Source: Prochlorococcus sp. AG-347-I21
GTDB taxonomy: Bacteria > Cyanobacteriota > Cyanobacteriia > PCC-6307 > Cyanobiaceae
Length of the DNA stretch: 64,000 nucleotides
Direction of reading: 5' to 3'
Assembly: GCA_003279055.1 (NCBI GenBank)
Contig: QCBP01000003.1
Location: forward strand, 62,001-126,000
The position numbers were made by a program, and so were the translations under genes. Below the pieces are notes generated by a model. It was not told the origin of the DNA. It searched no databases and worked only from the letters and a program-made list of their open reading frames with translations. Below, piece after piece: positions 1 through 64,000 of this stretch (its first letter is position 1; every line of letters starts with the position of its first letter).

Positions 1-2
1 TA

Positions 3-197
3 TTAAAGATAATTTGTTGCTGATTCTATTTGTTTTCTATTATCATGCATCTGTTCCAATTTATTATAAATTTCTTTAATTTGCAATTGTATTAGATCTG
101 TTGAATGTATATTACTTAACGCGTCTAATGTTGAAAGAAGGCTTTCTTTCGCTTCAATTAAATGTCTACATTCTTTACTGCCTGCTTCGTATGACAT
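3..197 (-). CDS. Small hypothetical protein, probably coiled coil
   Basis: The protein is 64 residues long, mostly helical, rich in Lys, Glu and Gln, and has no membrane segment. The frame stays open for 49 codons further upstream. That extension is aromatic and Asn-rich, unlike the rest, so I place the start at the internal ATG beginning MSYEAGSKEC. The stop codon lies just inside the window, so the gene is complete. It is divergent from the next small gene with about 140 bases between the two starts. I do not recognise the family and assign no function. Confidence 0.55.
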   Translation of the reverse strand: MSYEAGSKECRHLIEAKESLLSTLDALSNIHSTDLIQLQIKEIYNKLEQMHDNRKQIESATNYL

Positions 198-338
198 AGG
201 ATTTTTGTAAAAAATAATTATCCCAAATATATTAAAAATTCTTCCGTATTGCTTGATACTCTTAGTAAATAAACGCTTATTATTGTAATTTTCAATACAG
301 AATAAGAAATTATTTTTACTAAGATTTAATAAAAACAA

Positions 339-521
339 ATGCAAGAAAACTCTAATGATTATGAATTCTGTATTAAGTTGGCCTTAATTAATGCAAAAAA
401 AAGAATTAATCTACTAGATAATTCTGATAAAAAGTGTGTCCTAGAGGAATATAAGGAATGGCTTAATGATGACTTAAATAAACATACAGTTTTACTAATA
501 AGAGATGATCCCATCATTTAA
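339..521 (+). CDS. Small hypothetical protein
   Basis: This is a 60-residue acidic, soluble-looking protein with a helical middle (around KEWLNDDLNK) and no signal peptide or membrane segment. No strong Shine-Dalgarno sequence is visible before the ATG, which is common in this AT-rich genome. It is divergent from the upstream small gene and convergent with the minus-strand mini-genes that follow. No family is recognised. The main support is an uninterrupted frame with a plausible codon pattern. Confidence 0.45.
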   Translation: MQENSNDYEFCIKLALINAKKRINLLDNSDKKCVLEEYKEWLNDDLNKHTVLLIRDDPII

Positions 522-541
522 GTATGATGCAAAAATATTTT

Positions 542-637
542 CTAATTCTTTGTACCAGAAGTAACCCTAAATAAAAAATAAAGACTTATGATAAAAATTA
601 TTGAAAGAATAACCGTTAATGAAGAAAAACCACCCAT
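542..637 (-). CDS. Possible 31-residue single-helix membrane peptide
   Basis: A 32-codon frame encodes a peptide that starts MGGFSSLTVILS, continues with one strongly hydrophobic stretch (about residues 7-24) and ends in a short polar tail RVTSGTKN. The size and layout resemble the tiny one-helix subunits common in cyanobacterial thylakoid complexes, but I cannot match it to a named one. It lies 59 bases downstream of another mini-gene on the same strand. It could be a chance frame, because AT-rich DNA easily yields hydrophobic codons. Confidence 0.33.
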   Translation of the reverse strand: MGGFSSLTVILSIIFIISLYFLFRVTSGTKN

Positions 638-696
638 ATCTTTATTAATTAAAAATATATTTAACTATAGCAGTTAAGTTAAATTAAGTTCTGCAT

Positions 697-825
697 TCAG
701 TTTTCTTTGAAAAGTGAAAGGATAAATTTATGCAAAGTTTCTTTATCTAAAAATATTTTTTTATTCTTATATGTTTTTAATTTCTTAAAAATTAAATCAA
801 CTAATTGTTCTGATTTTGGATTCAT
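697..825 (-). CDS. Small hypothetical protein (42 residues)
   Basis: A 43-codon frame starting MNPKSEQLVDLIF encodes a lysine-rich, helical, soluble-looking peptide ending LSLFKEN. Its start lies 9 bases after the stop of the lipoprotein gene on the same strand, so the two are probably co-transcribed. The amphipathic leucine/isoleucine spacing and ordinary amino-acid composition argue for a real gene rather than noise. No family is recognised. Confidence 0.5.
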   Translation of the reverse strand: MNPKSEQLVDLIFKKLKTYKNKKIFLDKETLHKFILSLFKEN

Positions 826-834
826 ATATTAAAT

Positions 835-1185
835 TTATTTTTCCAATAAATAAATTTTTTCTTCACCTATTTTATCTGGCTTTGTTATTTTACATCCTTT
901 ATCTTTTTCCATACTACAATCTTTTGTGGCAGGAACAGATTTCCAGGTGCAAATTTTTTCTTGGGAATCTTCTTTTAAAATTTTCCATCCATCATCTAAG
1001 TATTCTGAAATACCATCCTCTTCACAAGAAAACTTTATTTCCATTCTTTTCTTTTCTGAATTAGGATTCTCATCAATATTTTTTTCCGAATTATTTATAG
1101 GATATTCTTTATTAGTTGATGTCTTACAAGAAATTAAGAAAATTGCAATTATAATTATCAGTGGAAATTGTTTTAATATTTTCAT
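835..1185 (-). CDS. Putative lipoprotein
   Basis: The 116-residue protein has a classic type II signal: basic start, hydrophobic residues 8-18 and lipobox LISC with the acylated cysteine at residue 20. It is therefore predicted to be membrane-anchored outside the cytoplasm. The mature part begins with a disordered Asn/Ser/Lys/Glu-rich linker. A small Cys- and Trp-containing domain follows (cysteines near FSCEED, KICTW, KDCSM and KGCKI), which could form two disulfides. It heads a set of small minus-strand genes. No known family is recognised. Confidence 0.7.
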   Translation of the reverse strand: MKILKQFPLIIIIAIFLISCKTSTNKEYPINNSEKNIDENPNSEKKRMEIKFSCEEDGISEYLDDGWKILKEDSQEKICTWKSVPATKDCSMEKDKGCKITKPDKIGEEKIYLLEK

Positions 1186-1217
1186 TTTTTTAACTTTTGA
1201 TCAATTCAAATTATAGT

Positions 1218-1394
1218 TTAGTTTGATTCAATTAATTTTAATAGTTTATCCATTTTATTCATCAAGTCTTTTACATCACCTGGGTTCGGTAATATTAATT
1301 CTTCCGTAACTTCTAAATGCATTTTCTTTAAGTTTTGCCTCAAATCTTTTAGATGCATTTTTATGTTTTCTTTCTTTTGTTTTATATCAGTCAT
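1218..1394 (-). CDS. Small hypothetical coiled-coil protein (58 residues)
   Basis: A 59-codon frame starts MTDIKQKKENIKMHL and encodes a very charged helical protein with methionine and leucine heptad-like spacing. A short break at LPNPGD separates two helices, suggesting a helical hairpin. It lies 32 bases upstream of the lipoprotein gene on the same strand, which supports co-transcription. There is no membrane segment or recognisable domain. Confidence 0.55.
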   Translation of the reverse strand: MTDIKQKKENIKMHLKDLRQNLKKMHLEVTEELILPNPGDVKDLMNKMDKLLKLIESN

Positions 1395-1475
1395 AGGAAT
1401 AAAATTTAAACTTTACTAAACTTAAAGTTAATATCATAATATTGTGATGCTTAATTGTAGAGAATAATTCAAAAA

Positions 1476-1913
1476 TTAATTTTTTAAATTTTCTATTTCA
1501 TAGATTTCTTCGCCACCATAACAAAAATTTGTAGATATCATTTTTATTTCCCTATTATTAATTCCGATTATATTTTTATTTTTAATAATATAATTTTTAG
1601 CAATCGCTTCACAATCTAATTTATTTTTTGCATGTTTAATAACTGGATAAAAATATGCCAATGCAGTAATTACAAACAAAAATATTATTATTGATTTTTT
1701 TTCATTTTGAATATATTCTTTAGATGTTTTTTTTGCTTTTAATATTTTTATTAGTAATTTATCTGGTAATCCTATCTGAACGAATAATAACTCTACCCAC
1801 CATGGAAGATCCTTTTCTTTCTTTTTCTTTAGGTTTTCGGAAGTATTCATTTTCTTGGCTTCATAGTTTTGGTTTCTAACCTCTTTAGGATTAGTTGTTT
1901 CTTTTTTACTCAT
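1476..1913 (-). CDS. Hypothetical membrane protein with one transmembrane helix
   Basis: The protein has 145 residues. Residues 1-35 are polar and very rich in Lys, Glu and Asn, followed by an amphipathic tryptophan patch (LPWWVELLF). One clear transmembrane helix lies at about residues 75-92. The C-terminal domain of about 50 residues contains two cysteines (LDCEAIA and TNFCYGG). The last part resembles a small extracytoplasmic domain, but topology is uncertain. No family is recognised. It stands alone, 81 bases upstream of the next minus-strand gene. Confidence 0.6.
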   Translation of the reverse strand: MSKKETTNPKEVRNQNYEAKKMNTSENLKKKKEKDLPWWVELLFVQIGLPDKLLIKILKAKKTSKEYIQNEKKSIIIFLFVITALAYFYPVIKHAKNKLDCEAIAKNYIIKNKNIIGINNREIKMISTNFCYGGEEIYEIENLKN

Positions 1914-2041
1914 ATCATCGAATGATTTATTTGGAATGTAGAGGTTTTATTTTGATTTGGAAACTATATTTTTATTTTATAAGTTTTAATTTAATTTATC
2001 TATGAATTTGAGTATTGTTAATGTGTATTTAGAAATTTTAA

Positions 2042-2311
2042 ATGGCAAAAAAAAGAAGGAAGTTAAATAAGGATTTTGAGAGAAAAATATATTCATCAAA
2101 AAAAAATGTGGAATTAGTATTGGCAAAAATCTATGACATAAATGATGAAGATATACAAAAAGAATATATGAGTGCCTTTAACAAAGTGGTTTACTTATAT
2201 GAGGAATTAAATGAAGATTATGAACGTCAAGGATTTTCTGATAATTCTGAAGAACTTCTCACAAGCTATAAAAATGCTTTTAATCTTTTTGTATCAGAAT
2301 TTGAAATTTAA
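2042..2311 (+). CDS. Hypothetical protein, basic N-terminus
   Basis: This 89-residue soluble protein has a strongly basic start (MAKKRRKLNK) and a helical, acidic remainder (NDEDIQKEYM, YEELNEDYE). No domain is recognised. The basic tail followed by acidic helices could suit nucleic-acid or ribosome contact, but that is only inference. It is convergent with the small secreted protein gene, with 9 bases between the ends. Confidence 0.55.
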   Translation: MAKKRRKLNKDFERKIYSSKKNVELVLAKIYDINDEDIQKEYMSAFNKVVYLYEELNEDYERQGFSDNSEELLTSYKNAFNLFVSEFEI

Positions 2312-2320
2312 ATTCAATTT

Positions 2321-2542
2321 CTAATACCGTTTGTAAGGAGTTACAGGGATTTCTATTAGTTTCCCTTCCTGGAGATTAGATCTTTTCACTTCTAAATTTT
2401 TGATACATAAAGATTCCTTTTTCTCCTTTGCGCAAAATCTTTTTATTTGGTAGTCAGTAAGTGAGAATGATTCTTTATTAAATGAAAAAAAGGCTAATAA
2501 AAAAATAGATAAATTTAATACAAATTTCATTTGTTTTCTCAT
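2321..2542 (-). CDS. Small secreted protein
   Basis: The 73-residue product begins with a signal peptide: basic MRKQMK, a hydrophobic core VLNLSIFLLAFFSF, and a likely cleavage after FS. The mature part of about 45 residues has two cysteines (RFCAKEK and SLCIKN) that could form a disulfide. I place the start at the ATG at 2542. A GTG one codon earlier and an ATG four codons later also fit. A purine-rich AAAGAGGG lies about 13 bases upstream. No family is recognised. Confidence 0.5.
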   Translation of the reverse strand: MRKQMKFVLNLSIFLLAFFSFNKESFSLTDYQIKRFCAKEKKESLCIKNLEVKRSNLQEGKLIEIPVTPYKRY

Positions 2543-2570
2543 CACAATTTTCTAACCCTCTTTAATTTAA

Positions 2571-2849
2571 TTACTTTTTATTATAAATATCTATAATTTC
2601 TTTTAATTCGTCTTTACTTAAGTCTGTTGAAATAAAAACTTCTTGGGCTGTTTTACCCTTTCTTGCTATTGCTTTATATCCGTTTATAGTTTTCACTGAT
2701 AATCTAATTATCAATTTAGAAGATCTTCCCCTTGCTCTTGAAATAGCAGCTGGAGTTATTGTTTTGATATTAATGTCTAAAGCTAACTTTTGAAGGATTG
2801 GAATTAGACCCTCTATATTTGTACTATGATTTAAAACTAACCTTCCCAA
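2571..2849 (-). CDS. DUF2103-like predicted metal-binding protein
   Basis: The 92-residue sequence opens GRLVLNHSTNIEGLIP and continues through TITPAAISRARGRS and KAIARKGKTAQEVF. From memory this matches the DUF2103 family of predicted metal-binding proteins in cyanobacteria and archaea. The biological role is unknown. The histidine and the basic RARGRS and ARKGK stretches may bind metal or RNA, which is inference. Translation starts at a TTG. It is divergent from petN with about 115 bases between them, so the two share a promoter region. Confidence 0.6.
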   Translation of the reverse strand: MGRLVLNHSTNIEGLIPILQKLALDINIKTITPAAISRARGRSSKLIIRLSVKTINGYKAIARKGKTAQEVFISTDLSKDELKEIIDIYNKK

Positions 2850-2965
2850 TTTAAATTTATTTTTATTCTATTGAGAATATTTTGTTTCTGAGAAATTAAC
2901 TTTAGTTTTAAATATGATTAAAAGTTTTGTAGTTCTGTTATATTTATATTAGAAATTTAAATTCA

Positions 2966-3067
2966 ATGATCTTTCAAATAGGTTGGGCTGCATTGGCTGC
3001 AATTTTTACTTTTTCAATTGCTATGGTTGTTTGGGGAAGGAATGGTGATGGTTCCATTGATATATGA
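2966..3067 (+). CDS. petN: Cytochrome b6f complex subunit PetN
   Basis: PetN is a one-helix subunit needed for assembly and stability of the thylakoid cytochrome b6f complex, which passes electrons from plastoquinol to plastocyanin or cytochrome c. The 33-residue product shows the family pattern: a short lumenal start, a helix at about residues 5-23 ([18 protein letters not shown]), and the conserved VVWGR motif followed by a short tail. Its stop overlaps the start of the next membrane miniprotein by four bases (ATGA), indicating coupled translation. Confidence 0.9.
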
Positions 3068-3204
3068 TTTCATTTTTAACTTATGAAGTCTATTTAAATA
3101 ATTTTCTTATCCTAACATCATTTGCTTTACTCATATTCATAACAATAGCCGTAGTTTATATATCCTATGTCTCTTGGAAAGATAAAAAAAGATTAAGAAA
3201 ATAA
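3064..3204 (+). CDS. Small membrane protein co-translated with PetN
   Basis: A 46-residue protein has one transmembrane helix at about residues 14-36 ([20 protein letters not shown]) and a strongly basic cytoplasmic-type tail (WKDKKRLRK). It starts within the petN stop (ATGA overlap) and ends three bases before the convergent psb29 stop, so it fills the available gap exactly. The linkage suggests a role near the cytochrome b6f complex or thylakoid membrane, but no family is recognised and this is inference. Confidence 0.65.
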
Positions 3205-3207
3205 GTA

Positions 3208-3861
3208 TTATTTTTGTTCTTTTTTCTTTTCTTTAGTCCTGAGCTCTTCAATTAATTCTTTTGCTTGTTCCATTTTTGATAAACTACTTTTATAAATTCC
3301 AATATCTTTTTCTGCTTTATTAGCAGATAAGTTTAATTTTTCAAAAATATCAGAAATCATCTTATTTATCTCTGATTCATCTTTCTCTTTAAGATCTTGG
3401 GCGTTTGAAATTAATATATATATTGCTAAGTTCAAAACCCTTGAGGGATAAAGTTTAGAATTGCTTTTTTCTATTAATAGTTTCAAAATATCGTTAGATG
3501 TTTTATTCTTGAACTCTTTTTGAGATTTTTGAGATATTTCATTAATGTCCTTCGCTTCAAAATTTGTAGAGCTGCATAAAGATTCAAAAAGAAGATCTAA
3601 ATGTTTCTCAGGTTTGTATCCTTTCGTTAATTCTTTAAATGTTTCTGTGAGACCGACACAAAAGAGATAATCTTGCGTAAAATCGTTTTGATGGTTCAGA
3701 AGATTAAGTTCGACAAGCATTTCATCAACTATTTTCTTATATAAACCTGGAATCACGTAAGGGAATTTTTCATGAAATAACTTTTTGCTATCTGAAACAG
3801 TCAATTTTTCTTTCAATTTTTTATATGTAAACCTTAATAAGGTTAGCGTATGTTGACTCAA
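3208..3861 (-). CDS. psb29: Psb29/Thf1 (thylakoid formation protein)
   Basis: Thf1/Psb29 is a mainly helical protein needed for photosystem II biogenesis and for stability of thylakoid FtsH complexes. The 217-residue length fits the family. Recognisable stretches include TVSDSKKLFHEKFPYVIP near residue 21, the following VDEMLVELNLL, and FCVGLTETFKELTKGY. The C-terminus is a charged coiled coil (EELRTKEKKKEQK). The gene is divergent from clpP with 35 bases between starts, and ftsH lies just beyond. This fits the known Thf1-FtsH functional link. Confidence 0.9.
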   Translation of the reverse strand: MSQHTLTLLRFTYKKLKEKLTVSDSKKLFHEKFPYVIPGLYKKIVDEMLVELNLLNHQNDFTQDYLFCVGLTETFKELTKGYKPEKHLDLLFESLCSSTNFEAKDINEISQKSQKEFKNKTSNDILKLLIEKSNSKLYPSRVLNLAIYILISNAQDLKEKDESEINKMISDIFEKLNLSANKAEKDIGIYKSSLSKMEQAKELIEELRTKEKKKEQK

Positions 3862-3896
3862 TATAGCTAATATCTAATGAACAGATAAATATTATC

Positions 3897-4484
3897 ATGA
3901 TCCCTTTAGTATTAGAAGAATCTGGCGGTAGTGAAAGAGTCTTTGATATTTATTCGAGATTATTAAGAGAAAGAATAATCTTTTTGGGAGAACAAGTTAC
4001 TAGTGAAACTGCTAATAGAATTGTTGCTCAATTATTGTTCCTTGAAGCAGAGGATCCAGATAAGGACATTTATATGTACATAAATTCACCAGGAGGATCC
4101 GTATATGATGGACTGGGTATTTTTGATACAATGCAACATGTTAAGCCTGACATTCATACAGTTTGTGTAGGCTTAGCAGCTAGTATGGGCGCATTTTTGC
4201 TTGCTGCAGGCACTAAAGGGAAAAGAAGCAGCCTTAGACACTCAAGAATAATGATTCATCAACCACTTGGGGGAGCCAGAGGACAAGCCAGTGATATAAG
4301 GATCCAAGCAGATGAAATTTTGTTCTTAAAAGAGCGGCTCAATACTGAATTGTCAGAAAGAACTGGAAAGGATTATGACACTATCAAAGAAGATACTGAC
4401 AGAGATTTTTACATGTCCCCAATGGAAGCCGTTGAGTACGGTTTAATTGATCTTGTATTAGATAAGAAACCTATTAAAGTCTAA
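3897..4484 (+). CDS. clpP: ATP-dependent Clp protease proteolytic subunit
   Basis: ClpP forms the tetradecameric serine-protease chamber that degrades proteins unfolded by Clp ATPases. The 195 residues match normal family length. The catalytic triad is visible: Ser96 in GLAASMGAF, His121 in MIHQPLGG, and Asp170 in DRDFYM. The glycine-rich SPGGSVYDG loop is present, so this is an active ClpP and not a ClpR-type subunit. Its 3' end overlaps the convergent ftsH end by four bases. Cyanobacteria carry several ClpP paralogues. Which one this is cannot be fixed from the sequence alone. Confidence 0.95.
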
Positions 4485-6394
4485 CTTAATAATTGAGGTG
4501 TTCTCTCTTTCTCAGGAATTTTGGTGAATTTGGAGAGAACACTAATAAATTCATCACCATTTAATGTTTCTTTTTCGATTAATAAGTCAACTATCTTATC
4601 CATAGCTTCTCTATTTTTGTTCACTATATCGTAGGTTTCTTTATAACATTCCTTAACCATAACTCTTACACTTTCATCAATTTGTTTTGAGATTGAATCA
4701 GAGACTTCACTTCTAGTCATTAAATCTCTACCTACAAATACTTCTTGATTTCCACTCTCTAAAGCTATAGGACCTAAATTACTCATCCCAAATCTAGTTA
4801 CCATTTGGCGAGCCATAGAAGCAACTTGTTGGAAATCGCCACCAGCACCTGTTGTAATTTCACCTTTTCCAAAAACTACATCTTCAGCAGCTCTTCCTCC
4901 GAGTGCTCCCATTATTCTGGCTTTTAATTGAGCTCTACTTACTAGGGTCTGCTCATCATCTGGAGTAAACCAAGTTAGACCTTTAGCTTGTCCCCTAGGA
5001 ATGACAGTTACTTTTTGAACAGGGTCATGAGCTTTAACAAGTGAACCGATAAGGGCATGACCAACCTCATGATAAGCAATTAGTCTTTTACTTCTTCCAT
5101 CAGTTAATGGAGATCCCTCCATCCCAGCAACAATTCTGTCTACAGAGTCATCGATTTCTGAGATACTTATAGAATCTTTTCTTCTTCTAGCAGTTAAGAT
5201 GGCTGCCTCATTTAGTAAATTCGCTAAATCTGCACCAGTAAAACCTGGGGTTCTCCTAGCAATACTTTCAAGAGTTAAATCCTCTTGTAGCTTTTTATTC
5301 CTCGCATGAACTTCAAGTATAGATAGTCTGCCCTTGATATCTGGAGCATCTACAGTTACCTGTCTGTCAAATCTGCCAGGTCTCATAAGGGCTGAATCTA
5401 GAACGTCAGGCCTGTTAGTGGCCGCGATTATAATTATTCCACTATTACCTTCGAATCCATCCATTTCAGTAAGCAACTGATTGAGAGTTTGCTCTCTCTC
5501 GTCATTGCCTCCTCCAATACCGGCCCCTCTTTGTCTTCCTACAGCATCAATTTCATCAATAAAAATTAAACAGGGGCTATTTTCCTTGGCTCTTTTAAAA
5601 AGGTCTCTTACTCTACTAGCGCCAACACCAACAAACATTTCAACAAATTCAGAACCTGATAATGAGAAGAATGGAACTCCAGCTTCTCCTGCAATTGCTT
5701 TGGCTAGGAGAGTTTTGCCAGTCCCAGGAGGTCCAACCAATAAAACACCTTTCGGTATTCTTGCTCCCACAGAAGTGAATTTTTCGGGTTTTTTCAGAAA
5801 AGTAACAACCTCTTGTAAATCCTGTTTAGCTTCATTAACACCTGCTACGTCATCGAAAACTACTCCTGTTTCAGCCTCCATTGCAAATCTTGCCTTTGTC
5901 TTTCCAAACTGCATTGCTTGGCCAGGACCTCCAGGCATACCATTCGATCTCCTGGCTAATAAAATTAAACCACCTATTAAGATAGCTGGGAAAAGTAAAT
6001 TTCCAAGAATTCCTAATGCAGGTGGAGCTGTTTTAACAGGATGTATATCAAAACTAATTCCTTCGTTTTTTAAGTTGTTAATAAGTTCTGGTGTTAAGCC
6101 TGGGAGGTCTACCCTTAATCTTTGTACTTTATTATCTAAGTCAGAATCTATTGTCTCTATAACTGCATTTCTACCACCTTCAAAAATATCAACTGATGTT
6201 ACTCTTCCTGAATTAATGTACTCTAAGAATCTTCCGTAACTTACTCTTGCTACAGCTGAATTTCTCGGTGCAACAGTTGTGCCATTTGATTTAAGAGAAT
6301 CAACGCTATTGTTAGATAAAAATTGGTATGAAAGTGCAATTACTAAAAGTATAGGTAAAGCCCATAAAATTAATGTTTTAAATTTCTGATTCAT
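4481..6394 (-). CDS. ftsH: ATP-dependent zinc metalloprotease FtsH
   Basis: FtsH is a membrane-anchored hexameric AAA+ protease. Thylakoid forms degrade damaged photosystem II D1 protein. The 637-residue protein has two transmembrane helices (about 8-26 and 126-147) around a lumenal or periplasmic domain. Walker A GPPGTGKT lies at 221-228, Walker B LIFIDEID near 276-283, the arginine-finger region RPGRFDRQV near 338-346, and zinc site HEVGH at 442-446. Its promoter faces that of the sipA-like gene. Its neighbours psb29 and clpP suggest a membrane protein quality-control block. Confidence 0.97.
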
Positions 6395-6419
6395 TAATTT
6401 GTTTGAAGTTAATTTAATG

Positions 6420-6425
6420 ATTCTA
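6420..6425 (-). promoter_or_regulatory. Candidate -10 element for ftsH
   Basis: On the minus strand this reads TAGAAT, a good bacterial -10 hexamer, 26 bases before the ftsH start. It sits inside a 10-bp palindrome (ATTCTAGAAT, 6420-6429), so the same hexamer also occurs on the plus strand. No convincing -35 box is seen at the right distance, which is usual for Prochlorococcus promoters. Confidence 0.35.
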
Positions 6426-6501
6426 GAATGAATCAGTCAATTTCGTTGATATTTCCTCTAACTTTGTGCTTATATTACCTTTAAATGTATTGGATTTATT
6501 G

Positions 6502-6711
6502 ATGAAATTTGAGATTAAAGAAAAGGTTAAGTTGATTGCCCCAGTTTCTTATCTTAAAACGTCGGATAATATGCCAATGCTTAGACCACCTGATCTAGTG
6601 GCAATTGATGAAATTGGGGAAATTATAGCTATAAAATCTTTAGATACTGTTGAGGTAAAGTTTAGAAGAGGTTCGTTTTTAATTGATATTAAAAAGATTC
6701 AGAAAATTTGA
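6502..6711 (+). CDS. SipA-like small regulatory protein (DUF3148)
   Basis: The 69-residue protein carries the family hallmark YLKTSDNMPMLRPPDLV (about residues 17-33) followed by an SH3-like beta-rich end (VEVKFRRGSFLIDI). Cyanobacterial SipA binds the histidine kinase NblS (Hik33) and enhances its activity. Some databases label the same family an NDH assembly protein. I chose the ATG that gives MKFEIKEKVKL, because the 12 upstream in-frame residues do not look like the family. It is divergent from ftsH, whose expression in cyanobacteria responds to light stress, as does NblS. Confidence 0.7.
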   Translation: MKFEIKEKVKLIAPVSYLKTSDNMPMLRPPDLVAIDEIGEIIAIKSLDTVEVKFRRGSFLIDIKKIQKI

Positions 6712-6727
6712 ATTAATATTTTTTGAA

Positions 6728-7945
6728 TTAAAAGTTTTTCTTCCAGATTGAAGAAATTTCTAAACATATTTTTTTATTGCCAGAAATACTCAAAAAAGGT
6801 TTTGAAAAATACTTATTAGTTAATTTAAAAATATCTAGAGAAGATATTTGGTCTATTTGTGAATTTAAATCCTGCCCAGAAATTGGATGGATACCATAAC
6901 TTATTAATTGTATTTTTCGCTGTAAAATCTCATCTAGTGATTGATCTCCTAAAAGAAAAGAACCCTTTAGTTTTTCTTTGGCTAAAAATATTTCACTATC
7001 AATCAAGGGAGTCAAGAGTAAATCTTTCCAAAATGATGTTAAAAGTTCAAAAGCATAAAGGGCTTTTGTATTCGATACTGATAAATAAATCAAAAATGGG
7101 GCATTTCCACTCCTGACAGGATAATAAACACCTAAATCGTAAGTGATGCCATTTTTTTCTCTAAAAAGTTTAAATAAAGCTGCACTCATTCCATAAGATA
7201 AATATGATTCCAAAACTTTAAGTGGTAAATATTCACTACTTCTTCGAGAACAAGTTTGGTCCCCCATCATTATTATTGTTTGATTTGAATCATTCTTGAT
7301 GTAATCAAATCTATTCTTAGCATTTAAATTATTATTTACACGTAGTGATTTTTCTTTTAGAATTATTTTTTCTAATGATCCAAAATTTTGTCCATTTATT
7401 TCGGGATTATTTGAAATTAAATACTTTTCTCTACTTTTAAAATTATTAAACTCTAGCAAAACATCTTCATAGGTAATCTTAGAAAGATCATTTGCATTGC
7501 CAATTGTGTTGAAAGCATAAGGATGATTTGAGTAAACAATTTTTCTCCATTTTTCAAAACAGATATTGAATGGATTCTCTTTATCTTTTTTTATGTAATC
7601 AATAGAAGATTTTTTTACTTTTTTAAATTCTTTTTTCGAGAGGATTGGCCTATATATAATTAATTCTAATAAAGGGAATAACTTGCTGAAATGTTCATTT
7701 AGGGATTTAATGCTTATTGAAATACCATCTTCAAATACTTCTTGATTTAATTCTGCTCCATACGACTCAATATATTCAGAAAGAGTTAAATTATTAAAAC
7801 CTTCACATCCTCTGGTAAGTAATGAACAAAGGATTTTGTTTACCCCTTTTTTGCCGTTAATATCCATATCACTCCCACCTTTAATCCAAATCGAAGCAAT
7901 TGAAAAATTTCTTTTTTTGTTATTTAAAAAATATCTTTTTAACAT
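6728..7945 (-). CDS. M16-family peptidase-like subunit lacking the zinc site
   Basis: The 405-residue protein has the two-lobed M16 (insulinase/processing peptidase) fold pattern. The opening WIKGGSDMDINGKKGVNKI aligns with the catalytic partner encoded upstream. The His-x-x-Glu-His zinc motif is absent: the equivalent region reads GVNKILCSLLTRG. The C-lobe retains GMSAALFKLFREKNGITYD, the conserved substrate-closing region. It overlaps the catalytic gene by seven bases, so the two are translated together. By analogy with other M16 pairs it probably forms a heterodimer in which this is the non-catalytic half. Confidence 0.88.
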   Translation of the reverse strand: MLKRYFLNNKKRNFSIASIWIKGGSDMDINGKKGVNKILCSLLTRGCEGFNNLTLSEYIESYGAELNQEVFEDGISISIKSLNEHFSKLFPLLELIIYRPILSKKEFKKVKKSSIDYIKKDKENPFNICFEKWRKIVYSNHPYAFNTIGNANDLSKITYEDVLLEFNNFKSREKYLISNNPEINGQNFGSLEKIILKEKSLRVNNNLNAKNRFDYIKNDSNQTIIMMGDQTCSRRSSEYLPLKVLESYLSYGMSAALFKLFREKNGITYDLGVYYPVRSGNAPFLIYLSVSNTKALYAFELLTSFWKDLLLTPLIDSEIFLAKEKLKGSFLLGDQSLDEILQRKIQLISYGIHPISGQDLNSQIDQISSLDIFKLTNKYFSKPFLSISGNKKICLEISSIWKKNF

Positions 7946-9207
7946 TTACCTGGGATTGCAATAAAGGTAAATTTATCTCCATCTATATATTCTGTGATCT
8001 TTCTGAAGTTATCCAAGTCATTCCAGTATTCTAAATGACTTTCTAAATTATTGATTGAAGATTTTCTATCCCAAAGCAGTTCATTACCAAAGAATGAAGA
8101 AAGCTGTGTGGATGTCTCTAAATTAAAGATATAATTGCTTTTGACAATATTTATAGCTTTATTTATTTCATCCAGAGTTAAGGCCTTAAAATTTGAAATT
8201 TCTTCTAGTATTTTATTAATTTGCTTTTCTACTATAAAAATATCTTTGGATTCACAACTTGCTTCTACTATAAATAATCCACCTAATTCACCAGCGTTTA
8301 CATCTACATATACTGATTCAACAAGATTACTATCTTCTTTTAAAATTTTTACTAGCCTACTGTTTCTTCCTACAGAGAGTATTGATGCTAATATCTCTAG
8401 TCCAATTATATTTTTTTGATCATCAAGGTTTGGGATAAACCAAGCCATAAAAATTCTTGAAAACTCCAAATTATCAAACTTAATTAACTCTCTCCCATTC
8501 CTAATTTTTAAAGAGGGTTTAATTTTTTTTATATTTATTAAGTTTGAATCTTTACAATTTAGATTTTTATTTATCTCAGATAGATCACTTTTTTCAAAAA
8601 TTCTATAAATTTCGTCAGAAAGATTGCCAGCAATTGCTATACAAATTTTTTCGATATTGTAATGTTTGCTATGAAATTTCTTAAGGTCACTTATCTCTAA
8701 GTTTTTAATACTATGTTCAGTTCCAAGAATTGAATTAGCATAATTTGGACTTAGCCAAACTCTTTTCAAAAAATAATTAAATAATCGTTCTTCAGGCTGA
8801 TCATTTTGTTGTTTTATTTCATCAATAACCACCCCTTTTTCTTTTGTAAATTCATCAGGATTAAAATTTGGAGAAAAGACAATATTTGTCAAAAGAGCAA
8901 GTGATTCTCTAAAGTTAGTTGGTGGAACAAGGACGTGATAATGTACATCATCGTAACCTGTTGAAGCGTTGCTTAAACCGCCAAGTGATTCAATTTTATA
9001 GTCGAATTCACCTGGCATTATTTTGTTAGATCCTTTAAAAATCATATGCTCTAGAAAATGGGCAGTGCCATTTTTATCAACCTCCTCAAATGAAGAACCT
9101 GCTTTGCACCAAATATCAATGCTTATAAGCGGTAATTCTTTATTATCCACAAATACACATTTAGTTTTGCTTGAATGGGTATAGTAGTTAACATCTCCTA
9201 CTTTCAT
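7939..9207 (-). CDS. M16-family zinc peptidase, catalytic subunit
   Basis: This 422-residue protein is the active half of the M16 pair. The inverted zinc motif HFLEH lies at residues 50-54 (His50, Glu53, His54), and the third ligand region VVIDEIKQQ follows about 75 residues later, as expected for M16B. There is no signal peptide, so it probably acts in the cytoplasm on peptides or small proteins. It is first in a two-gene operon with the degenerate partner. It is divergent from pcyA with 41 bases between starts. The natural substrate is unknown. Confidence 0.92.
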   Translation of the reverse strand: MKVGDVNYYTHSSKTKCVFVDNKELPLISIDIWCKAGSSFEEVDKNGTAHFLEHMIFKGSNKIMPGEFDYKIESLGGLSNASTGYDDVHYHVLVPPTNFRESLALLTNIVFSPNFNPDEFTKEKGVVIDEIKQQNDQPEERLFNYFLKRVWLSPNYANSILGTEHSIKNLEISDLKKFHSKHYNIEKICIAIAGNLSDEIYRIFEKSDLSEINKNLNCKDSNLINIKKIKPSLKIRNGRELIKFDNLEFSRIFMAWFIPNLDDQKNIIGLEILASILSVGRNSRLVKILKEDSNLVESVYVDVNAGELGGLFIVEASCESKDIFIVEKQINKILEEISNFKALTLDEINKAINIVKSNYIFNLETSTQLSSFFGNELLWDRKSSINNLESHLEYWNDLDNFRKITEYIDGDKFTFIAIPGKC

Positions 9208-9248
9208 TTAAAGCCTTTCTTTAAACTCTATTTTGGTACTTTTTAACC

Positions 9249-9974
9249 TTGTTGTCTGAATCTTTTACTAAAACAAAATTAAAAGACCCTCTTATTTTGG
9301 ACTTGCTACAAAATATCAGAGATCGTAGATCCATGTTTGAGAATCTTGAGATTATAAAAGTAGATCCAAACCTTTCTAATATAATATCTAACGAAATAGG
9401 TAGAGAACTATATATAGAAAATGAGTTTCACAAGGCAAAAGGATTTAGAAAATTACATATTGAAGTAGCTGAATTTTCAAAGAGTCTTAAGATTTTACAC
9501 TGTGTTTTTTTTCCTGATCCAATGTTTGATATTCCAATCTTTGGGATGGATTTAGTAAAAATAAATGATGTTGTTTCTGCTGCCATTGTTGATTTATCAC
9601 CGGCATGTCAAAATCAAGGTTTAAAATACGAAAAATCTCTTTCTGAAGTTGACAAAAGTTCTTTCACTTCACTGAGAGAAATTCCTAAATGGGGTGAAAT
9701 TTTTTCTAAAAATGTATTTTTTGCTGCTTTAAAAAATAAATCTGAAAAAAATGATTTTTGCAGAGTTGTGGATCAATACCTCTCTGTTTTGATCAAATTA
9801 AGTAAAGAAGCTAAATGTGAATTTAATGAGGAAATTATCCAAGAGAGAATAGATTATCAAAAAAATTATTGTCTGCAACAAATGAAAAATGAGAAGACTA
9901 GCATGGTTCTTTTAAAATATTTTGATGAAAAATGGGTCAACAATTACATAAAAACAGTGCTCTTCGATTTTTAA
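9249..9974 (+). CDS. pcyA: Phycocyanobilin:ferredoxin oxidoreductase
   Basis: PcyA is a ferredoxin-dependent bilin reductase that converts biliverdin IXalpha to phycocyanobilin. The 241-residue length is typical. Catalytic residues are conserved: His84 in LHCVFFP and Asp101 in IFGMDLV, matching His88 and Asp105 of the Synechocystis enzyme, and the AAIVDLSP motif follows. Translation begins at one of two adjacent TTG codons. Its stop overlaps the start of the DevB-like gene (TAATG), suggesting a transcript shared with an exporter. High-light Prochlorococcus lacks phycobilisomes, so the bilin product probably serves another role. Confidence 0.95.
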
Positions 9975-10888
9975 TGAAAATAAAAACATTTAAAAATTTA
10001 TTTATTTATTTATTATTGTTTACACCATTATCTTTCGGGATGATTTCCTGTTCTAGCAATAATAAATCTAATGCAAAATTTAAAGAAGAAATAACTACAG
10101 ATATTATTCCTCCTATCACAGCCGTTGCTGCACTAGGTCAACTTTCTCCTTCAGGAGAGATTAGGAAATTAGCAGCTCCGATAAGTCAGTTTGGCTCGTC
10201 CCCTCGAGTTGTCGAAATTTTAGTAAATGAAGGAGATTTTGTAAAAAAAGGAGATATCCTCGCAATTTTTGAAAATAAAGAAAAGTTAATTTCTGATCTT
10301 GAAAGAAATGAAAATCTAATTAATATCATTAAAGATGAAATTGCCCTTAAGAAAGATCAAATTCAAAGGTATGAATTAGCTTTGAGCAAAGATGCATATC
10401 CTTTTGTACAGTTATCCCAGAAAAAAGATGAATTACTAAAATTGCAAAAACAGAAAATAAACCTTATAGGAGATCAAAAAAATATCAAGATAGATCTATT
10501 TAATTCGAAACTAAGGAGTCCAATTGATGGTTTTATACTTGGAATAAATACGAGAGTTGGGGAGAGACCAAAGAATGAAGGGATATTGGATATTGGTTCT
10601 AGTCAAAAAATGGAAGCTTTGATAGAGGTATATGAATCTGATATCGATAGAGTATTTATCTCTCAGAATGTTGAATTGAGCAGTGAGAATGGAGGTTTCC
10701 AAAAGAATCTTAAAGGAAAGGTGATTAGGATTAGCCCTCAGGTAAAACAAAGAAAAGTTTTATCGACTGATCCAACAGGGGATGCTGATTCGCGAATTAT
10801 TGAGGTTTTAGTAAAGCTAGATCAAGATTCTATAGATATCGTGCAAAATTATGCAGGAATGAAAGTGATCGCAACATTTATTCCCTAA
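9974..10888 (+). CDS. DevB-like membrane fusion protein of an ABC exporter
   Basis: The protein is a periplasmic adaptor of the HlyD/MacA type linking an inner-membrane ABC exporter to the outer membrane. It has a lipoprotein-like signal with Cys26 in MISC, a lipoyl-like half motif (VNEGDFVKKGDILAIF), a coiled-coil hairpin around residues 105-165, and the second half motif LRSPIDGFILGI. I chose the ATG at 9974, which overlaps the pcyA stop. The longer frame reading back into pcyA is unlikely. Its stop shares a base with the next start (TAATG). It matches the DevB family of DevBCA exporters. Confidence 0.88.
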   Translation: MKIKTFKNLFIYLLLFTPLSFGMISCSSNNKSNAKFKEEITTDIIPPITAVAALGQLSPSGEIRKLAAPISQFGSSPRVVEILVNEGDFVKKGDILAIFENKEKLISDLERNENLINIIKDEIALKKDQIQRYELALSKDAYPFVQLSQKKDELLKLQKQKINLIGDQKNIKIDLFNSKLRSPIDGFILGINTRVGERPKNEGILDIGSSQKMEALIEVYESDIDRVFISQNVELSSENGGFQKNLKGKVIRISPQVKQRKVLSTDPTGDADSRIIEVLVKLDQDSIDIVQNYAGMKVIATFIP

Positions 10889-12060
10889 TGAGTTTTTCTT
10901 TTTTAAAATTCAGAAAAATACCATTAGCTTGGTTGTTATTAACTAGGCAACCATTAAGGCTCGCAGTTGCCATCGCTGGAATAAGTTTTGCAGGGATTTT
11001 GATGTTTATGCAATTGGGTTTCAGAGATGGTTTGTTTGACACTAGCGTAACTATTCATAGACTTTTAGATGCTGATCTCGTTTTGATAAGTCCTAGATCA
11101 AAAAGTTCTATAAGCATGAGTGGATTCCCAAGAAGAAGGCTAATTCAAACTCTGGCAGTGGAAGATGTTGAAAAAACGGCTCCAGTTAATCTAAATTATT
11201 TACTTTGGCGAAATCCCGAAAATCTTAAAACCAGATCGATACTTGCACTAGGTTTTAATCCCTACGATTCACTTCTTTTAGATGATGGATTCGCAAGGAA
11301 AGCTTATAAATTGAGAAATCCATCAAGAGTTCTTTTTGACAAACTATCTAGACCTGAGTTTGGACCTATTGAAGAATGGTTTTTATCAGAAAAAAAAGTT
11401 GAGACTGAGGTCGCTGGGAAAAGAGTAATTGTCGAAGGCCTTGTGGAGTTGGGACCATCTTTTGGTGCAGATGGTAATTTGATAACTAGCCGAGAAACCT
11501 TCTTAAAACTTTTTCCTGCTAATCCACCTGGTAGTATAGAAATTGGTTTGGTAAAGCTAAAAAAAGGATCTGATCCTGAATTGATTTCAAGAATATTAAA
11601 TAACTCACTTCCAAATGATGTTCGAGTTCTTACAAAAAATCAATTTATTGATTTTGAGAAGGATTATTGGAAAAATAGTACTGCAATAGGTTTTATATTT
11701 AGTTTGGGAGCATTGATGGGTTTCGTTGTAGGGTGCGTGGTCGTTTATCAAATTCTTTATAGTGACGTTACTGATCATCTTCCTGAGTATGCCACCTTAT
11801 TGGCAATGGGGTATAGACTTAAGTCCCTCTTTTTTGTAGTAGCTAGAGAGGGTTTTTTGTTGGCATTATTTGGCTATTTACCAGCTTATTTCTCTGGTCA
11901 AGTGCTTTACTCGGTCATAAGGAAATCTACCAAACTTCCAATAATAATGGATGCAGATAAAACGATTTTAATTTTCTTTTTGGTTTTAGTAATGTGTATG
12001 GGGTCCGCTGCTGTTGCGATGCGTAAATTAGTTGACGCTGATCCTGCTGAAATTTTTTGA
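10888..12060 (+). CDS. DevC-like ABC exporter permease
   Basis: The 390-residue protein is a MacB/FtsX-type permease. One helix lies near residues 26-44, a large extracytoplasmic domain follows, and three more helices lie near 266-290, 312-338 and 360-380. Motifs typical of DevC are visible: WLLLTRQPLRLAVAIAGI at the start, RDGLFD, and VYQILYSDVTDHLPEYATL after the second helix. DevBCA was first described as the exporter of heterocyst envelope glycolipid in filamentous cyanobacteria. A unicell like this must use it for something else, perhaps lipid or glycolipid export. It is translationally coupled to the DevB-like gene. Confidence 0.9.
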   Translation: MSFSFLKFRKIPLAWLLLTRQPLRLAVAIAGISFAGILMFMQLGFRDGLFDTSVTIHRLLDADLVLISPRSKSSISMSGFPRRRLIQTLAVEDVEKTAPVNLNYLLWRNPENLKTRSILALGFNPYDSLLLDDGFARKAYKLRNPSRVLFDKLSRPEFGPIEEWFLSEKKVETEVAGKRVIVEGLVELGPSFGADGNLITSRETFLKLFPANPPGSIEIGLVKLKKGSDPELISRILNNSLPNDVRVLTKNQFIDFEKDYWKNSTAIGFIFSLGALMGFVVGCVVVYQILYSDVTDHLPEYATLLAMGYRLKSLFFVVAREGFLLALFGYLPAYFSGQVLYSVIRKSTKLPIIMDADKTILIFFLVLVMCMGSAAVAMRKLVDADPAEIF

Positions 12061-12073
12061 TAATTAAATTTAA

Positions 12074-12802
12074 ATGGTTAAAGCTAATAAGTTAAAAAAA
12101 AATATTAAAAATTTAAAAACAGTTTCAATAAATAATTTGAGTCACTTTTATGGAAAAAATGAGAATAAGAAACAAGTTCTTAATGACGTTAATTTAAATA
12201 TTGATAAAGGAGAGTTAGTTCTTTTAAAAGGACCTTCTGGATGTGGTAAAACTACTCTTTTAACCTTAATTGGTGCATTGAGAACCTGTCAAAGTGGTGA
12301 TATTACTGTATTAAATAGACAATTAAATGGAGCATCAAGGAAAACTCGTCAGATCCTCAGAAGAAGTATTGGAATGATTTTTCAAGGTCACAATCTTCTG
12401 AGATGTTTAACAGCAGAACAAAATGTTCAGATGGGCGCCGATTTAATAAAAGGTTTAACATATTTGCAAAGACGTGAAATAGCACGTAATTGGTTGTCAG
12501 CAGTAGGATTAGAAGAGCATCATAAAAAGTTGCCAAATGACTTATCTGGCGGGCAGAAACAGAGAGTAGCAATCGCTCGAGCTTTATCTGCTAATCCTAA
12601 ACTTTTATTAGCTGATGAGCCCACTTCTGCTTTAGATAGCGTAACAGGAAGAGAAATTGTAACCCTTTTAAGAAAACTAGCAAAAGAACAAAACTGCTCT
12701 GTACTTATGGTTACTCATGATCCAAGAATTTCTGATATGGCGGATAGGATATTAAATATGGAAGATGGTAAAATATATAGTGCTCATAGTGAGCTAATAT
12801 AA
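12074..12802 (+). CDS. DevA-like ABC exporter ATPase
   Basis: This 242-residue ATP-binding subunit completes the DevBCA-type exporter. Walker [10 protein letters not shown] lies at residues 53-61, the Q-loop is in MIFQGHNLL, the ABC signature is LSGGQKQR, Walker B is LLLADEPTSALD, and the H-loop is MVTHDP. The first 18 residues are a basic extension. It follows the permease gene by 13 bases. The MacB/LolD-type ATPase family (around CQSGDITVLNRQL) fits an exporter rather than an importer. Confidence 0.92.
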   Translation: MVKANKLKKNIKNLKTVSINNLSHFYGKNENKKQVLNDVNLNIDKGELVLLKGPSGCGKTTLLTLIGALRTCQSGDITVLNRQLNGASRKTRQILRRSIGMIFQGHNLLRCLTAEQNVQMGADLIKGLTYLQRREIARNWLSAVGLEEHHKKLPNDLSGGQKQRVAIARALSANPKLLLADEPTSALDSVTGREIVTLLRKLAKEQNCSVLMVTHDPRISDMADRILNMEDGKIYSAHSELI

Positions 12803-12820
12803 TTAAAAGCTAAAAATTTC

Positions 12821-12970
12821 ATGTCTAAGAGAAGGAATCTAAAAAAAGAAAAGCAGGAACGTAATAGAGCGTATGCAAGAAAATTCAAAAAAAGGAAATT
12901 AAGAACTGATGGAAGACCTGATGGTGGAAACGTTACAGGAACAGCAAATAATGGCGGTGCAGCTGATTAG
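12821..12970 (+). CDS. Small basic hypothetical protein (49 residues)
   Basis: A 50-codon frame starts 18 bases after the DevA-like stop. The N-terminal 30 residues are extremely basic (MSKRRNLKKEKQERNRAYARK then FKKRK). The tail is glycine-, asparagine- and alanine-rich (GGNVTGTANNGGAAD). The composition suggests nucleic-acid or ribosome binding, but no family is recognised. Its position suggests read-through from the exporter operon. Confidence 0.55.
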   Translation: MSKRRNLKKEKQERNRAYARKFKKRKLRTDGRPDGGNVTGTANNGGAAD

Positions 12971-13031
12971 GGAATATCTTTTATTTTATCTTTTTGGAGT
13001 CCAATATATTATGCATACTTAAGTAGTGATC

Positions 13032-13943
13032 ATGAATGTAAGTATTGTTATCCCGACTTACAATAGATTACCTATATTAGAGAAATGTCTCGTTGCGCTT
13101 GAGAATCAAAAATTAAATACAAATATAAGTAATTATGAAGTAATAGTAGTTGATGATGGATCCACTGATGGAACAAGCGCATGGATAAATAAAAATAAAG
13201 CTAATCTTCCACACGTGATTCTGTTTCAGCAAGAACATGGAGGCCCTGCAATGGGAAGAAATCTTGGGATAATTAAATCAAAATATGAAATTATTATATT
13301 TATTGATAGTGATCTTATTGTTTTAGATGATTTTATAAATTGCCACGTAGATAAATTACTCGCCTCTTGGAGAAAAAATAATAAAAAATGTTTTACCTAT
13401 GGTTCGGTGGTCAATACATCTAATTTTCAAAATCCTCAGAGTGAAAAATATAAAATAATGGACACTTCTTTTGCTTACTTCGCTACTGGGAATGTTGCGA
13501 TATCAAAAGAATTGATTTTAAGTGTGGGATTATTTGATACTTCTTTTAGTCTTTACGGTTGGGAGGATTTAGAACTTGGAGAAAGATTAAAAAAAATTGG
13601 GACAAAATTAATTAAATGTCCAAATGCATTAGGTTTTCATTGGCATCCACCTTTTAAATGTGAACAAATAGATTCATTAATAGCTCAAGAAAAAGAAAGG
13701 GCAAAAATGGCTTTAGTGTTTTATAAGAAACATCCTAATTTAAGGGTTAGATTTATGATTCAATTAACTCCTCTACATAATTTACTTTGGCAAATTCTTT
13801 GCTTTGGAGGACTAATCAGTATTGAAAGAATCCTTCCTCTATTAAAATTTCTAGTAAATAGAAGAAGAAATAGACTTGCACTTGAGTTACTTAGAATTCC
13901 CCTAAATATGATTTACATTAAACAGTTAACCAAATCAAGATAA
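13032..13943 (+). CDS. Family 2 glycosyltransferase
   Basis: The 303-residue protein has the GT-A fold signature: MNVSIVIPTYNR at the start, VVDDGSTDGT near residues 40-49, and a nucleotide-sugar/metal motif IDSDLIV near residue 95. A later GWEDLELGERL matches the C-terminal acidic motif of family 2 enzymes. It probably transfers a sugar to a lipid or polysaccharide at the cytoplasmic membrane. The acceptor is unknown. The C-terminus has amphipathic, basic helices that could anchor it peripherally. A GTG two codons earlier is an alternative start. Confidence 0.88.
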   Translation: MNVSIVIPTYNRLPILEKCLVALENQKLNTNISNYEVIVVDDGSTDGTSAWINKNKANLPHVILFQQEHGGPAMGRNLGIIKSKYEIIIFIDSDLIVLDDFINCHVDKLLASWRKNNKKCFTYGSVVNTSNFQNPQSEKYKIMDTSFAYFATGNVAISKELILSVGLFDTSFSLYGWEDLELGERLKKIGTKLIKCPNALGFHWHPPFKCEQIDSLIAQEKERAKMALVFYKKHPNLRVRFMIQLTPLHNLLWQILCFGGLISIERILPLLKFLVNRRRNRLALELLRIPLNMIYIKQLTKSR

Positions 13944-13969
13944 AATACTTTTAGAAATACACATCACTT

Positions 13970-13977
13970 GCTAGAAT
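13970..13977 (+). promoter_or_regulatory. Candidate extended -10 promoter for rpsB
   Basis: The sequence contains TAGAAT at 13972-13977. A G one base further upstream completes a TGnTAnAAT-like extended -10 (TTGCTAGAAT, 13968-13977). Transcription would start near 13984, about 13 bases before the pseudoknot described next, so the whole structure would lie in the leader. No clear -35 box is seen. Confidence 0.45.
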
Positions 13978-13996
13978 ATTCAAATTAATTTCCACA

Positions 13997-14059
13997 CATC
14001 TGACAGTTTCGGGTGATTTATTAACAAAATTCCCCGTCAGATGGAGGCTAACCCGAAAC
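13997..14059 (+). ncRNA. Candidate pseudoknot leader of rpsB
   Basis: Two perfect inverted repeats are interleaved. Arm 1 CATCTGAC (13997-14004) pairs with GTCAGATG (14036-14043). Arm 2 GTTTCGGGT (14006-14014) pairs with ACCCGAAAC (14051-14059). The order 1-2-1'-2' makes an H-type pseudoknot with stems of 8 and 9 bp. A purine-rich GATGGAGG overlaps arm 1', and the second stem is followed by TTTTT (14061-14065), 12 bases before the rpsB start. Ribosomal protein operons often carry autoregulatory leaders, so an S2-responsive element is the simplest reading. A large-loop attenuator is an alternative. The pairing is seen; the function is inferred. Confidence 0.7.
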
Positions 14060-14070
14060 CTTTTTAAATT

Positions 14071-14775
14071 ATGGCTGTTGTATCACTATCTGAAATGATG
14101 GAAGCTGGTGCTCATTTTGGGCATCAAACTAGACGTTGGAATCCCAAAATGTCTAAATATATATATTGTGCAAGAAATGGAGTTCATATTATTGATCTTG
14201 TGAAAACAGCATTGTGTATGAACAATGCTTATAAATGGACAAGAAACGCAGCAAAAAGTGGTAAACGTTTCCTATTTGTCGGTACAAAAAAACAGGCATC
14301 AGACGTAGTAGCTCAGGAAGCTACTAGATGTGGAGCTGCATATGTAAATCAAAGATGGCTTGGAGGGATGCTTACTAATTGGACAACAATGAAAGCCAGG
14401 ATAGAAAGATTAAAGGATCTAGAAAGGATGGAAAGTAGTGGTTCAATCGCAATGAGGCCTAAAAAAGAAGCTGCAGTCTTAAGGAGAGAACTTGAAAGAT
14501 TACAAAAATACTTAGGTGGACTTAAGGGCATGAGAAGATTACCAGACGTAGTTGTTTTAGTTGATCAGAGAAGAGAATCTAATGCAGTACTAGAAGCTAG
14601 AAAACTAGATATTTCCTTAGTATCAATGCTGGATACAAACTGTGATCCGGATTTGTGTGAGGTACCAATTCCATGTAACGATGATGCCGTTAGATCTGTT
14701 CAACTTATTTTAGGAAGACTTGCAGACGCTATAAACGAAGGCAGAAAGGGTTCTAATGCTGAAAGAAAAAATTAA
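14071..14775 (+). CDS. rpsB: 30S ribosomal protein S2
   Basis: S2 binds the head-body junction of the small ribosomal subunit. The 234-residue protein is near-typical length. It opens with the family hallmark [18 protein letters not shown] and contains [18 protein letters not shown] and the C-terminal region ([14 protein letters not shown]). It lacks the long C-terminal extensions found in some bacteria. It heads the rpsB-tsf pair, the usual bacterial order, and its leader contains the candidate pseudoknot. Confidence 0.98.
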
Positions 14776-14818
14776 ATTCTTATTTTAAACTTACTTTTTA
14801 CTATTTTTTATTACTTCA

Positions 14819-15475
14819 ATGGGAAACATTACAGCAAAACTTGTAAAAGATCTTAGAGATAAGACTGGAGCGGGAATGATGGATTGCAAAAAAGCACTTA
14901 ACGAAACTGACGGAAATGTCGAAAAAGCTTTGGAATGGTTAAGAAAGAAAGGAATCGCTAGTGCTGAAAAGAAATCTGGAAGAGTCGCAGCTGAAGGTTC
15001 AATTGGTAGTTACATACACACAGGATCAAGAGTCGGAGTTTTACTAGAGTTAAATTGTGAAACTGATTTCGTTGCTAGAGGTGATATATTTCAATCTCTA
15101 TTGAAGGATGTCTCAATGCAGGTAGCGGCTTGCCCAAATGTTGAGTACGTATCAATTGATGAAATTCCCGAAGATGTTGTGAAAAAAGAGAAGCAGATTG
15201 AAATGGGGAGAGATGATTTATCTGGAAAACCAGAACAAATTAAAGAAAAAATAGTTGAAGGGAGAATAGCGAAAAGACTTAATGAGCTGGTTTTGCTTTC
15301 ACAACCTTATATTAAAGATAGTTCTCTTACTGTGGAAGATCTCGTTAAACAAGCAGCGGCAAAAATTGGGGAAAATATTAAAGTAAGACGCTTTACAAGA
15401 TATACATTGGGTGAAGGTATCGAAAAAAATCAGATGGACTTTGCTGAAGAGGTTGCATCAATGCAATCAAATTAG
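14819..15475 (+). CDS. tsf: Translation elongation factor Ts
   Basis: EF-Ts is the nucleotide exchange factor that regenerates EF-Tu-GTP. The 218-residue protein is the short form common in cyanobacteria. It has the N-terminal UBA-like domain with signature [16 protein letters not shown] (about 11-26) and the second signature [13 protein letters not shown] (about 78-90). It follows rpsB by 43 bases with no terminator between. A frame overlapping its 3' end belongs to the next gene. Confidence 0.98.
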
Positions 15476-15479
15476 CTAC

Positions 15480-16565
15480 TTGAATGATTTGAATAGTTTT
15501 AACAATTACATAGATATAGATAAAATCAATTCTCAACTAGAGAGAGCTTGTACACAAAAAAGAAGATTAATTAGAAATATTTATAAGGAATATGAAATTT
15601 ATCTTAACCTCGTAAGAGATCTACTTTATATTTCGGCAGAAAAAGGGCTTAACGAAATATATAGTTATTCATCAATTAATGATAATTTCCTAAATGAAAA
15701 TGAATCTTTTTGTGTCGTTGAAAAAAAAATAAGTAAGCTCATTTATAGTAGTTTGCCTTTAATAACAGTAGAACAATTAAAAATAAATGAAATTCCAAAA
15801 AACATAAATAAGGAAATCAATTTCAATAATTTAAGTATTTCCACAAACAAAAAGGATGACGAAAAAGAAAAATCTCAATATAAAGATAGTTTTCAATTAA
15901 ATGAATCCACTCAGTTAGAGATTAATAAAGATTTTTCAAATACTTCTGAATATTATCAAGTTCATAATTATGAGAAATTCGTATCACTTGATTTAGATAA
16001 TAAAGATCATAATAATTATTTATCTAAAAACAATATTTTTGAAAATTTAGGAGTTGAAAAACAATTTATTACCTCCCTACTTGAATTGATACAAGAAGAA
16101 AAGTCGGAAAAACCAAAACATCCAGAAAAAGAAAATATCAATGAAATGGATAATTTACCAAAAAATCAGATTCTTAAAAATTTTGATTTAATAGACAAGT
16201 CATTGGAAAACTTACTATTGAATCTTTCATTTAATATTAACCAAGAATTATTCAAGGCAAATCTAATAAAAAAGATTATATCTAAAGATTCCTTTGATTA
16301 CTTAGTAGGCAAAAATTTTATGATGAAACATCCCTATCCTTTTGTTATTAATTTCGAATTAAACTTAAATCGGTCATCATTAACCGGCAATAATTTTCCA
16401 AGTATTATTTTCTTCAATATATCTACTGTTGAGTTAGAGTTTAAAAATTTAAATCTCTCTATTCAAAGAAACAAAATAAATGAGCTAAAAAACCAATTTC
16501 AGCGTTTGATTAAAAAAGAGACATATTGGAGGCAAAAAGAAATAACTTTGAATAAGATACGTTGA
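15480..16565 (+). CDS. Hypothetical protein between tsf and recG
   Basis: The protein of about 361 residues is rich in Asn, Lys, Glu, Ile and Ser. Three parts are visible: a helical N-terminal domain (INSQLERACTQKRRLIRNIYKEYE), a low-complexity polar middle (about residues 105-220), and a C-terminal domain with mixed strands and helices ending KKETYWRQKEITLNKIR. The frame stays open into tsf, but I chose the TTG at 15480, four bases after the tsf stop; another TTG lies three codons later. The gene is probably cotranscribed with rpsB-tsf and recG. No family is recognised. Confidence 0.7.
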   Translation: MNDLNSFNNYIDIDKINSQLERACTQKRRLIRNIYKEYEIYLNLVRDLLYISAEKGLNEIYSYSSINDNFLNENESFCVVEKKISKLIYSSLPLITVEQLKINEIPKNINKEINFNNLSISTNKKDDEKEKSQYKDSFQLNESTQLEINKDFSNTSEYYQVHNYEKFVSLDLDNKDHNNYLSKNNIFENLGVEKQFITSLLELIQEEKSEKPKHPEKENINEMDNLPKNQILKNFDLIDKSLENLLLNLSFNINQELFKANLIKKIISKDSFDYLVGKNFMMKHPYPFVINFELNLNRSSLTGNNFPSIIFFNISTVELEFKNLNLSIQRNKINELKNQFQRLIKKETYWRQKEITLNKIR

Positions 16566-16587
16566 AAAAATAATACTTTTTTCAAAT

Positions 16588-19044
16588 GTGACTATTAGCG
16601 GGAATAATAATAAATTAATAAAAGATTGGATAAGACCTCTTCAAAAATCTCTTACTATTGAAACTGAAAACAAATTTATTAATACCTTAGGAAGAGAAAA
16701 ATATTTTAATGATTATTTGCATGAATCACTAAAAAAACTAGATAATCTAAATCTCTCAGACGAATATCTAAGGATATTTTATGAATTTTCAAAAAAATAT
16801 AATGAATATAATAAATTAGATGAAAATCAGAGAAAAAGGTTAGTTATAGATACAAGAAGAAATCTTTATAAACTAGGTAAAACTCTAGAAATAGAAAGTT
16901 CTAATAATATTTCTAATAATGTTTTTCTGAATAAAGCTGATTCAAGTTTGTCATTTGATTCAGATATTTCATTAATAAAAAATGTAGGAAAAGTTTATAA
17001 AAATAAGCTCAATGAATTAGGGATATTTCATATAAAAGATCTAATTAATTATTTTCCACGAACATATCTAGACTATACGAATAGAGTCAAGATAATAAAT
17101 TTAAAACCAGATAATTTATACACTTGCATTGCAAACGTTAAAAGATTTTATATTCATAAGAGTAAAAAAAATAGCAATTTATCAATAATGAATATTGTGG
17201 TTTTTGATGAAACGTCTTCAATAAAGGTTACAAAATTTTTTTTAGGAAGAAGATTTAGATCTTACTCCTTCTTCACATCTCAAAAATCTTTGTATACTCC
17301 TGGAACCAAATTAGCAATTTCCGGTAAAGTTAAATTGACAGAGTATGGCAAAACTTTTGTAGATCCGCAAATTGAAATTCTTAAGGGCAATAATGATAAT
17401 TTTAATTTCTCAGGTAAAATATTACCCTTGTATTCATTAGGTGAATCATTATCAAATATGAGTTTTATAAAACTTATGAAAAAGGTACTAATTTATGCAA
17501 AGCAATATCCAGAAATTTTAAATAAAAAGCAACTTGATTCATTATCTTTATTATCAAAAGGAGAGTCGTTGATTAATATTCATTTTCCACCAACTCAAAA
17601 GGCCCTTATTGAGTCAAAAAAACGTTTGGTTTTTGATGAGTTATTCCTACTTCAAATAAAGTTCCTACTTAGAAAAAGAAAGACGAATAAAAATGTAACT
17701 TCCCAACAATTACCTCAAAAGAAATCTTTATTAAAAGAATTTTTAAATACTTTTCCTTTTGAATTAACAAAATCTCAAGAAAATGTTTTAAATGAAATTA
17801 AGAAAGATTTATCTAATACCGTACCAATGTCTAGATTGCTTCAGGGAGATGTGGGAAGCGGTAAAACCATAATTGCAATAGCGTCTCTTTTGCTTGTCAT
17901 TGAAAAAAACCTTCAAGGTGCATTTATGGTCCCAACTGAGGTATTGGCAGAACAGCATTATAAAAATTTATTAAAATATTTGAACCCCCTTTTAGTTTCT
18001 GTTGAACTACTTACTGGGAATACTCCTCAAAAAAAGAGAAAAGAAATTTTCTCTAATTTGAACAATGGATTAGTTGATATCCTCGTAGGTACTCATGCAT
18101 TATTTGAGGATAAAGTCATCTTTAATGCATTAGGCATAGTCGTAATTGATGAACAACATAGATTTGGAGTTACTCAAAGAAATAGATTACTAAATAAAGG
18201 AGAAAATACTAACTTATTATCAATGACAGCAACACCAATTCCAAGAACTCTTGCGCTTTCAATTTATGGTGATTTAGATGTGAGTCAAATTACTGAACTC
18301 CCTCCTGGGAGAGTTCCTATAACAACAAAAATAATTTCAGAAGACGATTTAACTAACTTGTTCAAGATTGTTGAAGATGAGATCAATAAGGGAAAACAAG
18401 CTTATGTTATTTTGCCACTTATAGAAGATTCAGAAAAAATGAATTTAAGCTCTGCAAAGAAAACATTCAAACATTTATCAGAAGAGGTCTTTTTTAACAA
18501 AAAAGTTGGATTATTACATGGCAAATTAAGTTCATATGAAAAGAATGAAGTGATTAATTCTTTTTTAAAGAATGAAATTAATATATTGGTTTCAACCACA
18601 GTAATTGAGGTTGGCATTGATGTACCTAACGCCACAATTATGATTATTTACAATTCTGACAGATTTGGATTGTCCCAGCTACACCAATTAAGGGGGAGAG
18701 TTGGTAGAGGATCAACAAAATCTTTTTGTTATCTGGTAACCCCCGATAAAAATGGATTAGAAAATAAACGACTTTGTGTTTTGCAAAAATCTAACGATGG
18801 CTTTTATATCGCTGAAAAAGACTTGGAGCTTAGAGGACCAGGCCAGATTTTAGGATATAGACAATCCGGATTGCCTGATTTTGTACTGGATAATTTACCT
18901 AATAATAAATTTCTTATTGATAAGGCTCGTGAAGAGGCTATTAAGATTGTTAGTGATGATCCTGATTTGAAAGAAAATATTGTTTTAAGGAATATACTTA
19001 TTGATAATTCTGATAATAAATTCATTCATGATTTCTTAAATTGA
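16588..19044 (+). CDS. recG: ATP-dependent DNA helicase RecG
   Basis: RecG unwinds and regresses stalled replication forks and branched recombination intermediates. The 818-residue protein has an N-terminal extension of about 130 residues, usual for cyanobacterial and plant RecG. A wedge/OB domain follows (IANVKRF through TKLAISGKVKLTEYGK). The helicase core has motif I GDVGSGKT at 420-427, motif II DEQHRFG, motif III SMTATPIPRT, and motifs V-VI STTVIEVGIDVPNATIMI and QLRGRVGRG. Translation starts at a GTG; the ATG two bases upstream is out of frame. It lies 22 bases after the preceding gene. Confidence 0.96.
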   Translation: MTISGNNNKLIKDWIRPLQKSLTIETENKFINTLGREKYFNDYLHESLKKLDNLNLSDEYLRIFYEFSKKYNEYNKLDENQRKRLVIDTRRNLYKLGKTLEIESSNNISNNVFLNKADSSLSFDSDISLIKNVGKVYKNKLNELGIFHIKDLINYFPRTYLDYTNRVKIINLKPDNLYTCIANVKRFYIHKSKKNSNLSIMNIVVFDETSSIKVTKFFLGRRFRSYSFFTSQKSLYTPGTKLAISGKVKLTEYGKTFVDPQIEILKGNNDNFNFSGKILPLYSLGESLSNMSFIKLMKKVLIYAKQYPEILNKKQLDSLSLLSKGESLINIHFPPTQKALIESKKRLVFDELFLLQIKFLLRKRKTNKNVTSQQLPQKKSLLKEFLNTFPFELTKSQENVLNEIKKDLSNTVPMSRLLQGDVGSGKTIIAIASLLLVIEKNLQGAFMVPTEVLAEQHYKNLLKYLNPLLVSVELLTGNTPQKKRKEIFSNLNNGLVDILVGTHALFEDKVIFNALGIVVIDEQHRFGVTQRNRLLNKGENTNLLSMTATPIPRTLALSIYGDLDVSQITELPPGRVPITTKIISEDDLTNLFKIVEDEINKGKQAYVILPLIEDSEKMNLSSAKKTFKHLSEEVFFNKKVGLLHGKLSSYEKNEVINSFLKNEINILVSTTVIEVGIDVPNATIMIIYNSDRFGLSQLHQLRGRVGRGSTKSFCYLVTPDKNGLENKRLCVLQKSNDGFYIAEKDLELRGPGQILGYRQSGLPDFVLDNLPNNKFLIDKAREEAIKIVSDDPDLKENIVLRNILIDNSDNKFIHDFLN

Positions 19045-19101
19045 AAACTATCATTGTAATTTTTGATATATATGCCAATATAAATAAATAGCAAATTTCA
19101 A

Positions 19102-19785
19102 TTGAAAATTTGGAATAAAATACCAATTAAAGATAATGGAGATAAATTAATAGTTATACCTAGCTGCCTAAAGTTTTTAGATCCCCACCCTTACTCTCAT
19201 TTAGGAGCACCTTACAAAGATAAAAATTCTATTTGGAAATTAAGAGAGGAAGTCGTAAATAGATTAGTAAAAGTAAATGATTATTTGATTGAAAAGAGTA
19301 GTTTTAACCTTTTAATTTATGACAGTTGGCGACCTTTAGAAGTCCAGGAATTTATGTTTAAAAGAGCATTTTTATTAGAGTGTGAAAAATTCGATATTGA
19401 TATTTCTTTTGAAAATATAAAATCTTATCCATTCATTTTAAAAAAAGTTGAAAAATTTTGGGCATATCCTTCTTATGACACTAGGTGTCCTCCCCCTCAT
19501 TCAACTGGGGGTGCATTAGATGTTTGTTTATCAGATAAAGAAGGAAATCTTGTTGAAATGGGAAGCATGGTTGATCAAATGGATGAAACCTCAAATCCTT
19601 ATTTTTATGCAAACAAAAAGTATGAAGAAGCAATAATTTGGAATAGTAGAAGAAATTTATTAAGAGAAATTATGACTAAATTCGGATTTGCTCAACATCC
19701 TAATGAATGGTGGCATTTTAGTTATGGTGATCAATTATGGGCTTGGAAAAATAAAAAAGCAAATGCCCTTTATGGAAAAATTTAA
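19102..19785 (+). CDS. VanX-like D-alanyl-D-alanine dipeptidase (M15D)
   Basis: The 227-residue protein matches zinc D,D-dipeptidases of the VanX/DdpX family. The zinc and catalytic pattern is complete: His133 and Asp140 in PHSTGGALD, then Glu202 and His205 in EWWHF. The substrate-site arginine is in YDSWRPLEVQ. There is no signal peptide, so it would hydrolyse D-Ala-D-Ala in the cytoplasm, plausibly for peptidoglycan precursor turnover or D-Ala recovery. No vanA or vanH is nearby, so a resistance role is not indicated. Translation starts at TTG. It is convergent with sir, with three bases between ends. Confidence 0.88.
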   Translation: MKIWNKIPIKDNGDKLIVIPSCLKFLDPHPYSHLGAPYKDKNSIWKLREEVVNRLVKVNDYLIEKSSFNLLIYDSWRPLEVQEFMFKRAFLLECEKFDIDISFENIKSYPFILKKVEKFWAYPSYDTRCPPPHSTGGALDVCLSDKEGNLVEMGSMVDQMDETSNPYFYANKKYEEAIIWNSRRNLLREIMTKFGFAQHPNEWWHFSYGDQLWAWKNKKANALYGKI

Positions 19786-19788
19786 ATT

Positions 19789-21576
19789 CTAATGATTTTT
19801 ATTTAGTAAATTCAGTACATAATTTTCATCTTTAGAATTTATAAAATCTCCGAAATCCAAATCCAAATTACTCTTCCAATTATCAAATAATGGTTGCAGA
19901 GTTTTTTCTAAATCGTTAAGTTCCATTCTTTGTAAGAATGGTTTAGCCAGCCTTTGTAGATTTTTACTTCCCCCCAACCATAATTGGTATTTGTTTTGCC
20001 CACTTCCAACAAGTGCTAATTCGGCCATATAGGGCCTGGTACATCCATTCGGACATCCTGTCATTCTGAATAATATTGTCTTTTGTATTTTTAGATCTAA
20101 TAGTAAATTTTCAATCCTTTTTAATACATCAGGTAATATTCTTTCAGCTTCAGTCATCGCAAGGCCACAAAGTGGTAAAGCAGGACAAGCTAAGGCATGT
20201 CTTTGTATTTCATTAATATTTTCTAAATTTTCATATCCAATATTTGATAGAGATTTTTGAATTTCATCTTTGTTTTCTTTGGCGATATTACAAAGTAAAA
20301 TATCTTGATTAGGAGTGAGTCTTAAATCTAACTTATATTTTTTAACAATACTTGTGATGGTATTCTTTTTTTCTCCATATAATCTTCCTGATAATAATGG
20401 TAAACCTACGAAATAGGAGGTTTTATTTTGTTTATGCCAACCTAGGTAATCAATAAGAACCTTATCCGGTTCTTTTCTGATTTTTTTTATTTCTTTTTTG
20501 AAATACTTTTCAAAAAGTATCTTTTTAAACCATTTAATACCTTTTCTATGAAGAAGATATTTCATTCTCGAATTTTTTCTTGATTTTCTATCACCATAAT
20601 CTCTTTGAATAGCAACAATACTTTGTATTAATTCATAAACATCAGGTTCTTCAACATATCCAAGTGGATCTGCAATTCTGGCAAAGGTCTCCTCATTATT
20701 ATGTGTGCGACCCATACCACCTCCAACATAGAAGTTGCACCCTTCTAAGTTTCCATCTTTAGATGTAAAGGCAACTATTCCTATGTCATTGGTAAGAAGA
20801 TCAACAGAATTGTCCCCAGGAACTGTCACAGCACATTTGAATTTTCTTGGTAAATAAGTTGAACCATAAAGAGGCTCATCTTTTATCCCACTAAAAACAT
20901 TATCTTTGAATTGGAGCTTCCTAATTTCTTCAATATCTTTGTCAGGCTTTATGGTGTACTCTAAATCTCCATCAGCCCAAAGCTCTAAAAAAGTGCCTTG
21001 GCCAGCCATTGGGGTAAGAAGATCTGCAACTTTTTTCGCCAATTCTCTTGCCATGTTATAGTCTGGCGAATCAAATGGAGCAGCAGGGGCCATAACGTTT
21101 CTATTTATGTCTCCACATGCAGCTAATGTGGAGCCCATTGAATTTACTATTGTTTGAATTACTTCCTTTAGGTTCTCCTTTCTGATTCCATGCATTTGAA
21201 ACGCTTGTCTTGTAGTGGCCCTAAGTGTTCCATTACCTAATTTGCCAGATAATTCATCTAATGCCAAAAATAATTTCCCAGGGACTTCACCGCCCGGATT
21301 TCTTAACCTAAGCATCATTTGCCAATCTTTACTTTTACCAGGCCTTCTATTTTCCCTGTTATCTTGTTGATAACTTCCATGAAATTTTAATAACTGAACT
21401 GCATCATTAGTAAAATGATCACTCTCATTGACTAATTCCGTAGCGAGTGGTTCCTTGAGAAATTGGCTACTTTTTTTAAAATTTTCAAATTTAGAAACTT
21501 CTAGTCCATTTGCTAAACAAGCAGTCTCTACATTTGCAGAATCTTTTTTCTTTTTTACTTTCTCAACCTTGATCAA
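19789..21576 (-). CDS. sir: Ferredoxin-dependent sulfite reductase
   Basis: The enzyme reduces sulfite to sulfide with six electrons from ferredoxin, using siroheme and a [4Fe-4S] cluster. The 595-residue protein shows both halves of the nitrite/sulfite reductase fold. The cluster cysteines lie in ACPALPLCGLAMTEAER and TGCPNGCTRPYMAE. The length and the DSPDYNMARE region (near residue 165) fit sulfite rather than nitrite reductase. The start is a TTG giving MIKVEKVKKKK. It is divergent from glyS, with about 87 bases between them. Confidence 0.95.
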   Translation of the reverse strand: MIKVEKVKKKKDSANVETACLANGLEVSKFENFKKSSQFLKEPLATELVNESDHFTNDAVQLLKFHGSYQQDNRENRRPGKSKDWQMMLRLRNPGGEVPGKLFLALDELSGKLGNGTLRATTRQAFQMHGIRKENLKEVIQTIVNSMGSTLAACGDINRNVMAPAAPFDSPDYNMARELAKKVADLLTPMAGQGTFLELWADGDLEYTIKPDKDIEEIRKLQFKDNVFSGIKDEPLYGSTYLPRKFKCAVTVPGDNSVDLLTNDIGIVAFTSKDGNLEGCNFYVGGGMGRTHNNEETFARIADPLGYVEEPDVYELIQSIVAIQRDYGDRKSRKNSRMKYLLHRKGIKWFKKILFEKYFKKEIKKIRKEPDKVLIDYLGWHKQNKTSYFVGLPLLSGRLYGEKKNTITSIVKKYKLDLRLTPNQDILLCNIAKENKDEIQKSLSNIGYENLENINEIQRHALACPALPLCGLAMTEAERILPDVLKRIENLLLDLKIQKTILFRMTGCPNGCTRPYMAELALVGSGQNKYQLWLGGSKNLQRLAKPFLQRMELNDLEKTLQPLFDNWKSNLDLDFGDFINSKDENYVLNLLNKNH

Positions 21577-21663
21577 AGGACCAAAACATATCTCTTTTTA
21601 TACATTAGCGAAAAGCTTATTTAACTGGTAGTAAATTATAGTAAGTGAAGTTATATTTTTTTC

Positions 21664-23826
21664 TTGTCTAAATATTTACTTGAGATAGGAACAGAAGAGT
21701 TGCCCGCAAAATTTTCTCATTCTGTTCTAGAGCAATTTAAATCTCTCATAGAATTTGAATTGGATAAAAAGTTAATCAAATTCGAACATATAGTTGTTAC
21801 CTCCACACCAAGGAGGATAGTTCTACTTCTCGAAGGTTTAGTTGATTATGCAGAAGATAAGATAATAGTAAGAAAAGGGCCTAAAGCAAATTCAGCTTAT
21901 TTAAATGGATGTCCTACTAATGCTGCTTTAGGATTTGCTAATAGCTTAAATATAAATGTAGGTGAGCTAGAAATAAAAAGTACAGAAAAGGGTGATTTTG
22001 TATTTGGAAAGAAAATTGAGAAGGGACTATCAACAAAAAATTCTTTGTCTTCGATTATCCCAAAATTAATAAAGAGTCTTCAAGGCCCTCGATTTATGAA
22101 ATGGGGTACTGGGAACATAAAATTTTCAAGACCTATTAGGTGGATTGCCTCTATTTATAACAATGAAATTCTTGATTTTGAATTTGATGAATGTGATCCA
22201 AAGATCAAAATAAGTAATAAAACAAAAAGTCATAGGTTAATCAATGAAGTTTTAGAAGTTCAGAAACCTGATGATTTTTTTAAATTATTGAAACGAAATA
22301 GGGTAATAGCTATTCGAAAAGAAAGAAAAGAAAAAATTGAAAGTTTAATAAATCAGGCATCTAAATCTCTAAATCTGAAACCTGACCTTTCAGAAGGATT
22401 ACTAAATGAACTAACTGATTTAGTTGAATGGCCAGACTTAATTGTGGGCAAATTTAGTGATGAATTTCTTGATCTTCCTGTTGAAGTTCTCTCAACAGTC
22501 ATGAAAAATCATCAGAGATACGTTCCTCTTTTATTGAAAAACGAAAGTTTTTCTAAACTAGATTTAAACTCTGAAAAAAATATTAGTACAACTTTCTGCG
22601 TTATTTCAAATGGTCTTGAAGAATCAAATAATAATATTGCCAAAGGTAATGAGAAAGTATTAAGGGCAAGGTTTTCAGATGCAAAGTTTTTCGTTGAAAG
22701 TGACAAAAAAATTGCTTCAATCGAAAGAAATGAAAAGCTTAAATCTGTTTCATATTTGAGGGGACTTGGAAATATATTTCAGAGGGTAGAAAGGATAGAG
22801 GAAATTACTAAAAAAATTCTTAAATTTTTAAATGATAAGTCTTTAGAAGAAAAAAAAATAATAGAAGCTGCTAAATACTGTAAAAACGACTTATGTAGCG
22901 AAATTGTTTTCGAATTCCCTGAGCTGCAAGGAATAATGGGTGGTAAATATCTTAAATATGAGGGATTTAGTGAGGATGTTTGTTTGGCTGTCGCTGAACA
23001 TTATTTACCTTCTTTTTATAAAGATGCTTTGCCCTCCACAAAATATGGTGCAATAGTTTCGATAGCAGATAAGGTCGAAACTCTAATAAGTATATTTATT
23101 TCTGGTAGACGCCCCAGTGGTTCATCTGATCCTTATGCTTTGAGAAGAAATTTGAATGGAGTGATTAAAATAATTTGGGATTATGAACTTGATTTACCTT
23201 TAGATAAATTATTCAACGAACTTATTGATTTTTGGAAAATCGTATTTCCGAATTTAAACTTCTCAAGAGACAAAGTATTTAATGATCTAAATGAATTTTT
23301 AGGTCAAAGAATTGTAAGTCATCTAGAAGAAATATCACTAAGTAAAGAATTAATAAAGGCCGTTTGCTCTTCTGATGAATTATCTCAAAAAAGAGTATTG
23401 AATATTGTTGACCTTAAAAATAGGGTTAAATCTATTAATAATTTTATCGAAAAGGATAATTTTTTTGAAATCCAGAAGGTAATTACAAGGGTAAGCAAAT
23501 TAGCAAATAATAGTGATCTTTCAAGAAACATTCTCTCAACAAGAGATTGTGTAAACACAAATCTTTTTGAAAAAGATTGTGAATTGAAGGTTTTTGAATT
23601 TATTGGAGAATTAGAAAAACTTTTTTCAGAAGGTTATTGCAATTATTTGGAACTTCTAAATTTGTTTGAGATTAATGTAAGCACTATCGAGGATTTATTT
23701 GATAATGAAAAGGGAGTCCTAATTATGTCAGAGGATTTAAAAATAAGAAATAATAGGCTCAATTTGTTGAGCTTAATTAGAAATTATTCTCTAAAAATAG
23801 CCGACTTTACACTTTTGAACTCTTAA
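21664..23826 (+). CDS. glyS: Glycyl-tRNA synthetase beta subunit
   Basis: The beta subunit of the alpha2beta2 glycyl-tRNA synthetase carries tRNA-binding and HD-like domains. The 720-residue protein starts with the hallmark LEIGTEELPAKF and contains TPRRIVLLLEGL, RPIRWI, MKNHQRYVPL, the ADKVETLISIF region and the family motif GSSDPYALRR near residue 485. Translation starts at TTG. Its 3' end overlaps the convergent chlP end by 20 bases. The alpha subunit (glyQ) is not in this window. Confidence 0.97.
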   Translation: MSKYLLEIGTEELPAKFSHSVLEQFKSLIEFELDKKLIKFEHIVVTSTPRRIVLLLEGLVDYAEDKIIVRKGPKANSAYLNGCPTNAALGFANSLNINVGELEIKSTEKGDFVFGKKIEKGLSTKNSLSSIIPKLIKSLQGPRFMKWGTGNIKFSRPIRWIASIYNNEILDFEFDECDPKIKISNKTKSHRLINEVLEVQKPDDFFKLLKRNRVIAIRKERKEKIESLINQASKSLNLKPDLSEGLLNELTDLVEWPDLIVGKFSDEFLDLPVEVLSTVMKNHQRYVPLLLKNESFSKLDLNSEKNISTTFCVISNGLEESNNNIAKGNEKVLRARFSDAKFFVESDKKIASIERNEKLKSVSYLRGLGNIFQRVERIEEITKKILKFLNDKSLEEKKIIEAAKYCKNDLCSEIVFEFPELQGIMGGKYLKYEGFSEDVCLAVAEHYLPSFYKDALPSTKYGAIVSIADKVETLISIFISGRRPSGSSDPYALRRNLNGVIKIIWDYELDLPLDKLFNELIDFWKIVFPNLNFSRDKVFNDLNEFLGQRIVSHLEEISLSKELIKAVCSSDELSQKRVLNIVDLKNRVKSINNFIEKDNFFEIQKVITRVSKLANNSDLSRNILSTRDCVNTNLFEKDCELKVFEFIGELEKLFSEGYCNYLELLNLFEINVSTIEDLFDNEKGVLIMSEDLKIRNNRLNLLSLIRNYSLKIADFTLLNS

Positions 23827-25147
23827 CTTTAATTCCTCCCTTTATTGAATAATTTTCTAGCATTTTTTCTACTTCTTTATTTTCCCTAACAGCACTATCA
23901 ACAGGTTTATATTTTAGAGGTGCTAGGGCTTTCCCTCTTAAAATCGAACCAAGTGTAAGCATTGTAATTTTAAGTTGCTGTAATGGTTTCATAGATACAA
24001 CTCTTTTATATAAGTAACTATCAAAAGTAAGTCTTTGTACATCCATGTCATCACACATCTCAACAAAGGCTTCTCTAGCAGAATCATTTCTATAGAAAAT
24101 ATTTTGAAGGATCTCTAGCACTTTATAAGTTGTGCCATATTTTTTATCCCATTTTTTAAGATAGTTTTTTAAATCTTTTTCTGATGGAATTATTTGACCG
24201 TTTTTTGATGCTTCAACAATTTCTTCGGCACACATTCTTCCACTTTTTGCAGCAAAATAAATACCCTCTCCAGAACTTTTTGTAACATAACCAGCTGCAT
24301 CACCAACCAATGCCATTCTCCCAACTACTCTTCTTGGCCTTGGATGCTCAGGAATAGGGTGAGCTTCTACTTTTATTACTTCACCATTAACAAGTCTTTT
24401 CTTTGCCCTATTTCTTACACCCTCTTGAAGTCCTTTAATTAATGACTGATTCTTTTGCATGGTTCCAGTGCCCACAGCAACATGATCATATTTAGGAAAT
24501 ACCCACCCATAAAAATCAGGAGAAACATCAGTTCCGACATACATCTCAGCAAGATCTTCGTAGTAACTCATTTCTTCTTTAGGCAATTTAATCCTTTCCT
24601 GAAATGCTATGGCAACTTTGTAATCTCCTGCATCCATTGCTTTTGCAACTCTGCTATTGGCTCCATCAGCTCCGATTAAAAGGTCAACAGTAAGCTCTTT
24701 GAGTTCCCCTTTTTTATCTCCATTCGTAAAATCTGAGTAGGAAAGCTTATATGGCCCTTGATTATTATCGCCAGTATCAATAGAAGTAACTAATCCATTT
24801 ATTAATGTAGCACCAAGATCTGATGCTCTATTGCGCATAAAGGCATCCATAACTTCTCTTCTACACATTCCAATAAACTCATTATCACTTTTCCCATAAA
24901 CTCTATCTAAGCTTATATCTACCTCTCTATTTGATGGAGATATCATTCTCATATGCCTTACTTTTCTATCAATAATAGACTCAGGCAAATCAAATTCTTC
25001 GACCATGCAAAGTGGAATTGCTCCTCCACATGGTTTTGCATTATCTAATTTTCTCTCGAAGAGCCAAGTTTTTATTCCAGCTTTAGCAAGTATTTCTGCC
25101 GCACATGAACCACTTGGACCTCCACCAATAACAGCTACCCTCAACAT
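23807..25147 (-). CDS. chlP: Geranylgeranyl reductase
   Basis: ChlP uses NADPH to reduce geranylgeranyl groups to phytyl for chlorophyll and tocopherol synthesis at the thylakoid membrane. The 446-residue flavoprotein has an N-terminal FAD-binding Rossmann motif (VIGGGPSGSCAAEIL), the CGGAIP motif near residue 40, the GADGANSRVAKAM motif, and the second FAD contact GRMALVGDAAGYV. The family-typical C-terminal helical region follows. In Prochlorococcus the target pigments would be divinyl chlorophylls. Confidence 0.96.
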   Translation of the reverse strand: MLRVAVIGGGPSGSCAAEILAKAGIKTWLFERKLDNAKPCGGAIPLCMVEEFDLPESIIDRKVRHMRMISPSNREVDISLDRVYGKSDNEFIGMCRREVMDAFMRNRASDLGATLINGLVTSIDTGDNNQGPYKLSYSDFTNGDKKGELKELTVDLLIGADGANSRVAKAMDAGDYKVAIAFQERIKLPKEEMSYYEDLAEMYVGTDVSPDFYGWVFPKYDHVAVGTGTMQKNQSLIKGLQEGVRNRAKKRLVNGEVIKVEAHPIPEHPRPRRVVGRMALVGDAAGYVTKSSGEGIYFAAKSGRMCAEEIVEASKNGQIIPSEKDLKNYLKKWDKKYGTTYKVLEILQNIFYRNDSAREAFVEMCDDMDVQRLTFDSYLYKRVVSMKPLQQLKITMLTLGSILRGKALAPLKYKPVDSAVRENKEVEKMLENYSIKGGIKVKSSKV

Positions 25148-25260
25148 ATGAAAAAAAAATAATACTGTATATAAAAACTACATCTTTTTTGCTTATAAAA
25201 GTGCATTTCTTAAAATAATAGTTAATATCGAAATATCTTTTCCAAATTCAGATCTAAATA

Positions 25261-25974
25261 TTGGAACTTAACAAAGATATCGATCAATTTGATATACCGC
25301 TTGCCAAAAGAACTTACCTAAACAATCCAAATTCAACATTATTAAAAAAATTATTAATATTTTCTCCATTTCTTTTTCTTATGTTTTCTTTCGTTGCATT
25401 GCGACTAATTAGAAATGTAGAATTAATACCACTTAATAATCTCAAATTACAGGTTGAAAGAAATCATGATGCCAGAATTTTAGGCCATCTTCCCTATAAC
25501 GAAACTTCTAAAGATAAACTAGTTTTAATTGAGCCTAATATTGAAGTTCATATTGATATGCGCGATTCTCTACTAAAGATGAGAGAAGAAGCCAAAAAGG
25601 ATGGGATATATTTGGTCTTCTTGAGTGGTTATAGATCAATAAATTTGCAAAACAATATCTTTTATTCTTTAAAATCTATAAGAAATCAAGAAGCGGCTGA
25701 AAGAGCTAGAGTTTCAGCCCCTCCAGGATATTCTGAACATAGTACAGGTTTCGCAATCGATATTGGTGATGCTACTAAAAGAGAGACAGACTTTGAAACC
25801 GACTTCGAAAATACTGACGCCTTTAAATGGCTCATAAAAAATGCAGCTAAGTTTCACTTTAAGTTATCGTTCAACAAAGATAATAAATATATAGATTACG
25901 AACCCTGGCATTGGAGATATGAGGGGTCAATTGAAGCATTAAAAATTTTTGAAAGCGCAAATAGAAAATTATAA
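25261..25974 (+). CDS. VanY-like D-alanyl-D-alanine carboxypeptidase (M15B)
   Basis: The 237-residue protein is a membrane-anchored zinc carboxypeptidase that trims the terminal D-Ala of peptidoglycan stem peptides. One helix lies at about residues 28-49, placing the catalytic domain outside the cytoplasmic membrane. The M15B motifs are intact: SGYRSINLQ, His160 and Asp167 in SEHSTGFAID, and Glu214 and His217 in EPWHWRYEG. Translation starts at TTG. With the VanX-like gene 6 kb away it may belong to wall turnover, but no operon links them. Confidence 0.88.
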   Translation: MELNKDIDQFDIPLAKRTYLNNPNSTLLKKLLIFSPFLFLMFSFVALRLIRNVELIPLNNLKLQVERNHDARILGHLPYNETSKDKLVLIEPNIEVHIDMRDSLLKMREEAKKDGIYLVFLSGYRSINLQNNIFYSLKSIRNQEAAERARVSAPPGYSEHSTGFAIDIGDATKRETDFETDFENTDAFKWLIKNAAKFHFKLSFNKDNKYIDYEPWHWRYEGSIEALKIFESANRKL

Positions 25975-26103
25975 ATCATGTTGATTGATTTAATTATTCA
26001 ATTAGATTATATTTTTCAAACTCTTAAAGAGAAAGTTCTCATATTAAGCATACTTTGAGTTAGCCTTAATAAAGTCAAACTACTATTTATATTAATTCTT
26101 TAA

Positions 26104-27900
26104 ATGTCATCTTCGATAAAAGAAATTAGAAATGTTGCAATTATTGCTCACGTAGATCATGGGAAGACAACACTTGTAGATGCATTGTTATCTCAATCAG
26201 GAATATTTAGAGATAATGAAGTTATCCCTACATGTGTAATGGATTCAAATGATCTTGAGAGAGAAAGGGGGATAACAATTCTCTCAAAAAATACTGCAGT
26301 TAACTATAAAGATACCAGAATTAATATTATAGATACACCTGGACATGCTGATTTTGGAGGAGAAGTTGAAAGAGTTTTGGGAATGGTTGATGGTTGTCTG
26401 CTTATTGTTGATGCAAATGAGGGGCCTATGCCTCAAACAAGATTTGTTTTAAAAAAAGCATTAGAAAAAGGCCTTAGACCTATAGTCTTTGTAAATAAAA
26501 TTGATAGACCACGAGTAGTACCTGAAATAGCAATTGATAAGGTCCTTGATTTGTTTTTGGAGTTAGGAGCTGATGATGATCAATGTGATTTCCCTTATCT
26601 TTTTGGGAGTGGCTTATCTGGTTTCGCAAAAGAAGAGATGGAATCTAATAGTGACAATATGATGCCTCTTTTTGAAGCTATTATCAGACACGTTCCTCCT
26701 CCAGTAGGTGACTCTAATAAGCCTCTTCAGCTACAAATAACAACTTTGGACTATTCTGATTTCTTAGGCAGAATTGTAATTGGAAAGATCCACAATGGGA
26801 CTATAAAAAACGGACAACAGGCTACTTTAATTAAAGAAAACGGAAAAACTATTAAAGGTAAGGTTAGTAAACTTTTGGGATTTGAAGGATTACAAAGAAT
26901 TGATATAAATGAAGCATTTGCAGGTGATATTGTTGCTGTTTCTGGTTTCGATGACGTCAATATTGGTGAGACCATAGCATGTCCCGATTCTCCTCATCCT
27001 CTTCCATTAATCAAAGTTGATGAACCTACCTTAAATATGACTTTTGTTGTAAATGATTCACCATTTGCAGGTAAGGAAGGGAAATTTGTTACTAGTAGAC
27101 AATTAAAAAATAGATTGGAGAGGGAACTTTTAACAAATGTTGCCTTGAGAGTAGAAGAAACTGATTCTCCTGACAGGTTCTCAGTTTCAGGAAGAGGAGA
27201 ATTACATTTAGGTATATTGATTGAAACTATGAGAAGAGAGGGTTTTGAGTTTCAAATCTCACAACCTCAAGTAATTTTCAGAGAAATTGATAATGTTGAA
27301 TGTGAGCCCATAGAGACTTTGGTTTTAGATGTGCCTGAACTATCCGTTGGTTCTTGTATAGAGAAACTTGGATCGAGAAAGGCTGAGATGAAAAACATGC
27401 AGACAAGTTCAGATGGGAGAACTCAATTAGAGTTTCTCATACCATCAAGAGGACTTATTGGATTCCGTGGTGAATTTGTTCGAATAACAAGAGGTGAGGG
27501 TATCATGAGTCACTCATTTTATGAATATAAACCCAAAACAGGAGATTTTGAAACTAGAAGAAATGGAGTACTTATAGCTTTTGAGGAAGGTGTGGCCACA
27601 TTTTATGCTTTGAAGAATGCAGAAGATAGGGGAGTCTATTTCATTAAACCTGGAGTTAAAGTTTATAAGGGAATGATAATTGGAGAGAATAATCGACCTC
27701 AAGATCTTGAGTTGAATATATGTAAAACTAAGCAGTTGACTAATATGAGGTCTGCAGGGGCAGAAGAACTTGACACTTTACAGTCTCCTGTTGATATTAC
27801 CCTTGAAAGAGCGCTCGAATATATTGGCCCAGATGAAATGCTAGAGGTAACACCGGATTCAATAAGAATGAGAAAAATAAATAAAAAGAAAAAAAATTAA
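26104..27900 (+). CDS. typA: Ribosome-associated GTPase TypA/BipA
   Basis: TypA is a translational GTPase related to EF-G that helps ribosome assembly and stress adaptation. The 598-residue protein has the G motifs AHVDHGKTT (G1), the switch I stretch [21 protein letters not shown] (G3) and VNKIDRPRV (G4). An EF-Tu-like domain II and the TypA-specific C-terminal domain follow ([23 protein letters not shown]). Full length is conserved. It probably forms a transcript with the DUF309 gene 11 bases downstream. Confidence 0.97.
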
Positions 27901-27911
27901 TAATTAGCTTC

Positions 27912-28280
27912 ATGAACCAAGAAAGTACAAAAAGTTTTAAGGATTCCCTTTTTACTGCTTTAAATCTTTTTAACAATCATGAATGGTATGAGGCTCATGA
28001 TGCTTTTGAAGAAATATGGAATACCGTTGATGGTGACGAAAGACAAGTTATTCAGGGAATTTTACAAGTATCTGTTTCTCAGTTTCACTTAAGTAAGGGT
28101 AATTTAAATGGAGCTACTATTTTGCTTGGAGAGGGTTTAGGTAGAATAAAAACTAGAACCAAGATTAATTTAGGGATTGATCTTGAATCCTTCTGCCTAT
28201 GTTTGGAAAATTTATTGAGGAAATTACAATATAAAGAGCTCATAAATGAGAATGATAAGCCTTTTTTGAAATCTCTTTGA
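27912..28280 (+). CDS. DUF309 family protein
   Basis: The 122-residue helical protein shows the DUF309 signature: LNLFNNHEWYEAHDAFEEIW near residue 17, followed by RQVIQGILQVSVSQFH. The conserved Glu/His/Trp pattern suggests a buried metal or small-molecule site, but no function is established. In cyanobacteria it commonly lies beside typA, as here. Its stop overlaps the start of a tiny 30-residue frame (TGATG arrangement). Confidence 0.85.
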   Translation: MNQESTKSFKDSLFTALNLFNNHEWYEAHDAFEEIWNTVDGDERQVIQGILQVSVSQFHLSKGNLNGATILLGEGLGRIKTRTKINLGIDLESFCLCLENLLRKLQYKELINENDKPFLKSL

Positions 28281-28372
28281 TGGATATGAATATATCTTTT
28301 TTATCTTCAATTAAATTATTATTTTCAATTTCATTTTTTTTTCAAGAAAACAAAAAAACTAATTTATTATAA
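28280..28372 (+). pseudogene. Possible remnant of an LptA-like gene (signal-peptide stub)
   Basis: A 31-codon frame starts inside the DUF309 stop and ends five bases before lptB. It encodes MDMNISFLSS followed by a hydrophobic stretch (about residues 6-21) and then stops. In some related cyanobacteria a gene for the periplasmic LPS-transport protein LptA lies between a DUF309 gene and lptB, as I recall. A stub consisting only of a signal-like segment could be what remains. It could equally be a genuine micro-protein or a chance frame. The identity is inference from position. Confidence 0.25.
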
Positions 28373-28377
28373 GGAAA

Positions 28378-29106
28378 ATGAATTTAAAAATTCAAAATGT
28401 ATCTCTTTCAATTAATGGAAGATCAATAGTAAAAGATGTTTCCATAACAGTAAATCCAGGAGAAGTTGTAGGTTTAATGGGCCCTAATGGTGCAGGGAAA
28501 ACTACTACTTTTAATCTTGCAGTTGGAAATATAAAACCAGATAAAGGGCAAGTTTCAATGAATGGTAAAAATATAACTAATCTTCCCCTTCCAACTAGAT
28601 CAAGACTTGGGCTGGGCTATTTAACTCAGGAGCCTAGTATATTTAGAGATCTCACAGTTAAGGAAAATATAGATTTAGCTTTGCAGAATTCAACTTATAG
28701 TCGAGCGGCAATGAGAAATAGAAGAGAACAATTAATTAATGAATTTAATTTGAATAATTTTGTAGATAATTATGGTTATCAACTTTCAGGGGGAGAGAGA
28801 AGACGGTGCGAGATAGCAAGGGCCCTTACAGTAGGCAGAAAAGGTCCTAAGTTTTTCTTACTAGATGAACCATTTGCTGGGATCGACCCTCTGGCTGTTA
28901 ATGATTTAAAGAAATTAATTCTTAAATTAAGTGCTGACGGAGTAGGAATCCTTATTACAGACCATAATGTGAGGGAAACCCTTTTAATTACTAATAAGTC
29001 ATATGTTTTAAGTGAAGGTAAAATTTTAGCTTATGGATCATCAAGTGAATTAGCAGATAATCCAATAGTCAAGAAGTATTATTTGGGAGATAATTTTAAA
29101 CTATGA
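28378..29106 (+). CDS. lptB: LPS export ABC transporter ATPase LptB
   Basis: LptB powers extraction of lipopolysaccharide from the inner membrane with permeases LptF/LptG. The 242-residue ATPase has Walker A GPNGAGKTTT (about 35-44), the family-specific YLTQEPSIFRDLTVKENI, the signature LSGGERRRCEIARAL, Walker B FFLLDEPFAGIDP and H-loop ITDHNVRETL. A good Shine-Dalgarno AAGGAAA precedes the ATG. No lptA, lptF or lptG follows; the next gene is ccsA, so the partners must lie elsewhere. Confidence 0.9.
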   Translation: MNLKIQNVSLSINGRSIVKDVSITVNPGEVVGLMGPNGAGKTTTFNLAVGNIKPDKGQVSMNGKNITNLPLPTRSRLGLGYLTQEPSIFRDLTVKENIDLALQNSTYSRAAMRNRREQLINEFNLNNFVDNYGYQLSGGERRRCEIARALTVGRKGPKFFLLDEPFAGIDPLAVNDLKKLILKLSADGVGILITDHNVRETLLITNKSYVLSEGKILAYGSSSELADNPIVKKYYLGDNFKL

Positions 29107-29219
29107 AATCATTTTCGCAAAATTAATTAAAACTGTATTATTAAAGATTTACTCATAAAAGATTGATTTAAATTATTATTTAATTGTCTTTGAATATTAA
29201 AATTGTTTAAATTCTAGAA

Positions 29220-30149
29220 ATGATAATAGATAATTTTTTTAAAAATTTAATATACGATCCAGTTTCATTATTAGGAATTTTAGTATTTTATTTTTTATTA
29301 ATTAATTTGCCAATATCTTTAGGCGCAGTTTTCAAAAAAAAGTCTTCATCTACTGTAAGATTTCTCACTATCTTAGTGAATTTATTAATAACGGTACAAT
29401 TGCTTTTCAGATGGTCAATTTCTGGACATTTCCCAATTAGCAATTTGTATGAATCTCTTTATTTTCTGACTTGGGGAATCTCAGTAGGACAACTATTGAT
29501 TGAGAGGGAATACCAATCTCCAATAATTCCCTCAATAGCTATACCTACCCAACTGTTTACTGTAGCTTTCGCTTGTTTCGTTTTGCCTGATGATTTGAAA
29601 TCATCATCTAATTTGGTCCCAGCTTTAAGATCCAGTTGGTTAGTAATGCATGTTAGTGTCGTAATGCTAAGTTATGCTGCACTAATTATAGGTTCTTTAC
29701 TTTCAGCTTCTGTCTTATTCGTGAATAATAATAAACCTCTTCAAATTAGAAGTAGTTCTACTGGAATAGGAGGTTTCAGGATTTCAAATAACTATTCTTT
29801 AAACGATTTAGTTGATCCTATTGAATTTTCTCATTCAGAAGAATTAGACACATTAAGTTATCGCTCTATACTAATAGGATTTGTTCTTTTAACTCTTGGT
29901 TTAATATCAGGCGCAGTTTGGGCTAATGAGGCATGGGGCACATGGTGGAGTTGGGATCCAAAAGAAACATGGGCATTTATTTCATGGCTGTTTTATGCGG
30001 CCTATCTGCATATGAGAATAAGTAAAGGATGGCAAGGAAGAAGACCCGCATTATTAGCTACGACGGGTTTCCTAGTGGTTTTAATATGTTATTTAGGAGT
30101 TAATTTTTTAGGAATAGGTTTACATAGTTATGGCTGGATATTTGGTTGA
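29220..30149 (+). CDS. ccsA: Cytochrome c biogenesis protein CcsA
   Basis: CcsA works with CcsB (Ccs1) in system II to deliver heme across the thylakoid membrane for attachment to c-type cytochromes such as cytochrome f. The 309-residue protein has about eight hydrophobic segments. The diagnostic heme-handling WWD motif WGTWWSWDPKETW lies at residues 239-251. Histidines expected to ligate heme occur near MHVSVVMLSYAA and in the C-terminal GIGLHSYGW. It follows lptB after 113 bases and may have its own promoter. It is convergent with rpe. Confidence 0.94.
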   Translation: MIIDNFFKNLIYDPVSLLGILVFYFLLINLPISLGAVFKKKSSSTVRFLTILVNLLITVQLLFRWSISGHFPISNLYESLYFLTWGISVGQLLIEREYQSPIIPSIAIPTQLFTVAFACFVLPDDLKSSSNLVPALRSSWLVMHVSVVMLSYAALIIGSLLSASVLFVNNNKPLQIRSSSTGIGGFRISNNYSLNDLVDPIEFSHSEELDTLSYRSILIGFVLLTLGLISGAVWANEAWGTWWSWDPKETWAFISWLFYAAYLHMRISKGWQGRRPALLATTGFLVVLICYLGVNFLGIGLHSYGWIFG

Positions 30150-30170
30150 TTTGTTGATCTCTCGGAATAT

Positions 30171-30929
30171 TTATTGTGGTTCTGAAAGCACCTTCCCATT
30201 TTGTGCTTCTTGAGCAACTTTTCTCAGGTCATCACATCCCTCTTTTAAAGTTGGATACGCAAACATTCCACTGCCTGCAATAAAACAATTAGCACCAGCA
30301 TCAGCACATTGTGAAATAGTCCAATTTGCTTTTATTCCCCCATCAACTTCAATATCAACATTTAAGTTTTTTTCGATTACAAAGTTTCTTATTTTCCTAA
30401 TTTTATTGAGCATGGTAGGTATGTAAGCTTGTCCACCAAATCCTGGATTAACTGTCATGACCAAAACATGATCTACCATATCCATAATATTTTCAATCAT
30501 TTCAAACGGAGTGTGTGGATTTAATGCGACTGAAGGAGATCCTCCTAGATCTCTAATTCTTCCAAGAACTCTATGCAAATGAATATTCGATTCGGCGTGA
30601 GCTATTACTACTCCTGGTTCGCCATTCGCCCCTTTTGATGCTTTTACATAAGATTCAAGCATGGTTTCACAGTTGTATTGGCTTACCATTAATTGAGTTT
30701 CAAAAGGGACATTGCAATATTTCCTGCATGCAGCAATCATTTCAGGACCGAATGTAAGATTTGGCACGAAATTTCCATCCATCACATCAAATTGAATTCT
30801 ATCTACTCCAGCCTCTTCGAGCTCTTTCACACATGCACCCATATTTGCCCAATCTGCTGGTAAAACTGAAGGAATTATTTGAATTGGTCTATTAGCACCA
30901 GTAAAATTTGCTTGATTTGACTCAGTCAT
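30171..30929 (-). CDS. rpe: Ribulose-phosphate 3-epimerase
   Basis: The enzyme interconverts ribulose 5-phosphate and xylulose 5-phosphate in the Calvin and pentose-phosphate pathways. The 252-residue TIM-barrel protein contains PSVLPADWANMG, the metal and catalytic motif QFDVMDGNFVPNLTFG, VMTVNPGFGGQAYIP, and the phosphate-binding EVDGGIK and AGSGMFAYP. A 20-residue N-terminal extension is typical of marine picocyanobacteria. It is divergent from glpX, another Calvin-cycle gene, across 186 bases containing a long inverted repeat. Confidence 0.96.
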   Translation of the reverse strand: MTESNQANFTGANRPIQIIPSVLPADWANMGACVKELEEAGVDRIQFDVMDGNFVPNLTFGPEMIAACRKYCNVPFETQLMVSQYNCETMLESYVKASKGANGEPGVVIAHAESNIHLHRVLGRIRDLGGSPSVALNPHTPFEMIENIMDMVDHVLVMTVNPGFGGQAYIPTMLNKIRKIRNFVIEKNLNVDIEVDGGIKANWTISQCADAGANCFIAGSGMFAYPTLKEGCDDLRKVAQEAQNGKVLSEPQ

Positions 30930-31047
30930 TTAATTTTTAAAATATTTAATAAAGATACTATATTTAGTTGTTTATTCCTAATTTCAAGTCACGGCCTGAT
31001 AAAGTAACAGCTGTAAAGAGTTAAAAAAAGCTTACTAGCATAATAAT

Positions 31048-31075
31048 TCTCATAAAAAATCACATTTTTATGAGA
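31048..31075. repeat. 28-bp inverted repeat between rpe and glpX
   Basis: The two 11-bp arms, TCTCATAAAAA (31048-31058) and TTTTTATGAGA (31065-31075), are perfect complements separated by six bases. The repeat ends 40 bases before the glpX GTG. A possible -10 (CATAAT, 31039-31044) lies just upstream, so the transcription start may fall in the first arm. It could be an operator shared by the two divergent Calvin-cycle genes or a leader hairpin of glpX. No U-run follows, so it is not a terminator. Confidence 0.5.
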
Positions 31076-31115
31076 TCATACTCAAAACCTTTTAGAAAAT
31101 CCTCAAAATTTAATT

Positions 31116-32117
31116 GTGAATCAAACTTTAATTCAAGAAATTCTCGAAGTTGTCGAGCAAGCTGCTATTGCTTCAGCAAAACTTACTGGACTTGGTCAAA
31201 AAGATGAAGCTGATACTGCAGCTGTCGAAGCAATGAGATTGCGAATGGGCAAAATTGAAATGAAAGGGAAAATTGTTATTGGAGAAGGTGAAAGAGATGA
31301 AGCACCTATGCTTTATATAGGTGAAGAGGTTGGTAGTGGAACTGGTCCAGGGGTCGACTTTGCAGTAGATCCTTGTGAAGGAACAAATCTTTGTGCGAAT
31401 AATCAAAGAGGATCTATGGCTGTTTTAGCTGCCTCTGATACGGGTGGTCTTTTCAATGCCCCTGATTTTTACATGAACAAATTAGCAGCGCCTCCTGCTG
31501 CCAAAGGTAAAGTAGATATCAGAAATACAGCTACTGAAAACTTGAAGATACTAAGTGATTGCTTGGGTCTTTCTATTGATGAGCTTACTGTTGTTGTAAT
31601 GGATAGAACTAGGCATAAAGATTTAATTAAAGAGATTCGAGGATGTGGTGCAAAAGTACAACCGATTTCTGATGGTGATGTTCAAGCTGCGATTGCATGT
31701 GGTTTTGCAGGAACTGGAACACATTGCTTGATGGGGATTGGTGCAGCTCCTGAGGGTGTTATTTCAGCTGCTGCAATGAGAGCTCTAGGCGGACACTTTC
31801 AAGGACAATTAGTTTATGATCCAGCAATTGCTCAAACTTCTGAATGGGCAGACTACACTAAAGAAGGAAATATAAAACGTCTAAATGAAATGGGTATAAC
31901 TGATATTGATAAAATCTATGAAGCTAATGAACTGGCATCGGGAGAAAATGTTGTATTCGCAGGAAGTGGAATAACTGATGGACTATTATTTGACGGAGTT
32001 AAATTTGAAAGGGATTGTGTTAGAACAAGCAGTTTAGTCATTAGTACATTAGATAGTACTGCAAGATTCACAAATACTGTCCATATAAAAGATGGTGCTA
32101 AAAGTATCAGCCTTTAA
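31116..32117 (+). CDS. glpX: Fructose-1,6-/sedoheptulose-1,7-bisphosphatase (class II)
   Basis: This bifunctional phosphatase removes the C1 phosphate of both fructose and sedoheptulose bisphosphates in the Calvin cycle. The 333-residue protein matches the cyanobacterial GlpX family. Metal-binding motifs are [18 protein letters not shown] (near residue 57) and [13 protein letters not shown], followed by [10 protein letters not shown] and [12 protein letters not shown] chose the GTG giving [15 protein letters not shown]. hemA follows after only 18 bases and is probably on the same transcript. Confidence 0.97.
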
Positions 32118-32135
32118 AAATTCACATTTGATTTT

Positions 32136-33446
32136 ATGCATATTGTTGTCGTCGGACTAAGTCATCGCACGGCACCTGTGGAAGTGCGTGAGAAGTTAAG
32201 TATTCCTGACCAATCCATAACAGAATCACTAAAAGCATTAAAAGCCTTATCTGATGTATTGGAGGTCTCAATTTTGAGTACCTGTAATAGGCTAGAAATA
32301 TATGCGCTAGTAAAAGATAAAAATACTGGAATTTCATCTATTAAAGAATTTATATCAGATTATTCTGGAATTATTTTTGAAGATTTAAATCCACATCTTT
32401 TTTGCTTTAAACAAGAAGATGCAGTTTTGCATTTGATGAAAGTTTCTGCAGGACTTGATAGCCTCGTTTTAGGCGAAGGACAAATCCTTTCCCAAGTAAA
32501 AAAAATGATGAGATTAGGTCAAGAAAATCAATCTACTGGCCCTATTCTTAATAGATTATTAACTCAATCAGTTAGTACAGGTAAAAAAGTTAGATCCGAA
32601 ACAAATTTAGGAACAGGAGCTGTATCAATCAGTTCGGCAGCTGTAGAACTTGCTCAATTAAAAATTGGACAAGAAAAGGGTTTTGATACTCTTGTAAGTT
32701 TGGAATCAGAGAATGTTCTTGTTGTTGGCGCCGGACGAATGAGTAGGCTTTTAATAACTCATTTAAAATCAAAAGGATGCCATAAACTTATCCTTTTAAA
32801 TAGAAATATTGATAGAGCATTGAATCTTGCTCAAGATTTCCCTGATTTAGAGATTGTTTGTAGAGGGTTAAACGAATTACAAGAAAACATATCACTATCT
32901 TCCATAGTTTTCACCAGTACTGCCGCTGAAGAGCCAATTATTGATCTCGCTAAAATTGAAAAATTAAATTTGAATAATAGACTTAAATTTATTGATATTG
33001 GTGTACCGAGAAATATATCTAATGATGTCAAACAACATGAATTTGTAAAATCATTTGATGTGGATGACTTACAAGAGGTCGTTTCAAGAAATCAAGAATT
33101 TAGACAGAAAATAGCAAAGGAAGCGGAATCTTTAGTAGAAGATGAAAGGATCATTTTTCTAGAATGGTGGGCAAGTTTAGAGGCCGTTCCAGTAATTAAC
33201 AAACTTAGATCAGATTTGGAGTTAATTAGAAAAGAGGAATTGCAAAAAGCACTTAGCAGAATGGGACCAGATTTTTCGGCTCGAGAAAGAAAAGTTGTGG
33301 AAGCTTTGACTAAAGGAATAATTAATAAAATACTTCATACGCCGGTCACCAAGTTGAGAAGTCCTCAATCAAGAGAAGAAAGACAAGTTTCTTTGAAAAT
33401 CGTTGAAAAATTGTTTTCTTTGGTAGAAGAGGATAAAAATAACTAA
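32136..33446 (+). CDS. hemA: Glutamyl-tRNA reductase
   Basis: HemA reduces glutamyl-tRNA(Glu) with NADPH to glutamate-1-semialdehyde, the first committed step of heme, chlorophyll and bilin synthesis. The 436-residue protein has the catalytic region SHRTAPVEVREKLSI with the active-site cysteine in SILSTCNRLEIYA, then GLDSLVLGEGQI. The NADPH-binding motif is VVGAGRMSRL, and a C-terminal dimerisation helix follows. In Prochlorococcus it feeds chlP and pcyA pathway products found elsewhere in this window. Confidence 0.97.
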   Translation: MHIVVVGLSHRTAPVEVREKLSIPDQSITESLKALKALSDVLEVSILSTCNRLEIYALVKDKNTGISSIKEFISDYSGIIFEDLNPHLFCFKQEDAVLHLMKVSAGLDSLVLGEGQILSQVKKMMRLGQENQSTGPILNRLLTQSVSTGKKVRSETNLGTGAVSISSAAVELAQLKIGQEKGFDTLVSLESENVLVVGAGRMSRLLITHLKSKGCHKLILLNRNIDRALNLAQDFPDLEIVCRGLNELQENISLSSIVFTSTAAEEPIIDLAKIEKLNLNNRLKFIDIGVPRNISNDVKQHEFVKSFDVDDLQEVVSRNQEFRQKIAKEAESLVEDERIIFLEWWASLEAVPVINKLRSDLELIRKEELQKALSRMGPDFSARERKVVEALTKGIINKILHTPVTKLRSPQSREERQVSLKIVEKLFSLVEEDKNN

Positions 33447-33575
33447 CTTTTTCGATTTATATTAAGTTTTTCCAGTGATTTATCGAAATACCTTTGTAAA
33501 CTGACCATTTGTATTTCTAAATATGCCCATAATCAGTTACTTTAAGTAGTTGTATATCTACCTCCATTAGATTGA

Positions 33576-34871
33576 ATGAAGCGTGTGTTAGCCATAATCC
33601 TCGGAGGAGGAAAAGGTTCTAGACTTTACCCTCTAACAAAAATGAGGGCTAAACCAGCTGTGCCATTAGCAGGTAAGTATCGTTTGATAGATATTCCCAT
33701 TAGTAACTGTATAAATTCAGGCATTGAAAAAATGTACGTATTGACCCAGTTCAATAGTGCATCTCTAAATAGACATATAGGAAGAACCTATAATTTAAAT
33801 GGCCCTTTCGGCCAAGGATTTGTGGAGGTTTTAGCGGCACAACAGACTCCTGATAGTCCGAAATGGTTTGAGGGTACTGCTGATGCTGTAAGAAAATACC
33901 AATGGTTATTTCAAGAATGGGATGTTGATGAATATTTAATATTGTCAGGTGATCAACTGTACAGAATGGACTACAGTTTATTTGTTCAACATCATAGAGA
34001 TAATGGCTCTGATTTAACAGTTGCAGCTTTGCCCGTTGATGAAGCTCAAGCAGAGGGTTTTGGACTAATGAGAACCGATGATGTAGGAAATATTAAAGAA
34101 TTCAGTGAAAAGCCTACTGGAGAGAAGTTGAAGGCAATGGCAGTAGATACTTCAAAATTTGGATTAAGTAAAGAGTCAGCTGCCGAAAAACCATATCTAG
34201 CCTCTATGGGTATTTATGTTTTTAGCAGAAATACTCTTTTCGATCTTCTAAATAAATTTCCTAATTATACGGATTTTGGTAAGGACATAATTCCAGAAGC
34301 CCTCAATAGAGGAGATACTCTTAAAAGTTATGTATTCGATGATTATTGGGAAGATATCGGCACAATTGGGGCATTCTTTGAATCAAACCTTGCATTGACT
34401 GAGCAACCAAAACCTCCATTTAGTTTTTATGATGAGAAGTTTCCAATTTATACTAGACCTAGATTTTTACCCCCTTCTAAACTTGTAGATGCTCAAATTA
34501 CTGATTCAATTGTTTGTGAAGGCACCATCTTGAAGTCATGCAGTATTTTACATTGTGTTTTAGGTGTAAGAAGCAGGATTGAAAGTGACTCGGTTCTTGA
34601 GGATACTCTTGTTATGGGAGCGGATTTCTTTGAATCCCCTGAAGAGAGGATTGAATTAAGAAAAGGAGGTGGAACGCCTCTTGGAGTAGGTGAAGGAACT
34701 ACTGTAAAAAGAGCAATTCTTGATAAGAATACGAGAATTGGCGATAATGTCGTGATCATTAATAAAGATCGAGTAGAAGAAGCAGATAAGCCAGAATTAG
34801 GCTTTTATATCAGAAATGGAATTGTTGTAGTAGTTAAAAATGCAACTATTGCAAACGGAACTGTTATTTAA
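33576..34871 (+). CDS. glgC: Glucose-1-phosphate adenylyltransferase
   Basis: GlgC makes ADP-glucose, the committed step in glycogen synthesis, and is allosterically set by 3-phosphoglycerate and phosphate. The 431-residue protein has the nucleotide-binding motif [23 protein letters not shown] (positions about 8-30). Substrate motifs include [10 protein letters not shown] and FSEKPTG, the catalytic stretch [12 protein letters not shown] is present, and a C-terminal beta-helix carries the regulatory lysine region. It precedes gnd and pgl, placing glycogen synthesis beside the oxidative pentose-phosphate route. Confidence 0.97.
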
Positions 34872-34967
34872 ATCTTTTCCATCATTTTTCGCTGACATAA
34901 GTATTTTTTTTGAGCAATTTTGTTGAGTTACAGGCACACTGTATTTATTGAGTTTTTTTAATTTTTT

Positions 34968-36386
34968 ATGTCCAAGGCACATTTTGGTTTAATAGGTCTT
35001 GGTGTTATGGGCGAAAATTTAGTTCTTAACGCAGAGAGAAATGGATTTTCTAGTGTAGTTTTTAATAGGACTTACTCAAAAACCGAAGAATTTTTACAAG
35101 GTCGTGGCCTTGGGAAGAATATAGAAGGAGCTGAAACTCTTCAAGAATTTGTTAATAAGCTAGAGAGACCTAGAAGAATTCTAATGATGGTAAAAGCTGG
35201 GCCCGCAACAGATGCTGTCATCGATAGTATTTCTGGATATCTCGAGGAAGGAGACTTATTAATAGATGGCGGCAACTCTCAATTTAAAGATACAGAAAGA
35301 AGGGTGAATACTCTTGAAAGTAAAAGTTTTGGATACATTGGAATGGGGGTCTCTGGAGGAGCTAAAGGAGCTTTAGAGGGTCCAAGTATGATGCCCGGTG
35401 GTACTAAGGCTTCATATGATGCAATAGAAAGCTTATTAACAAAAATGGCTGCCAAAGTTGATGACGGACCATGTGTTGCATATGTTGGGCCAGGGGGCTC
35501 AGGTCATTTTGTGAAAACTGTTCATAACGGAATTGAATATGGAATTGAACAAATACTTGCAGAAGCTTATGACCTTATGAAGAGAGTCAAAGGTATGAAC
35601 GGTCAGCAAATGTCAGAGGTATTTGGTATTTGGAATAATACTGATGAATTAGCTTCTTATCTTGTTGAGATAACAGAGATTTGTCTAAATACAAAAGATG
35701 AGATAACTGGAGATGATGTCGTAGAAAAAATATTAGATAAAGCTGGTCAGAAAGGTACAGGGTTATGGACTGTTGTAAGTGCTCTAGAACTGGGGGTATC
35801 AGTCCCAACTATTTATGCATCTTTAAATGCAAGAGTAATGAGTTCTTTAAAAGAGCAACGTAGTGAGATTGAAAATACTATTCCATCTAAAGAGATAGAG
35901 GATTTTGATTTAGGAAATATATCAGATGGAATGAAACCTTTATTTGATGCTGTAGTCCTTGCCACAATAGCTAGCTATGCCCAGGGAATGGACATTTTAA
36001 GAGAAGCATCTGCAGTATATAACTATGGTTTGAATATGCCGTCAATTGCTCAAATATGGAAAGGTGGTTGCATAATTAGATCAAAATTATTAAGTAAAAT
36101 TCAAGATGCTTATAACAAAGATCCTAATCTAAAAAATTTAATTTTTGATGCTTGGTTCAATAATGAAATTGCGACAAGATTAGATAACTTAGCTAAAGTT
36201 GTTTCTTCATCCACAAAAGCTGGTATACCAGTCCCATGTCTATCTAGTACCTTAGATTATTTGAATAGTTATAGAACCAATAGACTTCCTCAGAACCTTG
36301 TTCAGGCAATGAGAGACTGTTTTGGCTCTCATACATATGAAAGAATTGATAAGGAAGGTAGTTTTCATACTGAATGGATGAAATGA
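34968..36386 (+). CDS. gnd: 6-phosphogluconate dehydrogenase
   Basis: The enzyme oxidatively decarboxylates 6-phosphogluconate to ribulose 5-phosphate, producing NADPH. The 472-residue protein has the Rossmann motif GLGVMGENL at the start, the NRTYSKTEE cofactor region, IDGGNSQFKDT, and the catalytic stretch VGPGGSGHFVKTVHNGIEYG with the catalytic lysine. The signature and C-terminal tail are complete (RIDKEGSFHTEW). Its end overlaps the pgl start, so gnd and pgl are co-translated. Confidence 0.98.
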   Translation: MSKAHFGLIGLGVMGENLVLNAERNGFSSVVFNRTYSKTEEFLQGRGLGKNIEGAETLQEFVNKLERPRRILMMVKAGPATDAVIDSISGYLEEGDLLIDGGNSQFKDTERRVNTLESKSFGYIGMGVSGGAKGALEGPSMMPGGTKASYDAIESLLTKMAAKVDDGPCVAYVGPGGSGHFVKTVHNGIEYGIEQILAEAYDLMKRVKGMNGQQMSEVFGIWNNTDELASYLVEITEICLNTKDEITGDDVVEKILDKAGQKGTGLWTVVSALELGVSVPTIYASLNARVMSSLKEQRSEIENTIPSKEIEDFDLGNISDGMKPLFDAVVLATIASYAQGMDILREASAVYNYGLNMPSIAQIWKGGCIIRSKLLSKIQDAYNKDPNLKNLIFDAWFNNEIATRLDNLAKVVSSSTKAGIPVPCLSSTLDYLNSYRTNRLPQNLVQAMRDCFGSHTYERIDKEGSFHTEWMK

Positions 36387-37111
36387 TTGAAAAGGTTAAA
36401 AATGGATATACACTTAACATTTACAAAGACAAGTTAGAGCTATCTACAGCAGTTTTTAAGTTTATTGAAAGTAACATTATTCATACTTTAAAAAAGAAAG
36501 ACAGGTTCAAATTTTGTGTAAGTGGAGGTTCAACTCCTAAATCTGTCTATACGCTTCTTTCAAAAAGTGATCTTAGATGGGATATGGTTGATGTCTTTTT
36601 AGGGGACGAAAGATGTGTTGATCCAAATTCAGAATTGAGTAACTCGTTAATGTTGAAGAATTCTTTGTTAACTAATTTTGGATCTAAAGCTTTTTTTTAT
36701 GAAATTTTCAATGATTTAAATGCTGATGATGAAGCTACAAAAAATCAATTTATTTCTAAATTATTTGAAAAATGCGGATCAAACCTTCCAACTTTTGATT
36801 TAACATTATTAGGTCTTGGAGACGATGGTCATACAGCCTCACTATTCCCTTATCAAAAAAATAATAATGTAGATGATTTTGTTATTTTTAACGAAGGTAA
36901 AGGTTTAAAAAGAATTTCATTAACTCCAAAAGTTCTTTCAGCTTCTTCAAAGATAGTTTTTTTAGTTAGTGGAGCTTCTAAAAGAATTGCTCTTGAGAGG
37001 TTATTAGATGAAAAAGAGCCACCAGATAGAACACCATCAAAATTAATAAAATCTATTTATCAAATTTCAATTTTTTGTGATCAAGAATCAGCAAAAGAAT
37101 TAGAAATTTAG
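36374..37111 (+). CDS. pgl: 6-phosphogluconolactonase
   Basis: Pgl hydrolyses 6-phosphogluconolactone, the step before Gnd in the oxidative pentose-phosphate pathway. The protein is about 245 residues and contains FCVSGGSTPKSVYTLL, FLGDERCVDPNSELSN, LLGLGDDGHTASLFP and the C-terminal RITLTP-like motif RISLTPKVL. Two starts are possible: the ATG at 36374 (13-base overlap with gnd) and the ATG at 36383, which forms the ATGA arrangement typical of translational coupling. Confidence 0.95.
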   Translation: MDEMIEKVKNGYTLNIYKDKLELSTAVFKFIESNIIHTLKKKDRFKFCVSGGSTPKSVYTLLSKSDLRWDMVDVFLGDERCVDPNSELSNSLMLKNSLLTNFGSKAFFYEIFNDLNADDEATKNQFISKLFEKCGSNLPTFDLTLLGLGDDGHTASLFPYQKNNNVDDFVIFNEGKGLKRISLTPKVLSASSKIVFLVSGASKRIALERLLDEKEPPDRTPSKLIKSIYQISIFCDQESAKELEI

Positions 37112-37141
37112 TTAAAGTCTATTAATAATTTAAATTATTTA

Positions 37142-37690
37142 ATGAGTAAGAAAAAATTTTTATTTCAGAAAAAGGAGTTTGATGGTTGGAAAACATTAAA
37201 TGATACTGTTATGGGCGGATCAAGTTCAGCTTTTTGTGAAATTTCAAATTCGGGTTTGATATTAAAGGGAAATATTGTCGAGAAAGCGGGAGGATTTGTT
37301 AGTTGTAGATCCTCTACATATAAGCCTGCTTTAAATGTCTCTGAGTATTCATCCTTTGAATTAAATATTGATGGAAAAGGAAGAACTTTTAAATTTGCTG
37401 TCGCTTGTGAAGATGATCTACTAGGACTAACCGAATTTATTCCTGGTGGACTTAGATGGATTAAATCATTCCCAACAAAAAAATTCGGGACAACAAATGT
37501 TCAAATTCCTTTTAGTGAGTTAAACCCTTCAGTAAGAGCTAATAAAGTACGTTTCCCATTTAAATTCAAGCCATCTAAAATTAAAAGATTGCAACTATTA
37601 CACTCTAAGTTTGGTGATGATGGATTACTTAATAATGAGTTTAGACAGGGTTCCATAAAAGTTTTAATTAAATCTATAAGTGTTATTTGA
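37142..37690 (+). CDS. CIA30 family protein
   Basis: The 182-residue beta-rich protein matches the CIA30 (complex I intermediate-associated protein 30) family. Key stretches are GWKTLNDTVMGGSSS at about residues 15-29, the GGFVSCRS strand, and YSSFELNIDGKGRTFKF. In mitochondria CIA30 assists complex I assembly. In cyanobacteria relatives occur as lone domains or fused to SDR proteins, and their role is not settled. It follows pgl by 30 bases. Its stop overlaps the next gene start by 11 bases. Confidence 0.85.
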   Translation: MSKKKFLFQKKEFDGWKTLNDTVMGGSSSAFCEISNSGLILKGNIVEKAGGFVSCRSSTYKPALNVSEYSSFELNIDGKGRTFKFAVACEDDLLGLTEFIPGGLRWIKSFPTKKFGTTNVQIPFSELNPSVRANKVRFPFKFKPSKIKRLQLLHSKFGDDGLLNNEFRQGSIKVLIKSISVI

Positions 37691-38066
37691 AAATCCACCT
37701 AAAAATATAGAGAGCTTAATCGCTAAGTCAGCAGATTTAACAAATAAGCCTTTTGTTCATTCTGTAGTAAAAATAAATGGTGAATTCGAATTCGAAGAAG
37801 AAGATATTGATTTAACAGTAAATATCTTATGTCGTGATAAAGAGGGTAAAAGGTTAGAAATTTATGATCTTGAATTAGAACTTTTTAAATCAAATAAAGA
37901 GTTGGTTTTAGTAATCTCTAAGCTTAACTTCCCTGATGAACCAATATTATGGTGTGGAGTTAAGACATTATGGATGGATAGCAATAATGGGAAAAAATGT
38001 AACTCACCAAAATACAGCGCTAGATTGGAAAATTTAGCAAATAGGATAAAAAGTTTTATTGATTAA
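37680..38066 (+). CDS. Hypothetical protein coupled to the CIA30 gene
   Basis: The 128-residue soluble protein is acidic and probably an alpha/beta fold: helical start (IESLIAKSADLTN), a beta-rich centre (FEFEEEDIDLTVNILCRDKEG, LVLVISKLNF) and a helical end. I do not recognise the family. Translation begins at a GTG within the end of the CIA30 gene, indicating coupled translation and possibly a shared process. It is convergent with ilvD. Confidence 0.6.
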   Translation: MLFENPPKNIESLIAKSADLTNKPFVHSVVKINGEFEFEEEDIDLTVNILCRDKEGKRLEIYDLELELFKSNKELVLVISKLNFPDEPILWCGVKTLWMDSNNGKKCNSPKYSARLENLANRIKSFID

Positions 38067-38082
38067 GAAAATAAAATTTGAT

Positions 38083-38098
38083 CTGATTTATAAATCAG
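38083..38098. repeat. 16-bp perfect palindrome at the end of ilvD
   Basis: CTGATTTA (38083-38090) is followed immediately by its exact complement TAAATCAG (38091-38098). It spans the ilvD stop codon, between two convergent genes. As RNA it gives a 6-bp stem with a 4-base TATA loop. On the minus strand it precedes a T-rich stretch, so it may be a weak terminator for ilvD. Confidence 0.35.
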
Positions 38099-39761
38099 TA
38101 ACAGCCCCTAAACTTGATGTGCTTACGATTCTCGAATATTTTGAAAGAATTCCTCTTTTGTACTTCTGAATAGGTTTTACCCAATCTTTTTTTCTTTTTT
38201 CTAATTCTTCGTCAGATAAATCAACTTCAATTAGTTGTTTTACAGCATCTACTGTAATAAGATCACCTTGTTTTATTAGCGCAATATTTCCTCCTACAGC
38301 AGCCTCTGGAGCTATGTGACCCACAACAAGACCATAGGTCCCCCCGCTAAATCTGCCATCGGTAATTAAAGCCACCTTCTCTCCTAGCCCTTGACCAACA
38401 ATCGCAGATGTTGGAGCTAACATTTCTCTCATGCCTGGACCTCCTACAGGACCTTCGTTTCTAATAACAACAACATCACCATCTTTGATATCGTTATTTA
38501 ATATCGATTTTAAACAATCTTCTTCACTTTCAAAAATCTTTGCGGGACCAGTTAATACAGGGTTTTTTACTCCGCTAATTTTGGCTACAGAACCTTCGCT
38601 GGCTAAGTTACCTTTTAATATCGCTAGATGTCCTTTTTTATAAAGAGGGTCATCTATGTCTCTTATGACATTTTGATTTGTTGGAGGCTTATCTGGAATA
38701 CTCTGTAAGTATTCTGAGATGGTTTTGCCTTCAATGTTTTTGCAATCGCCATGAATTAATCCTGCATTCAAAAGTATTTTCATTACTTGTGGAATCCCAC
38801 CTGCCTTGTGAAGATCAACCGTCACATATTTCCCACTCGGTTTAAGGTCACAAATTACGGGTACTTTTTGTCTGATTCTCTCAAAATCATTAATGTTGAT
38901 ATCTATTCCTGCAGTATTAGCAATAGCTAAGATGTGCAATACCGCATTTGTTGATCCGCCAATTGCCATAATTACTGATATTGCATTTTCAAATGCTTTC
39001 TTTGTCATTAGGTCTAGAGGTCTTATATCTTTTTCTATTGCAGATACTAATATCTCAGCACTTTTATCTGCACTTATTTCTTTTTCAAGATCTTCAGCAG
39101 CCATAGTGGAACTGTGAGGAAGACTTAACCCTAATACTTCAATAACCGCAGACATTGTATTAGCTGTAAACATTCCTCCACAGCTACCAGCACCAGGAAT
39201 ACAATTTTTCTCAACCTGGATTAGCCTTTCTTCATTAATTTTGCCTGATGTTAATTGACCAACAGCTTCAAAAGCACTAACAACAGTAAGATCTTCTCCA
39301 TGCAATTTCCCAGGCTTTATTGTCCCTCCATAAATGAAAATTGAGGGAATATTCATTCTTGCAATCGCAATCATTGCACCCGGCATATTTTTATCACATC
39401 CACCTATAGCAAGTACTCCATCCATACTCTGAGCATTGCATGCTGTTTCAATTGAATCAGCAATAACTTCTCTTGAAACTAGGGAATATTTCATGCCTTC
39501 TGTTCCCATAGAAATGCCATCACTTACTGTTATAGTCCCAAACATCTGAGGCATCCCACCTGATCTTTTTATTGATTCTTCAGCTTTTAGAGCTAACTTA
39601 TTTAAACCCATATTGCATGGTGTTATGGTGCTGTATCCATTTGCAACTCCAATAATAGGTTTATTAAAATCTTCATCATTAAATCCAACAGCTCTTAACA
39701 TTGATCTGTTAGGGGATCTTTGCACACCTTGGGTTATTGCCGATGATCTGAGTTTATTCAT
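38088..39761 (-). CDS. ilvD: Dihydroxy-acid dehydratase
   Basis: IlvD dehydrates dihydroxy acids to 2-keto acids in valine, isoleucine and leucine synthesis, using an iron-sulfur cluster. The 557-residue protein has three conserved cysteines consistent with a cluster site: Cys49 in TPCNMG, Cys122 in GGCDKNMPG and Cys194 in [12 protein letters not shown]. The C-terminal [16 protein letters not shown] and [11 protein letters not shown] motifs are present. The length fits the oxygen-tolerant [2Fe-2S] form known in plants and cyanobacteria, though sequence alone does not prove cluster type. leuB for leucine synthesis is 10 kb away. Confidence 0.97.
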
Positions 39762-39784
39762 ATTATTTGAGAACCTTTTTTATT

Positions 39785-40075
39785 CTATTGCCCCAACTCT
39801 TCAAGTTGCTTCCTCACATCAGCAATTGCAGAATTAAGTTGCTCAACTTTCTTCTCCAAATTCTCTCCTTCAGCTTCATTTATATTTTCATTTGAATCAA
39901 TCGCTTCTGAGCCGTCTTGAATTCTAGAGGAATACATCATTGCTTTTTGTTTTTTTTCCTCCTTTCTTTTGTCTGCTTCGGATATTAACCACAAAGCTAG
40001 ACCTGCTGCTCCAATAAAAGCACCGCTTATTAATGATAAAAGATTATTTGAAGACGAATCTCTGTATTCAGACAT
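39785..40075 (-). CDS. Small membrane protein with a C-terminal coiled coil
   Basis: The 96-residue protein has one transmembrane helix at about residues 12-32 (LLSLISGAFIGAAGLALWLI), then a basic patch, an acidic linker (EAIDSNENINEAEGE) and a coiled coil at the end (LEKKVEQLNSAIADVRKQLEEL). It resembles small picocyanobacterial membrane proteins of unknown role. It lies between ilvD and the UPRT-like gene on the same strand, 23 bases upstream of ilvD, so it may be in that transcript. Confidence 0.65.
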   Translation of the reverse strand: MSEYRDSSSNNLLSLISGAFIGAAGLALWLISEADKRKEEKKQKAMMYSSRIQDGSEAIDSNENINEAEGENLEKKVEQLNSAIADVRKQLEELGQ

Positions 40076-40104
40076 TGGTAAAATATTTACTCATATATTC
40101 TATA

Positions 40105-40722
40105 TTAGTTCTTATCTTGAAATATAGTACTTAAACGCGATAGAGGATTCCCAATACCCGGTACTAATAATTGTGTTTTTTCGTCTTCCTCATCTATGCA
40201 AGAAGTGTAAATTACCTGACTAGGGAGTATTTTTGCAATTTCATTTAACCCTTTATTTGAGCAAATAGCAGTTATTAAAAGAATCCTATTTGAATCAACA
40301 CCTAATTCCTTTAATTTAATTAAAGTTTCTAATGTTGCTGATTTTGTTGTTATTTGTTCTGAATAAAATATAACTCCTTCATTTGATTCAATAGTTTTAG
40401 GAAGTTCTCCTAATGAAAGAGTTCCATTAGGAATAACCTCCTTAGATCCCAACCAAAGAGATAACCCTTCGGGCAACATTGCAAGCACTTTTATTGGATA
40501 ATCATTATTAATAAAGAATCCATCTGCGTCTCCATTATCAGTATTTACTATTTCTTTTTTATATGGCAGCCAATTACGTAATGCTTCATATGTAAGCCAT
40601 TTCCCTAATTGCTCATATCCTGTTGAGTACAAAATATTTGGAGTATTTTTTTCTCGCAATATTGAAAGCCAATGTTTTATTAATGGATGAGGAGGAACAA
40701 TAACCTTTAGTGACATTGCCAT
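40105..40722 (-). CDS. Uracil phosphoribosyltransferase-like protein with an altered active site
   Basis: The 205-residue protein follows uracil phosphoribosyltransferase architecture from its start (VIVPPHPLIKHWLSILRE, TGYEQLGKWLTYEAL) to its end (TQLLVPGIGNPLSRLSTIF, like the uracil-binding VPGLGDAGDR region). The PRPP-binding loop, normally DPMLATGG[ST], is replaced by YSEQITTKSA at about residues 120-129, without the paired acidic residues or the glycines. Normal salvage activity is therefore doubtful. It may be a regulatory or structural derivative. Databases may label it upp by similarity. Confidence 0.75.
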   Translation of the reverse strand: MAMSLKVIVPPHPLIKHWLSILREKNTPNILYSTGYEQLGKWLTYEALRNWLPYKKEIVNTDNGDADGFFINNDYPIKVLAMLPEGLSLWLGSKEVIPNGTLSLGELPKTIESNEGVIFYSEQITTKSATLETLIKLKELGVDSNRILLITAICSNKGLNEIAKILPSQVIYTSCIDEEDEKTQLLVPGIGNPLSRLSTIFQDKN

Positions 40723-40785
40723 ATATTTTCCTTTAAGATACTCTTACAAACTTTAAATACTTAAGTTCTAAAATACAGTTTTATT

Positions 40786-41298
40786 ATGATTAAATCAATT
40801 GTTTTCCCTTCACTAAAAAATGCATTAATTGCATTATTGCTTGTTGGAATTATATTTTTTAATTCTGTAAATTCTGCATGGGCTAAAAGACCTCCTGAGA
40901 TTAGAAACCAGCAAGACCTTAATTTAGAGCCAGATATGCATGGTCAAGACTTAAGCGGTAACGAATACGTTAAGTTTGATTTGAATGGGTTTAATTTCAG
41001 TGAAAGTAATTTGGAAGGGGCGGTTTTCAATAATAGTAAATTGCAAAACTCAAAGTTTACTGGAGCAAATTTAAGAGATGCACTAGCTTATGCAACAGAC
41101 TTTACAGATGCTGATCTTTCGGATGTTAATTTTACTAATGCCTTATTAATGGAGAGTAATTTTGAAGGTGCAAAAATAGATGGTGCAGATTTTACTGATG
41201 CTGTTCTTAGTCGTACACAACAAAAACAATTGTGTGCGATTGCTAATGGCACAAATAGTTCTACAGGAGAGAGTACAGAATATAGCTTAGGTTGTTAA
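40786..41298 (+). CDS. Lumenal pentapeptide-repeat protein
   Basis: The 170-residue protein has a signal peptide (hydrophobic about 11-27, cleavage after SAWA near residue 33) and then about ten A(D/N)LxX-type pentapeptide repeats (FSESNLEGAVFNNSKLQ, ANLRDALAYATDFTDADLSDV). These fold as a right-handed square beta-helix. The two terminal cysteines (QLCAIANG and the final GC) probably form a disulfide. Plants and cyanobacteria have such proteins in the thylakoid lumen (TL15/TL17 type). Their function is unknown. Confidence 0.85.
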   Translation: MIKSIVFPSLKNALIALLLVGIIFFNSVNSAWAKRPPEIRNQQDLNLEPDMHGQDLSGNEYVKFDLNGFNFSESNLEGAVFNNSKLQNSKFTGANLRDALAYATDFTDADLSDVNFTNALLMESNFEGAKIDGADFTDAVLSRTQQKQLCAIANGTNSSTGESTEYSLGC

Positions 41299-41307
41299 TC
41301 ATCAAAG

Positions 41308-42372
41308 ATGAAAAAAAAAATTCCAGTTATTGTTGTTTCGGGATTTCTTGGTTCAGGTAAAACAACTTTTCTTAGATATTTGTTAAAGGAGAGTAATAAA
41401 AAATTTGGTTTAATAATCAATGAATTTGGTGATGTTGGAATTGACGGTGATTTGATTAAAAGTTGTTATAAATGTGAGGAATCTGAAGACGACTGCGTTA
41501 TCGAATTAAACAATGGATGTTTATGTTGTACTGTTCAAGATGATTTTGTTCCATCAATAAAAGCTCTCCTAGAATTTAATCCCCCTATTGAATCAATAAT
41601 TATCGAAACAAGTGGCTTGGCACTTCCAATCCCCTTAATTCAAGCACTTAACTGGCCTGATATTAGGTCTTCGATCTTTCTTGATGCAGTTGTTGGTATC
41701 GTTAATGGAGAATCAATGCTCAATGGTTCACCAATTAATGATTTAAACAAAATAACAAAACAATATAATGAAACAGATAAAATTGATCACAACGTCACTA
41801 TAGATGAACTTTTTGAGGAGCAACTAGAAGTTTCTGATATCGTTTTAGTCTCAAGATCAGATATCTTAAATGATGATCAATTTGACGTTGTAAAAAATAA
41901 AATTCAAGGAAGTCTAAACTCATCTACACCAGTCCTTAAATCAAAGAATGGCAAAATTGATTTAAATTATTTATTTGATTTTAATTTTAAAAAAGAGACT
42001 TATAAAGAATTTTTAACTGAAGAACATGACCATAATCATGTTGAACTTGTATCAGATTCATTTAAATTAAATTATTTCCTTGAAAAAAATGATTTTGAAA
42101 AGGAGATGTCAAAAATCTTGGATGAATTAAATATTCTTCGAATAAAAGGACGTATTTGGATACCAAACAAATCATTGCCTTTACAAATACAAATTGTTGG
42201 AAAGAAAATTAATACTTGGTTTGAAGAAGCTCCAGACAATTGTTGGAGACCAAATGATAATGCTGGGCTTGAATTAGTAATAATTTCCTTTGATGAAAAA
42301 TCTATAAAAACTTTCAACAGAAAAATTAAAGAGAAATTTAAGATTTTAAGTGACCCAAAAATAGCAATTTGA
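41308..42372 (+). CDS. CobW/COG0523-family GTPase (metallochaperone)
   Basis: The 354-residue protein belongs to the G3E P-loop GTPases that deliver metals. Walker A GFLGSGKTT lies at 12-20, the metal-binding CLCC motif at 71-74 (NGCLCCTV), and Walker B ETSGLA with the guanine region SRSDIL. The C-terminal CobW domain ends in RPNDNAG. Extra cysteines at SCYKC (about 52-56) and Asp-Asp-Cys, plus an acidic-His patch EEHDHNH, suggest added metal contacts, perhaps zinc. The cognate metal cannot be fixed from sequence. Confidence 0.88.
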   Translation: MKKKIPVIVVSGFLGSGKTTFLRYLLKESNKKFGLIINEFGDVGIDGDLIKSCYKCEESEDDCVIELNNGCLCCTVQDDFVPSIKALLEFNPPIESIIIETSGLALPIPLIQALNWPDIRSSIFLDAVVGIVNGESMLNGSPINDLNKITKQYNETDKIDHNVTIDELFEEQLEVSDIVLVSRSDILNDDQFDVVKNKIQGSLNSSTPVLKSKNGKIDLNYLFDFNFKKETYKEFLTEEHDHNHVELVSDSFKLNYFLEKNDFEKEMSKILDELNILRIKGRIWIPNKSLPLQIQIVGKKINTWFEEAPDNCWRPNDNAGLELVIISFDEKSIKTFNRKIKEKFKILSDPKIAI

Positions 42373-42418
42373 CTTTATAGTTAGCTGTCGGGATACTTAC
42401 TTCAGTAGAAAGTCCAAG

Positions 42419-42583
42419 ATGGAAAATCCAAAAATTGCTTTAAAACAAATAATCTCTGAAGACGTTACATCAATTGATAAAATAAAATGTTCAAAATGTG
42501 GAGGGGCAGGAAATTTTAAAACTCCTGAAAATTCTAGAAGAACTTGCTTAGTTTGTTTTGGTAAAGGCTATATAAAAATTTAA
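42419..42583 (+). CDS. DnaJ-type zinc-finger miniprotein (54 residues)
   Basis: A 55-codon frame encodes a protein with two CxxC pairs of the DnaJ central-domain kind: Cys24-Cys27 in KCSKCGGAG and Cys43-Cys46 in TCLVCFGKG, each followed by glycines. This is half of a DnaJ zinc-finger region without a J domain, as in plant BSD2-type thiol chaperones. It may assist protein folding or bind metal. It lies 46 bases after the CobW gene, a putative metal chaperone. The function is inferred only. Confidence 0.7.
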   Translation: MENPKIALKQIISEDVTSIDKIKCSKCGGAGNFKTPENSRRTCLVCFGKGYIKI

Positions 42584-42680
42584 TAACTCAGATTATCCTA
42601 GGTTAAAAATATTTGTTTATTAATCAAGACTACTTTTTAATAAATTTTAAACTAATCTTTTAATAGAAATTAATTTTTAA

Positions 42681-42935
42681 TTGGACCAATTTGCTGTAAA
42701 AGTTTTTGTAAGACTAAGACCCTCAGTTTTAGATCCAGCAGGAGAAGCCACCAAATCTGCTTCTATAAAACTTGGAGCCGAGGGAATAAAATCACTACGT
42801 ATAGGAAAAATGATTGAAGTAAAAATAGAAGGTAATGATGAAAACGAAGTAAGAGGAAAAATTGATTTATTGTGTGATAGGTTATTCGCAAATACTGTTA
42901 TTGAAGATTATGAGTATTCACTAGAAAAATTATAA
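42681..42935 (+). CDS. purS: Phosphoribosylformylglycinamidine synthase subunit PurS
   Basis: PurS is the small structural subunit of the three-part FGAM synthase (PurS-PurQ-PurL) that acts in purine synthesis. The 84-residue protein has the family pattern [32 protein letters not shown] and [15 protein letters not shown]. Translation starts at a TTG. It is followed after one base by purQ, showing a tight operon. Confidence 0.94.
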
Positions 42936-42936
42936 G

Positions 42937-43602
42937 ATGGATAATTTTACTGTAGGAGTTGTTGTCTTCCCTGGTTCTAATTGTGATCGTGATGTTTCAT
43001 GGGCATTGGAAGGTTGTCTTGACATAAGAACAAAATACTTGTGGCATGAGTCTTCAGATTTAAGTGTTGTAGATGCCATAGTTTTACCTGGAGGATTTAG
43101 CTATGGTGATTATTTAAGATGCGGAGCAATTGCGAGATTCTCTCCATTAATAAATGCCTTGGATGAGTTTGTTAAAAGCGGGAAAAGAGTTTTAGGAATC
43201 TGTAATGGGTTTCAAATTTTGACAGAATCAGGGTTTTTGCCTGGTGCTCTTGTTGCAAATAAAAATCTTAATTTTATCTGTGATGACGTTGAACTGGATA
43301 TTATTTCTTCAAAAGGAGGTTGGTTTAATAATGGAGATGAAAAACAAACTATTAAGTTGCCAATAGCGCATGGGGAAGGAAGATATCATTGTGATTCTGA
43401 TACTTTAAAAAAACTTTTAGATAATGAATTGATCGCTTTGAGATATAAAAATAATCCTAATGGATCCTCATTTGATATCGCCGGCATAACTAATGAAAAG
43501 GGAAATGTTCTAGGTTTAATGCCTCATCCAGAGAGGGCATGTGACAAGACAATTGGTGGGACTGATGGTCTCTTTACATTAAAATCTTTAATATTGAAAT
43601 AA
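42937..43602 (+). CDS. purQ: Phosphoribosylformylglycinamidine synthase subunit PurQ
   Basis: PurQ is the class I glutaminase that supplies ammonia to PurL. The 221-residue protein has the catalytic cysteine Cys89 in LGICNGFQ, the oxyanion region [14 protein letters not shown], and the His/Glu of the triad in MPHPERACD near residue 200. The start [13 protein letters not shown] is typical. The stop overlaps the beginning of a rho-independent terminator, which ends the purSQ transcript. purL is not in the window. Confidence 0.97.
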
Positions 43603-43632
43603 AAAAAGACCCCAATTTTGGAGGTCTTTTTT
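43602..43632 (+). terminator. Bidirectional rho-independent terminator after purQ
   Basis: The hairpin has arms AAAAAAGACCCC and GGAGGTCTTTTTT around an AATTTT loop. One bulged A interrupts the GC core, and the stem is flanked by A-runs and T-runs on both sides. It therefore can end both purQ from the left and the convergent fba gene from the right, whose stop codon lies 18 bases beyond it. Confidence 0.85.
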
Positions 43633-43650
43633 GTTTGATTCCGTTATTAA

Positions 43651-44724
43651 TTAAACAGTAGCTTTTACTTTGGGATCTAAATCACCTTTAGCGTATAGAT
43701 CAGCGAAATAATTAGTGCTGTTTTGTTTGATCTTACTTGCTTGACCTTCGCACCAGAACTGCTTGTATCTGTCAAGACAAACTTGCTTCATGTATTTTCT
43801 AGCAGGTTTGTTGAAATGTCTTGGGTCAAAGTTTGCCTTGTCAGCAAATGCTGCCTCTCTAACCGCGGCAGTGAAAGCAAGTCTGTTATCGGTATCAATG
43901 TTGACTTTCCTAACTCCATTTCTTATTCCTTCTTGAATCTCTTCAACAGGAACACCATATGTTTGTGGAATATCACCACCATATTTGTTAATGATATCCA
44001 ACCATTCCTGAGGTACTGAACTAGATCCATGCATTACAAGATGTGTATTTGGTAGTGCTTTATGGATTTCAGCAATTCTACTTATCGCAAGAACTTCTCC
44101 TGTTGGCTTCCTTGTGAATTTATATGCACCATGACTTGTACCTATAGCAATTGCTAATGCATCAACTTTTGTTTTAGCAACAAAATCTGCTGCTTCTTCA
44201 GGATCAGTCAAAAGCATATCTGTAGAAAGTTCACCTTCAAATCCATGACCATCTTCTGCCTCACCTTTTCCTGTTTCTAATGAACCTAAGCAACCTAATT
44301 CTCCTTCAACACTAACTCCAACTGAATGTGCAAAATCTACTACTTTTTTAGTAACTGCAACATTATATTCGTAACTAGCAGGTGTCTTTGCATCTGCTTC
44401 TAGAGAACCATCCATCATTACTGATGTGAAACCATTTATTGCTGCTGAATAACATGTTGATGGCTCATTACCATGGTCTTGGTGCATTACTACTGGAATA
44501 TTAGGATATGTTTCTGTAGCAGCAAGGATTAGATGACGTAGGAAAATTTCTCCTGCATAATTTCTTGCCCCTCTTGAAGCTTGGAGGATTACAGGACTAT
44601 CAGTTTCATATGCTGCTTCCATAATTGCTTGAACTTGCTCAAGGTTATTGACATTGAAAGCTGGAATACCGTAACCATTCTCAGCAGCGTGATCTAAAAG
44701 TAGTCTTAGTGGAACGAGGGCCAT
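43651..44724 (-). CDS. fba: Class II fructose-bisphosphate aldolase
   Basis: This zinc-dependent aldolase makes fructose 1,6-bisphosphate and probably sedoheptulose 1,7-bisphosphate in the Calvin cycle and glycolysis. The 357-residue protein has metal and catalytic residues His81 and His84 in VMHQDHGNE, later His residues in GTSHGAYKF and VMHGSSSVP, and the phosphate-binding KVNIDTDNR. It is the cyanobacterial CbbA-type form. An unrelated class I aldolase lies immediately upstream on the same strand, 147 bases away. Confidence 0.97.
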
Positions 44725-44871
44725 AATTAAAATAAGTTAAATGCTGTATAAAGCATATGTTTCCGAGAGTTTAGTATAAAGAGGTATCAAATGTCACGTC
44801 ATTAGATATACAAAATACTAAATTTAAGAAACTAATTTTATGACCCAGAGTATATTTTTAGGATTTTTTAG

Positions 44872-45939
44872 TTAGTAAGTGTATCCTGCCACAAACAATT
44901 GCTCATCAGATGAAGGTTGAGATCCTGCTACATAGACACCTTTTGAAGCTTCAGAGTTTGCCTGGGCTCTTGCTATTAATGCTTTTTGACCCCCTTCAAC
45001 GTCGCTTCCTTTCCAGGCCTTTAAGCATGAGTGCTGTAATGCTCTTCCATAGGAGAATGAAATATTCCATAAAGCTTTCCTGTAAAGAGTGTTCATATTA
45101 TTTAAATATACAGAAGCAGCTTCTTCGCTTAACCCTCCTGATAAGAAAACTATTCCAGGAACAGATGCAGGAACGCATCTTTCCATAGTTTTTATTGTCA
45201 TTTCAGCAACTTTCATAGGATCAGCCTTTGTTGGACAATCTGCTCCATTAACAGTCATAGAAGGTTTTAATAGAGTTCCTTCTAGAAAAACTCCATTTGC
45301 TTGACAGGCAATATAAACCTGTTTTATTACCTCTTCTTGGACTTCAGCAGTTTTTTCAATAGTATGGTCACCGTCCATTAAGATTTCTGGTTCAATAATA
45401 GGTACCAAACCAGATTCTTGAACGGATCTTGCATACCTTGCTAATCCCCAGGCATTCTCTTGAATTGATAGTTTTGAAGGACAACCATCATTTGTAATTT
45501 GCAGGACTGCTCTCCACTTTGCAAATCTTGCACCTTGTTCATAATATTTTGCTGCTCTTTCAACTAATCCATCTAGGCCAGAGCAAAAAGTTTCTACATT
45601 TCCTCCTCCAGGAAGTGGATTTAGACCTTTATCGACCTTTATACCTGGAATAATACCTAAATCATTTAGTTTCTTAACCATTGACTCACCATCTTGGTGA
45701 TTCTGATAAAGAGTTTCTTCGAAGAGAATTGCACCACTTATATACTTCCCAAGACCTTCTGTAGTGAAAAGCATTCCTCTATATGCCTTCCGATTGTCTT
45801 CAGTATTCTCAACCCCAATTCCAGCTAGTCTTTTACCTACTGTTTTAGTTGATTCATCTACCGCTAATATGCCTTTCCCTTTAGAAGCTAGTAATTGAGC
45901 ATTCTCTTTAAGCTCATTTTTGTAATAATTTAAAGCCAT
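44872..45939 (-). CDS. Class I fructose-bisphosphate aldolase
   Basis: This metal-free aldolase forms a Schiff base with its substrate and is unrelated in sequence to the neighbouring class II enzyme. The 355-residue protein has the family motifs GKGILAVDEST near the start, GAILFEETLYQ, RFAKWRAVLQI, and the Schiff-base lysine in VFLEGTLLKPSM near residue 222, then FLSGGLSEEAASVYLN. The C-terminal tyrosine (AGYTY) that completes the active site is present. Both classes together suggest separate condition-specific roles. Confidence 0.95.
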   Translation of the reverse strand: MALNYYKNELKENAQLLASKGKGILAVDESTKTVGKRLAGIGVENTEDNRKAYRGMLFTTEGLGKYISGAILFEETLYQNHQDGESMVKKLNDLGIIPGIKVDKGLNPLPGGGNVETFCSGLDGLVERAAKYYEQGARFAKWRAVLQITNDGCPSKLSIQENAWGLARYARSVQESGLVPIIEPEILMDGDHTIEKTAEVQEEVIKQVYIACQANGVFLEGTLLKPSMTVNGADCPTKADPMKVAEMTIKTMERCVPASVPGIVFLSGGLSEEAASVYLNNMNTLYRKALWNISFSYGRALQHSCLKAWKGSDVEGGQKALIARAQANSEASKGVYVAGSQPSSDEQLFVAGYTY

Positions 45940-46042
45940 TCTTTAATAATTCAATTCAATTGATTTTTCCAGAATATGAAAAAAAAATAAAATCAATCCA
46001 ATACTTTATCGGGTGATAATTGCTACTTATCAATGTATAGCT

Positions 46043-47140
46043 TTAAATTTTGATTCTTAATCCGCTTTTTGAAGATTCTCTTATGGCTTCGCAAACTTTA
46101 TGACTCGCAAGTCCCTCACATAATCCTGGAATGATAGGTGTTTGATTAAAAATACTCTCAGCCCATAAATTTTGAATTCTTAATACTGGAGCTATTCTTC
46201 CATCAGTCCATGTTTTTTCAAAATTAAATCTTGAATCTGCAGTTAGATTTTGTATTTTATTTTCATTGTTTGAATATTTCAAATTAAAACCATGGACATA
46301 ATCTTTTTGGTTCTCGCTTTTGAGAATAAGTGAACCTTCGCTTCCATATATTTCTAAACTAAAACCTCTACCATTTTTAGAAATCGATGATAGAGATACC
46401 TGACATGGAATAAGATTGGAGCTATAGTTAGATATTTCTATATTAGCCAGACAAACATCCTCGCTAGTAACATAATTAAAATCAGACGAATTAGATAAAG
46501 GTCTTTTTTTGATTGATGTTGCTAACTTGCCAGATACATTTATTGATTCTCCAAAAAACCAATTCAACATGTCGAATGCATGAGTACCTAAGGCGCCAAT
46601 AACTCCTCCACCTTTTTCTTCCAAAGAATACCAATTCCAAGCTCTTTTAGGGTCAGATCTGCTACCCATTAACCAATCTAATTTGACTAAATATATTTCT
46701 CCTAAAATATTTTCATCAATAAGTTTTTTTGTCTGAAGAAAAAGGGGTACTGCTCTATATTCGAAATCAACACATACACTTAAGTTATTAATCAAAGATA
46801 TCCTCTGAAGCTCTTCTATTTCAGAGGATGATATTGAAACAGGCTTTTCTAATAGCAAATTTTTATTATTCTCAAGAGCTTGTTTTGCTAATTTAAATCT
46901 TGATTCAGGAGGAGTAGCAATAATAATACCATCAATTTCTTGAGATTTAACTAAGTCTTCCCAATCATCAAAAAAATCTAATCCAGTTTCTTTTTCTAGA
47001 ATTGATTTTTGCTTTTTGTCATAATGATAAATAGCAACAGGCGTTAAATAATTCGACTCTTTTAACGCTTCTAAATGTACTTTTTTACCAAACCCAAGTC
47101 CAGCGATTGCTATTTTTAATTTTTTATTTTTAGAATACAT
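46043..47140 (-). CDS. Gfo/Idh/MocA family oxidoreductase
   Basis: The 365-residue protein is an NAD(P)-dependent dehydrogenase of sugar-like substrates. It has the Rossmann motif IAGLGFGKKVHLEAL at 12-26, ATPPESRFKLAKQAL, and the family lysine motif LLEKPVS near residue 95. A C-terminal beta-sheet domain carries the substrate-site GGGVIGALGTHAFD with the conserved His. The substrate is unknown; inositol, galactose or other sugar derivatives are the usual range. It ends 2 bases from the preceding gene on the same strand, at the end of an accD-led group. Confidence 0.9.
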   Translation of the reverse strand: MYSKNKKLKIAIAGLGFGKKVHLEALKESNYLTPVAIYHYDKKQKSILEKETGLDFFDDWEDLVKSQEIDGIIIATPPESRFKLAKQALENNKNLLLEKPVSISSSEIEELQRISLINNLSVCVDFEYRAVPLFLQTKKLIDENILGEIYLVKLDWLMGSRSDPKRAWNWYSLEEKGGGVIGALGTHAFDMLNWFFGESINVSGKLATSIKKRPLSNSSDFNYVTSEDVCLANIEISNYSSNLIPCQVSLSSISKNGRGFSLEIYGSEGSLILKSENQKDYVHGFNLKYSNNENKIQNLTADSRFNFEKTWTDGRIAPVLRIQNLWAESIFNQTPIIPGLCEGLASHKVCEAIRESSKSGLRIKI

Positions 47141-47142
47141 TC

Positions 47143-47535
47143 TTATCCGCTATTAAACTCTGAACAGCTATTTTCAATAACTAAATCTATTAGTTCATCA
47201 TTATTGGAAGTTTGCCACTTAGAATTGAATTGAGGTATTCCATTTATGGAAGTATCTTTAAACTTTTTTTCATTGCAATTAATTCTCATTACATAAAGCG
47301 TTAACTCTCCATCATCATCAGAATTGGTTGGATTTTTGAAGAACTTTGTTAAGACACTTATTTCACCATTTGGAAGCGGTTTAATACTTCCTTTATCAAG
47401 CCATTCTTTCCCTGCATTATTCTCTTTTAGTAGGACCCAGTCAACATTTCCTATCCCATAAGAATATGGCGCAAAATTTAAAATAAAGAACAAAAGGCTT
47501 AAAGAAAAATAAAAGAAATTTGAAATAATTCTCAT
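47143..47535 (-). CDS. Hypothetical secreted protein
   Basis: The protein of about 130 residues starts with a signal peptide (MRIISNFFYFSLSLLFFILNF, cleavage likely after SYG). The mature domain is beta-rich with two cysteines (MRINCNEKKF and ENSCSEF), probably a disulfide-linked periplasmic or lumenal fold. Motifs such as GNVDWVLLKE and GKEWLDKGSI appear family-like, but I do not recognise the family. I start it at the ATG two bases from the accD stop; a longer frame back into accD is unlikely. Confidence 0.65.
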   Translation of the reverse strand: MRIISNFFYFSLSLLFFILNFAPYSYGIGNVDWVLLKENNAGKEWLDKGSIKPLPNGEISVLTKFFKNPTNSDDDGELTLYVMRINCNEKKFKDTSINGIPQFNSKWQTSNNDELIDLVIENSCSEFNSG

Positions 47536-47536
47536 T

Positions 47537-48418
47537 TTATATCTTTGCTTTTGCAAGTTCTTTTACACCATGAATTTTTAAAATTTTAGTAAGAGTATCC
47601 TTGAGATCTTTCCTTTTAACTATTACATCAACAAAACCATGCTCAAGCAGATATTCAGCTGTTTGAAAATTATCGGGTAATTTTTCTCTTAAAGTTTGTT
47701 CTATAACCCTTCTTCCAGCAAATCCAATAAGAGCTTTGGGTTCCGCCAAAATTAAATCACCTAACATTGCAAAGCTTGCTGTTACTCCTCCAGTGGTTGG
47801 ATGAGTTAATAAGGGCATATAAAGAAGATTTTTCTCTTTATGTTTTTTTAGTGCTCCAGATATTTTTGCCATTTGCATGAGACTTAACATGCCTTCTTGC
47901 ATCCTTGCGCCTCCTGATGCGCAAACGATAAGAATTGGAAAATTTTCTAAAGTTGCTCTCTCAATTATCCTTGTAATTTTTTCTCCAACTACCGAACCCA
48001 TGGATCCTCCCATAAATCTAAAATCCATAACAGCTAATGCTAAAGGCATTGAATTTACAGAACAGATACCTGTTACGACTCCATCTCTTAAACCTGTGCC
48101 TGCTTGACTTTCTTTAATTCGATCAGCATATGATCTTCTATCTTTAAAACCTAAAGGATCTGTTGGACTTAGTGAACTATCAAACTCTTCGAATGAATTT
48201 TTGTCAGCAATAATATTTATCCTTTCATCGCTATTAATCCTATTGTGGTGTCCACAATTACTACAAACATTGAAATTTGAAATCAGGTCTTTTCTATAAG
48301 CTACTTGCGAACATTCTGAACATTTAACCCACAAACCATCTCCCTCATCTGTATCTTGCGAAACTTTCCCAACAAATTGATCTTTACGCCTCGCGGCAAA
48401 CCAGTCGATTAATGACAC
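47537..48418 (-). CDS. accD: Acetyl-CoA carboxylase carboxyltransferase beta subunit
   Basis: AccD with AccA moves the carboxyl group from biotin to acetyl-CoA to give malonyl-CoA for fatty acid synthesis. The 293-residue protein has the N-terminal zinc ribbon with cysteines 33, 36, 52 and 55. The carboxyltransferase core carries [50 protein letters not shown] and [18 protein letters not shown]. It is followed by the secreted protein and the oxidoreductase with gaps of one and two bases. Confidence 0.97.
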
Positions 48419-48558
48419 AACATTTCCTGTTTTTTCTATTTAAATCTAAATAAGGTACTTTTATCAAGAAAGATATATAAAAATTAGAGAATCTATAGAT
48501 TGAAAAATCCTTAAAATACAAAAGTATTATAATTTGAGTTGATAATCGAAATTAATTA

Positions 48559-49455
48559 TTATTTATTTTTCTCTTCAATCATTTTATGAATTATTGGAGT
48601 AAGAATTAGTTCCATTGCGAAACCCATTTTTCCACCATTTACAACGATACTTGTTGGACTTGACATGAATGAATCGTTAATCATTCCAAGCAAGTATTGA
48701 AAATCAATACCCCATTTCTCTCTTGCCCCTTTTCTGAAATGTATGATCACAAAGCTCTCATCAGGAGTTGGGATATTTCTGCATATGAAAGGATTTGAAG
48801 TGTCAATTGTGGGTATTCTTTGGAAATTAATATCGGTTTTGCTGAATTGTGGGCAGATGTGATTTATATAATCAGGCATTCTTCTCAATATCGTATCCAC
48901 AATGGTTTCCGCTGAGTAACCTCTTTCTGCATTATCTCTATGGATTTTTTGAATCCACTCTAAATTTGTTATCGGAACAACGCCAACAAGTAAATCAGCA
49001 TAGGATGCCACATTGTATCCATCACCTTCTACCCCGCCATGCAAACCTTCATAAAAAAGTACGTCTGTTCCCTCAGGAATATCTTCCCATGGAGTAAATT
49101 GTCCAGGTTCTAGTGATGTCCCAAGTCTTGTATTATGTTCTTCGGCTTCTTCAAGACTATGTAGATAATATCTTTTTTTTCCTCCTCCAGTTTCACCATA
49201 GATTTTAAAAAGTTCTTCTAACTTGTCAAAAAGATTAGCCTCTGGACCAAAATGAGAGAAATTTTCACCTTTTGAAAGAGCGTCTGCCATCGCTTTTTTC
49301 ATAGGCATTCTTTCAAATCTGTGGTAACTGTCACCTTCTACAACTGCAGGAACAATATCTTCTCTGGCAAAAATATGCTCAAATGCTCTTTTTACTGTAC
49401 TTGTTCCTGCTCCTGAAGATCCTGTTACAGCGACTACTGGATGACGTTTTGACAT
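48559..49455 (-). CDS. prk: Phosphoribulokinase, proteobacterial class I type
   Basis: Prk phosphorylates ribulose 5-phosphate to the Rubisco substrate. The 298-residue protein has the P-loop GSSGAGTS (12-19), catalytic EGDSYHRFER, HFGPEANLFDKL, YEGLHGGVEGDG and the IHRDNAERGYSAE region. It aligns throughout with the short octameric enzymes of proteobacteria (CbbP). It lacks the N-terminal regulatory cysteine pair expected in the longer class II enzymes of plants and many cyanobacteria. Redox control through CP12 is therefore not expected in the usual way. This suggests lateral transfer in the alpha-cyanobacterial lineage. Confidence 0.95.
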   Translation of the reverse strand: MSKRHPVVAVTGSSGAGTSTVKRAFEHIFAREDIVPAVVEGDSYHRFERMPMKKAMADALSKGENFSHFGPEANLFDKLEELFKIYGETGGGKKRYYLHSLEEAEEHNTRLGTSLEPGQFTPWEDIPEGTDVLFYEGLHGGVEGDGYNVASYADLLVGVVPITNLEWIQKIHRDNAERGYSAETIVDTILRRMPDYINHICPQFSKTDINFQRIPTIDTSNPFICRNIPTPDESFVIIHFRKGAREKWGIDFQYLLGMINDSFMSSPTSIVVNGGKMGFAMELILTPIIHKMIEEKNK

Positions 49456-49544
49456 TTTTTAAAAACAATATCTAATGATTCTGACAGGTCATATGCCAAC
49501 TTTATGTTTTACTTAAAAATATTTTTTTATTTATTAATTTTTTT

Positions 49545-50618
49545 TTAAATTTCATCCAATATTTTTTCTCCGATTTCACTGCAAGATAATACTTCAGAAG
49601 ATTCATCAGCTAAATCGGCTGTTCTAAATCCTTTTGATAAAACTTTATCAATGGCAGTTTCTAAATTTTCTGCAGCTTCTTCTTCATTTAATCCAATTTT
49701 TAACATCATGGAAACAGATAAAAGCATTGCAATAGGATTCGCTATGTTTTTACCAGCTATATCAGGAGCCGAACCATGAACAGGTTCAAAAACTCCTGGC
49801 CCATCATTGTTTAGAGAAGCAGAAGGAAGCATACCAATAGAACCAGTTAACATTGCGGCTAAGTCGCTTAAAATATCTCCAAATAAATTACTTGTTAAAA
49901 TTACATCAAATTGACCAGGATCTCTAACTAATTGCATTGCTGCATTATCAACGTACATATTGATTAGAGATATATTTTTATCTTTTGAGGTGATATTTAA
50001 AACTGTATCTCTCCATAATTGACTAACCTCAAGAACGTTTGATTTATCAACAGAACATATTTTTTTATTTCTTTGGTTAGCAATTTTTATTGCTATTTCT
50101 GTTATTTTCTCTATTTCGGCCGAATCATAAACCATCGTATTGAAAGCTTTTGGGATTTTTGTATTTGTTATATATCCTCTTGGTTTCCCAAAATAAATTC
50201 CCCCTATTAATTCTCTTATAACAATAAGATCTACATGCTCAACGATTTCTTTTTTTAATGTACTTGCATCTAATAGAGATTTTCTTATTTTGACAGGCCT
50301 GATATTTGCGAAAAGGTTTAGGGCAGATCTTAACTTTAGTAATCCACTTTCTGGCCTTAATTCTCTTGCAAGAGAGTCATATTTAATATCGCCTACACAT
50401 GCTAAAAGTACAGCATCACTTTTTTTGCATTGATCAAGTGTCTCATCTGGAGCAGGAGTCCCATATTTTTCATAAGCTATCCCTCCAAATAATTCTTCAA
50501 TAATCTCAATATCGAAATTATGATTTTTTGAAAGCTTTTTTAAAACTTTTTTTGAAACTTCTGAAATCTCTGGTCCAATTCCGTCCCCTGACAATAAAAC
50601 TATCTTATATTTCTTCAT
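49545..50618 (-). CDS. leuB: 3-isopropylmalate dehydrogenase
   Basis: LeuB oxidatively decarboxylates 3-isopropylmalate in leucine synthesis. The 357-residue protein starts with LSGDGIGPEI and contains RPESGLLKLR, the active-site VIRELIGGIYFG, the metal-binding DLAAMLTGSIGMLPSASL, and the NAD-binding EPVHGSAPDIAGKNIANP. The EPVHGSAPDIAG motif and the length favour LeuB over isocitrate or tartrate dehydrogenase. It lies 29 bases downstream of lpxD. Confidence 0.97.
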   Translation of the reverse strand: MKKYKIVLLSGDGIGPEISEVSKKVLKKLSKNHNFDIEIIEELFGGIAYEKYGTPAPDETLDQCKKSDAVLLACVGDIKYDSLARELRPESGLLKLRSALNLFANIRPVKIRKSLLDASTLKKEIVEHVDLIVIRELIGGIYFGKPRGYITNTKIPKAFNTMVYDSAEIEKITEIAIKIANQRNKKICSVDKSNVLEVSQLWRDTVLNITSKDKNISLINMYVDNAAMQLVRDPGQFDVILTSNLFGDILSDLAAMLTGSIGMLPSASLNNDGPGVFEPVHGSAPDIAGKNIANPIAMLLSVSMMLKIGLNEEEAAENLETAIDKVLSKGFRTADLADESSEVLSCSEIGEKILDEI

Positions 50619-50647
50619 TTGAATTTTTGTTTATTAAGAACAATAAA

Positions 50648-51682
50648 TTATTGTTTGTCTAATTGTCTAAGTTTTTTTGCTAATTCTGGTAATTTTTTAA
50701 ATATACTTGAACTCCTTAGCCATGATTTATTTTCCATCGCGGGGAAACCACTAATCACCTTGCCATCTTCTATGTCACAATGAATTCCGCATTTTGAACT
50801 CGCAATGACATTATTCCCAACTTTTACTCTATTATTAACACCTACTTGCCCTGCCAAAATAACACCATCTCCAATATTTGCTCCTCCAGCTATACCAACT
50901 TGAGCTGCAAATGCACAATTCTTTCCAATTTTAACTCCATGACCTATTTGTATTAAATTATCCAATTTTGTTCCCTCATCAATAAAAGTAAATCCAACTG
51001 CGGGCCTATCAATACAACAATTAGTTCCAATTTCAACAAAACTCATTATTTTTACACCACCTTTTTGAGGCATCTTTACCCATTTGCCATTTTTAGGAAT
51101 AAAACCAAATCCCTCTGATCCAATAACAGAATTTGAATTAATTACACAATTATTTTTTAGAGTGGTATTTTCGTAAATAACACAATTTGGATGAATTATA
51201 TTATTGTTGCCTATTAGAACATTGCCTAAAATTGATGCTCCAGAAAGAATACGATTATTATCACCAATTACAGTATTTTCTCCAATATATACATTAGGTC
51301 CAATATGGCAATCTGCTCCAATTATTGCTTTTGAATCTATAACCGCTGAAGCGTGAACTCCTGGTTTGAAATTGATATTTTTATATAAACAATCCAATAC
51401 TTCTGCAAATGCAATTCTTGGGTTTTTAACGATTATGTTGGATATATTGTGTTTCTTTAGGGTACTAATGACTTCTTCGTTATTAGTAGTTATTATTGCA
51501 GATGCTTTAGTTTGATCTAATTTTTCTTTAAGGATATTATTTTCTTCTAAAAAAGATATTTGATTTTTAACTGCAGCATCTAATGAGGCAGCATCATCTA
51601 TATATAAATCTTCAAAAATATTGGCCCTAATAAAATTTGAATTTCCTTTTTTTATTAGATCAACTAAATCACTTAAAAGCAT
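50648..51682 (-). CDS. lpxD: UDP-3-O-acylglucosamine N-acyltransferase
   Basis: LpxD adds the N-linked acyl chain to UDP-3-O-acyl-glucosamine in lipid A synthesis. The 344-residue trimeric protein has an N-terminal uridine-binding domain followed by left-handed beta-helix hexapeptide repeats (IGADCHIGPNVYIGENTVIG and onward). The catalytic His lies in LIQIGHGVKIG. Its presence indicates outer-membrane LPS of some kind, consistent with lptB in the same window. It sits between proB and leuB in a tight run of genes. Confidence 0.95.
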   Translation of the reverse strand: MLLSDLVDLIKKGNSNFIRANIFEDLYIDDAASLDAAVKNQISFLEENNILKEKLDQTKASAIITTNNEEVISTLKKHNISNIIVKNPRIAFAEVLDCLYKNINFKPGVHASAVIDSKAIIGADCHIGPNVYIGENTVIGDNNRILSGASILGNVLIGNNNIIHPNCVIYENTTLKNNCVINSNSVIGSEGFGFIPKNGKWVKMPQKGGVKIMSFVEIGTNCCIDRPAVGFTFIDEGTKLDNLIQIGHGVKIGKNCAFAAQVGIAGGANIGDGVILAGQVGVNNRVKVGNNVIASSKCGIHCDIEDGKVISGFPAMENKSWLRSSSIFKKLPELAKKLRQLDKQ

Positions 51683-51701
51683 TTTTCAGTTTTAATTTTT
51701 T

Positions 51702-52784
51702 CTAAGAGAGAGCAAGAACATCTCTGTGTACGACAATTACCGAGGAGTTGTTATTTTCTTTATTATTTAAGATACTTCTTAATTTGTCGCTACTTATTGA
51801 TACTAAACCTTTTGCAACCTCTTTATCATTTGTATTTACGATTTTAACTGCCTGATTAATCGTAAAGTTTCCTTCTACATTCTTAACACCAACCGCTAAA
51901 AGTGAAGCACCTTTTTTTTTAATTGCAAAAGAAGCGCCATCATCTAAAGTAATTTTCCCTACTGTTTGAATTGCATGTGAAAGCCAACTTTTTTTGTTTC
52001 CTATAGGTTTTTCTACTGGATAAAATAAAGTTCCAATTTTATTATCATTAAAAATTTCAATTAAGTTTTTTTTATTAGTTCCATCCATTAGTTGGACTTC
52101 GACTCCTCCTTTTGTTGCTATTTCTGCAGAAATTAATTTTGTAGAAATTCCTCCTGTTCCCCATTCATTATGTGAGTTTTGAATATTTTTATCTTTAATT
52201 TCCTTTAATTCACTATTATGAACTTCTTTAATAGGTTGCGCATCTTTATTATTACGTGGATCTTTTGAGTATAGATTTTCAATATCGGTTAATAAAATAA
52301 GCTTGTTAGCATTTATAGCCAAGGCAACTAAAGCAGAGAGGGTATCATTATCTCCATATTTAAGCTCTTCATTTGCTACGGTATCATTTTCATTTACTAT
52401 TGGAATAACATTTAAATCGATTAATTTTTTTAACGTTTTAGAAGCGTTATTAAAGGATTCTCGTGAATTGAAATCAGCTTTAGTTAATAAAATTTGAGCA
52501 ATATTATGACCTAATTTATTAAATACTTTATCGTATAAGGACATTAAATTAACTTGACCTACTGCAGCTGTAGCTTGAAGGGTACTTAAATCATTTGGTC
52601 TCGTTTTAATATTTAATTTTTGGCAACCTAATCCAACGGCTCCACTAGTTACTAAAATTAATTTGTTTCCTTTTGAAAGAAAACTTGTAAAGGATCTAGA
52701 AAGGTTTTCAATAACTTCTTCTGTAGATGTTTCATCTGTTCCTCTTAAAATACTAGTACCAATTTTTATAACCCAAGTTTTCAT
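51702..52784 (-). CDS. proB: Glutamate 5-kinase
   Basis: ProB phosphorylates glutamate as the first step of proline synthesis. The 360-residue protein has the amino acid kinase domain ([25 protein letters not shown], the glutamate-site [31 protein letters not shown]) and a C-terminal PUA domain ([19 protein letters not shown]). It overlaps the YqeG-like gene by four bases and precedes lpxD by 19 bases. Confidence 0.96.
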
Positions 52785-53275
52785 TTTATAAAATGAGAAA
52801 TTAATTTTTCTATTATCAAAGTTAAATTAAATTTTATAGGCAAGCCATCTCTATTTAATCGCTTAACTAATATTGTTTTTATATCACATCTATTCCCAAC
52901 AATAATATCTGTAAAAATTCTGTCGCCAATAATGGCTATATTTTTTGGCTCTCTGCCAATTTCTTTGATAGCAGACAAAGTTACTTTTTTTCTTGGTTTT
53001 GATGCATTGTATTTATACCTTAAATTTAATTCTTTCGCTATTTTTGCGATTCTTTTTTTTGATGGATTATTACTTATTAGATACAAGGAGAAAAGTTTTT
53101 TAGATTCTATGATCCAATTTTTTACAACTTTTGGGATCATATTAGATTTTCTATTTACTAAAGTCCCATCCACATCTAGCAATAAAGAATTAATTCCTTT
53201 TTTTTGCAATTCAGATTGAGAAATATTATATATTGGTAAGTTTGAATCCCAATAGACTTTTAGGATAGATCTCAT
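52781..53275 (-). CDS. YqeG-like HAD-superfamily phosphatase
   Basis: The 164-residue protein is a HAD IIIA phosphatase of the YqeG family. The nucleophile motif DVDGTLV lies near residue 35, motif II is LISNNP, and a lysine-rich motif III precedes [15 protein letters not shown] (motif IV). YqeG relatives in bacteria and mitochondria (Gep4) dephosphorylate phosphatidylglycerophosphate, so a role in phosphatidylglycerol synthesis is plausible. Thylakoids need this lipid, and pgsA lies about 7 kb away. It overlaps proB by four bases. Confidence 0.85.
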
Positions 53276-53280
53276 TGATT

Positions 53281-53817
53281 TTAGGAACTACTTTTTTCAA
53301 GCTCAGTTTCAATCAAAGGTTGAATTCTATCGAACTCATCATCTTCAACTAATAAGGCACCTTTGTCTTTTAACTTACCCACAATAAAAAAAGGATCTAG
53401 TGGTATATATAAACCATATTCTTGATCAAAAAGATTAAAGTTAACGAGTAATTCATAACTCTCACTATCATCATCGACGTAATCTTCTTCTAATTCATCG
53501 TAAATTGGTTCTTCAAGTTCTCCTGATACTGTTAATGTTACTGCTGATCTGATAAGTCTTAAATCATGTTCTTGAAGAACTGCTTCAGCATTTTTTAGTA
53601 TTTGTTCATTTTTATCTATTTTCTCAATTAATTCAGGTTCATCTTTTTCATTTATCTTAAAAAGACTTACTGGAGTATCAACTGGTGTTAATAAAGCATA
53701 TTCTTGGCCTTCAACACTTACTAATTGTTCAAGATAACAAAATAGCTCGTTTCCATTTGAGTCATTTAATAAAAGAGTCTGTGCATCATAATTATCATTT
53801 GAATTGGCTTCTTTCAT
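53281..53817 (-). CDS. DUF3727 family protein
   Basis: The 178-residue acidic protein matches cyanobacterial and plant DUF3727: TLLLNDSNGNELFCYLEQ, VEGQEYALLTPVDTPV, then RSAVTLTVSGEL and QEYGLYIPLDPFFIVGK. A run of acidic residues (YDELEEDYVDDDSES) links its two DUF1292-like beta domains. The function is unknown. It lies five bases before the YqeG-like gene and 26 bases after ruvX, an arrangement typical of cyanobacterial ruvX neighbourhoods. Confidence 0.85.
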   Translation of the reverse strand: MKEANSNDNYDAQTLLLNDSNGNELFCYLEQLVSVEGQEYALLTPVDTPVSLFKINEKDEPELIEKIDKNEQILKNAEAVLQEHDLRLIRSAVTLTVSGELEEPIYDELEEDYVDDDSESYELLVNFNLFDQEYGLYIPLDPFFIVGKLKDKGALLVEDDEFDRIQPLIETELEKSSS

Positions 53818-53843
53818 TTAAAAATTATCTATCCTTTTTAATA

Positions 53844-54305
53844 CTAATATTTTATCTGACGTTTACCAGCTATTTCTTCTAATTCAGGACCCTCTTCGAT
53901 CCATTGTTCAAGTATTATTTTTGCTGAAAAACTATCAATTAATCCGGATTTATCTTTTTTTATTCCAAATCTTTCTGAAGATTCCCAAGTTGAACTATGT
54001 TCATTGACATAAGAAAATGGAAGCTTTAATTCATTTGAAAGTAATTGACCGTAATTTTTACAGTCAATAGCTTGAGTGGTCATTTGACCTTCATCATCTA
54101 GCGGAATACCCACAATAAAACCAGTCAAATTATATTGATTTATATAATTTTTAATGATTTTAATCTCTTGATTATTTTCAAATCGTTTTACTGCTGGAAG
54201 TATATTTGATGTTATGCAGAGGGGATCACAATAAGCTAATCCTATTCTTTTGGTACCTATATCCAAACTCAAAATTGACTTGGGTTTGGGTTTGCAAAAT
54301 TTCAC
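53844..54305 (-). CDS. ruvX: RuvX/YqgF RNase H-like nuclease
   Basis: RuvX (YqgF) is an RNase H-fold nuclease linked to Holliday junction resolution and to pre-16S rRNA 5'-end processing. The 153-residue protein has the N-terminal catalytic [16 protein letters not shown] with the first Asp, [17 protein letters not shown], a glutamate strand [10 protein letters not shown] and the terminal Asp in [11 protein letters not shown]. It overlaps the upstream unknown gene by four bases. Confidence 0.92.
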
Positions 54306-55357
54306 TTAGTTTTTAATGGAAAAGGAGATGGATATGGATTACCTTGTGGACTTAATTTTTCAAAGATTGATTCCAAAGATTGATTTATTATATTTACTTG
54401 TTTGGCTTCATTCTTAATTATTGTGTTCCTAATAAGAATTAATTCTTGATTTTTTTCTTTGATATTACACTCTTCGAGAAAAACATTTAATTGAGAATTT
54501 TCTTTATAGGTTTTTAAATATGAAACAGGTGATTTTTCAAAAAATCTTTTTATAAATTCTTTTAAAATTGAATTGAATCTGTTATCCCAATATTTACTTA
54601 TAGTTAAAGTATAAATTTCCTCATTTTGATAATTAATATCTTTTAAAATTGTACATAAAACTGAATTTTCATATATTAAGGCACCACTCTTAGAATTATT
54701 TCTCTTAAGAATGTCGACTTGATCAAAATCTAAAATATTTCTTATTAAGGGAGATTGATTTGATCTTATGAAATTAACTATTTTTAATATATTTTGTTTA
54801 TTAATGTTTTGGAATTCATTAATTAATGTATAGGCATTGGTATTTTGATTTGTAGGTTTATTTAGATCAGAACCATCCCAAAGGATTATCTCTCCTAACG
54901 GTTGAAAGCCTAATTCTCTTGAGTTTGATATGAGGTCAACATTATTTATATCTGAATTAATTATCCAACTTGAAGTTTTGATTTCTTTTATTGAGATAGA
55001 TTTTTTTATCAATCCTAAAGTTAATTGTTTATCTGTTAAAGAACAATTGCTATTAATCAACTTGGGCTTAGATATTTTTAAGCAAGTCTCTTTTTTGTTT
55101 AAAGGGAAAATATTCAAATAACCAATAATTTCGTTTCCACGTATAGCAATTATGCATTTATTTTTATTTTTCTTAAGGTTATTTAAAAAAATTTTTAAGT
55201 CATCAAAGGTATTTATAATAGCCATCTTTAAAAACCAATTATTCAATTCCTTATTTTTAATATCTATTAATAGGTTAATGTGCCTTATATGGAGTTCTTC
55301 AAAAGTTACTTCCATTCCTTTTTTAGATTGAAAAGAATAAGAGGTATCTTTTTTCAT
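54302..55357 (-). CDS. Hypothetical protein, possible GNAT-like fold
   Basis: The 351-residue protein is of no family I can name with confidence. The N-terminal half reads [17 protein letters not shown] and [18 protein letters not shown], a strand arrangement reminiscent of GNAT acetyltransferases, and a second similar half follows ([18 protein letters not shown]). The C-terminus is proline-rich ([16 protein letters not shown]). It overlaps ruvX by four bases and abuts the F420-ligase-like gene with no gap, so translation is coupled on both sides. An internal ATG 14 codons in is an alternative start. Confidence 0.6.
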
Positions 55358-56524
55358 TTACTTTTTTTCTCTTATTAATACTATAGGGGTTTTTTCATCT
55401 CCATTGCCAGCTGGATTAGATATTAAGTTTCTTTTGAGTATTTTGTTTACTGTTTTATTTGAACTAGCTAAGACTTTCACACCTCCAAGATCATTAACAT
55501 CGACTACAGCAACATCTATATTTAGATACTTGGAGACTTCCTTACAAAATAAATCCGCATTGAGAGGACCCATTACTATACTCTTATCGTAAGGTTTAAC
55601 TGTACCACTTATATCATCAATGAGGGATGATTCCGAACCTGTTAACCTATAAAACATACCTTTAATACCAACTAATTTGAAGAGAAATCCAACAAATAGG
55701 GCTAAGGTTATTCTTGTGACTCCGATTTTATTTATTAGTAATTGCATGCCGCAAGCTGTTGCGAGACTGCTTGTAGGGTGAAAAAAATAACATAAAGCTT
55801 TTGAAAATAAACTATATTCTAAATTTTTAGGGGAAATATATCTATTTTGCATAATTGCTAGTGGACTCTCACCGATCGTTAAAATATCATTTTTTTCTAC
55901 AATTCCTTTACAATACTCAATCACAGTATTTACTGGGTTATCAAAGCAACCAAGTAAATCAGTTTTAATAGCAAAAGCTTTATATTTATTATTTAAAGGA
56001 ATTTCAAAAACTTCTTTCGGCATTTGTTTTTGACCATCTAAATTAATTAAGAAACAATCCTTTTTATTTGAAATACCAAAATGTCCATAATTCTCCCAAT
56101 ATATTTTTAACCATAGATATTTTATTTTTTTTCTAAAATTATTATTGCTAAATTTATATATGATTCTTACAAATAATTCTGAATTTGACTTGATAATTGT
56201 TGTTGGCCAGTAATTTTTTAAATTCTTAATTGTATTATTTTCATATATATATATATCTTCTTGATAATTAAAATTTTGGCAATATTCGTTACCTTTACTT
56301 TTAAAAAAATCTAATTCAAAATTTATATTAGATACCATCGTCTCTTTTGTTTTACTTTTATTAGTTATTTTTAAATCAATAATTAATTCGTTTAAACCAT
56401 CCTTTTTTTTGATTTTGTAATTTATAGGTACCAGATTTAAATTTGATTTGGGTGAGTTTTTAATATATAAATCTGAAAGAATCAAAAAAATTAAAAGAAC
56501 TAAGAGGATATTTATTAATATCAT
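55358..56524 (-). CDS. F420-0:gamma-glutamyl ligase-like membrane protein
   Basis: The 388-residue protein has an N-terminal helix (about 4-21) and then a polar beta-rich region. A C-terminal CofE-like domain (from about residue 200) carries ENDILTIGESPLAIMQNRYI-like text, HPTSSLATACGMQLL, TGSESSLIDDISGTVKPYDKS and VAVVDVNDLGG. In other organisms CofE adds glutamate to coenzyme F420. Cyanobacterial relatives are membrane-tethered and their substrate is unknown. It follows the thioredoxin-fold gene by 22 bases. Confidence 0.82.
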   Translation of the reverse strand: MILINILLVLLIFLILSDLYIKNSPKSNLNLVPINYKIKKKDGLNELIIDLKITNKSKTKETMVSNINFELDFFKSKGNEYCQNFNYQEDIYIYENNTIKNLKNYWPTTIIKSNSELFVRIIYKFSNNNFRKKIKYLWLKIYWENYGHFGISNKKDCFLINLDGQKQMPKEVFEIPLNNKYKAFAIKTDLLGCFDNPVNTVIEYCKGIVEKNDILTIGESPLAIMQNRYISPKNLEYSLFSKALCYFFHPTSSLATACGMQLLINKIGVTRITLALFVGFLFKLVGIKGMFYRLTGSESSLIDDISGTVKPYDKSIVMGPLNADLFCKEVSKYLNIDVAVVDVNDLGGVKVLASSNKTVNKILKRNLISNPAGNGDEKTPIVLIREKK

Positions 56525-56546
56525 TTTTTTAAATTAATTTTTGTTT

Positions 56547-57083
56547 TTATCTTTTTTTTTCAGAAATGATACTATTGTATTCATTAAAACTTTCTACAGA
56601 AAATGTCGTATCTTCTATATCAATTCCCTTTAGCTCTCCTATGACTTTGTTTAATTCATCTATATTAATAATTCCATTTTTATCATATTGCACTTCTCCT
56701 TCACTATCTAAAATAATGGTTTGTGGAATTAATCCGTTCCAATAATAATTAGGTTCATTTCTAAGATCAGACTTTTCTTTATCCTGTAATTCATCAGTAG
56801 TTAGAGCAATAATATCTATATTATTTCTCCATATCAAATCTAAACCGGATATTATCGGAGCCATAGATTTGCTATCTGAGCTGTCGTCAATATAAAAAAA
56901 TAAAACTGCGACTCTCTTATTTTTTAATGATTCCTGAAGAGTTGTCTGGGGAGGGACTATAGCCCCATTACCTGCGTATATAGGAAAGATGTTACCATCG
57001 TAACTATCACTATCTCTAGAGGCGTTTGCTTTATATGGACTTAAGAAAATTAATGCTATTAGGATCCATTGAACTATTTTCAT
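56547..57083 (-). CDS. Lumenal thioredoxin-fold protein without CxxC
   Basis: The 178-residue protein has a signal peptide (residues 1-21, AxA cleavage site ANA) and a thioredoxin-like domain (RVAVLFFYIDDSSDSKSMAP, IPQTIILDSEGEVQYDKNG). The place of the usual CxxC is occupied by DSSDSKS, so it cannot act as a dithiol reductase. Cyanobacterial relatives are, as I recall, described as thylakoid proteins needed for photosystem I accumulation. That assignment is tentative here. It is 14 bases after the Ycf55-like gene. Confidence 0.7.
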   Translation of the reverse strand: MKIVQWILIALIFLSPYKANASRDSDSYDGNIFPIYAGNGAIVPPQTTLQESLKNKRVAVLFFYIDDSSDSKSMAPIISGLDLIWRNNIDIIALTTDELQDKEKSDLRNEPNYYWNGLIPQTIILDSEGEVQYDKNGIINIDELNKVIGELKGIDIEDTTFSVESFNEYNSIISEKKR

Positions 57084-57097
57084 TAAAGTTTAAAAAC

Positions 57098-58714
57098 TTA
57101 CTTTGAACTTGATCTTCCTAATCCTTGAAGGATTCCTTTCCCAACTAAACCGATAGCTTTGCCAACGACCTTTGTAAGGAAAGTTACGAAAAGATTACCG
57201 ATATATTTTACAGCAACTTCTAACTGAGGTGCTACGGCATCTCTTATCTCAACTAATAATGTAACTTGTTTTTGTAGCCATTCTAGATTCTCCAATTCTT
57301 TCTCCCTATTTTCATTTTTGAAGTATCGGGTAAATTTTTTATCGATAATATCAATATATTCTCGTTTACTCTCATACAAGTAGATAGGCATATAAATGTA
57401 GTCATGCCAACGATTGTAGTTATTAATATTATTTCTAAATCTTTCAAAATTTCTTGTCGATTGTAATTCAGGATTTATAAGTACAGTCCTTAATTCAGGC
57501 CAAGAAGAACAAATATTAAAGATTTCAGATGCTAATAAATTACAGTTCCTTATTGTCCAATTTGAAATTATATTTTCAAGAATCAAAAACGATTCTGTTT
57601 CATATAGAGGGAGTAATTTCCCATCATAGTCAAGAGCTTCATTTTTAATAATTGGCTCAATAAACATTATTGATTCATGTGATTCTCTATCTATCTCTTC
57701 ACAACTTACTTCACTATAAATAAAATCATTTATTGAAATAGATTCGCCTCCTTTTTTTAATCTAAAATAGCTGTCTGTGATATTTGAAATTGTATTGACT
57801 TTAAGTTCTTTTATAAGGGAATTTAAATCATCTTTAAAATCTTTCTCCTTATAGTTTTCCTTAATATTTTTTACTAAATCATCTAACTCATCTAACATTT
57901 TGCAAATTAGTCGTGAAATAAATTCTTTCTTTATTCCAGAAAGAATTATTGATGAATTATTAAATTCAACCTTTAAGTTAGTTGAGCTATACCTTTCTTT
58001 TAGTCTATCTAAAATTAAATTCCATATTTCTGTGGTGTTTTTATCTTTAATGAAAACAGTGTTCTTATTTTCAAGATTAATTGTGTTTTCAGTGTAAACT
58101 GCCTCTGTATAAAGTTCCAGTGAATTACCCCATAAGAAAATTAAAAAAGATTTTGCAGTAATAAGTTCTCTTAATCTTCCTTTTAAAATGAATTTATAAA
58201 ATTCTGGTGTTGATTCAGAGTTTACATATTTGAATATATAATTAATTTCAGAATCTATTTGTTTAAGACCTGAAGTTAGAATTTTTTGACTAAAAGAGAG
58301 AGGTTTATTTTTGTTTAATTGAACACGGGAATTATTTCCAATATCAAATACCCTTCCTCCATTTAAAATGGTATCAATAGATTCAAGTACTTTTTCTGCA
58401 CTGGGATTTAAAAGAAAACCTTCAGCATTTAACGATGGAGGGTTATTTGCTTCATAATCAAGTTCGCCAGAGAGAATTATAAGAAATTTTGACTCATCAT
58501 ATCTTTCTTTTAATTTTAATAATTCTAACCTTATAAGATCTTCTGATTGGAAATTAAGAACATTCCATATAACTAAATCAGGAGTTTTATCACCTGTTCC
58601 ATTATTAAAATTAATGTCTAAATTTTCGTCTAGTGATGTTAACTTAAGCGATAAAGATTCTGCTATTAAGCTTGGAGCAATAATCAATATCGATTTTTTT
58701 GTAATTAATTCCAA
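57098..58714 (-). CDS. Ycf55/DUF3685 family protein
   Basis: The 538-residue protein has an N-terminal receiver-like domain (about 8-120: SILIIAPSLIAESLSLKL, PDLVIWNVLNF). The phospho-acceptor aspartate position reads Trp/Asn, so it is probably not phosphorylated. The C-terminal DUF3685 region ends VEIRDAVAPQLEVAV and GKAIGLVGKGILQG, a membrane-prone helix typical of Ycf55 in red algal plastids and cyanobacteria. The function is unknown. It heads a run of closely spaced genes downstream of hisA. Confidence 0.82.
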   Translation of the reverse strand: MELITKKSILIIAPSLIAESLSLKLTSLDENLDINFNNGTGDKTPDLVIWNVLNFQSEDLIRLELLKLKERYDESKFLIILSGELDYEANNPPSLNAEGFLLNPSAEKVLESIDTILNGGRVFDIGNNSRVQLNKNKPLSFSQKILTSGLKQIDSEINYIFKYVNSESTPEFYKFILKGRLRELITAKSFLIFLWGNSLELYTEAVYTENTINLENKNTVFIKDKNTTEIWNLILDRLKERYSSTNLKVEFNNSSIILSGIKKEFISRLICKMLDELDDLVKNIKENYKEKDFKDDLNSLIKELKVNTISNITDSYFRLKKGGESISINDFIYSEVSCEEIDRESHESIMFIEPIIKNEALDYDGKLLPLYETESFLILENIISNWTIRNCNLLASEIFNICSSWPELRTVLINPELQSTRNFERFRNNINNYNRWHDYIYMPIYLYESKREYIDIIDKKFTRYFKNENREKELENLEWLQKQVTLLVEIRDAVAPQLEVAVKYIGNLFVTFLTKVVGKAIGLVGKGILQGLGRSSSK

Positions 58715-58793
58715 GACTAGATTTCTTATCTCTTATACAAAATTAACTAACAATTACTGCAAACACCAGCCTTAATTCAATTTTTATACTCTT

Positions 58794-59561
58794 TTATGCG
58801 TAGTAATTTCTGTTTAAATCAAAGTCATTTAATCTCTTTGATGACAATACATTATTAGCTTCTTTGATCGTGAATTTATTTTCATAAAGAGCTTTACCTA
58901 CAATTACTCCAAGGAGTCCAGAGTTTTCAAATTTTACTAAAGATAATAAATCAGAAATTGAACCAACACCTCCTGAGGCTATTACTGGAATATCTGTAAT
59001 TTCGAGTATGCTTTTTATGAATTCTTCATTTGTCCCTTCTAAGGTCCCATCTGTATTTATATCTGTAACTATAAAACTAGCTATTTTAAATGAAGAAAAC
59101 TCTTTTACTAGATCAATGGCAAAAATATTAGATTGCTCAAGCCAACCCCTTGTACTTACTTTTCCATCTTTTGCATCTATCCCAATAATTATCCTTCCAG
59201 GAAATTTATTTGATAAGTCTTTAACTAGTTCTTTATTTTCTATTGCAGAGGTTCCCATGATAACTTTCTCAATACCATAAGAAAATAATTGTTCTATCCT
59301 TTCTTGAGACCTTATCCCCCCACCTATTTGAATAGGTATATTAACTGTTTTTGCAATCTTTTTTATTGATTTATCGTTTGTTGGGGACCCAGTTTTTGCT
59401 GCATCCAAATCAACTATATGTATATATTTAGCCCCTTCGCTTTCCCAAAATTTAGCTTGCTCATGAGGCTCTTTGGTAAAGTCTTTTCTTTTATTAAAGT
59501 CGCCTTTAAAAAGCCTTACACACTTACCATTCATTAAATCAATTGCTGGTATTAGGTCCAT
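58794..59561 (-). CDS. hisA: HisA (ProFAR isomerase)
   Basis: HisA is the TIM-barrel isomerase that opens the ribose ring of ProFAR in histidine synthesis. The 255-residue protein has the catalytic Asp8 in IPAIDLMNGKCVRL, IQIGGGIRS, GIDAKDGKVSTRGW, the second catalytic Asp in VTDINTDGTLEG, and the phosphate-binding VIASGGVGS. It starts at an ATG, 86 bases from the divergent epimerase gene. Confidence 0.97.
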   Translation of the reverse strand: MDLIPAIDLMNGKCVRLFKGDFNKRKDFTKEPHEQAKFWESEGAKYIHIVDLDAAKTGSPTNDKSIKKIAKTVNIPIQIGGGIRSQERIEQLFSYGIEKVIMGTSAIENKELVKDLSNKFPGRIIIGIDAKDGKVSTRGWLEQSNIFAIDLVKEFSSFKIASFIVTDINTDGTLEGTNEEFIKSILEITDIPVIASGGVGSISDLLSLVKFENSGLLGVIVGKALYENKFTIKEANNVLSSKRLNDFDLNRNYYA

Positions 59562-59653
59562 AGAATCATCCTTTTCATTAATTACTTATTAGTAGTACTA
59601 TTCAATATGTAATTCTATTTAAGATTACTACTTTAGTTAAATATTTTTTGAAT

Positions 59654-60574
59654 ATGAAAATTCTTGTAATGGGTGGCACTAGATTTGTTGGCAAGTCTTT
59701 GGTTGGAAAGTTATTAAGTAAAAATTATGATATTGATATTTTCACAAGAGGTAATAAAAGTAATCCTGAAAAAACAAATTTAATTAAGGGTGATAGAAAT
59801 AATTCAGAAGATATCGTCAAGCTAAGAAATAAAAAGTATGATGTTGTTTATGATATTTCTGGACGAGAGTTAGAACAAACCAAACTTCTTGTAGAAAATT
59901 TAGATAACTCTTTCCAGAGATATATATATGTCAGCTCAGCAGGTGTTTATAAAGATAATTCTGAACTTCCCTTGTCCGAAGTTGATCCAATTGATCCAGA
60001 TAGTAGGCACAAAGGAAAGTTTGAGACAGAAAATTGGTTAAAAAATCAAAAAATTCCTTTTACAAGTTTTAGACCTACTTATATTTATGGACCAGGAAAT
60101 TATAATAAAATTGAAAATTGGTTTTTTGAAAGGTTATTTACTAATAAATCTATACCAATCCCCGGTGACGGGTCTTTAATTACTCAGCTAGGCCATGTTT
60201 CTGATCTAACTGATGTCATGATTAGGTGCATAAATTTTGAAAATTCCAAAAATAATATTTACAACTGTTCAGGTGAAAAAGGAGTTACAATAAAGGGTTT
60301 AATTTATTTATGTGGGCATGTTCTTGGATTAAACCAAAATGAGATTTCTTTGAGAACATTTGATTATCAAAAATTAGATCCTAAATCTCGAAAGGGATTT
60401 CCAATTAGATTAAATCATTATCAGACTGATATCTCTAAGATAAAACGTGATTTGGAGTGGGTGCCAACTTTTGATTTACTTAATGGTTTAAAGGATAGTT
60501 TTGTGAATGATTTTAATAATAAAAAGAGTGAGCAGTTTGATGAAAATTCAGATAATATTCTTTTTAATTCTTAA
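59654..60574 (+). CDS. CSP41-like NAD-dependent epimerase/dehydratase
   Basis: The protein of about 306 residues is an atypical SDR resembling CSP41, a chloroplast RNA-binding protein of the epimerase family. The Rossmann start is MKILVMGGTRFVGKSLVGKL, followed by VYDISGRELEQT, YVSSAGVYKD, and RPTYIYGPGNYNKIENWFFERL. The catalytic Tyr-x-x-x-Lys appears altered (RHKGKFETENWL), so RNA binding rather than sugar epimerisation is possible. A TTG two codons earlier is an alternative start. Its end overlaps the convergent pgsA end by 27 bases. Confidence 0.85.
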   Translation: MKILVMGGTRFVGKSLVGKLLSKNYDIDIFTRGNKSNPEKTNLIKGDRNNSEDIVKLRNKKYDVVYDISGRELEQTKLLVENLDNSFQRYIYVSSAGVYKDNSELPLSEVDPIDPDSRHKGKFETENWLKNQKIPFTSFRPTYIYGPGNYNKIENWFFERLFTNKSIPIPGDGSLITQLGHVSDLTDVMIRCINFENSKNNIYNCSGEKGVTIKGLIYLCGHVLGLNQNEISLRTFDYQKLDPKSRKGFPIRLNHYQTDISKIKRDLEWVPTFDLLNGLKDSFVNDFNNKKSEQFDENSDNILFNS

Positions 60575-61087
60575 ATAACCTAGTAAAGTCATAAAAGTTA
60601 GGATGAATCCTAACCAATAAAAAATTAAAGCCAAATTATTCAATAAGCTTATTTTTAATGGTGTAAAGAAGGTAATTACTGAAATAAAAAAGAAAAATGT
60701 TTTATATTTACCTAACATTGATGCTGGTAAACCGTCTTTTGTAGAATTCCTCAAGCTAGAGATAATTAATTCTCTAAATAAAATTAATGACAAAGACCAG
60801 AAGGGTATAAAATTATTTTTACAAAGGAAGGTTAAAGGAATTAAGTAGAATACTTTATCGCTTAAGGGATCAAGGATAGCTCCTAATCTGGTTTTAAGAT
60901 TAAATTTCCTTGCAATTAACCCGTCAAAATAATCAGTTAATCCTCCAATAATAATCAATATAAAGACATAAAGAGGTCTGTTAATTTCTAAAAAAAGTAT
61001 TAATGGAAATACAAGGAAAAGGCGAGATATCGATAATAAGTTGGGAATATTCAATACCAAATTTTTAAGATTTTTTCTTAATAACAA
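60548..61087 (-). CDS. pgsA: CDP-diacylglycerol-glycerol-3-phosphate 3-phosphatidyltransferase
   Basis: PgsA makes phosphatidylglycerophosphate, the precursor of phosphatidylglycerol. The 179-residue membrane protein has the CDP-alcohol phosphotransferase signature DYFDGLIARKF with the later GAILDPLSDK (spacing D-x2-D-G-x2-A-R, then G-x3-D-x3-D). About five hydrophobic helices are predicted. Together with the YqeG-like phosphatase it suggests a complete phosphatidylglycerol route in the window. Confidence 0.93.
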   Translation of the reverse strand: MLLRKNLKNLVLNIPNLLSISRLFLVFPLILFLEINRPLYVFILIIIGGLTDYFDGLIARKFNLKTRLGAILDPLSDKVFYLIPLTFLCKNNFIPFWSLSLILFRELIISSLRNSTKDGLPASMLGKYKTFFFFISVITFFTPLKISLLNNLALIFYWLGFILTFMTLLGYLRIKKNII

Positions 61088-61272
61088 ATTAGTTTTTGTA
61101 TATAAAAAATATATTACACTCTCAACAAGCTTAAATTTTTTGTTAAAAATTTTAAATGGTTTTTTATGCTAAATTCTAAAATTTAATTTTAATCTGAATC
61201 CTAAAGATTATAAACTCAACTTCTCTTTATGAATGATGATGTTTTATATTAAAAAATTATTCCTTATATCTA

Positions 61273-61884
61273 ATGCAGCCTCATAGCCTAAAGCTATCTC
61301 CAGAATCTGATTTGATAAATTCAATTAAAGAATATTCTTTATCAAATAATTTATACGGGTATGTTTCTGGAGTGGTTGGTAATCTTAGAAAAGTTTGTAT
61401 TCAATGCCCAGGAAATCATGAGATAAATAAATTTGAGGGAAATCTAGAGATCGTTTCTTTAAATGGACATTTTAATAAAGGAGATGTTCATTTACATTTG
61501 AGTTTTGCAGATGAGGGATGTAATGTCTTTGGCGGGCATCTTGAGGAGGGATGTATTGTAAAAAAAGGTACTGATATATTATTACTTTCTTTTGAACAAA
61601 AAATTATTAATATCTCAAGTAATGATTTATTAAAAAATGAATTACGTGTAAAAGCATATATTTTAAAGGGTTGTCCTTGGTCTAAAAGAGCAATTAGGTT
61701 GCTTAATACTTTATCTATTCCTCATGAAGTTTCTTTAATAGAAAATGATAAGAGCTTTCAAAAAATAATGGCTCAAAGTAACCATAATACTTTCCCTCAA
61801 ATATTTTTGGATAATAAATTCTTTGGAGGATATGATGAACTTTCTGAACAAGCAAAATTAGATAACTTAAGTTCATTTAAGTAA
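61273..61884 (+). CDS. PPC/DUF296-glutaredoxin fusion protein
   Basis: The 203-residue protein joins two domains. Residues 1-112 match the PPC (DUF296) domain, with the metal-site histidines in VHLHLSFADE (73 and 75) and GGHLEEG (89). Residues 125-203 form a glutaredoxin, with a monothiol-type active site GCPWS (Cys134) and the TFPQIFLDNKFFGGYDE glutathione-binding motif. PPC domains are known from AT-hook plant proteins and bacterial proteins of unclear role, so the fusion points to a redox-linked small-molecule or DNA-related function. The start is an ATG after a 185-base intergenic region. Confidence 0.88.
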   Translation: MQPHSLKLSPESDLINSIKEYSLSNNLYGYVSGVVGNLRKVCIQCPGNHEINKFEGNLEIVSLNGHFNKGDVHLHLSFADEGCNVFGGHLEEGCIVKKGTDILLLSFEQKIINISSNDLLKNELRVKAYILKGCPWSKRAIRLLNTLSIPHEVSLIENDKSFQKIMAQSNHNTFPQIFLDNKFFGGYDELSEQAKLDNLSSFK

Positions 61885-61894
61885 TCTAAATTTT

Positions 61895-62083
61895 TTAACT
61901 ATCTCGATTAGTAAGTTTTTCAGCAATTAATTCGTCCTCTAACTGCTTTATTAATCTTGATACAAGACTTTGAAATTCTGGTTGACAGCCTTTGAATGCA
62001 GCTTTATGCCTTATTGGCTCATTTCTAGTTCTTAAATCAGTAAGCATTAATTGTAATGCGTCAATTTTGGGATTTATTTTCAT
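61895..62083 (-). CDS. Small hypothetical protein (62 residues)
   Basis: The protein is helical and soluble. It starts MKINPKIDALQLML and contains TRNEPIRHKAAFKG and QPEFQSLVSRLIKQLEDE, with one cysteine. The order suggests a compact two-helix bundle. I do not recognise a family. It sits between the PPC-Grx gene (convergent, 10 bases) and the SDR gene (26 bases, same strand). Confidence 0.6.
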   Translation of the reverse strand: MKINPKIDALQLMLTDLRTRNEPIRHKAAFKGCQPEFQSLVSRLIKQLEDELIAEKLTNRDS

Positions 62084-62109
62084 AGTTTTAATTTATATAT
62101 TTACATCTT

Positions 62110-62769
62110 TTAAATCATTTGCATAGCTTTTTTAAAAGATATCTTTTTATTATTATTCGAACTTGTAACTTCTATTAATTTATTTATGGATTCTTTGTTT
62201 TTTAAAGAATCTATACAACATTGCGCAACTAATCTTCTTGGGATTGATCCATTAATTTGAGTATCCTCCTTTGAATAATTTATATTTTCTGATTTAATAT
62301 CTTCATTTTCTTTTAATCCTCCAGGTCTAATAATAGTCCATTCGAAATTTGAATTTCGTAGAAAGTTTTCACCTAATTTCTTCCAAATTAGAATTAAACC
62401 AAATAAGTTTAATGGGTGAAATAATTTACCAGTACAAAGGGAACTAACTAAAATAACTCTTTTAATACCAACCCTTTTGCAACTCTCTAATTGCCTGTAT
62501 ACACCTAATGCATCAACCTTTGCAGGACCAGTTAAATCTAATGATGCTCTCGCTCCAGTTGCAATTATCAAAGCATCAATATCTTTTAAAGCTTTATCAA
62601 GTTCTCCTTTTCTGTCTAATGAAACCCTAATTGTTTCCAAACTCTCTAGCCCTGCTGAGACTTTTGAATTCTTTCTGATGATTTGTCTTACTTTATATCC
62701 TTTCTTAACTGCTTCTTCGGAAATTCTATAACCTGTTTTACCCGAAGCACCAGTAATTGCTATTTTCAT
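62110..62769 (-). CDS. Atypical SDR / NmrA-like NAD(P)-binding protein
   Basis: The 219-residue protein has the Rossmann motif ITGASGKTGYRI (about 4-15), VRQIIRKNSK, ALIIATGARASLDLTGPAKVD and RVILVSSLCTGKLFHPLNLF, then TIIRPGGLKE. This is the pattern of the SDR_a5 group, which includes Tic62-like chloroplast and cyanobacterial proteins. The catalytic tyrosine is not evident, so a regulatory or binding role is plausible. It lies 35 bases downstream of nth on the same strand. Confidence 0.85.
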   Translation of the reverse strand: MKIAITGASGKTGYRISEEAVKKGYKVRQIIRKNSKVSAGLESLETIRVSLDRKGELDKALKDIDALIIATGARASLDLTGPAKVDALGVYRQLESCKRVGIKRVILVSSLCTGKLFHPLNLFGLILIWKKLGENFLRNSNFEWTIIRPGGLKENEDIKSENINYSKEDTQINGSIPRRLVAQCCIDSLKNKESINKLIEVTSSNNNKKISFKKAMQMI

Positions 62770-62804
62770 GATTAAAAAACTAATTTATATATTATATAAA
62801 TTTC

Positions 62805-63458
62805 TTAGGGTTTTTTACATACAAATTTCTTTTTTCTTTTGGGATAAAGAGTGCGACATAAATAACATTTTGTTCCATCACAACCTCTTGCTGTGCAGTA
62901 TTCTCTGCCATAAAAGATTATTTGCAAATGTAAGGTATTCCAATCATTAATAGGAAATATTTTTTTAAGGTCTTTTTCTGTTTGAACTACACTATCTCCA
63001 TTTGATAGCCCCCATCTTTGTGCCAACCTGTGTATGTGAGTATCTACTGGGAATGAGGGTATTTTAAACACTTGAGACATTACAACTGATGCTGTTTTAT
63101 GACCTACCCCTGGAAGAGATTCAAGCTTCTCAAAAGAATCTGGGACCGTACCATTATGCTTCTCAATCAATAATTTAGATAAGTTATAAATGTTCTTTGA
63201 TTTTTGATTAGATAGACCTAAAAACTTTATGTATTTGTATATGCCATTAATACCTAGCTTCATCATCTTTTCTGGATTATCTGCAACCTTAAATAAGCTT
63301 TTTGTTAATTCATTAACCTTCTTATCTGTTGATTGAGCACTTAAAACTACGGCGACTAGAAGCGTATATGCATTTGTATGATCAAGTGGTATTGGAGGCG
63401 ATGGATATAGCTTTTTGAGTTCCTTGCTTATTATTTCTGCTCTTTCGGACTTTCTCAT
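62805..63458 (-). CDS. nth: Endonuclease III
   Basis: Nth removes oxidised pyrimidines and nicks the abasic site. The 217-residue protein has the HhH motif LPGVGHKTASVV (catalytic Lys121) and the catalytic Asp139 in VDTHIHRLAQRW. Cluster cysteines at 188, 193, 198 and 201 (with 214 also present) are spaced C-x4-C-x4-C-x2-C. This departs from the canonical C-x6-C-x2-C-x5-C but keeps the cluster region. It is divergent from the ABC ATPase gene. Confidence 0.95.
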   Translation of the reverse strand: MRKSERAEIISKELKKLYPSPPIPLDHTNAYTLLVAVVLSAQSTDKKVNELTKSLFKVADNPEKMMKLGINGIYKYIKFLGLSNQKSKNIYNLSKLLIEKHNGTVPDSFEKLESLPGVGHKTASVVMSQVFKIPSFPVDTHIHRLAQRWGLSNGDSVVQTEKDLKKIFPINDWNTLHLQIIFYGREYCTARGCDGTKCYLCRTLYPKRKKKFVCKKP

Positions 63459-63479
63459 TAAATTTGGAAATTAAACGGT

Positions 63480-63493
63480 GTATAAAATTATAC
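63480..63493. repeat. 14-bp inverted repeat between nth and the ABC ATPase gene
   Basis: GTATAA and TTATAC form perfect 6-bp arms around two bases. It lies in the 95-base region between the two divergent starts and overlaps a possible TATAAA-like -10. It could be an operator for an iron-responsive or other regulator. It does not match the usual Fur box. Confidence 0.25.
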
Positions 63494-63553
63494 AAGAGAT
63501 ATTTTAGGTGAATATTTTCTGCTAACTTAATATATTTAAATAAGAAGAACTTA

Positions 63554-64000
63554 GTGAAAAATGATGCGTTAATAATTGATGATTTGCATCATAAATATGA
63601 TAAGCGAGAATGTTCAAATTGGATATTAAACGCAATTAACCTGAAAATTGAAAATGGCGAATTGTTAGGGTTGCTAGGTCCTTCTGGTTGCGGAAAAACT
63701 ACTCTTTTAAGATTAATCGCGGGGTTCGAATATCCCTCTAGAGGGAGGATTTCTCTAAATAATAAGGAAATTTCAAGTGGAAAAAAAATTCTTAGTCCTG
63801 AGAAAAGAAATATTGGTATGGTTTTTCAAGACTATGCACTTTTCCCTCACTTAACTGTTTTGGAAAATGTAATTTTTGGTTTAAAGAACAAAAAAGATAG
63901 ATCTAGAGTTGATTATTTATTAAATGTGGTAGGTCTTGATAGTTTTATTGGAAGATACCCACATGAATTATCTGGAGGCCAAAAACAAAGACTAGCAATT
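63554..64000 (+). CDS. Iron(III)-type ABC transporter ATPase, cut off by window end
   Basis: The visible 149 codons start at a GTG and run off the end. They include Walker [10 protein letters not shown] (near residue 43), the Q-loop [17 protein letters not shown], and the signature [11 protein letters not shown]. The family is the Fe3+/sulfate/polyamine type importers (FbpC/FutC/PotA group). The proximity to nth in Prochlorococcus and the typical ALFPHLTV text make FutC the best guess, but the C-terminal regulatory domain is out of view. Only the N-terminal part is in the window. Confidence 0.8.

Follow-up and report, generated by a model that had tools for sequence, protein, structure and literature searches.

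The leader of rpsB in Prochlorococcus sp. AG-347-I21 is a real RNA element, as the initial annotation of this DNA had correctly read it, and judged by its sequence it belongs to the t44 or "rpsB motif" leaders. It can thus be described as the Prochlorococcus copy of a widely conserved and known class, which Rfam does not annotate here. The decisive evidence for the fold, as far as sequence comparison can provide it, is its conservation across cyanobacterial leaders and the covariation of its first stem. These results offer base-pair evidence that one of the ocean's most abundant primary producers carries a ribosomal-protein leader RNA of a known kind.

The element was studied in a window of 64,000 nucleotides (contig QCBP01000003.1, positions 62,001 to 126,000 of the forward strand), and all coordinates given here refer to the forward strand of that window. 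Two complementary pairs of segments make up the fold. The first, P1, joins CATCTGAC (13997-14004) to GTCAGATG (14036-14043) through 8 perfect base pairs, its arms being recognized by complementarity and covariation, while the second, a pseudoknot, joins GTTTCGGGT (14006-14014) to ACCCGAAAC (14051-14059) through 9 perfect base pairs, with arms recognized by complementarity and pairing counts. The arms follow one another in the order 1-2-1'-2' inside 63 bases (13997-14059) and the last of them ends 11 bases before the ATG of rpsB at 14071, an arrangement that the initial annotation had claimed and that the sequence bears out. Between the 5' arm of the knot and the 3' arm of P1 lies the P3 segment (14015-14035), a short hairpin of variable length identified by predicted folding and by the conservation of a CCC; the CCCC at 14032-14035 that ends it can pair, in predicted folds, with the GGG at 14011-14013, in competition with the pseudoknot. 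P1 is followed by a joiner, GAGGCTA (14044-14050), which together with G14043 forms a conserved GGAGG (14043-14047). This motif had been placed within the 3' arm of P1, of which only G14043 is part, as the last base of the arm, the rest belonging to the 7-nt joiner. The spacer CTTTTTAAATT (14060-14070) ahead of the start codon lacks a Shine-Dalgarno (SD) sequence, according to its letters and a count of 4-mers.

Downstream, rpsB (14071-14775) encodes ribosomal protein S2 of 234 aa (TIGR01011 rpsB_bact, 326.2 bits, cut-off 76.3), and tsf (14819-15475) encodes elongation factor Ts of 218 aa (TIGR00116 tsf, 227.1 bits, cut-off 104.05) and is probably the second gene of the rpsB operon. Upstream, an ORF of 305 aa (13026-13943) ends 127 bases before rpsB, with a promoter-like box between the two, and resembles a glycosyltransferase, its best NCBIfam match being NF041875 EpsD (137 bits, below the cut-off of 370).

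Interleaved perfect 8-mers alone are not rare in an AT-rich window: such 8+8 pairs within 70 nt formed four clusters on the + strand of the window, and 60 simulated windows held 53 such clusters. First-order Markov simulation of 200 windows produced 65 cases of an 8+9 pair within 63 nt and none with at least 9 G/C among the 17 pairs, a combination that the real window has once. The low probability of a chance origin that had been attributed to the arms therefore holds for the GC-rich 8+9 combination and not for interleaved 8-mers as such.

For the comparative analysis, the upstream regions of rpsB were gathered at 276 loci. The 252 that were read comprise 171 from the family of the window (f1, termed picocyanobacteria in this text) and 81 from the rest of the Cyanobacteriia; genus was assigned by identity for L001-L080 and by kinship labels for the G rows. 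Two loci at contig edges (L050 and L058) and 22 minus-strand matches were left out. The latter, absent from the main counts, were read separately, and 21 fit the strict pattern, with 8/8 P1 pairs in 16 and 7/8 in 5, 7/7 knot pairs in all 21, no SD in 21 and CCC in 18, while L131 fell outside the strict pattern, though both arms are present in its sequence. All 252 leaders could be anchored with GGGT and an ACCC-like word. The anchor ignores complementarity. It requires GGGT together with ACCC, ACTC or ACCT, and prefers a P1 that opens with CA and closes with TG or CG; as a result, it determines four pairs of the knot and two of P1 in full or in part. A looser anchor allowing mismatches found both blocks in 249/252 leaders, with GGGT in 249/249 blocks and ACCC in 247/249. 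Pairs were counted over 89 distinct arm sets, and the row counts (171, 109 and 81) may repeat the same genomes. Besides, an alignment termed A1 was prepared from 70 of the 252 rows with distinct arms and a P3 segment of at most 45 nt, after L204 and L205 had been removed from the 72 picked, as their P1 5' arm was mis-registered; both loci remain in the anchored counts over 89 sets and lower those figures. At the 3' arm of the pseudoknot, A1 sets the window's family one base out of step with the other rows, and the knot was counted from the anchored blocks instead.

A search for compensatory changes among many rpsB leaders had been proposed for both stems, and P1 gave the clearer answer. In A1, all seven of the pairs counted had changes on both sides, and 487/490 cells were paired (99.4%), against 83.7% in shuffles, none of 500 reaching the observed value; sliding the partner strand in register left 29-45% of the cells paired, no register being as high. 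Over the 89 distinct arm sets, 667/712 cells were paired (shuffle mean 537, 0/1000 as high), and 496/534 when the two anchor-favoured pairs were set aside. Plain nested folding, in which no pseudoknot is possible, formed P1 in 122/149 distinct leaders of the family and in 59/81 of the others, and folded the window leader into P1 with a P3 extension.

The pseudoknot is conserved as pairing potential and nearly invariant in the leaders compared, which leaves the second stem with conserved arms, as had been predicted, and with hardly any covariation. Across the 89 arm sets, 614/623 cells were paired (shuffle mean 607, 0/1000 as high), as were 258/267 cells of the three outer pairs, which lie outside the anchor-fixed core of four. 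Pair 1 showed two double changes and pair 2 one; by our own reading, pair 3 is C-G in nearly all cyanobacterial rows versus G-C in Escherichia coli. Within the window's family the arms vary by G-U changes only, all 245 cells being paired in the real and equally in the shuffled sets, and apart from these G-U changes no covariation of the knot was found there. Because the knot hardly varies, its support comes from conservation, from the few double changes and from the rows outside the family. Nested folding paired the two knot arms in only 22/149 family leaders and 13/81 other distinct leaders.

The initial annotation had made its reading depend on a transcription start no further downstream than 14010, and the start predicted here from sequence, near 13984 and about 13 nt before P1, lies upstream of that position as far as tested. 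The prediction is based on an extended -10-like promoter box, TGCTAGAAT (13969-13977, with the hexamer TAGAAT at 13972-13977), supported by its sequence and the conservation of its spacing. All 92 distinct leaders of the genus Prochlorococcus have a TA...T hexamer with at least 4/6 matches to TATAAT that ends 18-24 nt ahead of P1, and in 75/92 the distance is exactly 19 nt. The same loose test applied 50 nt upstream passes in 78/92 of these leaders, so the presence of a box is uninformative in this genus and only its fixed spacing counts. Such hexamers were found in 35/62 leaders from other genera of the family (control 4) and in 52/81 from other cyanobacteria (control 6), while a generic promoter scan of the locus gave 4 promoter-like sites against a shuffle mean of 5.4, that is, no excess. 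Since the -10-like box stands 19 nt before P1 in most of the Prochlorococcus leaders, the whole fold should be transcribed.

What looks new here, from the comparison of leaders, is a picocyanobacterial variant that combines the lack of an SD after the knot, a knot of 9 bp and a CCC that would compete for its 5' arm. A 4-mer of the SD sequence TAAGGAGGTGA occurs between knot and ATG in 1/171 family rows versus 81/81 rows of other cyanobacteria, in agreement with the parts of PMC5607370 available to us, which describe Prochlorococcus as not reliant on SD sequences and propose S1-dependent initiation. A knot of 9 bp is possible in 170/171 family rows, one of which has no base between P1 and knot, and one of 7-9 bp in the other cyanobacteria. 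The final 5 nt of the P3 segment include a CCC in 161/171 family rows versus 1/81 of the others. Nested folding of whole leaders paired all of the GGG with the P3 segment in 124/149 distinct family leaders and in 12/81 others. When the hairpin was folded alone, the end of the P3 segment took up at least three GGGU bases in 111/117 family leaders and 24/81 others, and at least two in 116/117 and 74/81, respectively. A degree of competition with the knot is thus widespread, and its CCC form alone is specific to the family. Exactly two GGGU bases were paired in 50/81 leaders of other Cyanobacteriia. Among these other leaders (e.g., L189, L190 and L251), TAC or TGC followed by a single base is a frequent end of the P3 segment, and it allows P3 to be extended into GGGU. 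To judge from these predicted folds, the contest between P3 and the knot may predate the window's family. The computed energies fit a balance between two folds, given that the median cost of releasing the knot arm from its nested pairs was 6.0 kcal/mol for family leaders and 4.3 kcal/mol for the others, and that the knot helix was worth -18.1 (9 bp) or -14.5 (7 bp) kcal/mol before any pseudoknot penalty. The competing CCC helix is without covariation proof, because the GGG does not vary.

We consider it likely, by analogy with the known class, that this copy of the t44 or rpsB-motif leader acts by S2-mediated translational autorepression of rpsB-tsf. Sequence comparison supports a layout in which P1 (8 bp) encloses the 5' arm of the knot and the small P3 hairpin, and in which the strand following P1 can close the 9-bp knot. 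In the proposed mechanism, S2 present in excess over its 16S rRNA sites, probably together with S1, would bind and stabilize this fold, and the stabilized helix would occupy the zone needed by the 30S subunit, lowering the translation of rpsB and with it that of tsf. Without S2, the CCC at the foot of P3 could capture the 5' arm of the knot, or an initiating ribosome would melt the 3' arm, and translation would proceed. The AUG is 11 nt from the last base of the knot, which places that base inside the usual 30S footprint, and stabilization of the knot should therefore block initiation. The initial proposal of a cis-acting pseudoknot in the rpsB leader is backed by conservation, by the covariation of P1, by the single copy before rpsB and by homology with the T44 leader of E. 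coli. In the available part of the review PMC10931766, E. coli S2 is described as repressing rpsB-tsf translation through the leader with the help of S1, by a mechanism called unclear; it also reports that in gammaproteobacteria the operator does not include the ribosome-binding site, which counts against the proposed mechanism.

It is conceivable, although we regard it as doubtful, that picocyanobacteria have rebuilt the S2 operator as a two-state switch in which the 9-bp knot and the CCC contend for the GGG, the GGAGG, 23 nt before the AUG, being a landing signal in one of the states. A related and rather improbable explanation would give the leader an activating role, with the GGAGG of the joiner as a displaced ribosome-binding signal that the 9-bp knot brings near the AUG in these SD-less picocyanobacteria. 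The family does keep GGAGG in 165/171 rows and has an SD 4-mer in only 1/171 (81/81 in the others), and nearly all of its rows (170/171) can form the longer knot; yet GGAGG occupies the same place in E. coli and in 68/81 SD-bearing cyanobacterial rows, so its conservation needs no role in initiation, and the S1-dependent initiation proposed for Prochlorococcus in the part of PMC5607370 cited above also argues against it. The strong hairpin close to the predicted 5' end could instead serve as a structural end that sets only mRNA stability or a standby site and does not respond to S2, which is very unlikely given that the joiner and arm sequences are shared with the E. coli operator and that the single copy stands at the gene of S2, pointing to recognition by this protein. 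Least probable of all is attenuation, with the pseudoknot or its 3' arm and the following U-run as an S2-dependent terminator: CTTTTT does follow the 3' arm directly in the window, and TTTT follows the knot in 94/109 rows of the genus Prochlorococcus, but the U-run is almost confined to this genus (1/62 other family rows and 2/81 other cyanobacterial rows, which keep the fold), and the sole terminator-like hit of the scan (13997-14015; 1 versus a shuffle mean of 0.7, hence no excess) does not take in this U-run. The local hairpin behind that hit, formed by the P1 5' arm with CGGGTG, was dropped, being predicted in 3/149 family and 3/81 other leaders. Of the translational and attenuation models that had both been left standing, translational autorepression by S2 is thus favoured and attenuation disfavoured by the poor conservation of the U-run.

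Prochlorococcus has few regulatory proteins, according to published abstracts. Because a family without SD has kept the operator, its leader represents a natural experiment on S2 repression in the absence of that signal, and the lineage-specific changes of the picocyanobacterial leader deserve a test.

The assignment to the t44 class was examined with a model, R1, built from the 70 cyanobacterial leaders without E. coli. In the genome of the window R1 found one clear copy, before rpsB (E 1e-18), the next match having an E of 1.4; a second match in the window (62822-62857, E 0.16) was taken as chance. Across the phylum, 51/116 genomes were matched, among them 50 of the 52 that were itemised as belonging to the same class or closer, while the list did not itemise 45 non-matching genomes; the remaining match, a weak one (G577:C2:2849-2892, E 0.002), came from a genome outside the class. 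Rfam, which the initial annotation had named as a check, gave no match in the window for RF00127 (t44) or RF01815. Among 13 genomes, its t44 model hit the rpsB leader of two, a member of the same genus (29.9 bits) and a distant cyanobacterium (25.7 bits; cut-off 44), and the genome of the window itself yielded nothing at E 10; in a set of 20 loci it matched 5, none over cut-off and the window's locus not among them. The rpsB sRNA model RF01815 weakly matched 4/20 loci, each below the cut-off of 40 (17.7-28.7 bits) and each from a cyanobacterium outside the window's family, the window being unmatched. Matches of t44 away from rpsB (E 3-9) and those of SNORD12, astro_FSE, mir-3613 and Enterococcus-1, far below their cut-offs, were taken as chance. 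The reverse search succeeded: R1 matches the E. coli T44 leader end to end, with 26.5 bits and an E of 1e-5 in 66 kb.

Among the titles listed from a library of open-licence papers, none concerned the rpsB leader of Prochlorococcus. The part of PMC7247131 available to us names rpsB only in the row for an L13 leader, and the corresponding parts of PMC7368042, PMC2518516 and PMC5607370 hold no mention of rpsB. The closest description is that of Meyer et al. (2009; PMC2704228), whose accessible part places the rpsB motif, pseudoknot included, upstream of rpsB in Cyanobacteria among other groups. As in the window, P1 of that motif is capped by a junction with P2 and P3, and the strand between P2 and P3 pairs with a 3' extension after P1. 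The same part states that P2 is absent or very short in Cyanobacteria, which matches the leaders studied here: the P3 segment, 11-128 nt long and predicted to form a hairpin, is preceded by the 7-nt core knot arm, before which only 1-3 nt stand as anchored, leaving no room for P2. The exception is L205 (family f20), with an insertion between P1 and the knot arm, where P2 would sit, and the knot ATCGGGT/ACCCGAT. A further leader, L204 (family f16), is divergent and shortened and has CCACCTGG/CCAGGTGG as P1 and TACGGGT/ACCCGTA as knot, and the cyanobacterial model matches part of it only (18.7 bits). Five pseudoknot pairs are predicted outside Firmicutes in the same part of PMC2704228, compared with the 7-9 bp of other cyanobacteria and the 9 bp of 170/171 family rows found here.

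The comparison with E. coli T44 (tff; RF00127) is the most direct one. By our own reading, the K-12 leader consists of CACGTATC/GATACGTG, GGGGT/ACCCC and GTGGAGGC, in matching order and register. It differs from the window in its longer inner part, in a pseudoknot that we read as 5 bp and in the SD-like AGAGG before its ATG, and agrees with it in the CACA with an 8-bp P1, the GGGU arm, the GUGGAGGC joiner and the ACCC arm, all in the same register.
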